Positions 1 through 44,630 of a stretch of 44,630 nt of DNA are shown here, one piece after another. The DNA lies in NCBI GenBank assembly GCA_020629005.1, contig JAHDEE010000008.1:25906-70535 (forward strand). The letters are read 5' to 3'. The position numbers and the translations under genes were made by a program. Numbering within the stretch: position 1 is the stretch's first letter; each line of letters begins with the position of its first letter. Source of the DNA: Chitinophagales bacterium (GTDB taxonomy: Bacteria > Bacteroidota > Bacteroidia > Chitinophagales > UBA2359). Under the pieces are notes generated by a model, which was not told where the DNA came from, searched no databases, and saw nothing but the letters and a program-made list of their open reading frames with translations.

Positions 1-776
1 AATTCAGGAAACTTGGAAGCAATCAGATCACCAGACAGGGTCCATATATGTGCCTGTCCTTCGCGATACACCGCCTGGACGCGTAAGCCTCTCCATTTCC
101 ATTCTAACAACCAATCTGAAGCAGGCCCAAGCTCCTCAAGATCAAAATCAACTTCTCCCCCACTCATAAAAGGATACGGTCTGCACGTGGCTGCAATCCT
201 ATTGTCCTTCGCAAATTCTGCGGCAAATCCTGATTTGATATTCCAAGCGTTTTCCAATAAGTAACAAACGCTTGCACGATCAACCTGCAGAAAAATAGAA
301 ATCGCATGACTAATAACAAACTGACCCGGTGATAGCCTGAAACCACCTGTCAGCAGTTTGCAAAAAATGCGGCGTACACCAAAGTCCATCTCTCGCAAAC
401 AAGCCAGAACAAATGCGGCCTGCTTCCCCTCCTCCGTATTTCTGATTTGTTCCAGCACATCAATCAGCTCGCACAAGGACCTATCAACAGTATTGCTGGC
501 GCAGCCCAACAACAAACTCAGTGTCTCCAACTTGTCACCTACCGCTCTGGCGCTGGCATCATGCAACCACAAGGGAATCTCTGTTTCTTCCAGCAGGCAG
601 GAACGCAGCAACTTTTGAGTCATTACTCTTCTCGGGCGTCTGCCGCTCAATAATGCTACTGCCCGTAGCCCCTCTGCATCTTCTACCTGCCTAAGATAGC
701 CTAGCAGCAAGGCACTGCATTCCAGGCGATCACTGCTGCCTTCAAGAGAGTCAATCAGAGCGACAAACTTATTCAT
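1..776 (-). CDS. ATP-dependent DNA ligase, N-terminal part (cut by window edge)
   Basis: This is the first 258 codons of a ligase of the family often annotated 'cisplatin damage response ATP-dependent DNA ligase'; the C-terminal part lies outside the window. The N-terminal helical region has the family's LSGRRPRRV-type segment near residues 42-50 and the stretch reading IPLWLHDA. The nucleotidyltransferase domain begins near residue 215 with EWKWRGLRVQ. K227 is the expected lysine that would carry AMP. Family members normally read KxDG here, but this protein reads K227-W-R229-G230, so the Asp is replaced by Arg. The ATG overlaps the stop of the upstream exonuclease gene (ATGA), which indicates translational coupling. 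Family identity is fairly sure from sequence and context; catalytic competence is uncertain. Confidence 0.85.
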   Translation of the reverse strand, partial: MNKFVALIDSLEGSSDRLECSALLLGYLRQVEDAEGLRAVALLSGRRPRRVMTQKLLRSCLLEETEIPLWLHDASARAVGDKLETLSLLLGCASNTVDRSLCELIDVLEQIRNTEEGKQAAFVLACLREMDFGVRRIFCKLLTGGFRLSPGQFVISHAISIFLQVDRASVCYLLENAWNIKSGFAAEFAKDNRIAATCRPYPFMSGGEVDFDLEELGPASDWLLEWKWRGLRVQAVYREGQAHIWTLSGDLIASKFPE

Positions 777-1813
777 CTATGCTCAGCTTTTCCAGTCGAC
801 GAATCAACACTCAACTCAGCCTCACCAAGGTCGCCATACTCTGTTTCCAGAACCCTCGCATCTAGACCTTTTTCCTTAAGCCAGCGACTAAACGGCTCAC
901 TAAAACCATGTGTTACATATACACGCTCCGCACCACAATGCTGCACTGCCTGGTTTAGTCCAACCCAATCCGCATGATCGGACAAGACAAAGCCTTTCAC
1001 AGCCCGATTACGGTTTCTGCTACGGCTCATCATCCAGCCGGAAGCCGAGGCAACAGCAAACGGACCTTGCTTCTTCAACCATTCCGAATTTAAGATTGCA
1101 CTGGTGGCAACCACAAGTCCTTTCTGCTTTTCACCAGCAGGAAATTGCTCCGGTAGTACATATGTCGATTTCAAGCCTACACCTTGTGCCCTAATCACAT
1201 CATTGGTTTTCTTGATGGAGCCATAATCGTACACCGGCCCAATGCTCTGATCCAGATTATGGACAAGTCGCTGGGATTTGCCAAGCGAATAACAACAAAT
1301 AATACTAAGTATTCCCAAGGATTGATTGCCACGCCACCACTCGTGAATCTCCTCAAAAACCTCGGACTGGCTCTTCCAGTGATACACCGGAAGCCCAAAG
1401 GTAGATTCAGTAATAAAGGTATCACAGCGCACAGGCTCAAAGGCAGTACTGATCCCATCGTCCTGAATCTTGTAATCTCCAGATGCAACCCAAACCTCTC
1501 CCTTGTATTCCACCCTAATCTGAGCCGAACCTATTATATGACCCGCCGGATGAAAGGAAAACCGAACACCATTGATGATCACTGGCTCGCAATAGGATAC
1601 CGACTCAATTTTCATACGCTTGCCAAGGCGAAACTGAATCACCGGCTTTGCCAAATCTGTACATAAATAGGACGCATGCCCATATCGAGCATGATCACTG
1701 TGACCATGTGTAACCAAAGCCTTGCGCACCCGTTTCCAGGGGTCTATATAAACATCAGCCCGAGGACAATAGATACCCCGATCATTGAAAACCAAAAGCT
1801 CAGAATGCATCAT
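773..1813 (-). CDS. Ligase-associated DNA exonuclease (metallo-beta-lactamase fold)
   Basis: A 346-residue metallo-beta-lactamase-fold nuclease of the type found beside the ATP-dependent ligase in bacterial DNA-repair clusters. The metal-binding signature THGHSDHARYGH follows an N-terminal RGIYCPRADVYIDPW segment, and a downstream SDHADW and a VTHGF segment complete the likely metal and phosphate site. It probably processes DNA ends before the ligase seals them; this role is inferred from family and context. The open frame extends nine codons upstream to a TTG at 1840, but homologues begin close to the first ATG, so one of the two adjacent ATG codons (1813 or 1810) is the likelier start. The gene overlaps the ligase start by four bases. 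The helicase and phosphoesterase often found in such clusters are not in the window. Confidence 0.9.
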   Translation of the reverse strand: MMHSELLVFNDRGIYCPRADVYIDPWKRVRKALVTHGHSDHARYGHASYLCTDLAKPVIQFRLGKRMKIESVSYCEPVIINGVRFSFHPAGHIIGSAQIRVEYKGEVWVASGDYKIQDDGISTAFEPVRCDTFITESTFGLPVYHWKSQSEVFEEIHEWWRGNQSLGILSIICCYSLGKSQRLVHNLDQSIGPVYDYGSIKKTNDVIRAQGVGLKSTYVLPEQFPAGEKQKGLVVATSAILNSEWLKKQGPFAVASASGWMMSRSRNRNRAVKGFVLSDHADWVGLNQAVQHCGAERVYVTHGFSEPFSRWLKEKGLDARVLETEYGDLGEAELSVDSSTGKAEHR

Positions 1814-2190
1814 CTTCCCCGGATCTAAATTTAATTTCAAAAAGTTTCCTAAAGTTTGTCACAGAATCGTCACAAGTTCTATAAATGACCAATCTTAGGT
1901 TCAACAGCTTTAGCCCTATACCCCATAAATTGACACAAATTAAACTAGAATGATTTTTGATACCTTATGGATAATAGTCGATTAGAGCAATTGCATGCAG
2001 CGTTCTCGCTTTCGACCGGCTCTATAAGGTAAAGGACAGTTACTTCAGTTTTAAAACATGGAGAACGAATTAGTCAAATAGAAGACATCAGTAGAAGCAT
2101 TTTCCCCTTGCCTGTTGATTGTTAGGCTTGCTTTTAACCCAGCATTGCCGTATATTTATGGATCCCTAATATGAATATTAGAAAAAACCG
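1814..2190. other. Divergent intergenic region
   Basis: A 377-base AT-rich gap between the divergent exonuclease and cytochrome peroxidase genes. It must hold promoters for both directions. Apart from the candidate promoter at 2128-2158 I see no coding potential, RNA gene or clear repeat. A short frame beginning with the ATG at 2171 stops after seven codons. Confidence 0.6.
2128..2158 (+). promoter_or_regulatory. Candidate Bacteroidota-type promoter for the peroxidase gene
   Basis: TTG at 2128-2130 is followed after 20 bases by TATATTTA at 2151-2158. This is one base off the Bacteroidota -7 consensus TAnnTTTG, with acceptable spacing from the -33 TTG. The start codon lies 32 bases downstream. 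The match is short and could be chance. Confidence 0.35.
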
Positions 2191-3666
2191 ATGAAGATGA
2201 AGAAATTCTTGTACCCACTTGTGTTAATGCTTGCTGTTGGACTTGTCTCCACCACCACGGACGAGCAAAGAACTGCCACCGGAGATAGGGTGGTCGCCAC
2301 AATGAAAATGAACGGAGACGAAGTAGTGCTGGAACTTCCTGAAGTGCTGGACAACTATAGTGATGTGGACATCCCGGATCATTACTCCTTCTACGAAGAA
2401 TTTGCTTCTCCTAGCAATCCAGGTGCAAGTGAAATCACAGACGCCGGAGCTACCTTGGGTCGTGTCCTCTTCTATGATCGAAACCTATCACAAAACCGAA
2501 CGGTTTCTTGTGGTTCTTGCCACCAACAATCCAAAGGATTTGCTGATCCTGTCCAATTTAGTGAAGGCTTCGACGGAGTGAAAGGCAACAGAAACGCTCT
2601 CTCTATTGCGGATATCGGATTTGCCTTCTACCCAGCCCTGTTCTGGGATGATCGCGAAGTTGATCTGGAGCACATGGTTTTACTACCATTGCTGGATGGA
2701 AAAGAAATGGGAATTACGCTCGAAGAAGCCGTTGAAAGAGTGGAAGAATCCGACTACTATCCGGATTTGTTCGCCGCAGCATTTGGAGACAGCGAAGTAA
2801 CTAGCGAAAGAATGGGATCTGCGATGGCTCAATTCATCGCTAGCTTCAAAGTTGTAAATACTGAGCTGGACAGAGTAATCCTTGAAAATGACTGGACTCC
2901 AGAATTGGAAGCAGGTAGAGAACTGTTTAAGTCACACTGCTTTAGCTGCCACAGTACAGTAGTTCCTGAAGAAGGTGCTATCGATTTTGTTCCTTCCCTA
3001 CCATTCTTCAATTCGCTGATCGGCCCACACAATACGGGTCTATATCTTGAATATGGAGAAGATCAGGGAGTTGGTAATGAAACTGGTTCTCCTACCGATA
3101 ATGGCAAATTCAAAACACCTTCGCTCAAGAATGTTGCTCTTACAGGACCATATATGCACGATGGAAGCCTTGAAACACTCGAGGATGTGATCGACTTCTA
3201 TAGCGATGAAGTACAGCCACACCCGAATTCAACTTTCAATTCACAGCCATATTATAGCCCGCTCGATTTGCCGCAACCATTCGTAGGTTTCGATCTTGAC
3301 GATGTAGAGAAGGCCAATCTATTGGTATTCCTGGAGTCATTGACAGATGAAGAGTTTATCACCGATCCGAAGTTCTCTGATCCGTTTAGAGTCGTAGAGT
3401 CTGGTGTTGGTGTTAACGATGCAGAAGCAAACGGCTTGTCTGTGTTCCCTAATCCAATGTCTGTAGCAACTACTGTACAGTCAGAAGATCCTCAAGACAA
3501 GATTTACACAATACGAATCATTGATTCTGCTGGTAAAGTAGTAGTAGATCAATTGGCAGACGCTTCTACTTACACTATTGAAAGAGGAAGCTTGCCTTCA
3601 GGCATCTATCTAATGAAGATTTGGTCTGACAATGGTATCAGCAGTGAAAAGCTGATCATCGAATAG
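2191..3666 (+). CDS. Di-heme cytochrome c peroxidase with T9SS type A sorting domain
   Basis: A 491-residue exported protein of the bacterial di-heme cytochrome c peroxidase/MauG family, which typically reduces hydrogen peroxide with electrons from small cytochromes. An N-terminal signal peptide covers about residues 1-20. The two heme c motifs are CGSCH (107-111) and CFSCH (250-254), and a GPYMHDGS segment after the second heme is typical of the family. The core ends near residue 405. It is followed by a roughly 75-residue tail with FPNPMS near the start, a VVVDQ segment and SGIYLMKI near the end, which is a type A T9SS sorting domain. This predicts export across the outer membrane and a cell-surface or extracellular location, unlike the usual periplasmic enzyme. 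An in-frame ATG two codons downstream (2197) is an alternative start. Confidence 0.92.
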   Translation: MKMKKFLYPLVLMLAVGLVSTTTDEQRTATGDRVVATMKMNGDEVVLELPEVLDNYSDVDIPDHYSFYEEFASPSNPGASEITDAGATLGRVLFYDRNLSQNRTVSCGSCHQQSKGFADPVQFSEGFDGVKGNRNALSIADIGFAFYPALFWDDREVDLEHMVLLPLLDGKEMGITLEEAVERVEESDYYPDLFAAAFGDSEVTSERMGSAMAQFIASFKVVNTELDRVILENDWTPELEAGRELFKSHCFSCHSTVVPEEGAIDFVPSLPFFNSLIGPHNTGLYLEYGEDQGVGNETGSPTDNGKFKTPSLKNVALTGPYMHDGSLETLEDVIDFYSDEVQPHPNSTFNSQPYYSPLDLPQPFVGFDLDDVEKANLLVFLESLTDEEFITDPKFSDPFRVVESGVGVNDAEANGLSVFPNPMSVATTVQSEDPQDKIYTIRIIDSAGKVVVDQLADASTYTIERGSLPSGIYLMKIWSDNGISSEKLIIE

Positions 3667-3694
3667 GCCACCGAGAAATAACAATCAGAAGAAT

Positions 3695-3725
3695 GGGGAA
3701 GTCGTCAAACGGCTTCCCCTTTTTT
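3695..3725 (+). terminator. Rho-independent terminator of the peroxidase gene
   Basis: GGGGAAGTCG and CGGCTTCCCC form a 10-bp stem with one G-U pair and a 5-base loop, followed by six T residues. It begins 28 bases after the peroxidase stop codon. Confidence 0.9.
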
Positions 3726-3761
3726 GTTGATGCGAACAAAATTTCTAAAGAATAAATTTCT

Positions 3762-3958
3762 GGAGCGATAAGGCTCTCCTTCGCGTTGACTCCAGTCCCG
3801 TGCTTCGTTCCAATTCAGGGCCCATCTGCCTGCTCCTGCTTGCGCTGTGGCATCTCTCCGGCAAGCTCCGAGCTACCACAGCGCAGCAGTCGCCACGGCA
3901 GCTGCACCCCTCATTTCCTCTTCGCCCGGGGCTATTTTGAAACTTCTGTCCGCCGCAG
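3762..3958. repeat. Dispersed intergenic element, copy A (~197 bp)
   Basis: This noncoding segment between convergent genes shares an ordered set of blocks with 30061-30256: GGAGCGA at the left end, CCCGTG at offset 35, CCCATCTGCCTGCTCCTGC at offset 59 (17 of 19 bases identical to the other copy), GCAGTC-N6-GCAGCTG, CCCGGGGCTATTTTG (identical) and GCCGCAG at the right end. Between the blocks lies a copy-specific hairpin: GCGCTGTGG and CCACAGCGC form a perfect 9-bp stem at 3842-3883. Its GC content is above that of the flanks. The right end abuts the 7-bp tandem repeat. It may be a structured RNA, a degenerate mobile-element relative or a REP-like sequence; I cannot assign a known family. Confidence 0.7.
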
Positions 3959-4028
3959 TACCCTCTACCCTCTACCCTCTACCCTCTACCCTCTACCCTC
4001 TACCCTCTACCCTCTACTCTCTACTCTC
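3959..4028. repeat. 7-bp tandem repeat, ten units
   Basis: Eight perfect copies of TACCCTC are followed by two copies of TACTCTC, 70 bp in all, then degenerate sequence. The array begins at the base after intergenic element A and runs into the 3' end of the minus-strand glycosyltransferase gene, supplying its last four sense codons and its stop. Such a perfect short repeat is likely to vary in copy number by replication slippage. Confidence 0.95.
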
Positions 4029-4979
4029 TACCCACCCAACCCTCTCAGCAACCAGATAGCGATTCTTATCGGGATCCGTGCGGCTAATTAACTCGCCCAG
4101 GAAGCCGGCGAGAAACAACTGAGCTCCAATGACAATGGCAACCAATGCCAGATAAAACAAGGGCTGGTCTGTCACCTCGCGGTAAGGAAGCTCATAGGAT
4201 GTACAATAAATCTTCTGTCCCAACAACCAAATAGTCACGACAAAACCAAGCAGGAAAGCCAGGGAACCAATAGTACCAAAAAAGTGCATCGGTCGCTTGC
4301 CGAACCGACTAATAAACATGATCGATAAAAGATCAAGATATCCGTTGATGAAGCGGTCCCAACCAAATTTGGTTGAACCGTATTTTCTGGATTGATGCTG
4401 TACCACCTTTTCTCCGATGTTTGGAAATCCTGCCCATTTGGCAATCACAGGAATATATCTGTGCATCTCTCCATAGACCTCAATACTTTTCACTACCCGC
4501 TTCCTATAGGCCTTAAGACCGCAATTAAAGTCATTTAACTGGATGCCTGAGGCGAGGCGGGTGGTCGCATTGTAAAACTTTGTGGGTATCGTTTTGGTGA
4601 TAGGATCGTAGCGCTTTTGCTTCCAACCGGAAACGAGATCATAACCATCTTCCATTACCATTCTGTAAAGCTCCGGAATCTCGTCAGGACTATCCTGGAG
4701 GTCGGCATCCATAGTGATAACCACCTCCCCTTGCACCAGCGCAAAGCCCTCGTTCAAGGCCGCGGATTTTCCGTAATTGCGTTGAAACCTGATCGCCTTC
4801 ACAGGATAAGTGCGGGCCAGCTCCTGAATCACCTCCCAGGACCTGTCTTTGCTACCATCGTCAATCATCACGATCTCATAGGATAGATCAGCGGTATGAC
4901 ATACACGATCTATCCAGGACGCTAGTTCAGGTAAGGATTCTTCTTCATCAAGCAATGGTACAACTACCGAGATATTCAT
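4014..4979 (-). CDS. Glycosyltransferase family 2, membrane-anchored (DPM/ArnC-like)
   Basis: A 321-residue GT-A-fold glycosyltransferase resembling polyprenyl-phosphate sugar transferases such as dolichyl-phosphate mannose synthase and ArnC. The nucleotide-sugar site shows IDDGS (39-43) and the metal-binding DADLQD (91-96), and the acceptor region shows the family's NDFNCGLKAY segment. Two C-terminal membrane segments follow (about residues 226-250 and 270-295). It probably loads a sugar onto a lipid carrier at the cytoplasmic face for envelope glycan synthesis; the sugar is unknown. A TTG-initiated extension from 5018 is possible, but the ATG at 4979 gives the standard MNISVVVP start. The normal end ...YLVAERVG is extended by WVESRE, of which ESRE and the stop come from the tandem repeat. 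It is the last gene of a likely operon with the two genes upstream. Confidence 0.9.
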   Translation of the reverse strand: MNISVVVPLLDEEESLPELASWIDRVCHTADLSYEIVMIDDGSKDRSWEVIQELARTYPVKAIRFQRNYGKSAALNEGFALVQGEVVITMDADLQDSPDEIPELYRMVMEDGYDLVSGWKQKRYDPITKTIPTKFYNATTRLASGIQLNDFNCGLKAYRKRVVKSIEVYGEMHRYIPVIAKWAGFPNIGEKVVQHQSRKYGSTKFGWDRFINGYLDLLSIMFISRFGKRPMHFFGTIGSLAFLLGFVVTIWLLGQKIYCTSYELPYREVTDQPLFYLALVAIVIGAQLFLAGFLGELISRTDPDKNRYLVAERVGWVESRE

Positions 4980-5060
4980 AGGCTTAACTTTGCGGGCCTC
5001 CGGAATTGCTGCTGACAATTGGTATCAGATGAACAATTGATCCCTGGCTGCGGAAGAGAC

Positions 5061-5603
5061 TTAGCGAAAATAGGAACCTCTACGTTTCCTACGAAATATT
5101 GCACCGAGAAACAAAGCGATGGCAAGGCCGGGGATAGAAAAGAAGGCAATATTCCGAATGCTGTTATATGGAGACCACAATAAGGTATTTGCCTTACTGT
5201 TGTCTACAAATTGCTCAATGCGGGCAGGAGAGAAGTGCAAGATCTCCATTAGCTCAATAATCGCATCGCTTGCACGATCATACAGTAATGGATTCAATGA
5301 AGTATCAACCACATTGTACATGATAAAGCTGAACACGGCCTTAAGGCTTATGCAGATAAGAAAGCAAAGAAATGCACTAGCAAACGCCATCCAATAGGGT
5401 ATCGGGCCGAAGAATGAACGCTTTAGGCTCACAAGCACTAGCACCATAGCTAAAGGCACAGCAAAGAAGTGAAGGAAAAAATTGCCGCTCGACAGAAAGG
5501 CCGAAGTGCCAATAATGTACAGCGTTAGATCAATGATGATCAGCAGTGCTCCCATCACTGTCCCATACTTGATTGCTTTTCCTAGAAAAGGGGAGTTGGC
5601 CAT
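5061..5603 (-). CDS. DUF4199 family membrane protein
   Basis: A 180-residue integral membrane protein of the DUF4199 type, which is common in Bacteroidota and has no established function. Four hydrophobic segments are visible, near residues 13-33, 42-60, 70-95 and 150-168, with a soluble, charged stretch between the third and fourth. The C-terminus is strongly basic (FRRKRRGSYFR), which suggests a cytoplasmic tail. It begins 17 bases after the BatA-like gene and precedes the glycosyltransferase, so the three are probably co-transcribed. Confidence 0.8.
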   Translation of the reverse strand: MANSPFLGKAIKYGTVMGALLIIIDLTLYIIGTSAFLSSGNFFLHFFAVPLAMVLVLVSLKRSFFGPIPYWMAFASAFLCFLICISLKAVFSFIMYNVVDTSLNPLLYDRASDAIIELMEILHFSPARIEQFVDNSKANTLLWSPYNSIRNIAFFSIPGLAIALFLGAIFRRKRRGSYFR

Positions 5604-5620
5604 AAGGCATCCAATTTAGT

Positions 5621-7642
5621 CTATCGCCAGAATCGCAGCAGTAAGATTTCAAGCAAGAGGAAAGCTAATGCGCCGATAATGCACCACTTCCACAGTACCC
5701 AGCCCTTATCGATTTCTCCAACCTCCATGGATAAATCTTTATTGGCTGCCTCAAGAAACTTCACATTCCCTTCCGGATACTTTTGCCGAAGCTGATCCGT
5801 ATTGAAATAATCCAATATAGATTCCTTTCTGTCGAAATTGAAGCCGAAGTAAGCCAGGGGATTGTTCTCATCCATGAAAAGCTCATAAATTCCAGCGTTT
5901 TTCAGTTGATTGTTCAAAGATAAAAAGAGCTTGGAACCAAGCGTCCTTTGCCCGGGAATAAACTCTTCTTCTTTACCCTTCAACTTAAAAACGGATTCGG
6001 ACTTCTTGTTGTTATTTTCTAATTCAACGAAATCATCCTGACCGATCGTATAGGCCAACTGACGATCACGACCAGCTACCAAAGTGATCTTATACATCAT
6101 TGGAACAAAGATCGCATGAGAGGGTACATTCGTGATGCTATTATCCATTGGTGCAGCACACATGTAAAGCTTTCCCCCTCCAATGCTATACTTGCTGAGA
6201 AAGGAGTTGCCATCTCGAAGCCGCAGCAGTACTTCTTCATTGGTAGCAGTATAGCGAGTCATTGGGAAACTCTTCTTCACGATTGGTAAGTCAATGTTCT
6301 TTGGCATCTTCTCAAAGACATCAGCAAAGACTTCCTGCTTCACGTTGATGAAGTCAATCTTCTTTTCAATATCCTCCCTCGAAGTATAGCTGTTGGCTCC
6401 GCAAGTTTTAAGAAAACTGTTATACGAACTGATGTCACTATCGGTGCCCGGGAAAATCATTACGCTACCACCATCCTGCAAAAACTGCTTGAGCTCATTG
6501 GCAAGTCCGGAAGGAACGGCTGTCAGCTCATTCAATATGATCAGTTGGTTTCCTGCTATCGTTTGATAGTTAAGTTGCCCAATGTTTTGGTTTTCCAGTT
6601 CAAAGCTACTCTCCTCTTTGAATAAGGCCTTGAGAAATCCATTTTCCCTGGCCTGGTTGATACTCAGCACCTTCAGTTTCTCTTCTACCTTAAAGGTGAA
6701 GAAGTAACTATCATCCGTTGTAATCGGATAATCAGTTAATGCGAGTTCTCCGCGATGCCATCCAGCCTCCGTAATAGTATAAGTAATCGTGTCTTCAATG
6801 CTCGACATGGCATTTACAGAAAACTCTTCAAAGGCTTTTGTTTGATCGTTAATTTTGAGGTTAAGTCTGGAATTTTCCACTCGTGCATTCCCTGTATTGC
6901 GAATGCGCACCATGATCTTGTTTGGTTGATTGAGCATCTGCACCGGCGAACTAAACCAAATGGAATCGATGAAGACATTTTGTTGCTCCACCGACTGCAG
7001 CGGCACAAAGAATATGTTCAGGCTGGTGTCATTCTTGAAGTCGACCACATTTTTCTGAAAGTCAGAAATTAGAAAAGTATTATTAACCGGAGCCTCGCTA
7101 CCTTCTATTGCCTGTTTCTGTCGTTCCAACACAGCTGACATCGGCTGCACATTAGGGCTGATCTCGATTTCGTCCACATAGGCCAGGAAATCCTCCTTAT
7201 TCAACAATCGTTGATGCTTTCCTTCAAAGTCATTGGTAATCACCTGAAACTGATCGGCCTCGCCATAGGCATTGGCTATTTCTCTGGCCTTGTACTTCGC
7301 CTTCTCAAACAAGGATACATCATCCGAAAGGGCATTCATGCTGAAGGAGTTGTCAACATAAACACTTACGGTCTTGGCTCCTTTTACCACTTTGCTCTCA
7401 TCTTTGGGAATGAAAGGCTGGGCAAAAGCGAAAACCAAAAAGGCCAATGCAAGGCAACGGGACAACAACACCATCAGGTGCTTCAACTTGTTTCTCGATG
7501 TGGTTTCCTCCTTTACTTGTTTGAGGAATCTCACGTTGGTGAAGTACACAGTCTTATACCGCCTGAAGTTAAACAGGTGTATAATGATAGGTATAGCCAG
7601 AGCCAAAAGGGCCCATAGGAAGGAAGGATAAAGAAAACTCAT
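5621..7642 (-). CDS. BatA-domain protein with von Willebrand A-like region
   Basis: A 673-residue inner-membrane protein. The N-terminus has the Bacteroidota-typical double membrane anchor: MSFLYPSFLWALLALAIPII, a HLFNFRRYK segment, then a second hydrophobic stretch near residues 58-80. A von Willebrand A-like domain follows, with DNSFSMN near residue 92 resembling the MIDAS start DxSxS. Next come an Ig-like or CARDB-like region and a glutamine-amidotransferase-like segment around residues 320-500, then a final membrane helix at the C-terminus (WKWCIIGALAFLLLEILLL). Related Bat proteins are linked to stress tolerance, but the function is not established. It is the first gene of a probable operon with DUF4199 and GT2 genes. 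Confidence 0.85.
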   Translation of the reverse strand: MSFLYPSFLWALLALAIPIIIHLFNFRRYKTVYFTNVRFLKQVKEETTSRNKLKHLMVLLSRCLALAFLVFAFAQPFIPKDESKVVKGAKTVSVYVDNSFSMNALSDDVSLFEKAKYKAREIANAYGEADQFQVITNDFEGKHQRLLNKEDFLAYVDEIEISPNVQPMSAVLERQKQAIEGSEAPVNNTFLISDFQKNVVDFKNDTSLNIFFVPLQSVEQQNVFIDSIWFSSPVQMLNQPNKIMVRIRNTGNARVENSRLNLKINDQTKAFEEFSVNAMSSIEDTITYTITEAGWHRGELALTDYPITTDDSYFFTFKVEEKLKVLSINQARENGFLKALFKEESSFELENQNIGQLNYQTIAGNQLIILNELTAVPSGLANELKQFLQDGGSVMIFPGTDSDISSYNSFLKTCGANSYTSREDIEKKIDFINVKQEVFADVFEKMPKNIDLPIVKKSFPMTRYTATNEEVLLRLRDGNSFLSKYSIGGGKLYMCAAPMDNSITNVPSHAIFVPMMYKITLVAGRDRQLAYTIGQDDFVELENNNKKSESVFKLKGKEEEFIPGQRTLGSKLFLSLNNQLKNAGIYELFMDENNPLAYFGFNFDRKESILDYFNTDQLRQKYPEGNVKFLEAANKDLSMEVGEIDKGWVLWKWCIIGALAFLLLEILLLRFWR

Positions 7643-7859
7643 AGTTGATGGGATTGTCCCTTTTTCCTGGTCCGCGGAATGTTATCCAGAGGCCAAAATC
7701 AGGCGTTCTTCTCGATTATCACGGAGATTAAACCAAGTGTAACATTATCAATGTTTTAGAACCACCCTTTCCTAACCAAATTTGTGCCATTACTGCGCTT
7801 ATTCAGCCAAAAACGACCTGCAAAGTAAAGAAATATTATGCACTTCACATTAGACTACG

Positions 7860-7874
7860 AAAAGCGGGGCTTTT
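7860..7874 (-). terminator. Short hairpin downstream of the GSCFA gene (weak terminator)
   Basis: AAAAGC-GGG-GCTTTT forms a 6-bp hairpin 30 bases past the GSCFA stop. The T run is part of the stem, so termination would be weak. The rest of the gap 7643-7903 shows nothing I can name. Confidence 0.3.
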
Positions 7875-7903
7875 GGTTCTGTAACCGGGCTCAGAAAGCT
7901 GGT

Positions 7904-8911
7904 TCATGCGATCAAATCGCCACCTTGATGATTATACAGCTCTGTTTCAAAATAAGAACGCTCAGCCCGAAAGGACAATGCTGGCCATTCCTCCTCCAAT
8001 TGACCTAGAAAAAGCAGCTGATGTCTAAGAAAGCCCAAATGCGCCTTTGATCTTGGGTTTCTTGGCCGGTGATTCATCGCCTTTTGCAATTTTTCCAATC
8101 CGACCATAGCACCGTAACAATCCGCTGAGATATAACTTTCGATAAATTTCCGGAAGATGTACTCAACAGCCGTGTCGTTTGGATGTAGCATATCGCTCTT
8201 GTAGAAGCGATAATCACGTAAATCATCCATCATAATCTCATAGGCCGGAAAGTAATAGATGTGGTCGTTTTCTTCCACCAACTGATGCACGGCATTGAGC
8301 AGGATTGCCTTACTCTTCATATTGGCGACTGCTCCCTCTTTCCAATGCCGGATTGGACTAACGGTCAAAAGCACATTGATGTCCGGTTTGTGCTCCTTTA
8401 CCCTCGCCAAGACGGTCTTAAGAGACCAGCGGACCTCTTCAACGTCTAACAGATTTTTACTAAAAGCAGATTGAGGTAATCTATGACAATTAGCCACGAC
8501 TTGCTCGGTATCCTTGTGGAAAAAGGTAAAGGCAGTACCCAAGGTAATGCAAAGCCAATTGCAGTTTTCGAGCATCAGTCTGCCTTTCTTCAAATCCTGA
8601 TTAATGCCTTCCAGGCACTTGTGCTTATTCTTATGCGAATAGCGACTATGGTGCTGCAGGCTCATCCATTGCTCATTGTGAAAGAGTAAGTCCACAGAGC
8701 GAAACTCCTTATCTGTCAGTATATGATCGAGGCTTCTGGAGATAGAAATAGGATTATAACTAATCCCAAAAGGATTGATCAAGCCGCCGAACTTGAAGTT
8801 GATCATACGCTTACCTATCTGCTCACTAAAGCAGGAGCCCATAAACAACAGCTCATCTCCGTACTGGATTTGCTTGCCCGCCGGTTCAATTTTCAACTCA
8901 GTGCGAAACAT
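7904..8911 (-). CDS. GSCFA domain protein
   Basis: A 335-residue protein of the GSCFA family, named for the motif visible here as MGSCFSEQIG near residue 24. The family is related to SGNH/GDSL esterases: the Ser in GSCFSE would be the nucleophile block, and a C-terminal DMLHPN segment near residue 238 provides the Asp and His typical of block V. The substrate is unknown. There is no signal peptide, so it is probably cytoplasmic. A TTG at 8929 would add six residues, but the ATG at 8911 (MFRTELKI) matches the usual start. It lies 26 bases downstream of the dioxygenase gene and is probably in the same transcript; no functional link to it is evident. Confidence 0.88.
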   Translation of the reverse strand: MFRTELKIEPAGKQIQYGDELLFMGSCFSEQIGKRMINFKFGGLINPFGISYNPISISRSLDHILTDKEFRSVDLLFHNEQWMSLQHHSRYSHKNKHKCLEGINQDLKKGRLMLENCNWLCITLGTAFTFFHKDTEQVVANCHRLPQSAFSKNLLDVEEVRWSLKTVLARVKEHKPDINVLLTVSPIRHWKEGAVANMKSKAILLNAVHQLVEENDHIYYFPAYEIMMDDLRDYRFYKSDMLHPNDTAVEYIFRKFIESYISADCYGAMVGLEKLQKAMNHRPRNPRSKAHLGFLRHQLLFLGQLEEEWPALSFRAERSYFETELYNHQGGDLIA

Positions 8912-8937
8912 AAAACGGGATTTTTGCAAAGGAAATG

Positions 8938-9486
8938 CTAGCCTTCCTCAATTTCTTGTGATGGCTTCTTGACCGGGGCTTGCATTACGGTACCACACTT
9001 ATTACAAGTTCGAAGTTCTTCAGATTCGTAGAAGGTGGACATTACTTTCGGCAGCTGATTAACAATGTCCGTCAATTCAAAGAACTCTTTGTATAACTGA
9101 TGATCACAGTTTTCGCAGAACCACATGAAGCCATCTAGTTCCCCTTCCCGTCGATAACGCTCAATGACCAAACCAATTGAGCCCTCACTTCTCTGCGGTG
9201 AATGTGGAATCCTGGCTGGTAACAAGAATATCTCCCCTTCTTTGATCGGTACATCGACCTGCTTACCATCTTCCACAATCTTGAGCACAATGTCTCCTTT
9301 CAATTGATAGAAGAACTCCTCTCCCTCCTCATAGTGATAATCCTTGCGAGCATTTGGTCCTCCTACAACCATCACTATAAAATCATCGTTGTCCAGGAAG
9401 ACCTGCTTGTTTCCGACCGGAGGCTTCAGTAGGTGTCTGTGCTCATCTATCCAGGCCTGAAAATTAAAGGGTTTGCTAATCGCCAT
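8938..9486 (-). CDS. 3-hydroxyanthranilate 3,4-dioxygenase
   Basis: A 182-residue cupin enzyme that opens the ring of 3-hydroxyanthranilate, giving the precursor of quinolinate in tryptophan (kynurenine) catabolism and NAD synthesis. The catalytic iron ligands are visible as H51 and E57 (DYHYEEGEEFF) and H95 (IPHSPQR). Substrate-binding arginines R47 and R99 and a glutamate in the IERYRREGE segment are also present. The C-terminal rubredoxin-like metal site has two CxxC pairs, C124/C127 and C161/C164. Length and residue spacing match characterised bacterial enzymes closely. No other kynurenine-pathway gene is in the window. Confidence 0.95.
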   Translation of the reverse strand: MAISKPFNFQAWIDEHRHLLKPPVGNKQVFLDNDDFIVMVVGGPNARKDYHYEEGEEFFYQLKGDIVLKIVEDGKQVDVPIKEGEIFLLPARIPHSPQRSEGSIGLVIERYRREGELDGFMWFCENCDHQLYKEFFELTDIVNQLPKVMSTFYESEELRTCNKCGTVMQAPVKKPSQEIEEG

Positions 9487-9899
9487 GGTTTCCAGTTTTA
9501 ATTTGTCTCTATTCTTGATTCGTGAACAAGTTTGTGCAGCTGAAAAGATAGCGCAAATTTTTTGTTTTCCCTTTATGGGTTACATTATTGCTTTTGATGG
9601 GTCAAATGAAAGTGGTGTAAGACAAAAAGTGATTGGGTAATCGATGGTGACTATTTTGTGTGTCTGTTGGCGTCAGGCAGAAACGGTGAGCAACGATTAC
9701 CATTGTAAAAAGAAGCAAGGTGCTGAGGAAACTTTTTAATCCTTGGTGACATTTGTCCAGTACCACCAGCAAAAGACTATGTTTGAGGAAAGTTTCGTTT
9801 CAACGAAAACATCTGGGTGGGAATTCATGCACCTTCATTATCTTTAACATAGATTGTGGCGTGAATTATTTGTTAACTCTGTGCGGAATTCGATGTAAT
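9487..9899. other. Divergent intergenic region
   Basis: A 413-base gap between the dioxygenase (minus) and the GH3 fusion gene (plus). An open frame runs in phase upstream of the GH3 start to 9753, but its translation does not resemble a protein domain and it precedes a good signal peptide. A short inverted repeat TTTCGTT-TC-AACGAAA lies at 9792-9807 and could be a regulator site or chance. I see no RNA gene. Confidence 0.5.
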
Positions 9900-12836
9900 A
9901 TGTTGCGTAGTTTAGTTCTTCTACTAATTCCTTTTTTCTTCCTTCAAAATCTCGCAGCCCAAGATGCTGCTACCTATGCATTGGAACAAAGGCAATGGGT
10001 GGAAGATCGTATGAAGGAGATGAATCGTAAGCAACGCATAGGGCAACTTTTCATGGTAGCAGCTCATCCCGAAAAGGGAGCTGAAGGCATGGCCAGAGTA
10101 AAGAAGCTGATTAGGGATCACAATATCGGTGGTCTGATATTCTTTAAAGGCACTGCACTGGAGCAAGCTAAGCAAACAAACGAATACCAGAACCTTGCGC
10201 AAATTCCATTATTGATTTCCATAGATGGAGAATGGGGCTTAAACATGCGCATCAAGGATACGCCAAAGTTTCCACGACAACTGATGCTGGGTGCAATACA
10301 AGATGACCAATTGCTGTACGATATGGGTAAAGAAGTTGCCCGGCATTGCAAAAGGATGGGCATCCACATCAATCTTGCACCAGTGGTTGATGTAAACAAT
10401 AATCCCAATAATCCGGTGATCAACGATCGCTCTTTTGGGGAGAGCAGAATTAATGTAGCCAAGAAGGGCGTAGCCTATATGCAAGGCATGGAGATGAATG
10501 GCATCATGGCTTGTGCCAAGCACTTCCCCGGACATGGAGACACTGATCAGGACTCACACAAAACTTTGCCGATTATTCGACATGAAGAGTCCCGATTGGA
10601 TAGCATCGAGCTGTATCCTTTCAAGGAAATGATCAAGCGAGGAGTTTCAGGAATGATGATAGCTCATTTGTCTATCCCAGCTTATGATGGTACGCCAGTC
10701 AACGGATTGATTGATCCTTCTTCGCCTACCATGCCTGCTACCCTTTCCAAAGGAATTGTAACCAATCTGCTACGAAATCAACTTGGTTATGACGGTCTCA
10801 TATTTACTGATGCACTCAATATGAAGGGTGTTTCAAAGTATTTTGAGCCGGGTGAAGTGGATTTGAAAGCGCTGCTTGCAGGAAATGATGTGCTACTCTT
10901 TCCCGAAGATGTAGATCGTGCAGTTAAGGAAATTCTTAACGCTGTCGAGCAGGGTTTGATAAGCATGGAGGAAATTGATCGAAGAGTAGAAAAGATTCTC
11001 AAGGCAAAATATAAGGTGGGTTTGAATGAAAAACCCAAAGTGATATTGGATAATCTGGTGGAGGAACTCAACCAACCAGCTATACATGTTTTGATCAGAA
11101 AGCTAATTGCGGAGGCACTGACAGTGGCCCGCAACGATCACCAACTCTTGCCAATCAGAGAGATGAAGGGAAAGCGCTTTGCCTCACTGGCAATTGGCAC
11201 AGAGGAAGTGAATGCCTTTCAGAAAACCCTGGGCAAGTATACACTTTTTGACCATTACAATATTCCGAAAGATGCGACTCCGGCGAAGTTTGCTGAAATA
11301 TTCGACAAGGTAAAAGGCTATGATGAAATTGTAATCGGCATACATGACATGAGTCGATATGCCAAGAAACAATATGGCCTTACACAGTCAAGTCTAGATT
11401 TGATCCAGCAGTTACAACAATCCTCAAACGTCGTGCTGACAATTTTTGGGAGCCCTTATAGTCTTCGCTACTTCGAGCAGTCACCCACAACAATTGTTGC
11501 ATATCAGGATACGGAAGACACACAAAACCTTACAGCACAAATGGTTTTCGGAGCGATTCCTGCCAAGGGAAAGCTTCCTGTTTCCGCTTCGCTGGTATAC
11601 CCTTATGGGCAGGGAGTGATGACCCCGGCCCTACAAAGATTGCAGTATGGGATCCCGGAAGAGGTAGGGCTGGATAGCGAAAAACTAAGACGCATCGACG
11701 ATTTTGTTGGAGAAGCTATGCGTGCTCAGGCTACCCCGGGGGCGCAGGTTCTTGTGGCCAAGGATGGCGTTGTGGTTTTTGAAAAGGCCTATGGCTACCA
11801 TACATACAAAAAGAAAAGGGCCGTAGAGCTAACGGATATTTATGACCTGGCCTCTCTCACGAAGATCAATGCCTCTATGCTGGGTATTATGGATATGTAC
11901 GAAGACAGGGCCATCTCCCTGGATTCAAAAATGGGACAGCTTATCCCTTCCATTCAAGGAACAAATAAAGCCAAACTTGAAGTCCGAAAGGTGCTGACTC
12001 ATACAGCAGGACTGACGGCCTGGATTCCTTTCTACGAAGAAACATTGTCTCAACGTGATGCCATCTATAGTAAAAAGCCCCTGGAAAACTATTCAATCGA
12101 AGTGGCTGAAGAGATGTATATGCGTGACAGCTATCTACAGGATATGCAGAAAGTGCTGCTTGATTCGGACCTGCCAAACAAACGCCGCTACAAATACAGC
12201 GATCTTGGCTTTTATCTGTTTAAACAGATAATTGAGGGCTATGCAAAAAAACCAATGCAGGATTACTTGGAGGATCGATTCTACGATGAAATAGGCATTC
12301 CCAGTCTGACTTTTTTGCCCAGAGAAAAGTTTCCTCTCGACATGATCGTTCCGACAGAACAAGATGATAAGTTTCGGAAGCAGCTACTTCGGGGTCATGT
12401 ACACGATATGGGAGCTGCTATGCAGGGAGGAGTAGGAGGACATGCAGGACTCTTTGGATCTGCAAATGATGTGGCCATTTTGATGGAGCTATTCCTTAAT
12501 CGTGGATTCTATGGAGGTAAAAGCTACTTCGAAGAGTCCACCATTGATCTCTTTACTTCCAAGCAATATCCTGACTGTCGACGCGGATTGGGTTTTGATA
12601 AGCCAACAGAGCCGCATGTCGATGGACCTACTGGCAAGTTGGTAAGCCCGGGAACCTATGGTCATTCGGGTTTTACTGGTACCTGCGCTTGGGTAGACCC
12701 TACACATAACCTGGTATATGTGTTCATTTCAAATCGTATTCACCCAAATATGAACAATACGAAACTGTGGTCAATGGATACGAGGACCAAGATCCAGGAT
12801 GCCATATACAAGGCAATGGAGCCGACAATTAAGTAG
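9900..12836 (+). CDS. GH3 beta-N-acetylhexosaminidase fused to serine beta-lactamase-like domain
   Basis: A 978-residue exported two-enzyme protein. The signal peptide is MLRSLVLLLIPFFFLQNLAAQ. Residues about 25-570 form a family 3 glycoside hydrolase of NagZ type: KHFPGHGDTDQDSH starts at K207 and contains the D218/H220 acid-base dyad, and the nucleophile is D304 in FTDALNMKG. Residues about 600-975 are a beta-lactamase/penicillin-binding-like domain with the nucleophile motif S652-L-T-K655, a YSD motif and HSGFTG near the C-terminus. It probably releases N-acetylglucosamine from cell-wall fragments, with the second domain acting on peptide or ester bonds; substrates are inferred. The start at 9900 is chosen for the signal peptide. 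Such fusions are known in Bacteroidota. Confidence 0.92.
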   Translation: MLRSLVLLLIPFFFLQNLAAQDAATYALEQRQWVEDRMKEMNRKQRIGQLFMVAAHPEKGAEGMARVKKLIRDHNIGGLIFFKGTALEQAKQTNEYQNLAQIPLLISIDGEWGLNMRIKDTPKFPRQLMLGAIQDDQLLYDMGKEVARHCKRMGIHINLAPVVDVNNNPNNPVINDRSFGESRINVAKKGVAYMQGMEMNGIMACAKHFPGHGDTDQDSHKTLPIIRHEESRLDSIELYPFKEMIKRGVSGMMIAHLSIPAYDGTPVNGLIDPSSPTMPATLSKGIVTNLLRNQLGYDGLIFTDALNMKGVSKYFEPGEVDLKALLAGNDVLLFPEDVDRAVKEILNAVEQGLISMEEIDRRVEKILKAKYKVGLNEKPKVILDNLVEELNQPAIHVLIRKLIAEALTVARNDHQLLPIREMKGKRFASLAIGTEEVNAFQKTLGKYTLFDHYNIPKDATPAKFAEIFDKVKGYDEIVIGIHDMSRYAKKQYGLTQSSLDLIQQLQQSSNVVLTIFGSPYSLRYFEQSPTTIVAYQDTEDTQNLTAQMVFGAIPAKGKLPVSASLVYPYGQGVMTPALQRLQYGIPEEVGLDSEKLRRIDDFVGEAMRAQATPGAQVLVAKDGVVVFEKAYGYHTYKKKRAVELTDIYDLASLTKINASMLGIMDMYEDRAISLDSKMGQLIPSIQGTNKAKLEVRKVLTHTAGLTAWIPFYEETLSQRDAIYSKKPLENYSIEVAEEMYMRDSYLQDMQKVLLDSDLPNKRRYKYSDLGFYLFKQIIEGYAKKPMQDYLEDRFYDEIGIPSLTFLPREKFPLDMIVPTEQDDKFRKQLLRGHVHDMGAAMQGGVGGHAGLFGSANDVAILMELFLNRGFYGGKSYFEESTIDLFTSKQYPDCRRGLGFDKPTEPHVDGPTGKLVSPGTYGHSGFTGTCAWVDPTHNLVYVFISNRIHPNMNNTKLWSMDTRTKIQDAIYKAMEPTIK

Positions 12837-12964
12837 CGCAGTACACAGGTCATCGATAGTTCATCTACGGGGTTTTGATGTTGGATTTGCTTCAAATCTG
12901 GCCGATAAAACGTATTTTCAAGCGAATACAAGGCCATATAGCCACAAATCTAAACTTGAACCCG

Positions 12965-14581
12965 ATGAATTCCAGATGGATCACTCTAGCCATTTGCTTT
13001 CTTTCTTTTCTGCTGTTTGAATCAAATTCCGTAACAGCACAGTATGCTATAGGAGAGACCACGATCACCTTTGTGGACGCATCACGAGGAAACCGAAACA
13101 TATCCTGCCTGGTGTATTATCCAGCTACCAGCGCTGGCACAAATGCGCCTATAGCAGGTGGAGGTGCCACTGAGTTCCCAGTATTTGTATATGGGCATGG
13201 ATTTACCATAGATCCCGGTGTCTATACCCAACTTTCCAATACACTCACACCAAAGGGCTATATTATGGTGTTGCCCGAAACTGAGACTAGTTTTAGTCCT
13301 AGTCATGGTGATTTTGGTGCAGATCTTTTGTTTGCTGTCAATGGGATGCAGGCGGAGGGAGCTGATCCCGCTTCTCAGTTCTTTGGCGTCATTAAGAACA
13401 AGACGGCTGTAGGTGGTCATTCGATGGGAGGAGGCAGCAGCTTTCTCGCGGCCGAAAACGATCCGCCCAATGTTACTACGCTAGTTAATATGGCAGCGGC
13501 GGAAACAACTCCATCTGCGATAGCTGCTGCAGCCAATATCACAATTCCTACCCTGGTTATTGCCGGAGGAGAGGATTGTGTTGCACCGGTGGGTGATCAT
13601 CAAAAGCCTATGTATGATGCTTCTGCGGCAAGCTGTAAGGTATACTATGAGATTGATGGGGCTGCTCATTGTCGTTTCAGTGATGGTGGCGCGACCTCTT
13701 GTTTTGCAGCAGAAGGCTTTACCTGCGCGTTTGGCTGGGGGCCTTTCCTGAACCAGGCTGATCAGAACGCGAGAGTTGACGACGTGCTTGTGCCCTGGTT
13801 GGACTACTATCTAATGGAAGATTGCGACGCCTATGCCCTGGTACAAAGTGCACTGGCGACTCATGGAGGAATGAATTCGGTGGATGGTTGCCCTACTCCT
13901 CCTCCATGTACTAATGTTTCAGCCCCGGGAGTTGAGCTTGAAGTGAAGGTTGCATTGGAAGGGCCATTTGACGGAAGCGCGATGAGTACCAATTTGTCTG
14001 TTTCAGGCTTGATGCCACTTTCGCAACCCTATAATGCAGCACCATGGAATTATGTTGGCTCTGAAAGCATAGCCAGCTATCCTGCAAATGCAGTTGATTG
14101 GGTGATTGTGGAGTTGCGTTCGAGCAGAGCTGGTGCTGCTGATGAATCAAAGGCAGCCATCTTGACGGCTGATGGTACTGTGCTGGATGTTGACGGGACT
14201 CCGCAGTTGAAGTTCTCGACGGTTTTGCCGGGCGACTATTATGTTGTAGTCCGACATAAAGGACATGTGGATGTCATGAGCGGCCAGGTGCTTAGTTTAT
14301 CTGCGGCAGCAGCCTCGTACGATTTTACCAGTGCTGTGACTCAGGCCTATGGAACCAATCAGCAGCTATTGATTGGTGGTTCAGCCTGTATGCTTGCCGG
14401 AGATTTTGATGGTAATGGGGTGGTGACTTTCGCAGACTTTAACGCTTATCTTGGCAGTTCTTCTGAGATATTGTTTTACAATAACTGGGAAGTGGATTTT
14501 GACGGTCATGTAACCGTAGCTGATTATAATCTTTACAAAAAGAATGCTTCTGCCATTGGTGTACCAGAAATACAACTTTAG
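12965..14581 (+). CDS. Secreted alpha/beta hydrolase with C-terminal dockerin-like EF hands
   Basis: A 538-residue exported protein. The signal peptide ends near SVTAQ. The first ~320 residues form an alpha/beta hydrolase of the dienelactone-hydrolase/chlorophyllase/PAF-hydrolase kind. The predicted triad is S153 (GHSMGGG), D204 (GGEDCVAP) and H235 (AAHCRF). A proline/cysteine linker (TPPPCTN) leads to a beta-rich module starting VKVALEGPFDG and containing VDWVIVELRS, which I recall from secreted Bacteroidota proteins. Residues about 478-533 hold two EF-hand-like calcium loops, DFDGNGVVTFADF and DFDGHVTVADY, spaced as in type I dockerins. No standard T9SS sorting domain follows. The open frame extends 30 codons upstream, but the ATG at 12965 starts the signal peptide. 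The substrate is unknown. It lies 128 bases after the GH3 fusion gene. Confidence 0.85.
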   Translation: MNSRWITLAICFLSFLLFESNSVTAQYAIGETTITFVDASRGNRNISCLVYYPATSAGTNAPIAGGGATEFPVFVYGHGFTIDPGVYTQLSNTLTPKGYIMVLPETETSFSPSHGDFGADLLFAVNGMQAEGADPASQFFGVIKNKTAVGGHSMGGGSSFLAAENDPPNVTTLVNMAAAETTPSAIAAAANITIPTLVIAGGEDCVAPVGDHQKPMYDASAASCKVYYEIDGAAHCRFSDGGATSCFAAEGFTCAFGWGPFLNQADQNARVDDVLVPWLDYYLMEDCDAYALVQSALATHGGMNSVDGCPTPPPCTNVSAPGVELEVKVALEGPFDGSAMSTNLSVSGLMPLSQPYNAAPWNYVGSESIASYPANAVDWVIVELRSSRAGAADESKAAILTADGTVLDVDGTPQLKFSTVLPGDYYVVVRHKGHVDVMSGQVLSLSAAAASYDFTSAVTQAYGTNQQLLIGGSACMLAGDFDGNGVVTFADFNAYLGSSSEILFYNNWEVDFDGHVTVADYNLYKKNASAIGVPEIQL

Positions 14582-14744
14582 GGACTGCGAATTAATTACT
14601 GTCCATTTTGACTTGCAAGAAATGCTTTATCCATCGTTATTTTTCTCCACCAGCCAACCAGGATGCTGTCAAAAAATGCCTCGTCTAAATCATTTCCAGC
14701 GGCGTCAAAATCGGACAGTTATTGATTCCCTATCCCTTAATGTT

Positions 14745-15014
14745 GGCGACCGCGGCAGGGATAGAAGCGGAACGAGCCGCCGGGGATAGCGAGTGAGGCA
14801 TGGCGGATGGGGGCTCCGACTTTAGGAGGAGACCACAGCCGACAATTGCCGAACCGCTAGCCACAAGGTGAGTATTAGCGGATAGCCCGGTGACAGCATG
14901 GACTGGCATTGGGCTATGCTTTTTATATAGTGCGCAATCGTTTGCTGCCAGGCCAGGCTGGCAGCCGCCCAAAAAAATAAAAGCCCGAATCAACTATAAG
15001 TCGATTCGGGCTTT
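14745..15014 (+). ncRNA. Candidate structured noncoding RNA element ending in a terminator
   Basis: The gap 14582-15095 lies between convergent genes. From about 14745 it is GC-rich with nested pairings: GCGGC/GCCGC (14752-14756 with 14776-14780), CCGCTA/TAGCGG (14854-14859 with 14876-14881), ATAGCCC/GGGCTAT (14882-14888 with 14911-14917) and a perfect 8-bp hairpin GCTGCCAG/CTGGCAGC (14944-14965), followed by a strong terminator. The segments GGGATAGAAGCGG and GCGGATAGCCCGG resemble a recurring intergenic element I recall from other Bacteroidota, but I cannot name a family. The ends are approximate and the strand is inferred from the terminator. It could equally be a repeat with no RNA product. 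Nothing notable is seen at 14582-14744. Confidence 0.5.
14980..15014. terminator. Bidirectional rho-independent terminator
   Basis: AAAGCCCGAATC (14980-14991) pairs perfectly with GATTCGGGCTTT (15003-15014), and the loop has a further ACT/AGT pairing. A T-rich run follows on the plus strand, and an A run precedes it (a T run on the minus strand). It can therefore serve both plus-strand transcripts and the minus-strand porV gene. Confidence 0.9.
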
Positions 15015-15095
15015 GCCTTTTTACCTAAAAAGTAATCGCCAGAATATACAAGACATAAGTGAATCTCACTAAAATGTCTTTTCTTACCCCTGGCT

Positions 15096-16289
15096 TTAGC
15101 TATCTGCTTGTTCGCTGTTGAAGTCGAAGAGTAGCGAGAATCGCAGCGTATTGTCGAGAGGACTCGTACCTCTGTTTTGCGTGGTTGGGATGATGTAGGA
15201 AAAGTTCAATCCAAAGATGTTGTACTTGAGTCCCAGTCCAACGGTCATGTACTTTCTGTTTCCTTTGTACTTGTGCTCATTGTAATGTCCCACACGAACG
15301 GCGAACTGCTTGTTGTACCAGTATTCCAGACCGAAGGAATACATTAGCTCCTGCATCTCTTCTTTTCCACCACCTGGCGCATCATTAAAGGATCCGAACA
15401 TACCGCTAATGACTGCCTTGTCACGTGGGTTTGTACCATCGGTAGACAGGGAATCCGGAGCGGGAGTTGGAACGAGCAGCTTGTTGATGTCTGCTGCGAT
15501 CATGATGCTGTTGTACTCATCGAAGTTTAGTTCGAGGGCTGCACCTACACCAAGGTTGATAGGAATGAAATCCTTTTGCTCGGTTTCGGTGTAAGATACT
15601 TTGTTTCCGATGTTGGATACTGCGCCACCAACAGATAGCTGTGCATCGCTGGTACCAATCAACATATCGTCGGTATAGAAGAAAGAGATGTCGCCGGCCG
15701 CAGCTGTTGCTGGTTTGATAACATTTCCGTTTACGTTTTGACCTTTTGCCAGGTTAGAGTAGGCATATTTCAAAGTAAGACCCATCGAGAATTTTTCGCC
15801 CAGCTTTCGTGCATATCCTACATCGAATGCGAGCTCTCGTGGTGAGAACTGCCCTGCGGGCTCAGCATTGATATCTGTGAACTGGATATCACCCAAAGAG
15901 AAATATCTCAGACTCACACCCAGAGACTGGATGTCGTCTACTTTTTTGTAACCTGTTAGGTATGCGATATAGATATCATTTACCAGCTCCTTCAGCCATG
16001 GCGTATAGGTCAGTGACATACCCATGTCATTGTCGATGAAGGCAAGCTTAGAGGCGTTCCAGTACATAGAGGCGGCATCCGGTGAGGTGGCCAGACCTAC
16101 ATCACCCATCCCGCCAGATCTTGCATCTGGGTTGATGCGCAGGAACGGGATTGAGGTATAGACCGTGTTCACGCTTTCCCCAAACTGGCCATTTAGGTCT
16201 CCTACATCCACTTGTGCCTCTGTGTTTTGCGCTCCAAAGGCGAAGCAGAGACAGATAGCAAAGCAAAATTTCAAAAAAGAAGTTCTCAT
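15096..16289 (-). CDS. porV: T9SS outer-membrane protein PorV (LptO)
   Basis: A 397-residue outer-membrane beta-barrel of the FadL-like PorV family. The signal peptide ends near NTEAQ. The family-specific segment IPFLRINPDARSGGMGDVGL lies about 35 residues after it, and the C-terminus ends in aromatic-rich strands. PorV collects T9SS cargo after translocation and forms the attachment complex with the sortase PorU, presenting sorting domains for cleavage and linkage to lipopolysaccharide. The open frame extends 14 codons upstream to 16331, but the ATG at 16289 starts the signal sequence. porU lies 115 bases upstream on the same strand, so the two are probably co-transcribed; the bidirectional terminator follows. 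Confidence 0.95.
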   Translation of the reverse strand: MRTSFLKFCFAICLCFAFGAQNTEAQVDVGDLNGQFGESVNTVYTSIPFLRINPDARSGGMGDVGLATSPDAASMYWNASKLAFIDNDMGMSLTYTPWLKELVNDIYIAYLTGYKKVDDIQSLGVSLRYFSLGDIQFTDINAEPAGQFSPRELAFDVGYARKLGEKFSMGLTLKYAYSNLAKGQNVNGNVIKPATAAAGDISFFYTDDMLIGTSDAQLSVGGAVSNIGNKVSYTETEQKDFIPINLGVGAALELNFDEYNSIMIAADINKLLVPTPAPDSLSTDGTNPRDKAVISGMFGSFNDAPGGGKEEMQELMYSFGLEYWYNKQFAVRVGHYNEHKYKGNRKYMTVGLGLKYNIFGLNFSYIIPTTQNRGTSPLDNTLRFSLLFDFNSEQADS

Positions 16290-16404
16290 ATTTTCTTGTA
16301 TTGGGTGTCTTTCCGCGGCTTCATTAAGCATGCCGCCCTAAGAATTTAAGATTCAAAAGTAAGGATTCTCTAATTAACTGTTTATATAACGTCCTATTTT
16401 GGAT

Positions 16405-19400
16405 TTATTTTAGGATGACGAGCTTTTCTAGCTTGTTTACGCTCTGATTATCGCCTGCTTGCACATTGAGCTTGTAAACGTATACTCCGCGACCGATTTT
16501 ATTGCCATAGTCATCGCGTCCATCCCAGGTTATATCGTTGATTCTGGTCCCTTTAGATATAATTTCCTCATTGATGGTTTTAACGATCTTTCCGGATACG
16601 GTGAAGATTTGGATTTGCACGGTAAGCGGTTGTCCCGGATAATTGTGCTCAAACCAAAAGGCCGTATTGTCGGTAAATGGATTTGGGTAGTTCAAAACGT
16701 GTTCCAAAGCCAGGTCAGCAGTTTCTGCAATGACAAACTCGGTAAGTGCTTTTCCTGAGTTGTTATAGACGTCCCAGGCTGTTACTTCGAGAACATGTCG
16801 CCCGGATTCGAGCTTGCTCATAGGAAATTCTACTGTTCCTCGTTGATAATTGTCCAGTTCTGCCTGGTAAAAATCGTTGAGTACGATAGTGTTTTGATTG
16901 TCTTCATCAAGTTTGGCGGTCACATCATGTCCAATACCTGTACCCACGGTGTTGATACCATTTTCATCAAACAGATCCACCAGGAGCAGTGGTTCGTCAT
17001 TGCTCAGTCCTCCAAAAACGAAGTTGCGGTCGTTGAGGAAGAGGTCGATTTCTGGTCCCTGATTATCTGCATCGAAATTAGGGTCGATCCCTCCTACTTT
17101 GAGACTGTTTGTAAATCCATTGGCATCAATTTGCTCGTCGGTTTTTGCGTAATAACTAATACGGCCTGGGCCTACTTCGAAGGAAATGTCTTTCGGGACG
17201 ATGAATGAAAATTCGAAAGCACCTTTGGTGACACTAGCTACGCCCTTAAAGATGGCGTTTTTTTGCAGATCAAAACTGTCTATCTGAGCCGGGTAGTCAT
17301 TGCCCAAAGTTGCCAGACGAAGCTTACGATCAAAAACTGTGGGATAAACGGTCCCGTTGAAGTCCTGCATCAGATTCCCATTACTATCCTCAACCTGACC
17401 CGTAACTGTCACTTTTTGCAGTGCGCGAAGGGTATCAGGCTGCTCCAGGGAGGCTCCATTGATGCTTAGTGTTCTAATGTTGTATTTTGGGAAATTCATT
17501 GTGATTGCCGGATCTCCCAGTAGTACAAATTTTCTATTGTTGTCTGCGCTTGCTTGTGTGGCATTATTCTTTCCGCGACGCATCGCCTCACCCAAGGTGA
17601 GATGCTCCCCGTCTTCCATGTGGTAGAGCGCGTTTAAGAAACTGTAGTTGAGTGCCCGATTGGAAAAACTGTAGACCAGCCTGACGGTGGTTACAATGCT
17701 GAAGCAGCCGCCATTAGGGTTTAGCACCAGCTCTTCACCGGCGGAGGTCAATCCAGGATCATCATAACGGCTGAAGCTACAGGTAGCGGTCACAAAGAGA
17801 GGCAGTTTGTCTTTGTTTTGCCAGCTCAATATTGTTGGAATGTCCAGAATTCTTTCTTGAGTCCAGCTGTTAGGTCCACCATGCCCGGCATAATTCACAA
17901 TGCTGGTACCAACAAAAATCTTTCTACTGATGGCCTCCGTCACAGTCGGATATCGGCTTTCCCCGGAAGTACTAACTTGCTCAAAAGCATCCAGGTAGAT
18001 CTTGTCTACGTTATACTGCTCTTGTGCGGTATCCATGTAAGCCGTATGGTATTCAACATCATTGAAGTGGGTGTTGGAAAGCGCGCTATCGGGATCGTCA
18101 GCGATGAAGGTCACATTATTTTGCCAATCGCCCATTGAAGCCTCAGACTTGTAGTGGATTAGTTTATCTACAACCGCTTCTGCTTGTGCCGGTGTAGAAA
18201 CCGGTAGTCGTCCGACAGCGATGTCCAGTTTCGCACTGTTGGTATTTAGGTTGCCGCCTTCGCTATCATCCAGGAGTGCAAAAAAATCGTCGGTGCAGTA
18301 AGAGTTGCCTCCGTTAAATGAGTTGATGCTCTGAAAGGTGGGCACAAAGTTGGTATTGACACTTTCTTCTTCTTTGATATTCTTAAAGTCATAAGAAGCA
18401 TCTCCAACCAGTTGCAGGTACTTGAGGGAATTTGCTCCATCGGCTACTGCCCTGTCGCGGTACAATTTGGCCATATCACGAATAGCGCCGATGTCTTGTC
18501 TACCGGAGGAAAATTCATTGAAGACCTGATCTATCGTACAGACCTGTACAATCATTCCATCCTCCTCTCGGTGAAAATCTGCGAGTCTATTCGAAGCGGA
18601 AAGGAAGTCCGGGTGTGTGATGATCAACAGGTCCGGATAGAGCGCCTGATGCAGGTTCTGACGCTCAATCTTGCCTACACTTTGTGGGCTGAGATACTCA
18701 GTTCCAGTAAAGCAAACAAATTCTTTAATGGTATTGGTTTCTGCGATGAAACTACTCCCCCCACCTTCGGATTGCAGTGGAATTTGTCTTACGTTGAAGA
18801 TATCGCTGACATCCCATACTGTCACAGATGAGCTGTGGCTAAGGTTGAACTTCGTCACCGCATCTTCTGATACAGAATACTGATCTCTAAAGGCAAATTG
18901 TGAACCAAGTACTTTGAGTTTTCTTCTGCTGTTTAGATTGATGTAATCTAACCATCCCTTAGCACTTGAGTTTGATTTATTGAATTGCAGGTTGATATTC
19001 AAAGAAGCGGAGCTACTGGCCAAGTCGATCAGGCCGTCTCCGAGTCTGCAGTAGTCTGCCTGTTCAGAACCGATGTTGATATAGCTGAATGGGACGGTCT
19101 TTGCGAGGCTTCCGTTTGTGTAGATCTGGAATTGGCTGCCATTGGACTCGCTTCTGCCTGCCACCTGAAAGCCAATTTTGGTCGCTTCATCGCTGGCAAA
19201 GTCAGGTGTTTGAAAATTGAAGTCCTGTGAAGTTACTGCGCTGAATTCTTCCCCCAGCCAGTAGCGCCCGGACTTGAGTGGGTTCTTTATTTCAGTTTCA
19301 TGGTATTGCAGGTAAGTGTAACTATCCACTTCACTTGTGGGGCTTTGGTTAATTTGCTCCGCTGTTGCAATGCGCAGCCCTTGTCCCAAATCAAAGTTTA

Positions 19401-20268
19401 GGAAATAGTAGTTCATATCGCTGTAGAGATTTGTCTTATGCTCGAAAAGGTCATCCTCAGGATTGTATACCCATTCATCTGCCCCTTCGGCGAAGAATAG
19501 GATATAGTCATCATCGTCAAACTGGTTGTTGCCGTTTTTGTCTTCAACAAGGATGGGGTTTTCCCCCAGATCGTCCGTGCGTTCCACATCATTTGGTTCG
19601 GGTAACATGCCGCCTCCGTTTCCATAGATTCTGATATCGCTGCAACGAATGGAACTGACATCGATCGACAATTCCTCCAAGAGTGCTTTGTCAATTTTGT
19701 GAATGCCTGACTCGGAGACCTGAATTTTGTAGAACTCTCCCTGGTTAAGTACGGAGTTGTAATTGTAGGTATCTCTTGTATTCAAGCTCTGTACTTCTGG
19801 GCTATGTTCGAGCACAAGATCAAAGGCTCTAATTGACCTTATGCCCGAAGGGGTTTGTAGAAGAGGGCAAAACTTGATTTCGGCGTATACTTCGCCGGCT
19901 TCGTAGCTGTGATCCAGTAGGAAGATTATCCGATCTCCTATAGCATGCGCCTCGGATGACTCAAAATCTTCCATGACTGGTCCATATTCCCGATTTTCCA
20001 GCCTCAAAGTGAAAGAACCATAGGATGGTAATTTGATTCTTTCCGTGAAGTAAGGCAGGTTATTAACTCTGAGATCAACGGCGGCCTTATCAAAGTGCAA
20101 AACCTTGTGGTCTTTGCCATCAAAGTGGACAATTTCGGGGCTTTCCATCCAGTCGAGCTCGTAATGCTGCTGTAAGGTGGACTGGGCGAATAAGTATTGT
20201 GAGGAGAGTGCGGCAAGACTGCAGAATAGCAGGCATAGGGCGCTAATTCTGCCTATATAATCGGACAT
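16405..20268 (-). CDS. porU: T9SS C-terminal sortase PorU (gingipain-like C25 peptidase)
   Basis: A 1287-residue exported peptidase that removes T9SS sorting domains from cargo and helps attach the protein to the cell surface. The signal peptide ends near YLFAQ. The C25 caspase-like domain lies about residues 550-930, with catalytic H796 in NYAGHGG and catalytic C830 in TATCSF. The C-terminus has an Ig-like/FlgD-like region (YPNPF, WDGRDDYGNKIGRGVYVY) that itself resembles a sorting-type domain, as in other PorU proteins. Length is within the family range. The partner gene porV follows, and the porP/sprF-like gene and gldJ are divergently transcribed from the other side. Confidence 0.95.
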   Translation of the reverse strand: MSDYIGRISALCLLFCSLAALSSQYLFAQSTLQQHYELDWMESPEIVHFDGKDHKVLHFDKAAVDLRVNNLPYFTERIKLPSYGSFTLRLENREYGPVMEDFESSEAHAIGDRIIFLLDHSYEAGEVYAEIKFCPLLQTPSGIRSIRAFDLVLEHSPEVQSLNTRDTYNYNSVLNQGEFYKIQVSESGIHKIDKALLEELSIDVSSIRCSDIRIYGNGGGMLPEPNDVERTDDLGENPILVEDKNGNNQFDDDDYILFFAEGADEWVYNPEDDLFEHKTNLYSDMNYYFLNFDLGQGLRIATAEQINQSPTSEVDSYTYLQYHETEIKNPLKSGRYWLGEEFSAVTSQDFNFQTPDFASDEATKIGFQVAGRSESNGSQFQIYTNGSLAKTVPFSYINIGSEQADYCRLGDGLIDLASSSASLNINLQFNKSNSSAKGWLDYINLNSRRKLKVLGSQFAFRDQYSVSEDAVTKFNLSHSSSVTVWDVSDIFNVRQIPLQSEGGGSSFIAETNTIKEFVCFTGTEYLSPQSVGKIERQNLHQALYPDLLIITHPDFLSASNRLADFHREEDGMIVQVCTIDQVFNEFSSGRQDIGAIRDMAKLYRDRAVADGANSLKYLQLVGDASYDFKNIKEEESVNTNFVPTFQSINSFNGGNSYCTDDFFALLDDSEGGNLNTNSAKLDIAVGRLPVSTPAQAEAVVDKLIHYKSEASMGDWQNNVTFIADDPDSALSNTHFNDVEYHTAYMDTAQEQYNVDKIYLDAFEQVSTSGESRYPTVTEAISRKIFVGTSIVNYAGHGGPNSWTQERILDIPTILSWQNKDKLPLFVTATCSFSRYDDPGLTSAGEELVLNPNGGCFSIVTTVRLVYSFSNRALNYSFLNALYHMEDGEHLTLGEAMRRGKNNATQASADNNRKFVLLGDPAITMNFPKYNIRTLSINGASLEQPDTLRALQKVTVTGQVEDSNGNLMQDFNGTVYPTVFDRKLRLATLGNDYPAQIDSFDLQKNAIFKGVASVTKGAFEFSFIVPKDISFEVGPGRISYYAKTDEQIDANGFTNSLKVGGIDPNFDADNQGPEIDLFLNDRNFVFGGLSNDEPLLLVDLFDENGINTVGTGIGHDVTAKLDEDNQNTIVLNDFYQAELDNYQRGTVEFPMSKLESGRHVLEVTAWDVYNNSGKALTEFVIAETADLALEHVLNYPNPFTDNTAFWFEHNYPGQPLTVQIQIFTVSGKIVKTINEEIISKGTRINDITWDGRDDYGNKIGRGVYVYKLNVQAGDNQSVNKLEKLVILK

Positions 20269-20543
20269 AACAGCTTATTTGATCCCGAAGGAAATTAATT
20301 GAACAATTACACGTTCTAAGGGCGGACCTAAATTAGGGTAATAATATTGTCAAATAAGCAGAATATTTGTCGTTTTGTGGATAAAGCAACCTTGCGCTTG
20401 CCATGAAGACGTTAGAATAAAGCGAAAGGATGCAAGGAATGGAAAAAAATAGTTGAATACGCTATCTTGCGGGGCTTTTAGCCGCTAGAAGTTCGGAGTT
20501 ATTTTTGTTGGAAAGGCTAAGATTGTCAATTTGTTGTGATCAC

Positions 20544-21563
20544 ATGAGTAAGATTTATTCCATAGCGGGACTGATTGTTTTTCTTTTCTTGTTTGCTGGC
20601 AAAAAAGGATCAGCTCAGGAGGTAGAATTCAGTCAATTCTATCATGTTCCTACGCATTTGAATCCTTCGATGATTGGCTTTTCCGCCCATCCCCGGCTAA
20701 TTGTTGGTTATCGGAATCAGTGGCCAAATCTGGGCAATGCTTATCAGACAATGGCGGCTTCCTATGATCAGCACTTCGCTGACTTTCGCAGTTCTGTGGG
20801 CGTTTCATTGATAGCGGACAGAGCTGGTGATGGCATATATAATACAAACTTTATCAACGCTTTGTATGCGTATCAGTTGCCTGTTACCAGAAATTTTGGC
20901 ATCAAGGCAGGCATGCAGTTGGGGCTAATTCAGAAATCGATTGCACAGGACAAGCTGATCTTTCTGGATCAGATTGATCCTCTTGCTGGTCCTGATGGGT
21001 CACTTGTGACTGCCGAGGCTCCATTGTTGGAGACGAGCAAGATCATGATGGATATTGGCGTGGGAATTATGGCTTTTTCAAACACTTTCTACATGGGAGG
21101 TTCGTTCAAGCATATCAACGCACCGGATATATCGTTCAGCGGCTTTGGGGATCAAGACAATAAGTTAAAGGTCAGATCCTCATTTCACCTTGGAAACGTT
21201 TTCTATTTTGGCGATAATAAATTGGATAAATCGCCGTTTTATGTAGCGCCGAATGCACTGTTTGTAAACCAAGAGCGATTTTTTCAGTTAAACGTTGGTT
21301 CCTACATGGGTAAGGGCATGTTGTTTGGCGGTGGATGGTACCGCCATGCATTTGGGAATGCAGATGCAGTGATCATGTTACTGGGTTTGCGAGTTGGCGT
21401 TTTCAGATTTGCATATAGCAGTGATTTCAATGTGTCGGAGTTAAAATCGGATACACAGGCACATGAATTCACAGTTTCTATAGACTTTGGTAAGACGAGA
21501 AATGCTGCTTCACGACAGAAACTAAGAAATTCGCTTCAGTGTCCGGAGATATTCCGACCCTGA
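20544..21563 (+). CDS. PorP/SprF family T9SS membrane protein
   Basis: A 339-residue outer-membrane beta-barrel of the PorP/SprF family. The signal peptide ends near KGSAQ. Directly after it comes the family signature EVEFSQFYHVPTHLNPSMIG, then GYRNQWPNLGNAYQTMAASYD, both near-universal in this family. Bacteroidota usually encode many paralogues. Some anchor type B cargo or work with PorK/L/M/N, so I give no symbol. The frame opens at a TTG at 20505, but the ATG at 20544 fits the signal peptide. It shares a 275-base divergent upstream region with porU, in which I see no convincing consensus promoter. gldJ follows 131 bases later. Confidence 0.92.
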   Translation: MSKIYSIAGLIVFLFLFAGKKGSAQEVEFSQFYHVPTHLNPSMIGFSAHPRLIVGYRNQWPNLGNAYQTMAASYDQHFADFRSSVGVSLIADRAGDGIYNTNFINALYAYQLPVTRNFGIKAGMQLGLIQKSIAQDKLIFLDQIDPLAGPDGSLVTAEAPLLETSKIMMDIGVGIMAFSNTFYMGGSFKHINAPDISFSGFGDQDNKLKVRSSFHLGNVFYFGDNKLDKSPFYVAPNALFVNQERFFQLNVGSYMGKGMLFGGGWYRHAFGNADAVIMLLGLRVGVFRFAYSSDFNVSELKSDTQAHEFTVSIDFGKTRNAASRQKLRNSLQCPEIFRP

Positions 21564-21633
21564 CCCTATATTGTAGTGATGTCGTAGGCATATTCGGCAA
21601 CCATGGTTAAAAAAGCACGCTATATCGTTTGAC

Positions 21634-21664
21634 TTTGATTGTCAGGGTAAAACGATAATTTTTG
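21634..21664 (+). promoter_or_regulatory. Candidate promoter for gldJ
   Basis: TTTG at 21634-21637 is followed after 18 bases by TAATTTTTG (21656-21664), one base longer than the Bacteroidota -7 consensus TAnnTTTG. It ends 30 bases before the gldJ ATG. This is a pattern match only. Confidence 0.35.
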
Positions 21665-21694
21665 TTAGGCCTTAATAAAATCGGACATTAAAGG

Positions 21695-23176
21695 ATGAAG
21701 ACAACACTAAGATTTGCCAGTTACCTAGCAGTATTTGTACTGTGTGCGGGGCTGTTTTCTTGTAAAAAGAAGGATGGTTCTTCCGCTACAGGCTGGGATT
21801 ACAACGACCCGGAATGGGGTGGTTTTTACAAAGCCGATGACCAGGGGCAAAAGACTGGTCCAGGCCTCACCTTTATTGAGGGTGGCACATTTGTTATGGG
21901 AGCAGCACAGCAAGATGTGATGTATGAATACGACAATGTTCCCAGGAGAGTTACCGTTTCTTCCTTCTATATGGATGAGAATGAGGTAACGAACATCAAC
22001 TACAGAGAGTACACTTACTGGCTTAAGCGTGTATTTGGCGAAACCTATCCTGAGGTAGTAAGAAAAGCATTGCCAGATACCTTGGTATGGCGTGAGGAGC
22101 TTTCTTACAACGAGCCTTATGTAAAATACTACTTCCGTCACCCTTCCTTTAATGATTATCCAGTTGTTGGTGTTACCTGGCTACAAGCCAATGAGTACTG
22201 TCGCTGGAGGTCAGACAGGGTGAACGAAAAGATGTTGGTTGACGAGGGCATTCTTGAGCTCGATCCAAATCAGCAAGGTGAGGATAACTTCAACAGTGAG
22301 TCTTATTTGGCCGGACAATACGAAGGTGTTGTTAAAAAGGGCATGAAGAATTATGATCCGAATGGCGAAGAAACTCGTCGTGTGCGATTTGATGATGGTA
22401 TCATGCTGCCGGATTACCGACTACCTACCGAGGCCGAGTGGGAATATGCAGCACTTGCCCAAATGGGTACTCAGCCGACCAAAGACGAGGAACGTTACAT
22501 GGAAAAGAGAATCTATCCGTGGGATGGTTACACGGTGCGTTCTAAGCGTAGAGGTAAATACCAAGGAGCGATGCTAGCAAATTTCAAAAGAGGTCGCGGT
22601 GATAACATGGGTGTGGCTGGTGCATTGAACGATAATGCGGAGATTACGGCACCAGTTAGAACCTATATGCCAAACGACTTTGGTCTTTACAACATGGCAG
22701 GAAATGTAAGCGAGTGGTGTTTGGATGTATATCGTCCGCTTTCAAGTTCTGATGTTGAAGACTTCAATCCTTTCAGAGGAAACGTTTTTACTACGATGGA
22801 ACTGGATGAGGAAGGTAAAGCTGCACCGAAAGACAGTCTTGGGCGCTTGAAGTACAGAGAGTACGAAGAAGACGAGATTGGGGATCGCTACAACTACCAG
22901 CAGAGTAATGTGGTCAACTACCGTGATGGTGACGATCGTTCACAAGCAGTGTATGATGAGACCGTTACTTTGGTAAGTGACAAGTCGAGAGTTGTAAAGG
23001 GTGGTTCCTGGAACGACCGTGCTTATTATCTTTCACCAAGTGTACGTAGATACATGGATGAAGACCAGGCTGCAAACTGGGTAGGATTCCGTTGTGCTAT
23101 GATGCGAGTAGGTCCAGCAAATGGTGAATCTGCAGCAAAAGGCAAGAAAGGAAGATTCTACAATCAGAAGAAGTAG
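21695..23176 (+). CDS. gldJ: Gliding motility/T9SS lipoprotein GldJ
   Basis: A 493-residue lipoprotein; the lipid-attachment Cys is C23 (AGLFSC). The mature protein has the formylglycine-generating-enzyme (FGE/sulfatase-modifying) fold: GPGLTFIEGGTFVMG near residue 54, SFYMDENEVTN, PVVGVTW, YRLPTEAEWEYAA, GNVSEWCLDVYRP and VVKGGSWNDRAY in order. GldJ and its paralogue GldK both have this fold. The segment LKRVF...ALPDTLVWR and the GxxxGP-led start favour GldJ. GldJ is needed for T9SS function and gliding in Flavobacterium johnsoniae, where gldJ also neighbours porU and porV. No enzymatic activity is expected. A strong terminator follows. Confidence 0.88.
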   Translation: MKTTLRFASYLAVFVLCAGLFSCKKKDGSSATGWDYNDPEWGGFYKADDQGQKTGPGLTFIEGGTFVMGAAQQDVMYEYDNVPRRVTVSSFYMDENEVTNINYREYTYWLKRVFGETYPEVVRKALPDTLVWREELSYNEPYVKYYFRHPSFNDYPVVGVTWLQANEYCRWRSDRVNEKMLVDEGILELDPNQQGEDNFNSESYLAGQYEGVVKKGMKNYDPNGEETRRVRFDDGIMLPDYRLPTEAEWEYAALAQMGTQPTKDEERYMEKRIYPWDGYTVRSKRRGKYQGAMLANFKRGRGDNMGVAGALNDNAEITAPVRTYMPNDFGLYNMAGNVSEWCLDVYRPLSSSDVEDFNPFRGNVFTTMELDEEGKAAPKDSLGRLKYREYEEDEIGDRYNYQQSNVVNYRDGDDRSQAVYDETVTLVSDKSRVVKGGSWNDRAYYLSPSVRRYMDEDQAANWVGFRCAMMRVGPANGESAAKGKKGRFYNQKK

Positions 23177-23206
23177 TGTCTAAACAAAGGTTTTATTAAA
23201 AGTTGA

Positions 23207-23236
23207 GGCCGTGCTCATTGAGCACGGCCTTTTTTT
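23207..23236 (+). terminator. Rho-independent terminator of gldJ
   Basis: GGCCGTGCTC-ATT-GAGCACGGCC is a perfect 10-bp stem with a 3-base loop followed by seven T residues, 30 bases after the gldJ stop codon. Confidence 0.95.
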
Positions 23237-23355
23237 GTTCGGCTACTTGTGTCTGAGACCCGCTTGCTCGTAGCTCCTCCCGCAATAAAGCCGTCCAAAA
23301 AGCCCAAAAATGACATTAGACACCCTTTGATAAAGAGAACCTTGCTCGGAACCAA

Positions 23356-23383
23356 GGAAACTATGAACTTCGGTATAGTTTCC
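23356..23383. promoter_or_regulatory. Inverted repeat, likely TetR operator of the efflux operon
   Basis: GGAAACTAT (23356-23364) and ATAGTTTCC (23375-23383) are perfect 9-bp inverted arms with a 10-base spacer, ending 26 bases before the TetR start codon. The sequence GAAACTATGA in the left arm recurs as GAAAACTATGA at 23403-23413, overlapping that start codon. Position and symmetry suit an autoregulatory TetR-family operator. A transcript hairpin is the alternative reading. Confidence 0.6.
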
Positions 23384-23409
23384 ATGTTTTCTATGGGACA
23401 GCGAAAACT

Positions 23410-24033
23410 ATGATCAATCTCAGCACAGTAATTGCCGAAGCAAGTGAACTATTTTCCAAATACGGAATACGTTCAGTTACCATGGAAGACCTCTCCCGTT
23501 CACTGGGAATCTCAAAAAAGACTATCTACAATTTTGTGGACAACAAGAAGGACCTTGTAGATAAAGCTATAGAGGCTTTCTTGATTGACGAATGTAAGAT
23601 TTGTGATCAGATATCGGAGAAGAATCACAATGCAATTGAAGAGATGGTGGAGATCGGCAATTATGTTAGTCAGCACTTGTCAAGCCTGAATTCAAGCCTG
23701 GTGTATGATCTGAAAAAGTACTATCGAAATTCCTGGCAGCGTGTTGAAAGACATCGCCTGAACTACGTGTATTCTAAGATCAAACAGAATATAGAAAAGG
23801 GTAAGGCCCAGGGATTATACCGATCTACGCTAAATGCCTCTCTAGTAGCTAAATTTTACATCAACCAGTCACATCAACTGATCAGCGAAGAGAGCTTCCC
23901 TGCAAGTCAGTACGATCTGGTGAAAGTCTACTGGGAATACCTCCGCTATCACTTTAATGGTATATGCTCACAATCAGGGAAAGAATATATGGAGAACAAT
24001 TTAAAGCGAGCAAAAAGTACTGGAAATGCCTAA
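23410..24033 (+). CDS. TetR/AcrR family transcriptional regulator
   Basis: A 207-residue regulator. The N-terminal DNA-binding helix-turn-helix is clear: ASELFSKYGIRSVTMEDLSR, then LGISKKTIYNFVDNKKDL (about residues 10-50), the standard TetR pattern. The C-terminal ligand-binding domain is all-helical and poorly conserved, so the inducer cannot be predicted. It is the first gene of an operon with a complete RND efflux system, and its last eight bases overlap the start of the TolC gene. It is therefore probably a local repressor acting through the inverted repeat at 23356-23383. Confidence 0.92.
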   Translation: MINLSTVIAEASELFSKYGIRSVTMEDLSRSLGISKKTIYNFVDNKKDLVDKAIEAFLIDECKICDQISEKNHNAIEEMVEIGNYVSQHLSSLNSSLVYDLKKYYRNSWQRVERHRLNYVYSKIKQNIEKGKAQGLYRSTLNASLVAKFYINQSHQLISEESFPASQYDLVKVYWEYLRYHFNGICSQSGKEYMENNLKRAKSTGNA

Positions 24034-25375
24034 GTTGATAATTGTATTCCTGCTTCTATTGCAGTTCGGATCTGTCATTGCACAGCAAGATGCCAGCACG
24101 CCGTTTTCTCTACAGGAAGCGATTGCCTACGCGCTGAAGAATCACAGCAGCATGGATAATGCAAAGCTTAATGTCGCTGAAGCAAAAGCAAAAGTAAAAG
24201 AGGTGAAGTCCACTGCCCTACCGCAGGTAAATGGGTCGATAAACCTACAGCACTTTCTAAAGCAGCAGGCAACACTATTGGATCCTACAGCATTTGGTCC
24301 TCCAGACACCACTGGCATAGAAACTGAGCCGGAATTAATAGAAGTAGTTTTCGGTACTAAAAATAACATTGGAGCTTCACTGGACGCCAGTCAATTGTTA
24401 TTCAATGCCTCCTATTGGGTGGGCCTGGAAGCAGCTGATCTTTATGTAGAACTTGCTGAAAAGCAGATCAGATCTAGTGTAATTGACATTACTGATCAGG
24501 TGAGAAAGGCCTATTATCTGGTGCTTATTTCTAAGGCTAATCAGGAATTGGTGGATAAAAACATATCTAACGTTGACAAACTCTTATACGAAACCAGTCA
24601 GCTTTACCAAAACGGATTTGTCGAAGAAATAGAAGTGGACAGACTTACCTTGTCACTCTCCAACTTAGCCAGTCAGGCTGACAATGCATATAGACAAACC
24701 CAGTTGGCTAAGACCTTACTGAAATTCCAGATGGGTTACCCAATCGACGAACAGATTTTGTTGACAGATGAGCTGGAGTTCTTTGTGGCCTTAGCTGGTG
24801 AAAATCTCGATCTTGATCTGCAAGCGCAAAACCGTATAGAATTGGATTTGTTGGATATGCAGATGGAACTAAGCGAACTCGATGCGAAGGCAGTTAGAAA
24901 ACAGTATCTACCAACGGTTAACGCTTTTGGATCGCTGGCTACCTCATTTCAGTCTGATAAATTCGATGTATTTGAGGACAGGTGGTTGCCTTATTCATTG
25001 GTGGGCTTGCAGGTGAACATTCCAATATTCGATGGCTTTTTGAAACGTTCGCAGATACAGCAAAAAGAGATCAATCGATTGAAACTAGCTAACACTCGCG
25101 AGCAAATTCAACAATCCATTGCGCTTGAAGTGGCACAGTCAAAAATCGACTACCAAACTGCGGCAGCGCAGGTCAAAAGTCAAAAAGCAAACTTGACCTT
25201 GGCAGAAAAAATCTACAATGTTGCCATTATCAAATACAAGGAGGGAATCGGATCGAGTTTGGAAGTAAGCAGCTCTGAATCCCAATTGCACCAAACTCAA
25301 GCGCAGTATGTAAAGGCGCTTTACGACCTGGTAATTGCGAGATCCAGCCTCGACAAAGCTCTGGGAAACCTATAA
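24026..25375 (+). CDS. TolC family outer-membrane efflux protein
   Basis: A 449-residue outer-membrane channel for the tripartite pump encoded downstream. The signal peptide is MPKLIIVFLLLLQFGSVIAQ. Two OEP repeats are visible: each has a long helical hairpin with a beta-strand part, the first starting FSLQEAIAYALKNHSSM (residues 28-44) and the second around the LPTVNAFGSLATSF and LVGLQVNIPIFDG segments. The final helix (IKYKEGIGSSLEVSSSESQL, VIARSSLDKALG) is characteristic. It overlaps the tetR gene by eight bases and precedes the adaptor gene by 19 bases, indicating a single operon. Confidence 0.93.
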   Translation: MPKLIIVFLLLLQFGSVIAQQDASTPFSLQEAIAYALKNHSSMDNAKLNVAEAKAKVKEVKSTALPQVNGSINLQHFLKQQATLLDPTAFGPPDTTGIETEPELIEVVFGTKNNIGASLDASQLLFNASYWVGLEAADLYVELAEKQIRSSVIDITDQVRKAYYLVLISKANQELVDKNISNVDKLLYETSQLYQNGFVEEIEVDRLTLSLSNLASQADNAYRQTQLAKTLLKFQMGYPIDEQILLTDELEFFVALAGENLDLDLQAQNRIELDLLDMQMELSELDAKAVRKQYLPTVNAFGSLATSFQSDKFDVFEDRWLPYSLVGLQVNIPIFDGFLKRSQIQQKEINRLKLANTREQIQQSIALEVAQSKIDYQTAAAQVKSQKANLTLAEKIYNVAIIKYKEGIGSSLEVSSSESQLHQTQAQYVKALYDLVIARSSLDKALGNL

Positions 25376-25394
25376 ATTGACTACAATTCTACGT

Positions 25395-26582
25395 ATGTAT
25401 CATAATCTAGTTGGTATCTGTTTAGTCCTCTTGGTCAGCCTCGCAATTGGTTGTGCTGGCGATGTAAAGTCCTCGGCAGTAAGCGATCCCAAAGAAATGA
25501 AGCTACTCCTAAGGGAAAAGCAAAAGGATATACAGAAACTGAAATCGGAAATCAAAGAGCTTGAGTCAAAGATTCAGGAATACGAACCCGAATTCGTAAT
25601 GGAAGGCGCCAGGAAACCCAAAGCGCTGGTGTCAGTTGCACAGCTCAAACAGCAGACCTTTGAAAACCTTGTAGAAATTCAGGGAGTGGTCGAATCCAAA
25701 GGGAATTTTAATGCGACCTCGCAAATGGCGGGAAACATAACCTGGTTAGGAGTGGAGGAAGGAGATCGCGTTCGCAAGGGACAGTTAGTCGCGAAGATTG
25801 ATTCCGAACTTATGGGGAAAAACAGGGAGGAGCTACAATTGGCGCTGAATCTTGCCAAAGATGTATTCCAACGCAGAGAGAAGCTGTGGATCCAAAAGAT
25901 CGGCTCCGAAATGGAATATCTCAAAGCAAAAAATGACGTAGAGTCTCTGGAAACCAAGCTCTCAACAATAGATGCACAAACAGGTAAGTACAATGTCTAT
26001 TCACCTGTATCTGGAGTCGTTGACATTCTTTACACAAAGCAGGGAGAACTAGCTTCGCCCGGAATGCCGATCGCAAAGGTAATCGACCAAACAAATGTGC
26101 AGGTAATAGCAGATGTTGCGGAGAATTATCTAGGTACCATCAAGGTAGGAGACAAGGTGATGCTGCAATTTCCTTCTCTGAACATAGAGCGAGAGGCTAA
26201 GATTTCAGGAATGGGAGCGACGATAAATCCAGCCAATCGTACCTTCCGAATTGAAATCGCAGTGAACAACAGAGATAAAAAACTGCTGCCAAATTTGATG
26301 GCAAATATTCTGGCAAAGGAGAGCGCAATCGAAAATGCGGTAGTGGTGCCTACTAATGTGCTATTGCAAGACCTAGAAGGAGACTATCTTTTCATAGTCG
26401 AAGCTAATGGTGATAAGCAAAAAGCCAAGAAGGTCTATGTAGAGAAAGGTGCCGCGACTGCTTCTGAAGCAGTCATTAGCAGTGGACTTAGCGGCAGTGA
26501 GCAGCTAATCGTGGAAGGGCATAGGGCGCTCAAACCAGGTGTTGAACTGAGTATCATTGAGCGGAGAGAAGATTCCGAATAG
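25395..26582 (+). CDS. RND efflux periplasmic adaptor (membrane fusion lipoprotein)
   Basis: A 395-residue adaptor that bridges the inner-membrane pump and the TolC channel. It is a predicted lipoprotein: a hydrophobic leader is followed by LAIGC at about residue 20. A charged helix (KLLLREKQKDIQKLKSEIKE and following residues) near residues 36-65 predicts an extra N-terminal coiled coil. The lipoyl/hairpin core follows (WLGVEEGDRVRKGQLVAKID, then YNVYSPVSGVVDILYTKQGE), then beta-barrel and membrane-proximal domains (LFIVEANGDKQKAKKVYVEK). The open frame begins at 25335, inside the TolC gene, but the ATG at 25395 gives the lipoprotein signal. The pump gene starts 26 bases after its stop. Confidence 0.92.
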   Translation: MYHNLVGICLVLLVSLAIGCAGDVKSSAVSDPKEMKLLLREKQKDIQKLKSEIKELESKIQEYEPEFVMEGARKPKALVSVAQLKQQTFENLVEIQGVVESKGNFNATSQMAGNITWLGVEEGDRVRKGQLVAKIDSELMGKNREELQLALNLAKDVFQRREKLWIQKIGSEMEYLKAKNDVESLETKLSTIDAQTGKYNVYSPVSGVVDILYTKQGELASPGMPIAKVIDQTNVQVIADVAENYLGTIKVGDKVMLQFPSLNIEREAKISGMGATINPANRTFRIEIAVNNRDKKLLPNLMANILAKESAIENAVVVPTNVLLQDLEGDYLFIVEANGDKQKAKKVYVEKGAATASEAVISSGLSGSEQLIVEGHRALKPGVELSIIERREDSE

Positions 26583-26607
26583 AAAGCCAAACAATAGGCT
26601 AAAGCGT

Positions 26608-29600
26608 ATGGAAGGAGAAGAGAAGAAAAAATCGGTTATCAGAGAGTTTGCACTCTCTAGCATGGCGGTGGAGAATTCTACGAGTGTATTTGTGATGATC
26701 TTCCTGATTTTCATGATCGGCCTGGGAACTTACCTCACAATGCCAAGGGAAAACTTCCCTGAGATTCGAATCCCCACAGTATTCGTCGGAACAGCATATC
26801 CGGGCAACTCACCATTGGATATGGAAAATCTCGTTACCCGACCCTTGGAAAATGAGATCAACGCGATTTCAGGAGTCAAGAAACTCGAATCTACCTCCAT
26901 TCAGGATTTCAGTACCATCGTGGTCGAGTTTGATATGCGAGTGCCTATAGAAGAGGCAATGGACGAGGTCAAAGATGCGGTTGACAAAGCCAAGCAGGAT
27001 CTCCCAAACGACCTGCCAACCGATCCCGACGTCTTCGATTTTAATTTCAGCGAACTACCCATCATGAGCCTCAACATTTCAGGCTCAAACGAAATGGATG
27101 ATCTAAAACGCTCAGCAGAACATTATCAGGATCTCATTGAAAAACTGCCCGAAGTCACTCGTGTCGATATCCGGGGAGTGCAGGATAAGGAGGTAGTAAT
27201 CGAGGTAGATGTGCAGCAGTTGGAGGCCCGAGAGCTAAGCATGTTCGATATCGAGAATGCCATCAGCATGGAAAACATGACCATGTCTGGTGGAGATATT
27301 CTCGCTGGTGACATCCGAAGAAACATTCGAATTGTTGGCGAATTCAAAGCCGTCTCCGAAATCGGCGATGTCATCGTCAAAAACGAACGACAGAGTATTG
27401 TATACCTCAAAGATGTTGCAGATGTCAAATTCGATTATGCGGATCGAATCAGCTATGCAAGGGAGTCCGGAGTGCCAATGGTGATACTCGATGTGGTAAA
27501 GCGAAGCGGTGAGAACCTCATCAATGCATCCGACAAGATCAAGAAAATAGTGGAAGTCGAACGTGGCAAAATGCCAGAAGGACTGTCTATCAAAATTGTA
27601 AACGACACCTCCAAGATCACTCGAATGATGGTGGAAAATCTGGAGAACAGTATCATCAGCGGAGTTATACTGGTAGTATTGGTACTACTTTTCTTCCTGG
27701 GACTGAGGAACGCGATTTTCGTAGGAATTGCCATTCCAACCTCCATGATGATGGGTTTCATGTTACTAGGTTTCTACGGCACCACGCTCAACATGATGGT
27801 GCTGTTTTCACTCATCCTTGCACTAGGAATGCTGGTGGATAACGGCATCGTAGTGGTGGAAAACATCTATCGACTGATGGTAGAGGAGGGCTATCCACCC
27901 AAAAAGGCGGCCAAAGAAGGCGCAGGAGAGGTAGCTTGGCCGATCATTACATCAACCTTTACCACCCTGGCGGCATTCCTGCCGCTACTGTTCTGGAACG
28001 ATATCATGGGTGAGTTCATGCGCTACCTGCCGATGACGCTCATCATCGTACTCTTCTGCTCACTCTTCGTGGCACTTATCATAAACCCAGTACTCACATC
28101 CGTCTTTATGACCCGTGAAGTTGATGTCAAAACCAACCATGTACGCATCTGGGTGATCACACTTGCATTGGCCATACTCTCCATGCTTTGCTACTTCGGC
28201 GGCTTTACCTTTTGGGGCTCCTTGTTTGCCATCATCGCCGCATTGGTCATACTGAATGTCTATTTGCTCGATCCTCTTTCTGTTATATTTAGAAACAGCG
28301 TACTGCCCTTCCTTGAGCGCGTTTACGGCAAGTTTATGCGTATTGTATTGAAAGGCCCTATGCCCTACCTGGTACTGCTCGGTACCTTCGCTGCGCTTGT
28401 TGGTTCTATAATTATGTACATCAGCTCCGACATAAGATTTACACTGTTCTCTGAACAGGATCCCAACTACTTCAATGTCTACTTGGAGTATCCTGTAGGA
28501 ACAGATATACAGAAAACCAATGAACTGGCCCGTGATGTTGAAACGCGTATCATGGAACTGTTAGAACCGCATCAGTACATGGTTGAGTCTGTGCTAACGC
28601 AGGTAGGAGAAGGTACCAGCGATCCTAATGAAGGGCCTAGTCAGGGTGCGACACCAAACAAAGCGAGAATTACCGTTTTCTTTGAAGAATTTCAGTATCG
28701 CGAGGGTACCTCAACCACTGCACTGATGGAAAACATCCGTGGAGAAATCAAGGGATATCCAGGTGTGACCCTGGCCATCGAAAAAGAAGTCAATGGACCA
28801 CCAACCGGACCTCCGATCAATGTAGAAGTCAGCGCTGAGAATTTCGGTGAACTGATTGCTGAATCTCAGAAAATCAAAACCTACCTTGAAGAGTCTGGGG
28901 TGCCAGGTGTAGAAGGTCTCAAAATGGATCTGGATCTTGGCAAGCCCGAACTCATGCTCAATATAGACCGCGAAAAGTCGAGACGCTATGGATTGTCGAT
29001 GGGCAGAATCGCATCAGATGTACGTACTGCTGTCTTTGGAAAAGAAATTTCACAGTATAAAGAAGGCGAAGACGAGTACCCGATCCAATTGCGCTTCAAG
29101 GAAGAAAATCGCTACGATCTCAACTCAGTTCTCAACCAGAAAGTAACCTTCAGGAATCAGTCTAATGGCCAGATCGTACAAGTGCCCATTTCCGCAGTTG
29201 CGGATGTTGAGTACAGTTCCACTTATGGAGCAGTAAAGCGACTGGATCTAAATCGCGTCATCAATCTTTACTCTAATGTTACCGAAGGCTACAATGCCAC
29301 TGAGATCATTGGTGAGTATTCTGAACTCATGAAGTCGTATGATTTGCCGGATGGCTTTCAAGTAAAGTTTACGGGTGAGCAAGAGGAGCAACAGGCTTCC
29401 TCAGCCTTCTTGTTAAAGGCTATGTTTATTGCGATATTTCTTATATTCTTGATACTTGTGACGCAATTTAATTCGGTTGCTACACCCTTTATTATCCTGC
29501 TTTCTGTGGCCTTCAGTACCATTGGTGTCTTTCTCGGATACACTTATTTTGCGATGGATTTTGTCATCATTCTTACAGGCATTGGTATCATCTCCCTGGC

Positions 29601-30021
29601 AGGAATCGTGGTCAACAATGCGATTGTACTTATCGACTACACCAATCTGGTCCGGCAAAGAAAAAAGCTCGAACTAGGACTATCAGACCGGAGGCTAAAC
29701 AAACAAGAAGTAATCGACTCTATAGTTGAAGGAGGAAGTACAAGACTTCGTCCAGTGCTGTTGACGGCTATCACAACTATTCTCGGATTGATTCCTCTTG
29801 CCACTGGTTTTAATATCGATTTCTACGGATTACTAACGGAGTTCGAACCCAACATCTATCTTGGAGGTGACAATGCAAGTTTCTGGGGCGCTATGTCCTG
29901 GACCGTTATTTTCGGTTTGACCTTTGCCACCTTCCTCACCTTAGTTGTCGTTCCCGCAATGTATTATCTCTTCGACAGATTTTTAATGAAAGTATTTAAA
30001 GTGGGCTTAAACACTCGCTGA
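26608..30021 (+). CDS. RND efflux pump, inner-membrane transporter (AcrB/MMPL superfamily)
   Basis: A 1137-residue proton-driven transporter with the RND duplicated layout: a membrane helix near residue 25, a large periplasmic loop (PRENFPEI, AYPGNSPLDME), a helix block at about 340-560, a second loop and a final helix block. A charged cytoplasmic N-terminus (MEGEEKKKSVIREF) precedes the first helix. In the fourth helix the proton-relay pair equivalent to AcrB D407/D408 reads D411-N412 (GMLVDNGIVVVEN). The position of AcrB K940 appears to be Asn (VVNNAIVLIDYTN, about N1003). The class is certain but the substrate is not predictable; the substitutions suggest a subfamily apart from classical multidrug HAE1 pumps. 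A TTG frame start at 26557 overlapping the adaptor gene is less likely than the ATG. Confidence 0.93.
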   Translation: MEGEEKKKSVIREFALSSMAVENSTSVFVMIFLIFMIGLGTYLTMPRENFPEIRIPTVFVGTAYPGNSPLDMENLVTRPLENEINAISGVKKLESTSIQDFSTIVVEFDMRVPIEEAMDEVKDAVDKAKQDLPNDLPTDPDVFDFNFSELPIMSLNISGSNEMDDLKRSAEHYQDLIEKLPEVTRVDIRGVQDKEVVIEVDVQQLEARELSMFDIENAISMENMTMSGGDILAGDIRRNIRIVGEFKAVSEIGDVIVKNERQSIVYLKDVADVKFDYADRISYARESGVPMVILDVVKRSGENLINASDKIKKIVEVERGKMPEGLSIKIVNDTSKITRMMVENLENSIISGVILVVLVLLFFLGLRNAIFVGIAIPTSMMMGFMLLGFYGTTLNMMVLFSLILALGMLVDNGIVVVENIYRLMVEEGYPPKKAAKEGAGEVAWPIITSTFTTLAAFLPLLFWNDIMGEFMRYLPMTLIIVLFCSLFVALIINPVLTSVFMTREVDVKTNHVRIWVITLALAILSMLCYFGGFTFWGSLFAIIAALVILNVYLLDPLSVIFRNSVLPFLERVYGKFMRIVLKGPMPYLVLLGTFAALVGSIIMYISSDIRFTLFSEQDPNYFNVYLEYPVGTDIQKTNELARDVETRIMELLEPHQYMVESVLTQVGEGTSDPNEGPSQGATPNKARITVFFEEFQYREGTSTTALMENIRGEIKGYPGVTLAIEKEVNGPPTGPPINVEVSAENFGELIAESQKIKTYLEESGVPGVEGLKMDLDLGKPELMLNIDREKSRRYGLSMGRIASDVRTAVFGKEISQYKEGEDEYPIQLRFKEENRYDLNSVLNQKVTFRNQSNGQIVQVPISAVADVEYSSTYGAVKRLDLNRVINLYSNVTEGYNATEIIGEYSELMKSYDLPDGFQVKFTGEQEEQQASSAFLLKAMFIAIFLIFLILVTQFNSVATPFIILLSVAFSTIGVFLGYTYFAMDFVIILTGIGIISLAGIVVNNAIVLIDYTNLVRQRKKLELGLSDRRLNKQEVIDSIVEGGSTRLRPVLLTAITTILGLIPLATGFNIDFYGLLTEFEPNIYLGGDNASFWGAMSWTVIFGLTFATFLTLVVVPAMYYLFDRFLMKVFKVGLNTR

Positions 30022-30060
30022 TCAAGCTTGAAATCAGTAATCTAAACGGATTCCTTTGTA

Positions 30061-30256
30061 GGAGCGAAGCGCTAGTTCCTCGCGCTAATGGGCTCCCCGT
30101 GTTCCGCTATTATTCACCACCCATCTGCTTGTTCCTGCCGGGCCCCTGCCGTCTCGCTTTGAGAGCGAGCCAGCATGGGCCTGGCAGTCACTGGCGCAGC
30201 TGGGCGGTTCATACCGCTGCACCCGGGGCTATTTTGCTGGCTTTGGTGGGCCGTAG
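30061..30256. repeat. Dispersed intergenic element, copy B (~196 bp)
   Basis: The second copy of the element at 3762-3958, in the same orientation. GGAGCGA is at the left end, CCCGTG at offset 35, CCCATCTGCTTGTTCCTGC at offset 59, GCAGTC-N6-GCAGCTG at 30184-30202, CCCGGGGCTATTTTG at 30222-30236 (identical) and GCCGTAG at the right end. The variable middle has its own hairpin, CTCGCT/AGCGAG nested within CTGCC/GGCAG. It also sits between the 3' ends of convergent genes. The remaining bases of the gap (30022-30060 and 30257-30386) show nothing I can name. Confidence 0.7.
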
Positions 30257-30386
30257 CAAGAAGAGCTGCAGGACAACAGGAACCGAAAGTTTTAGAGCCC
30301 AGGAAATATTCCTACAAGCCGATCCGGACTCAATATTTTCCAGCATTGTAGTAAAATGACTAGGCAAGCATAATACAAGCGGGCAC

Positions 30387-30435
30387 AAAAAAAGTGCAAA
30401 GCAGCAGTGTGTTATTCACACCTTCACTTTGCACT
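30387..30435 (-). terminator. Terminator of the 1800-residue surface protein gene
   Basis: On the minus strand AGTGCAAAG and CTTTGCACT form a 9-bp stem, with an inner TGTG/CACA pairing, followed by a run of seven T residues (A run 30387-30393 on the plus strand). It begins 28 bases past the stop codon of the large gene. Confidence 0.85.
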
Positions 30436-30463
30436 GTTAACTATAACGTTGCGCTTGTATATT

Positions 30464-33400
30464 TTATCGAACAACTGTAATGTTACCCTTCATCATCACA
30501 TCCTTATCTGTTCCGCAAGCAAAAATGTTGGCCTTGCAGAACCAAACATAAACACCCAATTCAACTGGCTCCCCCTTGAAGGTTCCATCCCATCCCATAG
30601 TCGGATCAGTAGTAGCAAATATCTGCTTGCCCCATCGATCAAAAACAAACATCTCAAAACTCAGGACGTTTTGTGTATTGGTGGCCCGGAAAACATCATT
30701 CATTCCATCCCCATTCGGACTGAAAGCGCTGGGAAACTTGGTAGCAGCCACGTAGGGGAACTCCGCAATTGCACTCACGTGAATCGTAGAATCGCATCCG
30801 GAGGCAGTTGAAAGATAGAAGGTGTGCTCCTCATCAGCAGGGATGCTTTGACCTAGAAATAGAAGCTTATCCGTGCCACAAATGATACTGTCGATCTCGG
30901 TGTAATAAGTTGGCCTTGGATCTACATGTATGGTCACTATGGAATCACAGCCTTCAGAATTGGAGTAGTAGAAATCCTGGGATTCACCAGCTGGAATATC
31001 AACATTTTCAAAATTGAAGTAATCCTCTTCGCAGGCTTCCTCAGTCAGTTCCAGATAACTTCTGGAGATGGAACTTACATGCACCGTCACGATGGAATCA
31101 CAATTGTTCACCGTCGGATAATGGAAGTCAGTACTGCTGCCAATGGGAAGCAGATTGCCATCAAAGGCAGCGCTCATTCCCTCACATGCCTCTAGCTCCA
31201 AATCCGAAGCATAAACCGGATAGGGCAACACCGTCACCTGCACAATAGAATCGCAATCACTGATGCTAAGGTAGGGGAAGTCAGTTGTCGTACCTTCCTG
31301 GATTTCTTGTCCATCAAATTCAGCATACTCTTGAGGGCAGGCATATAGTTCCACCGTCTGGAAATAATTGTCTACACCCGAAACAGAAACAGTAACTATA
31401 GAATCACAGTTATTAGTCGTTTGGTAATTAAACTCTGTTGTAGAACCGATTGCAAGATCTGCTCCGTCAAATGAAGCTGTAGTGCCGTCACAGGCAATCA
31501 AATCCACATCATAAGCATACACTGGCCAGGGTAAAACTTCTATAGTAACAATAGAATCGCAACCTGACTCTGCTGTAAGGGTAAAATCGGTGAAAGACCC
31601 AATTGCCAGACTCTCTCCCTCAAAGATCGCCTCAGTATACTCGCAGGTATGAAGTTGCGCCTCATTGTACACAGTCGAAATCTCTAATACCTCCATAGTT
31701 ACGATAGAGTCACAACCACTGCTTGCCTGGAATGTGAAATCTGTAAAGCTCCCAATGGCCAGGTTCTGCCCCTGAAATTGCGCTTCCGTGCCTTCGCAGG
31801 CATCAATTTGCGCCTGCTCGTAGACAGTCGGCACTTCGGTAATGTTCACCGTAAGTGTTGAGTCGCATCCTACAGAAGAGGTGTAGAAAAACTCCGTACT
31901 GGAACCGATCAATAACTCTTCTCCCTCAAAGAGAGCAGTACTGCCTTCACAAGTTGGTATTTCATAAGTGCCAAAGCTTGGAGCCAATGCTTCGATGCTT
32001 ACGGTAATTAACGAATCGCATCCATTGATGCTGGTGTAAGAGACCAGTTGAGTGCTACCTGCAGGAATTTCGAGATCATTGTATTGATAGTTGCTTCCTT
32101 CACAAGCCTGATAACTTTGTTCTGCCTCGTATTCTTCGTAGGCATCTACAAGTAGATGTATAAGACTGTCACAGCCTGCCACACTCAGGTATGGAACGAC
32201 CAGATCAGTACCGGGACCATATTGCTGGCCATCAAATTCGGTAGTTGTTTCTGGACAGGTATAGAGCTGTACTTCTTCCTCGTAGATGCTTCTCAGGGCC
32301 GCATTAATAGTAACCAAAGAATCGCAGCCACTTTCGCCTGTATAGGCAAATTGCATTGAAGAACCAGCGGGGATTTCTTCACCCTGGAAGATCGTCACTT
32401 CGCCGTCGCAGGTGGGATAATCCACCGTATTGTAGATCACATCTACTCCTTGCACTGAAACATGATAGCTGCTATCACAACTAAAGGAGGTGCTGTACTG
32501 GAAATCAGTTACCGAGCCAATCACCAATTCGGTGTTGTCAAATTCAGCATTAAATCCGGCGCAGGCCTGCAGCACAAGTGTATCTCTATAGATCGGCTTC
32601 TCAATCGCTCGAATGGTAACGATAGAATCGCAACCAGTATAAGAAGCGAATATAAAGTCCTGCTCGTCTCCTGGGTAAAGTGTCACTCCTGAGAAATTGT
32701 AGTAGCTATTTGAGCAAACAGGCACTTCGACCGTGTTGTACACATTCGCAATCTGAGTCACGGTCAAGGGAATATTGGTATCGCAATGCGAATTGGTGAC
32801 ATATAGATCGTGATCGCCTGCCTCATCAACAATGAGTAAAGGTCCGGACGCATTACCATCCCAACTGTAGGTGAGATCAGCGGGTAAGTTGTTCCCAATC
32901 ACCATATTATTTCCTTCGCAGATCACTGCCTCCGGGAGCGAGATTTCTGGTAGACTATAATCGAATACAAGAACCGTGTCAATATCAATGCAATTGCCAT
33001 AGGAGACTTGCACCCAATATGATCCGGCCTGGTCGACTTGTATACTCTGTTCTGTGGAGCCAGTAGACCATAGATAGGAGGCATTTGGTGTAGTTGCAGA
33101 AAGAACAGCATCAGGCTGGGTACAAAACTGAAGATCTGCGCCAAGGTCTGTTTCGACAGAAATTTCATCGACATAGAAGTAGTCTCTTCGATCACAAAAA
33201 TCTTCTACGATATCTACATAGTAAGTGCCCGGTTCACTGACGTCAATAAAGGAATCTGTGGAACCTGTACTCCAATCATAAGTAGCATTGTTTAGATCCA
33301 TTTCAATCCGCAGTGTTTCACCTGCGCAGTATGCTGTATCTGTTGCATAGCCCTCCGTCGATACATTAAGCCAGTATCCAACTGTATCCGCCAGAAGGCA

Positions 33401-35866
33401 GGAGTAGGGATTTTTGGCTACCATGTAAACATAGTAATCTCCGGGTTCATAGTATGTGTGCGTAGGTCCCACTTCCGTAGAGTTTTGACCATCTCCGAAA
33501 TCCCAATAGTAACCAGTGGCACCGGTGGAATAATTTTGGCCGGTAATGGTAAACGGGGCGCAGCCTTGCAATCCGGGATCAATTTCCATGTCTGCCATCA
33601 AGGAACTAACTTCAAAATCGATCTTGAAAACGCCACCATCCCAATTGGTTGACTGATAGGTAGACCAGGCATTGGGCAAGGTCTGTAAGGGCGAGCCATT
33701 CATACCACTGCAAACAGCCTGATATACGATCCCTTCCGGATTAAATCGACTGGTTCCTCCGTCAACATGCTCGCTCCAACCATAGTAGGTGCCGAATTCT
33801 AAATCCATTGCATATGGAGTCAGCACACCAAGATAGAAGGTGGTAGGCTGCCCAACAGGGAAGCTGCTGTAGTAGGCATCGGGGGATGTAGGCATTCCGG
33901 CTGCCACCTGGAAAGCTGAATAATAAATGTAGTTACAGCGATCTACCATAAATGCTACCGGAGCAAAATCCTGTGTTACAGTGGCCACACCGATATTGGT
34001 TGAGTAGACCAGCTCGTTTAGATTTTTGTCAAAGGCAGCCACAAAGGCACAGGCATCAGGATTAACCACATAGGTGCTGTCCGTGACAGGCATCGGATTA
34101 GATGATTTGCCGATCACATGCAGGTTTTCAAATTCGTCAAGGTCGCAGAGAAAGAGCTGATCGCTTCCGTTGCCACCGTAGAAAGTACTTGCCGTCAGGG
34201 TGTTACCACCTGGGGAGAATTTCACAGCAAATCCATCTGAAATACTACCACCAAAGCCGGTTTGATAACCACCAGAAACTGTTGGGAAATTGCTGCCACC
34301 GGCAACTCCAACCACAAAGAGGCTACCATCCTCTGTCTTTCTGAGTCCTAGCGCTCTATCAGGTCCGTTTTCGCCCAGATAGGAACTCCAGATCAACTGG
34401 CTACAATCGCTGTTAAGCTGAAATACAACCGCATCCTGTGCGGCCCCGGGACCTGTTGGATTAAAGTTGGTGTCAAATGCTCCAGGTGTGACCGGGAAGT
34501 TTGAAGAAGCGCTCAGGGAGGCAACATAGCAGCCCCCGCTCCCATTCAGAATGATTTCAGAGCGAAATTCGTCCGCATTCACGTACTCTTCTACACTAAC
34601 ATTGTTTCCGTCGTCATTGCTTCCGCCAATATAAGTGCTACCCAATAATTGAGTTCCTGTGCTGTTCACCTTTGTGACAACCAGGTCGTAGCCTCCTTGA
34701 TGCGAACCTTGCACAGCATTTGCAGTCACTGGGTAGTTATTGGACCTGGTGGTTCCCACAATGTACAGGTTGAAGGCTTCATCGCAGATCAAACTCATAG
34801 GGTATTCCTCCGCTCCTCCACCAATATAGGTAGCGTAGATCAACTGGCTTCCGGTAGGATTGTATTTGCTGATACCAATATCAACGGCATCCGGATAAGT
34901 GCCGGCAAAGTCAATTTGAAATGCACCTGCAGTAACTGGATATCCTGTTCCGAAGGATCGGTTTCCCGAGTAGATATTTCCGTCGTCATCGAAAGTAGCA
35001 CTGTGTCCATAATCCATATTACCAGAGGTGCCGCTAAGTGTAGCGGCCATGAGTACTGGATCAATAACCAGTTCTTTTGTGCTATCGTAACCTTCCGGAA
35101 AGGTAAAGCTCAGTCTGTTTCCTTTCAAAACATAATTGCAGGGAATCTGAATCTGTTTCCCGTCAACCCATTGGTAGGCAAAAGGCTTCAGCTCCTTCAT
35201 CTGTCCTACCGTGGTCTCGATAACGAGGTCACCGTTCTCCAGGGCCAAAGATTCAGCACCCAGATACTCCACCTCAATGAGATTGGGATCAGCTTTTGGA
35301 CAAACAAGAAAGTCGTACTTAAAATTTCCATCCTTGGTGTATATCAAGGCATCTATGCCTGGGTATACATCGTCATAACTTACAGCGTCGAAAAGTGCTA
35401 CTTCCGGGGCCCATTTTTTGGGGTCATTTCCCAGGAAATAATTGTGGTAAGCGACTTGCTTTTCCAAACCCTTCGGAGAGCTGTTTTGTCCTCCTACAAA
35501 GTTGACCTTATAGGCATGGCCCCTAAGTCTGAGTGGCTCTGCCGAAGCTTTGTGGAAATGACTGTGTTCATGTACTTCGTGTAGATCATCCGGGTGCAGC
35601 AGACTTACCGTGAATCCTACCTCTTCAAGGAACAGGGTGTTGTCTCCCTGAAGAGGTAGTTTGTAAGCAACGTTTTCGTGCCACTGACCTTTGTTCTCAA
35701 TAAACGATAGTGTGTTTTGCTCCTTCGCAGCAGGCGCGTGCTGATGATGATGTGATGCATGGTCATCGGCCATAGCATCAGTTGCGAGCAGAGAAATCCC
35801 TGCAAGCAGGACCATCAGGATGAGGTGTAGATACACCTTCCTCAGGTCCCCCAAATTTTGCGACAT
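30464..35866 (-). CDS. Giant secreted protein with SBBP-type, PKD and 13 Cys repeats and T9SS type B sorting domain
   Basis: An 1800-residue exported protein. A signal peptide is followed by a His-rich stretch (HASHHHQHAP). Residues about 50-270 match the conserved domain starting FIENKGQWHENVAY that often precedes beta-propeller repeats. Residues about 275-740 hold SBBP-type repeats (YATYIGGGAEE, GSTYIGGSNDD). A PKD domain at about 755-825 has YYWDFGDGQNST. Ig-like modules with WSTGST follow at 850-1000. Thirteen tandem ~51-residue repeats with two Cys each span about 1043-1703. The last ~95 residues (FPSAFSPNGDGMNDVF, FDRWGKQIF, GVYVW) are a type B T9SS/gliding-associated sorting domain. 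It is probably a surface adhesin or extracellular fibre-like protein; no enzymatic motif is seen. Gene order and a dedicated terminator suggest a single-gene transcript. Confidence 0.9.
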   Translation of the reverse strand: MSQNLGDLRKVYLHLILMVLLAGISLLATDAMADDHASHHHQHAPAAKEQNTLSFIENKGQWHENVAYKLPLQGDNTLFLEEVGFTVSLLHPDDLHEVHEHSHFHKASAEPLRLRGHAYKVNFVGGQNSSPKGLEKQVAYHNYFLGNDPKKWAPEVALFDAVSYDDVYPGIDALIYTKDGNFKYDFLVCPKADPNLIEVEYLGAESLALENGDLVIETTVGQMKELKPFAYQWVDGKQIQIPCNYVLKGNRLSFTFPEGYDSTKELVIDPVLMAATLSGTSGNMDYGHSATFDDDGNIYSGNRSFGTGYPVTAGAFQIDFAGTYPDAVDIGISKYNPTGSQLIYATYIGGGAEEYPMSLICDEAFNLYIVGTTRSNNYPVTANAVQGSHQGGYDLVVTKVNSTGTQLLGSTYIGGSNDDGNNVSVEEYVNADEFRSEIILNGSGGCYVASLSASSNFPVTPGAFDTNFNPTGPGAAQDAVVFQLNSDCSQLIWSSYLGENGPDRALGLRKTEDGSLFVVGVAGGSNFPTVSGGYQTGFGGSISDGFAVKFSPGGNTLTASTFYGGNGSDQLFLCDLDEFENLHVIGKSSNPMPVTDSTYVVNPDACAFVAAFDKNLNELVYSTNIGVATVTQDFAPVAFMVDRCNYIYYSAFQVAAGMPTSPDAYYSSFPVGQPTTFYLGVLTPYAMDLEFGTYYGWSEHVDGGTSRFNPEGIVYQAVCSGMNGSPLQTLPNAWSTYQSTNWDGGVFKIDFEVSSLMADMEIDPGLQGCAPFTITGQNYSTGATGYYWDFGDGQNSTEVGPTHTYYEPGDYYVYMVAKNPYSCLLADTVGYWLNVSTEGYATDTAYCAGETLRIEMDLNNATYDWSTGSTDSFIDVSEPGTYYVDIVEDFCDRRDYFYVDEISVETDLGADLQFCTQPDAVLSATTPNASYLWSTGSTEQSIQVDQAGSYWVQVSYGNCIDIDTVLVFDYSLPEISLPEAVICEGNNMVIGNNLPADLTYSWDGNASGPLLIVDEAGDHDLYVTNSHCDTNIPLTVTQIANVYNTVEVPVCSNSYYNFSGVTLYPGDEQDFIFASYTGCDSIVTIRAIEKPIYRDTLVLQACAGFNAEFDNTELVIGSVTDFQYSTSFSCDSSYHVSVQGVDVIYNTVDYPTCDGEVTIFQGEEIPAGSSMQFAYTGESGCDSLVTINAALRSIYEEEVQLYTCPETTTEFDGQQYGPGTDLVVPYLSVAGCDSLIHLLVDAYEEYEAEQSYQACEGSNYQYNDLEIPAGSTQLVSYTSINGCDSLITVSIEALAPSFGTYEIPTCEGSTALFEGEELLIGSSTEFFYTSSVGCDSTLTVNITEVPTVYEQAQIDACEGTEAQFQGQNLAIGSFTDFTFQASSGCDSIVTMEVLEISTVYNEAQLHTCEYTEAIFEGESLAIGSFTDFTLTAESGCDSIVTIEVLPWPVYAYDVDLIACDGTTASFDGADLAIGSTTEFNYQTTNNCDSIVTVSVSGVDNYFQTVELYACPQEYAEFDGQEIQEGTTTDFPYLSISDCDSIVQVTVLPYPVYASDLELEACEGMSAAFDGNLLPIGSSTDFHYPTVNNCDSIVTVHVSSISRSYLELTEEACEEDYFNFENVDIPAGESQDFYYSNSEGCDSIVTIHVDPRPTYYTEIDSIICGTDKLLFLGQSIPADEEHTFYLSTASGCDSTIHVSAIAEFPYVAATKFPSAFSPNGDGMNDVFRATNTQNVLSFEMFVFDRWGKQIFATTDPTMGWDGTFKGEPVELGVYVWFCKANIFACGTDKDVMMKGNITVVR
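30755..32738 (-). repeat. Coding repeat region: 13 tandem units of ~51 codons
   Basis: The units diverge in sequence but keep the pattern C-x(5-6)-F-x-G near the start, a G-[ST]-x-[TQ]-[DE]-F segment in the middle and [GN]-C-D-S-[IL]-V-T near the end. The first Cys and the Cys of CDS are about 28 residues apart, and the period is about 51 residues. One disulfide per unit is plausible. The most similar neighbours are units 7 and 8 (both with LAIGSFTDF), consistent with local duplication. Confidence 0.85.
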
Positions 35867-36466
35867 GGCGGTTCTTTAGTCTGAAGTTAGTCTCTTCAGT
35901 GTTATTAAAATTAAGGGGGCACCGTGAAAGGACTGGAGCTGTTTAGGTGATGAGTCGCTTTAGTCTTTAGCAGGAAAGCCGCCTCTTTGCATATGTGAAA
36001 ATACGAAGAAAGAAGCTTCTAAAAGAGCTTGACAACTAAATGGTTAGTTCTTGATTCTAGATAAGAATAACGCTGAATTTTATGTGTAAATTAGTGATAA
36101 ACCATGTTTTGCCTTTGTTATTGATGATTTGGTTTACGCCATTTGTCGGATACTAACATCGTAAATATGCGCGCAAAATGTAATGGTCGCGACAATTTAA
36201 GTTCAATAGAAAGTGTGACCCTGACAAAATTGGGTGATTCGGTGAAATTAAGTTGCTCATAAATTGGAGATTTACAATTCGTTAGCCCAGACGGTACATA
36301 TAGATATTATCTCAGAATAGAGCCTTCCGATAATAAGTTGGTTTCCTCTCTTATTGTGACTTTGCGAAATATTTTCTCTAAGGGAATTGCTTTGCTTATA
36401 AGTGTTTATTTTCGGGCTTCGGAAGGGGAGTCATTTGAGTCCTATCGTATCAATCATCTACAAGCA
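35867..36466. other. Divergent intergenic region upstream of uvrA
   Basis: A 600-base AT-rich gap between the giant surface-protein gene (minus) and uvrA (plus). The uvrA frame is open back to 36338, but that 43-codon extension has no UvrA homology. I find no clear Bacteroidota promoter, no RNA gene and no LexA-type palindrome that I can support. Confidence 0.5.
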
Positions 36467-39319
36467 ATGGCAAAGAAGAACGGCTTACCGCCGATTAGCG
36501 AAGCGGAGATCGAATATCTCAATGTGCATGGAGCCAAGGTCCACAACCTACAGAATATTGATGTAGTTATCCCTCGCAACAAGCTTGTGGTGATCACTGG
36601 AATTAGTGGAAGTGGCAAATCTTCCCTGGCATTTGATACTATATATCAGGAAGGGCAACGGAGATTTATGGATAGTCTGTCAGCCTATGCACGGCAGTTT
36701 CTTGGTAAAATGGAGCGGCCGGACATGGAGAAGATTACAGGCTTGAGTCCCGTAATTTCGATCGAACAAAAGACGACAGGCCGAAGCCCCAGATCGACGG
36801 TTGGTACGGTAACGGAATTGTATGACTTTCTCCGCTTGCTCTTTGCCAGAGCCGGCGAGGCTTACTCTTTCATCTCAGGAGAAAAGATGGTTCGTTTTAC
36901 CGAGCAGCAAATTATAGATCATATATTTGACAATTACGAAGATAAAAAAATTGCAATTCTATCCCCTGTCGTAAAAGGACGTAAGGGGCATTACCGGGAT
37001 TTGTTTGAGCAGATCCGAAAGCAGGGATACCTCAAAGTTCGAGTAGATGGAGAAGTCTTAGATGTGGTGCCGAAAATGCAGGTAGATCGCTACAAAATAC
37101 ACGACATCGAGACAGTGATTGACCGATTTGCAGTACGAGAACAGATTCGAGCTCGACTTTCATCTGCTATCGCAAGTGCACTTACGCTGGGAAAAGGAGT
37201 AGTGATGGTCATGGATCACGAAACTGGTGAAGTAGCCAGCTTTAGTCGCAACTTGATGGACCCGATAAACGGAATCTCTTATCAGGAACCATCACCCTTC
37301 ACTTTCTCCTTCAATAGCCCTTACGGGTACTGCCCATCCTGCAAGGGACTTGGTCTGGTCTATGATACGGACCTGGATAGAATACTTCCCGATCGAAGCA
37401 AGAGTATAAATGAGAAAGCCATCGCCCCTATGGGTGAGGTGAAAAAGAACTATAGTTATCAACGTCTTGAAAAAATCGTTTCTTCTTACGGATATGATTT
37501 TGACACGCCGCTCAAAAAGTTCTCGAAGAAGGCGATCAATTACATACTATACGGCAAAGAAGATCCAACGAAGGACACTGAAGCACAAAAGGGCAAAAAG
37601 AAGGAAGCATACGAAGGATTGTGCAACACCTTGATGCGTTGCTTTGCAGACCCACCAAGCAGTGGATTGAAGAACTGGGCCTGGCACTATTTGATGCAAT
37701 TGCCCTGTGAAGAATGCCAGGGTACAAGACTAAAGAAATCATCCTTGTACTTCAAAATTGACGATAAGAATATCTCCGAGCTCTGCGCTATGGATATAGT
37801 TAGCTTCAGAGGCTGGTTAGAGGGCCTGGACAAGCGTTTGAACAAAAGACAGGCCATCATAGCCAGAGACATTTTGAAGGAGCTGCGTGCCCGTATTGAC
37901 TTCCTGCTTGATGTTGGCTTGGGTTATCTTTCGCTGGACAGACCTGCGCGAACTCTTTCAGGTGGTGAATCTCAGCGCATCAGACTCGCTACACAAATAG
38001 GCTCGCAGTTGGTGGGAATTACTTACGTACTGGATGAGCCTAGCATCGGCTTACATCCGCGGGACAACGAAAGACTGATAAGAGCCCTGCAGGAGCTTGT
38101 AGAAGCGGGTAACACCGTATTGGTTGTAGAGCATGACAAAGACATCATGATGGCTGCCGACTATGTAATTGATCTTGGTCCGGGAGCTGGCGTGAAGGGA
38201 GGGCAGATTGTTGGACAAGGCAGTCCAAAGCAGTTCAGAGGCCTGAAAACATTGACAGCATCTTATCTGCGAGAAGAAAAGGAAGTGCCAATTCCTGGCA
38301 AGCGGAGAGAGGGTAATGGTGGCAAGCTCAAAGTTGTTGGAGCAACCGGCAACAATCTGAAAAATATCAATGTTGAGTTTCCATTAGGAAAAATGATTTG
38401 CGTTACTGGAGTTTCTGGGAGTGGCAAATCCAGTCTGATCAATGAGACATTGTACCCAGTGCTCCATACTCATGTCTACAAGGCACGAAGAAAACCGCTG
38501 CCACATAAGACAGTGGAGGGGCTCGAATTGATCGACAAAGTGATCGAGATTGACCAGTCACCAATAGGCCGAACTCCGCGTTCGAATCCGGCTACCTACA
38601 TCGGCGTCTTTACAGATATTCGCAACCTCTTCACAATTACCCCAGAGGCCAAAATCCGAGGCTACAAAGCTGGTCGTTTCTCTTTCAATGTAAAAGGCGG
38701 CAGGTGTGAGGAGTGCCAGGGTGGAGGCATGAGAGTCATAGAAATGAATTTTCTCCCAGATGTTTATGTGCAATGTGATAAATGCATGGGCAGGAGATAT
38801 AATCGTGAGACTCTGGAGATTCGATACAAAGGCAAATCGATTAACGATGTCTTAAACATGTCTGTTGATGAGGCTGTCGAATTCTTTGAGCCAGTACCGA
38901 ACATCTTTAAGAAGTTATCTACGCTGCAGAGTGTGGGATTGGGATATATCACCTTAGGCCAACAAGCAACAACCCTGAGTGGGGGGGAAGCGCAGAGAGT
39001 GAAGCTTTCTTCGGAATTGCGTAAAAAGGGAACTGGCAAGACCATTTATATACTGGACGAGCCCACCACCGGATTGCACTTCGAAGATATTCGCATCTTA
39101 ATGGAGGCACTGCAAAAGTTGGTGGATAAGGGAAACACGGTGATCATTATTGAGCACAACCTGGATGTGATCAAGGTGGCCGATCATATCATCGATTTGG
39201 GCCCTGAAGGTGGAGTAGGTGGAGGCAAGATAGTAGCTCAAGGAACCCCTGAAAAGGTGGCTAAATCTAAGAAGAGTCTCACTGCCAGATTTCTGGCTGC
39301 TGAGCTCAAAAAAGGATAG
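36467..39319 (+). CDS. uvrA: Excinuclease ABC subunit A (UvrA)
   Basis: A 950-residue nucleotide-excision-repair protein that, with UvrB, scans DNA for bulky lesions and loads UvrB. Two ABC ATPase modules are present. The first has the Walker A motif GISGSGKSS with K51, then [12 protein letters not shown] and [14 protein letters not shown]; the second has GVSGSGKSS near residue 650, then [15 protein letters not shown] and [14 protein letters not shown]. Zinc-binding CxxC pairs are visible in CPSCKG and CEECQG (first module) and in CEECQGGG and CDKCMGRR (second module). SPRSTVGT and [10 protein letters not shown] are the conserved signature-II-region loops. Length matches the family when started at the ATG at 36467. 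Confidence 0.97.
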
Positions 39320-39324
39320 GGCCA

Positions 39325-39343
39325 CTCATTCGAGACGAATGAG
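39325..39343. terminator. Hairpin between convergent uvrA and the PorE-like gene
   Basis: CTCATTCG-AGA-CGAATGAG is a perfect 8-bp stem six bases after the uvrA stop. No T run follows on either strand, so it may block 3'-end decay or terminate only weakly. Confidence 0.45.
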
Positions 39344-39388
39344 CAGCCCATTATCCATTCAACAACTCAACATCGATTTAAAAACGGA

Positions 39389-42310
39389 CTATTTGCCTGC
39401 GCGTAATCCGTTTTGGTAGGTAACGATAAAGGAATCGTAGAAACCTCTTTCCGTTACCTGGTTTTTTATAGATTCTGCAGTGCCGCGATCCGAGAATGGC
39501 CCCAGAACAATTCTGGTGATTCCCGAAGTTGTACTTTCGCTGTCAATCATTCCCAGATCCGAGAGTGAGTCAAATCTGCTCATATCCGGAGTTCGGAATG
39601 CGCCTAATTGAATTTTATACTCGGTTGATCCATCATAGGTGATAGGTTCCGCACTGGTTGTCGTTGAAGCCGAACCAGAAATATTATCAAAATAAGTGGT
39701 TCCTGAGGCTCCGGTATCAGAGCTCGTTCCTCCTGTGTAGGAGGTATCATCGTAAGTGGTCGTGCTGATATTGGTTGAACTAGTATTAGAATTACCTCCG
39801 GTGAGGAGGTTTCCTTTACCAAAGTATCTAGGTACAGAGTACAAAACCTTTGAATTGTATCCGATCACTTTGAATTCTGTTCTACGGTTTTCCTGATGCT
39901 TTGATGAAGAACAAGAAACCCCATCAGAACATTCATTGACCAACTGAGTTTCTCCATATCCTGTTGGAACCATCTTTTCAGCTTTGATACCTTTAGAGAT
40001 CAAGAAATCAACTGCGGCTTGTGCTCTTCGCTGAGACAGATCAAAATTGTATTCGTGATCTCCCCGACTATCGGTATGTGAGCCAAGCTCCACCGTGATG
40101 CCCGGGTTTTGATATAGGAACTGAACGACTTTCTCTAACTCTCCTTCAGCATCTGATCGAATTTCGGCTTTGTCGAAGTCGTAGTAGATGTGATTGAGAT
40201 CGATACCGTAGTCCGTTAGCAGGTCGCTGGTGATGTCTACACCCGGAATCTCACCTCCAGGATAACCAGTGCCAGTTCCATCGCCCCAACTACCGTCACC
40301 AGTTCCGGTGCCGCCTTCGCCGAGACTATCCCAACCGGTACCACTTCCTGTGCCATCTCCGGTCCCTGTACCATCGCCAAACTCGCCTCCGGTTCCGTCT
40401 TCTCCTAATCCAGTTCTGCTACCGTCTCCAGTACCCCAGGGATCATCCCCAGTACCGGTCTCACCCAATTCCTTTGGTATCGTCCTTAGGTCAAAGTCCA
40501 TCGGGATGTCTTTCAGTAGTTCTGAACTACAATCAACGCCCTTGGTAGAAATGTTTTTCGAGGCAGTAAGCACATATTCTCCAGATACAAAGATCACATA
40601 ATCAGTCTCCGGGTCTACCTCAAAGAAGTAACTTCCATCTACTTCCGTGGTAGTTGCTTTTTCGAAATCGGTTTCGGCGTTGACAAGGCGAACTGTGAGG
40701 CCTTCGATCGGCTCCGCAGTTTCTTTGTCGGTCACGACACCGCTGACCACGCATTTGTCAGATAAGAAATCTTTGGCAGGGCACACAGGTACTTTGACCT
40801 CTACGCTTTCGCCAGATAATCCTACTGTATTCACTTTCTGGTTGCCCTCAGAGAAGTTGGCTTTCGAAGCGATCACGGTGTAGGTTTTGCCCGCTTCAAT
40901 CGGGAAGGTAAAAGCACCGTCTGCATAGGTTGTAAACTCTTGCATGACTACTTCGTTTTCCAGTAATTGTACCACAGCCCCTTCAATCGGGTCTTGTGTT
41001 TCACACTGAACAACAACACCATTGATCATGAAGGTGGCTTTGTTGAAGGCATAGATGTCGTCATCCCCTTTTCCGCCGGCACGATTAGAAGAAAAATATC
41101 CTTCTTCATTTTCACCATCAATGATGTAGCCAAAGTCATCGGCATTTGTATTGATTGGGTATCGAAGGTTTTCCGGAGGTGTCCATACTCCTTCCATGTT
41201 TTTGGAAGAGAAGATGTCCAGGCCACCTAATCCCGGTAATGCATCAGAGGCGAAGTAGAGCGTTCCGTCTTCTGCGAGGAAAGGAAACATTTCCCGTCCT
41301 TCGGTATTGATTTCCGGTCCTAAATTTTCAGGGGAACCCCAGCTGTCACCCGTTTTGTAGCTGACATAGATATCTGTTTCCCCATAGCCGCCTGGCATAT
41401 CCGACACGAAATAGAGTGCCTGCCCATCAGCACTAAGTGCAGGGTGCCCACAAGAAAACATATCATTATTGAAAGGCAGCTCCTTGATGTCCGCCCACTT
41501 GTCACCTTTCCATCTGGCTTCAAAGATTTTGAGTTTGATTACCCCTTCTTCATCCTTGCCTTTTCGGCCTTTGAAGTAATTGTCTCGGGTAAAATACATC
41601 ACAGAGTGATCCTTGCTGAAGGTAACTGTTCCTTCGTGCATCCAAGTGTTCAACTCCCCTTTAAAGAATTTAGGCGTACCTAATGCCGTAGGATCTTCCT
41701 GACCTTCACGTTCGGCCAAATACAGGTCAAGAAAAGGCTTGCCAGTCCAATTGTACATTTTGTCTTTGAACTGCATGCCACGAGCAGAAGCAAATACCAG
41801 ACCCTTGTCTTTATAAAATGCCGGGCCAAAGTCCGATTCTGCGGAGTTGATACTCAGATTCGTGATCGTATAGATGCTGGGATCTGTGAGAAAGAATTCT
41901 GCCATACTGCAGGCCTCTTCTTGCCTGAGCCCTCTGGTATCAGCTGGAACCAAATGAGAATACTCGAGAAACATCTGGCGAGCTTCCTCAAATTTCCCAT
42001 TGGCTTTAAGTGCATACCCGTAATGGAGTTTGTTAATGTCATCACTTTCACTAAGATCAACGACCTGTGAGTACCAGTATTCCGCATCAAGCGGACGATT
42101 CATCATCCGGTAGCATTCCGCCAACTTTATCTTGGCTTCAGGGCTGTCTTCTTTAGCCAAAATCTTCTTATATGCTTCCGCAGCCTCCGGATAGGAGAAC
42201 TTTTCGAAGAGTTTGTTGGCCTTCCGAAGCTTGCCGTCTTGTGCCTGTGCCGGTTGAAAGGCCAAAGCGAGTAAAAGAATGACTGGTATAATCCAATTAC
42301 TTGTTTTCAT
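39389..42310 (-). CDS. PorE-like TPR/beta-propeller/OmpA protein with C-terminal SPOR domain
   Basis: A 973-residue exported protein with the layout of PorE, the T9SS-associated peptidoglycan-binding protein. The signal peptide ends near PAQAQ. TPR repeats lie at about 25-130 (KANKLFEKFSYPEAAEAYKK). PD40/WD40-like propeller blades lie at about 150-410 (GHPALSADGQALYFVSD, MFPFLAEDGTLYFASD). Two carboxypeptidase-regulatory-like beta domains follow, then a Gly/Thr/Asp-rich linker (about 617-682). An OmpA-like domain at about 707-820 has the peptidoglycan-contacting Asp and Arg in GSHTDSRGD and LSQRRA. A Ser/Thr-rich linker and a SPOR domain (YKIQLGAF, RIVLGPFSDRGTAESI) end the protein. The SPOR domain is an addition to the usual PorE plan. 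The ATG at 42346 is an alternative start with a longer leader. Confidence 0.88.
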   Translation of the reverse strand: MKTSNWIIPVILLLALAFQPAQAQDGKLRKANKLFEKFSYPEAAEAYKKILAKEDSPEAKIKLAECYRMMNRPLDAEYWYSQVVDLSESDDINKLHYGYALKANGKFEEARQMFLEYSHLVPADTRGLRQEEACSMAEFFLTDPSIYTITNLSINSAESDFGPAFYKDKGLVFASARGMQFKDKMYNWTGKPFLDLYLAEREGQEDPTALGTPKFFKGELNTWMHEGTVTFSKDHSVMYFTRDNYFKGRKGKDEEGVIKLKIFEARWKGDKWADIKELPFNNDMFSCGHPALSADGQALYFVSDMPGGYGETDIYVSYKTGDSWGSPENLGPEINTEGREMFPFLAEDGTLYFASDALPGLGGLDIFSSKNMEGVWTPPENLRYPINTNADDFGYIIDGENEEGYFSSNRAGGKGDDDIYAFNKATFMINGVVVQCETQDPIEGAVVQLLENEVVMQEFTTYADGAFTFPIEAGKTYTVIASKANFSEGNQKVNTVGLSGESVEVKVPVCPAKDFLSDKCVVSGVVTDKETAEPIEGLTVRLVNAETDFEKATTTEVDGSYFFEVDPETDYVIFVSGEYVLTASKNISTKGVDCSSELLKDIPMDFDLRTIPKELGETGTGDDPWGTGDGSRTGLGEDGTGGEFGDGTGTGDGTGSGTGWDSLGEGGTGTGDGSWGDGTGTGYPGGEIPGVDITSDLLTDYGIDLNHIYYDFDKAEIRSDAEGELEKVVQFLYQNPGITVELGSHTDSRGDHEYNFDLSQRRAQAAVDFLISKGIKAEKMVPTGYGETQLVNECSDGVSCSSSKHQENRRTEFKVIGYNSKVLYSVPRYFGKGNLLTGGNSNTSSTNISTTTYDDTSYTGGTSSDTGASGTTYFDNISGSASTTTSAEPITYDGSTEYKIQLGAFRTPDMSRFDSLSDLGMIDSESTTSGITRIVLGPFSDRGTAESIKNQVTERGFYDSFIVTYQNGLRAGK
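40265..40460 (-). repeat. Low-complexity Gly/Thr/Asp linker-coding repeat
   Basis: Within the PorE-like gene, a stretch of roughly 65 codons reads mostly as permutations of GTGDG and GTGSG with occasional W, L and E. The underlying DNA is an imperfect tandem repeat of about 6-18 bases. It separates the beta domains from the OmpA domain and is probably a flexible linker, perhaps calcium-binding because of the regular Asp. Confidence 0.7.
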
Positions 42311-43043
42311 ACCAATTAATTTATGTGAGTTATTGAATAGTTTCATCTTGTAGTTGGCTTGTCCTGTAGTGTCGCCACTGTTTGCACTTTCCTCATTTTA
42401 TACATTCTACCTCAGACATACCAGGCTTTAGCAATGAAGCTCTATTTGTGCTCATTCAGTCCGACATTGTCAGCATTGCTATTCACCTTGACTATAGCAT
42501 AAATGATCACAACACAGTAATTGGCAAAAATGATACCAAAAACGCCATTCATTAATGCTGCCGGCAGCGCCACAAGCCTATTTGCTGCTGCACGGCTTTA
42601 GGAACGGATGACATATGTTGGTTTGCGTAATGCGGTAGTGTTTGATTTTCAATAGATGCCATACATTGGTTGAATCTCTTTTGCTTTGGAAGAAGTTATT
42701 GTCCCCAGTTGAAATTTATTTTAGCGCCTACAAAAGTATCGGAAAGTTAAAACATTTCCCGCCACTTTTAGATGTACAAATCTCATGAATCAGCAGTATA
42801 ATAGGATACATTCGGAGAATTTATGGTCAAATCATTCTAAATCAGGCTTCTAGTGTGCCTTAACTCACTACCGAGAATGCCAAAAATCCGGCAATGGAAC
42901 TTCTGTGCTCGTCAAGGTTGTTCGCTATAATACCCATTTATGCTAAATTGCATCCTGAACGATATTAAGTATTAGTGACAGTTGGTTCGGCCCGAGAAAA
43001 TCAAGGGCTACAGCTGTCTTATTTAAAAATTTTTGATCAACCT
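42311..43043. other. Divergent intergenic region upstream of lysS
   Basis: A 733-base noncoding gap between the PorE-like gene (minus) and lysS (plus). The lysS frame is open back to 42975, but those codons do not match the family. A perfect 12-bp palindrome GCTGCCGGCAGC lies at 42557-42568. A minus-strand TACTTTTG fits the Bacteroidota -7 box near 42730 but lacks a -33 element and is ~420 bases from the gene. I see no tRNA or other RNA gene. Confidence 0.45.
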
Positions 43044-44579
43044 ATGAGTTATTCTGAACAGGAGCTGGTGCGACGTGAAGCCTTACAAAGCATCAGGGAT
43101 TTAGGTATCGACCCCTACCCTTCCGAGGAGTTTCGGGTAAATGCTTATTCTGCTGACATTATCAAGAACTTTGACCCCGAAAAACAAAACTATCAGGAGG
43201 TGACACTTGCCGGTCGCCTCATGATGAAACGTATTATGGGCAAGGCCTCTTTCGCGGAAATTCAGGATAAAGATGGCAAGATTCAACTTTATGTCAATCG
43301 AGATGAAATCTGCGGTGAGGATAAGACGCTGTATAATCAGCTTTTTAAGAAACTGCTTGATATTGGTGATTTTATAGGAGTGAAAGGATTTGTATTTCAC
43401 ACTAAGACTGGAGAAACGACTGTGCACGTTAAGGAGCTAGTGCTACTTAGTAAGTGCCTTCGTCCTCTTCCTGTTATCAAGGAGAAAGATGGGACCCTGT
43501 ATGGCAGTTTTACAGATCCGGAGCTTAGGTATCGGCAGCGCTATGTCGACCTAACTGTGAACGCTCATGTACGTGAGACTTTTGTTAAGCGAACAAAAGT
43601 AGTAGCAGCTATGCGAAACTTCATGGCTTCTCGTGGCTACCTGGAGGTAGAAACCCCCATTCTACAGCCTATTTACGGCGGTGCTTCTGCGAGACCCTTT
43701 AAGACGCATCACAATACGCTGGATATGGATTTCTATCTGCGCATTGCCAATGAGCTGTATCTGAAGCGATTGATTGTGGGAGGCTTTGATGGGGTATTCG
43801 AGTTTGCCAAAGATTTTCGAAATGAGGGCATGAGCAGATTCCACAATCCTGAATTTACCATGATGGAGCTGTACGTTGCGTATAAGGACTATTATTGGAT
43901 GATGGATTTTACGGAGGAGATGATGGAGCATGTTGCAATGGAAGTACATGGCACTACTGAATTGCAGGTGGGGGAGAACATTATCAGCTTCAAACGACCC
44001 TGGAAGCGATTCACTATGTATGGGGTGATTGAGCATTTCACCGGGGTGGATGTTTCTCAAATGGACGAGACTGCCTTGCGTGCGGTAGCTAAAGATCAGA
44101 AAGTACCATTGGATCCCACTATGGCGCGTGGCAAGATTATCGACGAGATTTTTAGTGAATGTTGCGAGCATCATTTGATACAGCCAACTTTCATCACAGA
44201 TTATCCGTTGGAGATGTCACCGCTGGCGAAGAAACACAGAAGTCAAGCTGGACTGGTTGAGCGATTCGAGGCTTTCTGTAACAAGAAAGAACTTTGTAAT
44301 GCTTTCAGTGAGTTGAATGATCCGATTGACCAACGTGCAAGGTTTGAAGAGCAAGTTGCTTTGGGAATACGTGGGGATGAGGAAGCAATGATGCTGGATG
44401 AAGATTTTCTCCGAGCACTTGAATACGGAATGCCTCCGACCTGCGGAATTGGAATTGGCATAGATCGGCTTTGCATGGTGATGACAAATTCGCACTCCAT
44501 TCAGGATGTATTGTTGTTTCCTCAGATGAAACCGGAAGTGAAGCAAGAAACAGTAGAGACTGAAGAGAAGTCATCCTAG
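43044..44579 (+). CDS. lysS: Lysyl-tRNA synthetase (class II)
   Basis: A 511-residue class II enzyme that charges tRNA-Lys with lysine. The N-terminal OB-fold anticodon-binding domain covers about residues 50-150 ([20 protein letters not shown]). The catalytic core shows motif 1 around [16 protein letters not shown], motif 2 in [20 protein letters not shown] and motif 3 in [20 protein letters not shown], with the family end [10 protein letters not shown]. Length is close to that of the bacterial enzyme. The ATG at 43044 ([14 protein letters not shown]) is chosen over the upstream in-frame extension because it fits the family start. A short acidic tail ([14 protein letters not shown]) follows. 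The next gene is outside the window. Confidence 0.97.
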
Positions 44580-44630
44580 TGCTACGCAAACGAAATTCGC
44601 AGCACCTTTAAGGGCTTCTATTTCTGTCAT

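Follow-up and report, generated by a model that had tools for sequence, protein, structure and literature searches.

Flavo-1-like intergenic repeats folded on one strand in a Chitinophagales genome and its relatives

Introduction

Two noncoding regions of ~197 bp lie 26 kb apart in a 44,630-nt stretch of DNA (hereafter the window, i.e. the whole stretch that was analysed) from the genome of a Chitinophagales bacterium (hereafter the home genome). They share blocks of sequence at constant spacing, while the stems between the blocks have changed. The original prediction read this as selection on structure, as in an RNA or a protein-binding array, rather than as a recently copied transposon. The locus therefore raises the question of what kind of element the two regions represent, i.e. 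which strand folds, whether the host maintains each copy and whether the copies move.

Copies in the window and family size

Direct reading confirms the two copies and their equal block offsets: CCCGTG occurs at 3797 in copy 1 and at 30096 in copy 2 (offset 35 from 3762 and 30061, respectively), CCCATCTGC at 3821 and 30120 (offset 59 in both), and the identical 15-base block CCCGGGGCTATTTTG at 3925–3939 and 30222–30236. Both are type-A elements on the minus strand. Copy 1 spans 3759–3958 (model match 3759–3943; 158.6 bits, E = 1.9e-34) and copy 2 spans 30058–30256 (model match 30058–30240; 155.3 bits, E = 1.1e-33), these matches being by construction because both copies are among the 71 from which the covariance model (hereafter R1) was built. 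The T-tract at 3759 marks the RNA-sense 3' end of copy 1, whose right end, with weaker conservation, extends to ~3958. The pair is real but not the whole set, because the window holds a third copy and the genome hundreds. The third copy, overlooked in the original prediction and absent from the R1 training set, is a type-C element at 14752–14970 with its RNA sense on the plus strand (R1 match 14764–14882 on the minus strand, 55.6 bits, E = 1.8e-10). By direct reading, its GCGGC at 14752–14756 is able to pair with GCCGC at 14964–14968 as a closing helix (P0), and an A-run comes next. All three copies sit between convergent genes, as judged from the window ORFs.

In the 6.89-Mb home genome, CCCGGGGCTATTTTG has 339 matches with up to two mismatches and its reversed control only 3, so the matches are not due to chance. 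The spacing is constrained, as had been proposed: CCCGTGCT (up to one mismatch) lies 123–128 nt upstream in 71 of the 80 15-mer matches of a first sample. Across 1.45 Mb of the home genome, R1 recovers 122 copies; densities from such regions are upper estimates, because the regions were picked around known copies. Together with 215 one-mismatch matches to the 15-mer and 196 exact occurrences of the other subfamilies' box (control 17), this gives an estimate of roughly 400–600 copies in the home genome.

The elements are thus a family of ~185–225-nt dispersed intergenic repeats in which one fixed strand is folded. Within the home-genome sample, the closest type-A pair is 90% identical, the median nearest neighbour is 78% identical and near-identical type-A copies are absent. 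Most copies carry the 15-base box without a mismatch, stems differ by more than 20%, and few truncated or decayed copies were seen. Rare truncation and near-invariant boxes in the presence of diverging stems suggest selection on each copy, which argues against mobility. MITE- and BOX-type repeats are likewise dispersed, modular, intergenic and non-coding, but copies of ordinary MITEs are near-identical, whereas the stems described here diverge by more than 20% and still pair.

Fold, covariation and strand

RNAalifold predicts 35 pairs from the 71-copy alignment, with two-sided compensatory changes in 29 of them. Pairing holds in 94.5% of cells, compared with 72.3% after shuffling and 31–46% when partners are slid by 1–3 columns. 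The covariation score is 0.559 against 0.166 for shuffled alignments (0 of 500 shuffles), in counts whose cells are related by descent, and individual copies fold 4.3–7.8 standard deviations above shuffles. The covariance-model check suggested with the original prediction therefore yields covarying stems and a genome-wide family, and the proposed selection on structure is strongly supported. Stems do vary from copy to copy, as had been noted, but the hairpins are not copy-specific noise: they are family-wide covarying stems, and they form on the minus strand. Of the suggested protein-binding array there is no sign, the fold being continuous rather than an array of sites.

Three parts make up the fold: the closing helix P1, an internal-loop core that is conserved, and a long arm, in which the stems change in pairs. 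In copy 1, the near-invariant box (RNA-sense CAAAATAGCCCCGGG, 3925–3939, minus strand) comprises the P1 5' arm plus AGC. The P1 3' arm, with the RNA-sense CACGGG box (3797–3803, minus strand), pairs with CCCGGGGC (alignment columns 39–45 × 173–179, 99.5% of cells paired). The variable long arm (3817–3915, minus strand) contains helices 2–4, a tandem G.A internal loop (RNA-sense GUGA/GAAC type) and an apical GGCUC..GAGAC hairpin. At the RNA-sense 3' terminus (3756–3767, minus strand), UCGCUCC precedes an A-rich run, which appears on the plus strand as a T-rich run before GGAGCGA. At this end AGC is invariant in the 71 copies, and the T fraction across the final bases before GGAG is 0.57–0.94.

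Mismatches identify the folded strand. Read as plus strand, the fold shows more A.C mismatches than G.U (58:13 in 71 copies, 105:19 in 122 copies and 42:2 in 32 copies from a second genome) and more C.U than G.A (49:3, 90:0 and 27:1, respectively); the 71- and 122-copy alignments overlap, and the independent confirmation comes from the second genome. Helices tolerate G.U and G.A. Because plus-strand A.C and C.U read as G.U and G.A on the minus strand, the minus strand is the structured one. Also, the internal loop beside the inner helix reads GUGA/GAAC on the minus strand, and only this strand gives a tandem G.A. The plus-strand RNA drawn originally is ruled out by the wobble asymmetry and the loop chemistry. 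The G.U share of minus-strand helix pairs is ~2.4–4%, compared with 8.3% in 12 tRNAs, and because it lies below the tRNA value, the folded molecule could equally be single-stranded DNA or RNA.

These properties bear on the main rival to mobility, i.e. a structured RNA maintained by the host. Such an RNA would be a minus-strand transcript (a small RNA or the 3' end of a neighbouring mRNA) that acts by its fold, for example by protecting or ending transcripts between convergent genes. Conservation of pairs in each copy and a strand-specific wobble are what it would lead one to expect, while the low G.U share and an RNA-sense 3' end with an A-run instead of a terminator-like U-run are not. Taking these points with the evidence on context and distribution given below, we regard a host-maintained RNA as rather unlikely.

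Relation to Flavo-1

The original description of Flavo-1 (RF01705) presents the motif as a candidate structured RNA without a cis-regulatory role (Weinberg et al. 2010, PMC2864571), a proposal that counts in favour of a structured RNA here as well. In Flavobacterium psychrophilum, many Flavo-1 matches are not transcribed, and others map in sense or antisense to transcripts (PMC9723704), which counts against it. Within the window, type A and type C have no Flavo-1 match even at E = 10, nothing reaches the gathering level of a known RNA family, and weak miRNA-type matches at a permissive threshold are attributed to chance. Type-B copies of the home genome score 36.8 and 38.9 bits against RF01705 (E = 1.1e-4 and 4.3e-7; gathering cut-off 42). 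The match with E = 4.3e-7 aligns across all 76 model positions on the same strand, and the type-B copy L197 carries 78 inserted nt at a point where the model has 11. R1, a type-A model, finds type B (L197, E = 1.7e-16; L036, E = 3.9e-15) and connects types A, B and C. Homology to Flavo-1 therefore holds through intermediates, from type A to type B by R1 and from type B to RF01705. Because types A and C are unmatched and type B stays below 42 bits, we call the window copies Flavo-1-like rather than members of Flavo-1.

Other genomes show a closer connection. Short copies of many relatives reach the RF01705 cut-off, and three relatives (G004, G017 and G020) have more than 60 Flavo-1 matches each, most of them, among the matches listed, above the cut-off; 14 control genomes have 0 Flavo-1 matches. 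Flavo-1 and the element share the folded strand, the core UAGCCcCGAUnGnAGCGGAAAU...AGCGGAnAGCgGGA, the CCC/GGG helix, Bacteroidota hosts and an unexplained function. They differ in that the Rfam model is 76 nt long with a short loop, whereas the element has a far longer arm and two further conserved loops. Type A also has CCCGGGCG.../GAGCACGGG where Flavo-1 has CCCGAUNG.../GAUAGCGGG, and type C has GGG/CCC in place of CCC/GGG, with an extra second hairpin domain and closing helix.

The element is thus a long, previously undescribed relative of the Flavo-1 motif, and our literature search found no description of it under other names. The original statement that similar sequences occur in Saprospirales agrees with the members in Saprospiraceae and Chitinophagales MAGs; its remark that no function has been described is right, but the family itself was already partly described, through its relation to Flavo-1. 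Flavo-1 has been carried as a structured RNA without a function since 2010. Our results point to Flavo-1 being the short version of a repeat family that is modular, strand-specific, and gained and lost, which would explain why its transcripts are sense, antisense or absent. The question then moves from the regulatory target of an ncRNA to what mobilizes or maintains the element.

Subfamilies

The home genome contains a Flavo-1-like superfamily with at least three subfamilies. In RNA sense, (i) type A reads 5'-...GCAAAAUAGCCCCGGGCGnAGCGGUAUGAG-[arm]-GAAUAAUAGCGGAGCACGGG...UUCGCUCC-A-rich-3'; (ii) type B reads UAGCCCCGAUnGnAGYGG...AGYGGAnAGCGGGA, with a long arm similar to that of type A; and (iii) type C reads GGGAUAGnAGYGG...AGYGGAUAGCCC, with the helix arms exchanged, and has an extra second hairpin domain and the closing helix P0. 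In type-C copies from 53 contigs, the 5-bp P0 occurs in many complementary variants (e.g. GCGTG/CACGC, GCGCA/TGCGC, GCACC/GGTGC and CTGCC/GGCAG); the search accepted any downstream position, so that a few matches are due to chance, and most lie directly after the second hairpin. A type-A P0 is not indicated, end complementarity being no better than in shuffles, and the type-A end classes co-segregate (41 CG/CG, 6 CT/CT and 0 CG/CT).

In G004, the 5' box AGC and a GCU near the 3' end covary, all 70 copies being consistent (59 AGC/GCT, 11 AGA/TCT and 0 mixed). This switch from AGC to AGA and from GCU to UCU may be a single lineage event. Two copies of G017 seem, by reading, to show further matched states (ACG/CGU and ACA/UGU). 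Type A is neutral on this pairing because AGC and GCU are both conserved there.

Type-C domains of one MAG have a median nearest-neighbour identity of 95%, with values up to 100%. The second domain of type C (L237–L289) is a long, near-perfect inverted repeat with a different sequence in nearly every copy, and the domain beside it is up to 100% identical across copies. Such a pattern hints at gene conversion or at insertion into hairpins already present. The arm also appears modular in G004 (L297–L316), where copies with one and the same core differ in having a GCGTTGGCT-type arm or the perfect palindrome TTGTAGAGCAAATTCATGAATTTGCTCTACAA, as if swapped between copies. Composite repeats at L061:9673 (minus strand) and L045:10223 (plus strand) contain two nested inverted repeats, GGACTACGGAG..CTCCGTAGTCC and CTTCAACGG..CCGTTGAAG; of the type-A element they share no more than the final ~18 nt at its right end.

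Genomic context, gain and loss

With genes called by a simple ORF rule, which makes the context counts approximate, one of the 106 home-genome copies with assignable context overlaps an ORF. Convergent genes flank 37 of 105 intergenic copies (35%), compared with 58 of 476 element-free gaps (12%), and divergent genes flank 12 copies, compared with 123 of the 476 gaps. The convergent excess would suit a host-maintained structured RNA; the orientation of the element between genes of the same direction would not, being nearly random (30 '++' and 26 '--').

High copy number and intergenic location near gene 3' ends recall a second kind of host-kept element, i.e. a REP/BIME-like DNA site whose extruded or single-stranded hairpins would bind a nucleoid, topology or repair protein and which would spread by gene conversion. 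REP/BIME sequences associated with RAYT (Y1-family) transposases are likewise present as hundreds of short, folded, apparently non-autonomous intergenic repeats near gene 3' ends. The low G.U share and the near-identical type-C domain 1 beside an unrelated domain 2 are compatible with such a site. However, REPs are palindromes of 20–40 nt, whereas the element is ~200 nt long with elaborate, conserved internal loops and long-range pairing beyond a simple palindrome. We consider a site of this kind improbable.

A recombination site of the integron attC kind, i.e. a folded bottom strand with variable stems recognized by a tyrosine recombinase, would share several formal features with the element: a strand-specific single-strand fold with only one strand relevant, variable stems, conserved boxes and a position after gene 3' ends. 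But the copies are scattered singly among housekeeping genes (e.g. a valyl-tRNA synthetase gene, identified by reading its sequence) outside cassette arrays, and inspection shows their conserved boxes to be different ones, lacking the attC-type GTT core. We therefore rate this explanation as very improbable.

Comparison with a genus-mate (G001, ~70% DNA identity) reveals two orthologous sites filled in both genomes and four filled in only one. At both shared sites, the two elements fall in different genome-specific sequence groups, which could reflect independent insertion or gene conversion and is a further point for a REP/BIME-like site. No target-site duplication was established, the empty sites being too diverged. 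Pairs of copies in opposite orientation, 40–700 bp apart in one gap, occur in G001 (L151, L154 and L157) and in G000 (L051, L055, L061 and L174), and recall BIME pairs.

Distribution among genomes

Exact matches to the box GATNGNAGYGGNA (box 1) were counted in 60 relatives, which, like all genomes compared, are draft assemblies of hundreds of contigs. G004 has 1,756 (control 17), G006 481, G015 430 and G011 310; the remaining relatives have fewer than about 110, mostly ~20, i.e. near the control. Copy number thus ranges from background to ~1,750 per genome inside one family. The type-C pattern matches only MAGs labelled Bacteroidetes, Chitinophagales, Saprospiraceae or Flavobacteriales. Plasmids give no match to a type-A query. 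Among 2.9 million viral contigs, the type-A box is found in 0 and the Flavo-1 box in 7, so carriage by phages is not typical.

Copies are gained or lost between related genomes. Volatile copy number and changing sites speak against a host-maintained structured RNA, and rarity or absence in many genomes of the same family speaks against a REP/BIME-like site. The original preference for structure 'rather than' a transposon is not supported, because a relative lacks copies at corresponding sites and genera of one family differ explosively in copy number.

Possible mobilization

Orientation-blind placement, lineage-specific amplification and presence or absence at individual sites lead us to read the elements as mobile and non-autonomous, with a folded single strand (RNA or single-stranded DNA) that would be seen by a trans-acting enzyme, a reading to which we give about an even chance. 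The near-identity of type C in one MAG and the sites filled in one genome only also favour mobility. The mechanism would involve (i) a single-stranded intermediate, either a transcript or single-stranded DNA; (ii) an enzyme acting in trans that recognizes the fold, probably through the core, the closing helices and the 3' tail; and (iii) insertion or retention favoured in intergenic DNA just beyond gene 3' ends, where it might do least harm. The arm may need merely to be a hairpin, which would explain both the drift of its sequence and the swapping of whole arm modules.

Searches for known enzymes were negative in the genomes covered, within limits set by genome incompleteness, which are least for G006 (98% complete). 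Neither the home genome (96.7% complete) nor G006 (~480 copies) gives an RVT_1 match, so that mobilization by a canonical reverse transcriptase is unsupported, although a past or strongly diverged enzyme could still have acted. Y1_Tnp has 0 matches in G001, G006 (~480 box-1 copies), G011 and G017, and mobilization by RAYT/Y1 is likewise unsupported. In the 1.7 Mb examined, we found no transposase family of matching copy number and no autonomous partner. Tentatively, the elements might represent a new class of mobile element, spreading in the form of a folded single-stranded nucleic acid with no canonical reverse transcriptase or Y1 transposase, that reaches ~1 copy per 3.6 kb in some Bacteroidota and includes the Flavo-1 'ncRNAs' as short members. 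If no known mobilizing enzyme takes part, the mechanism of mobility is still to be found.

Other repeats near the elements

A heptamer tandem repeat, (TACCCTC)n at window positions 3959–4035, adjoins the right end of copy 1, and different short tandem repeats follow other copies (GGGTTTT at L022, GGGATCT at L024 and TACTCTC at L018). Another dispersed repeat, MITE-like in appearance and bounded by inverted ends (AATTAATTACTGTCCATTTTGACTTGC ... GACAGTTATTGATTCCCTATCCCTTA), adjoins the third copy at 14590–14740 and also occurs in the flanks at L003, L014, L053, L066, L161 and L180. Finally, the 153-bp periodic repeats at 30774–32635 lie within an 1800-aa ORF (30464–35866, minus strand) and correspond to 51-aa protein repeats.
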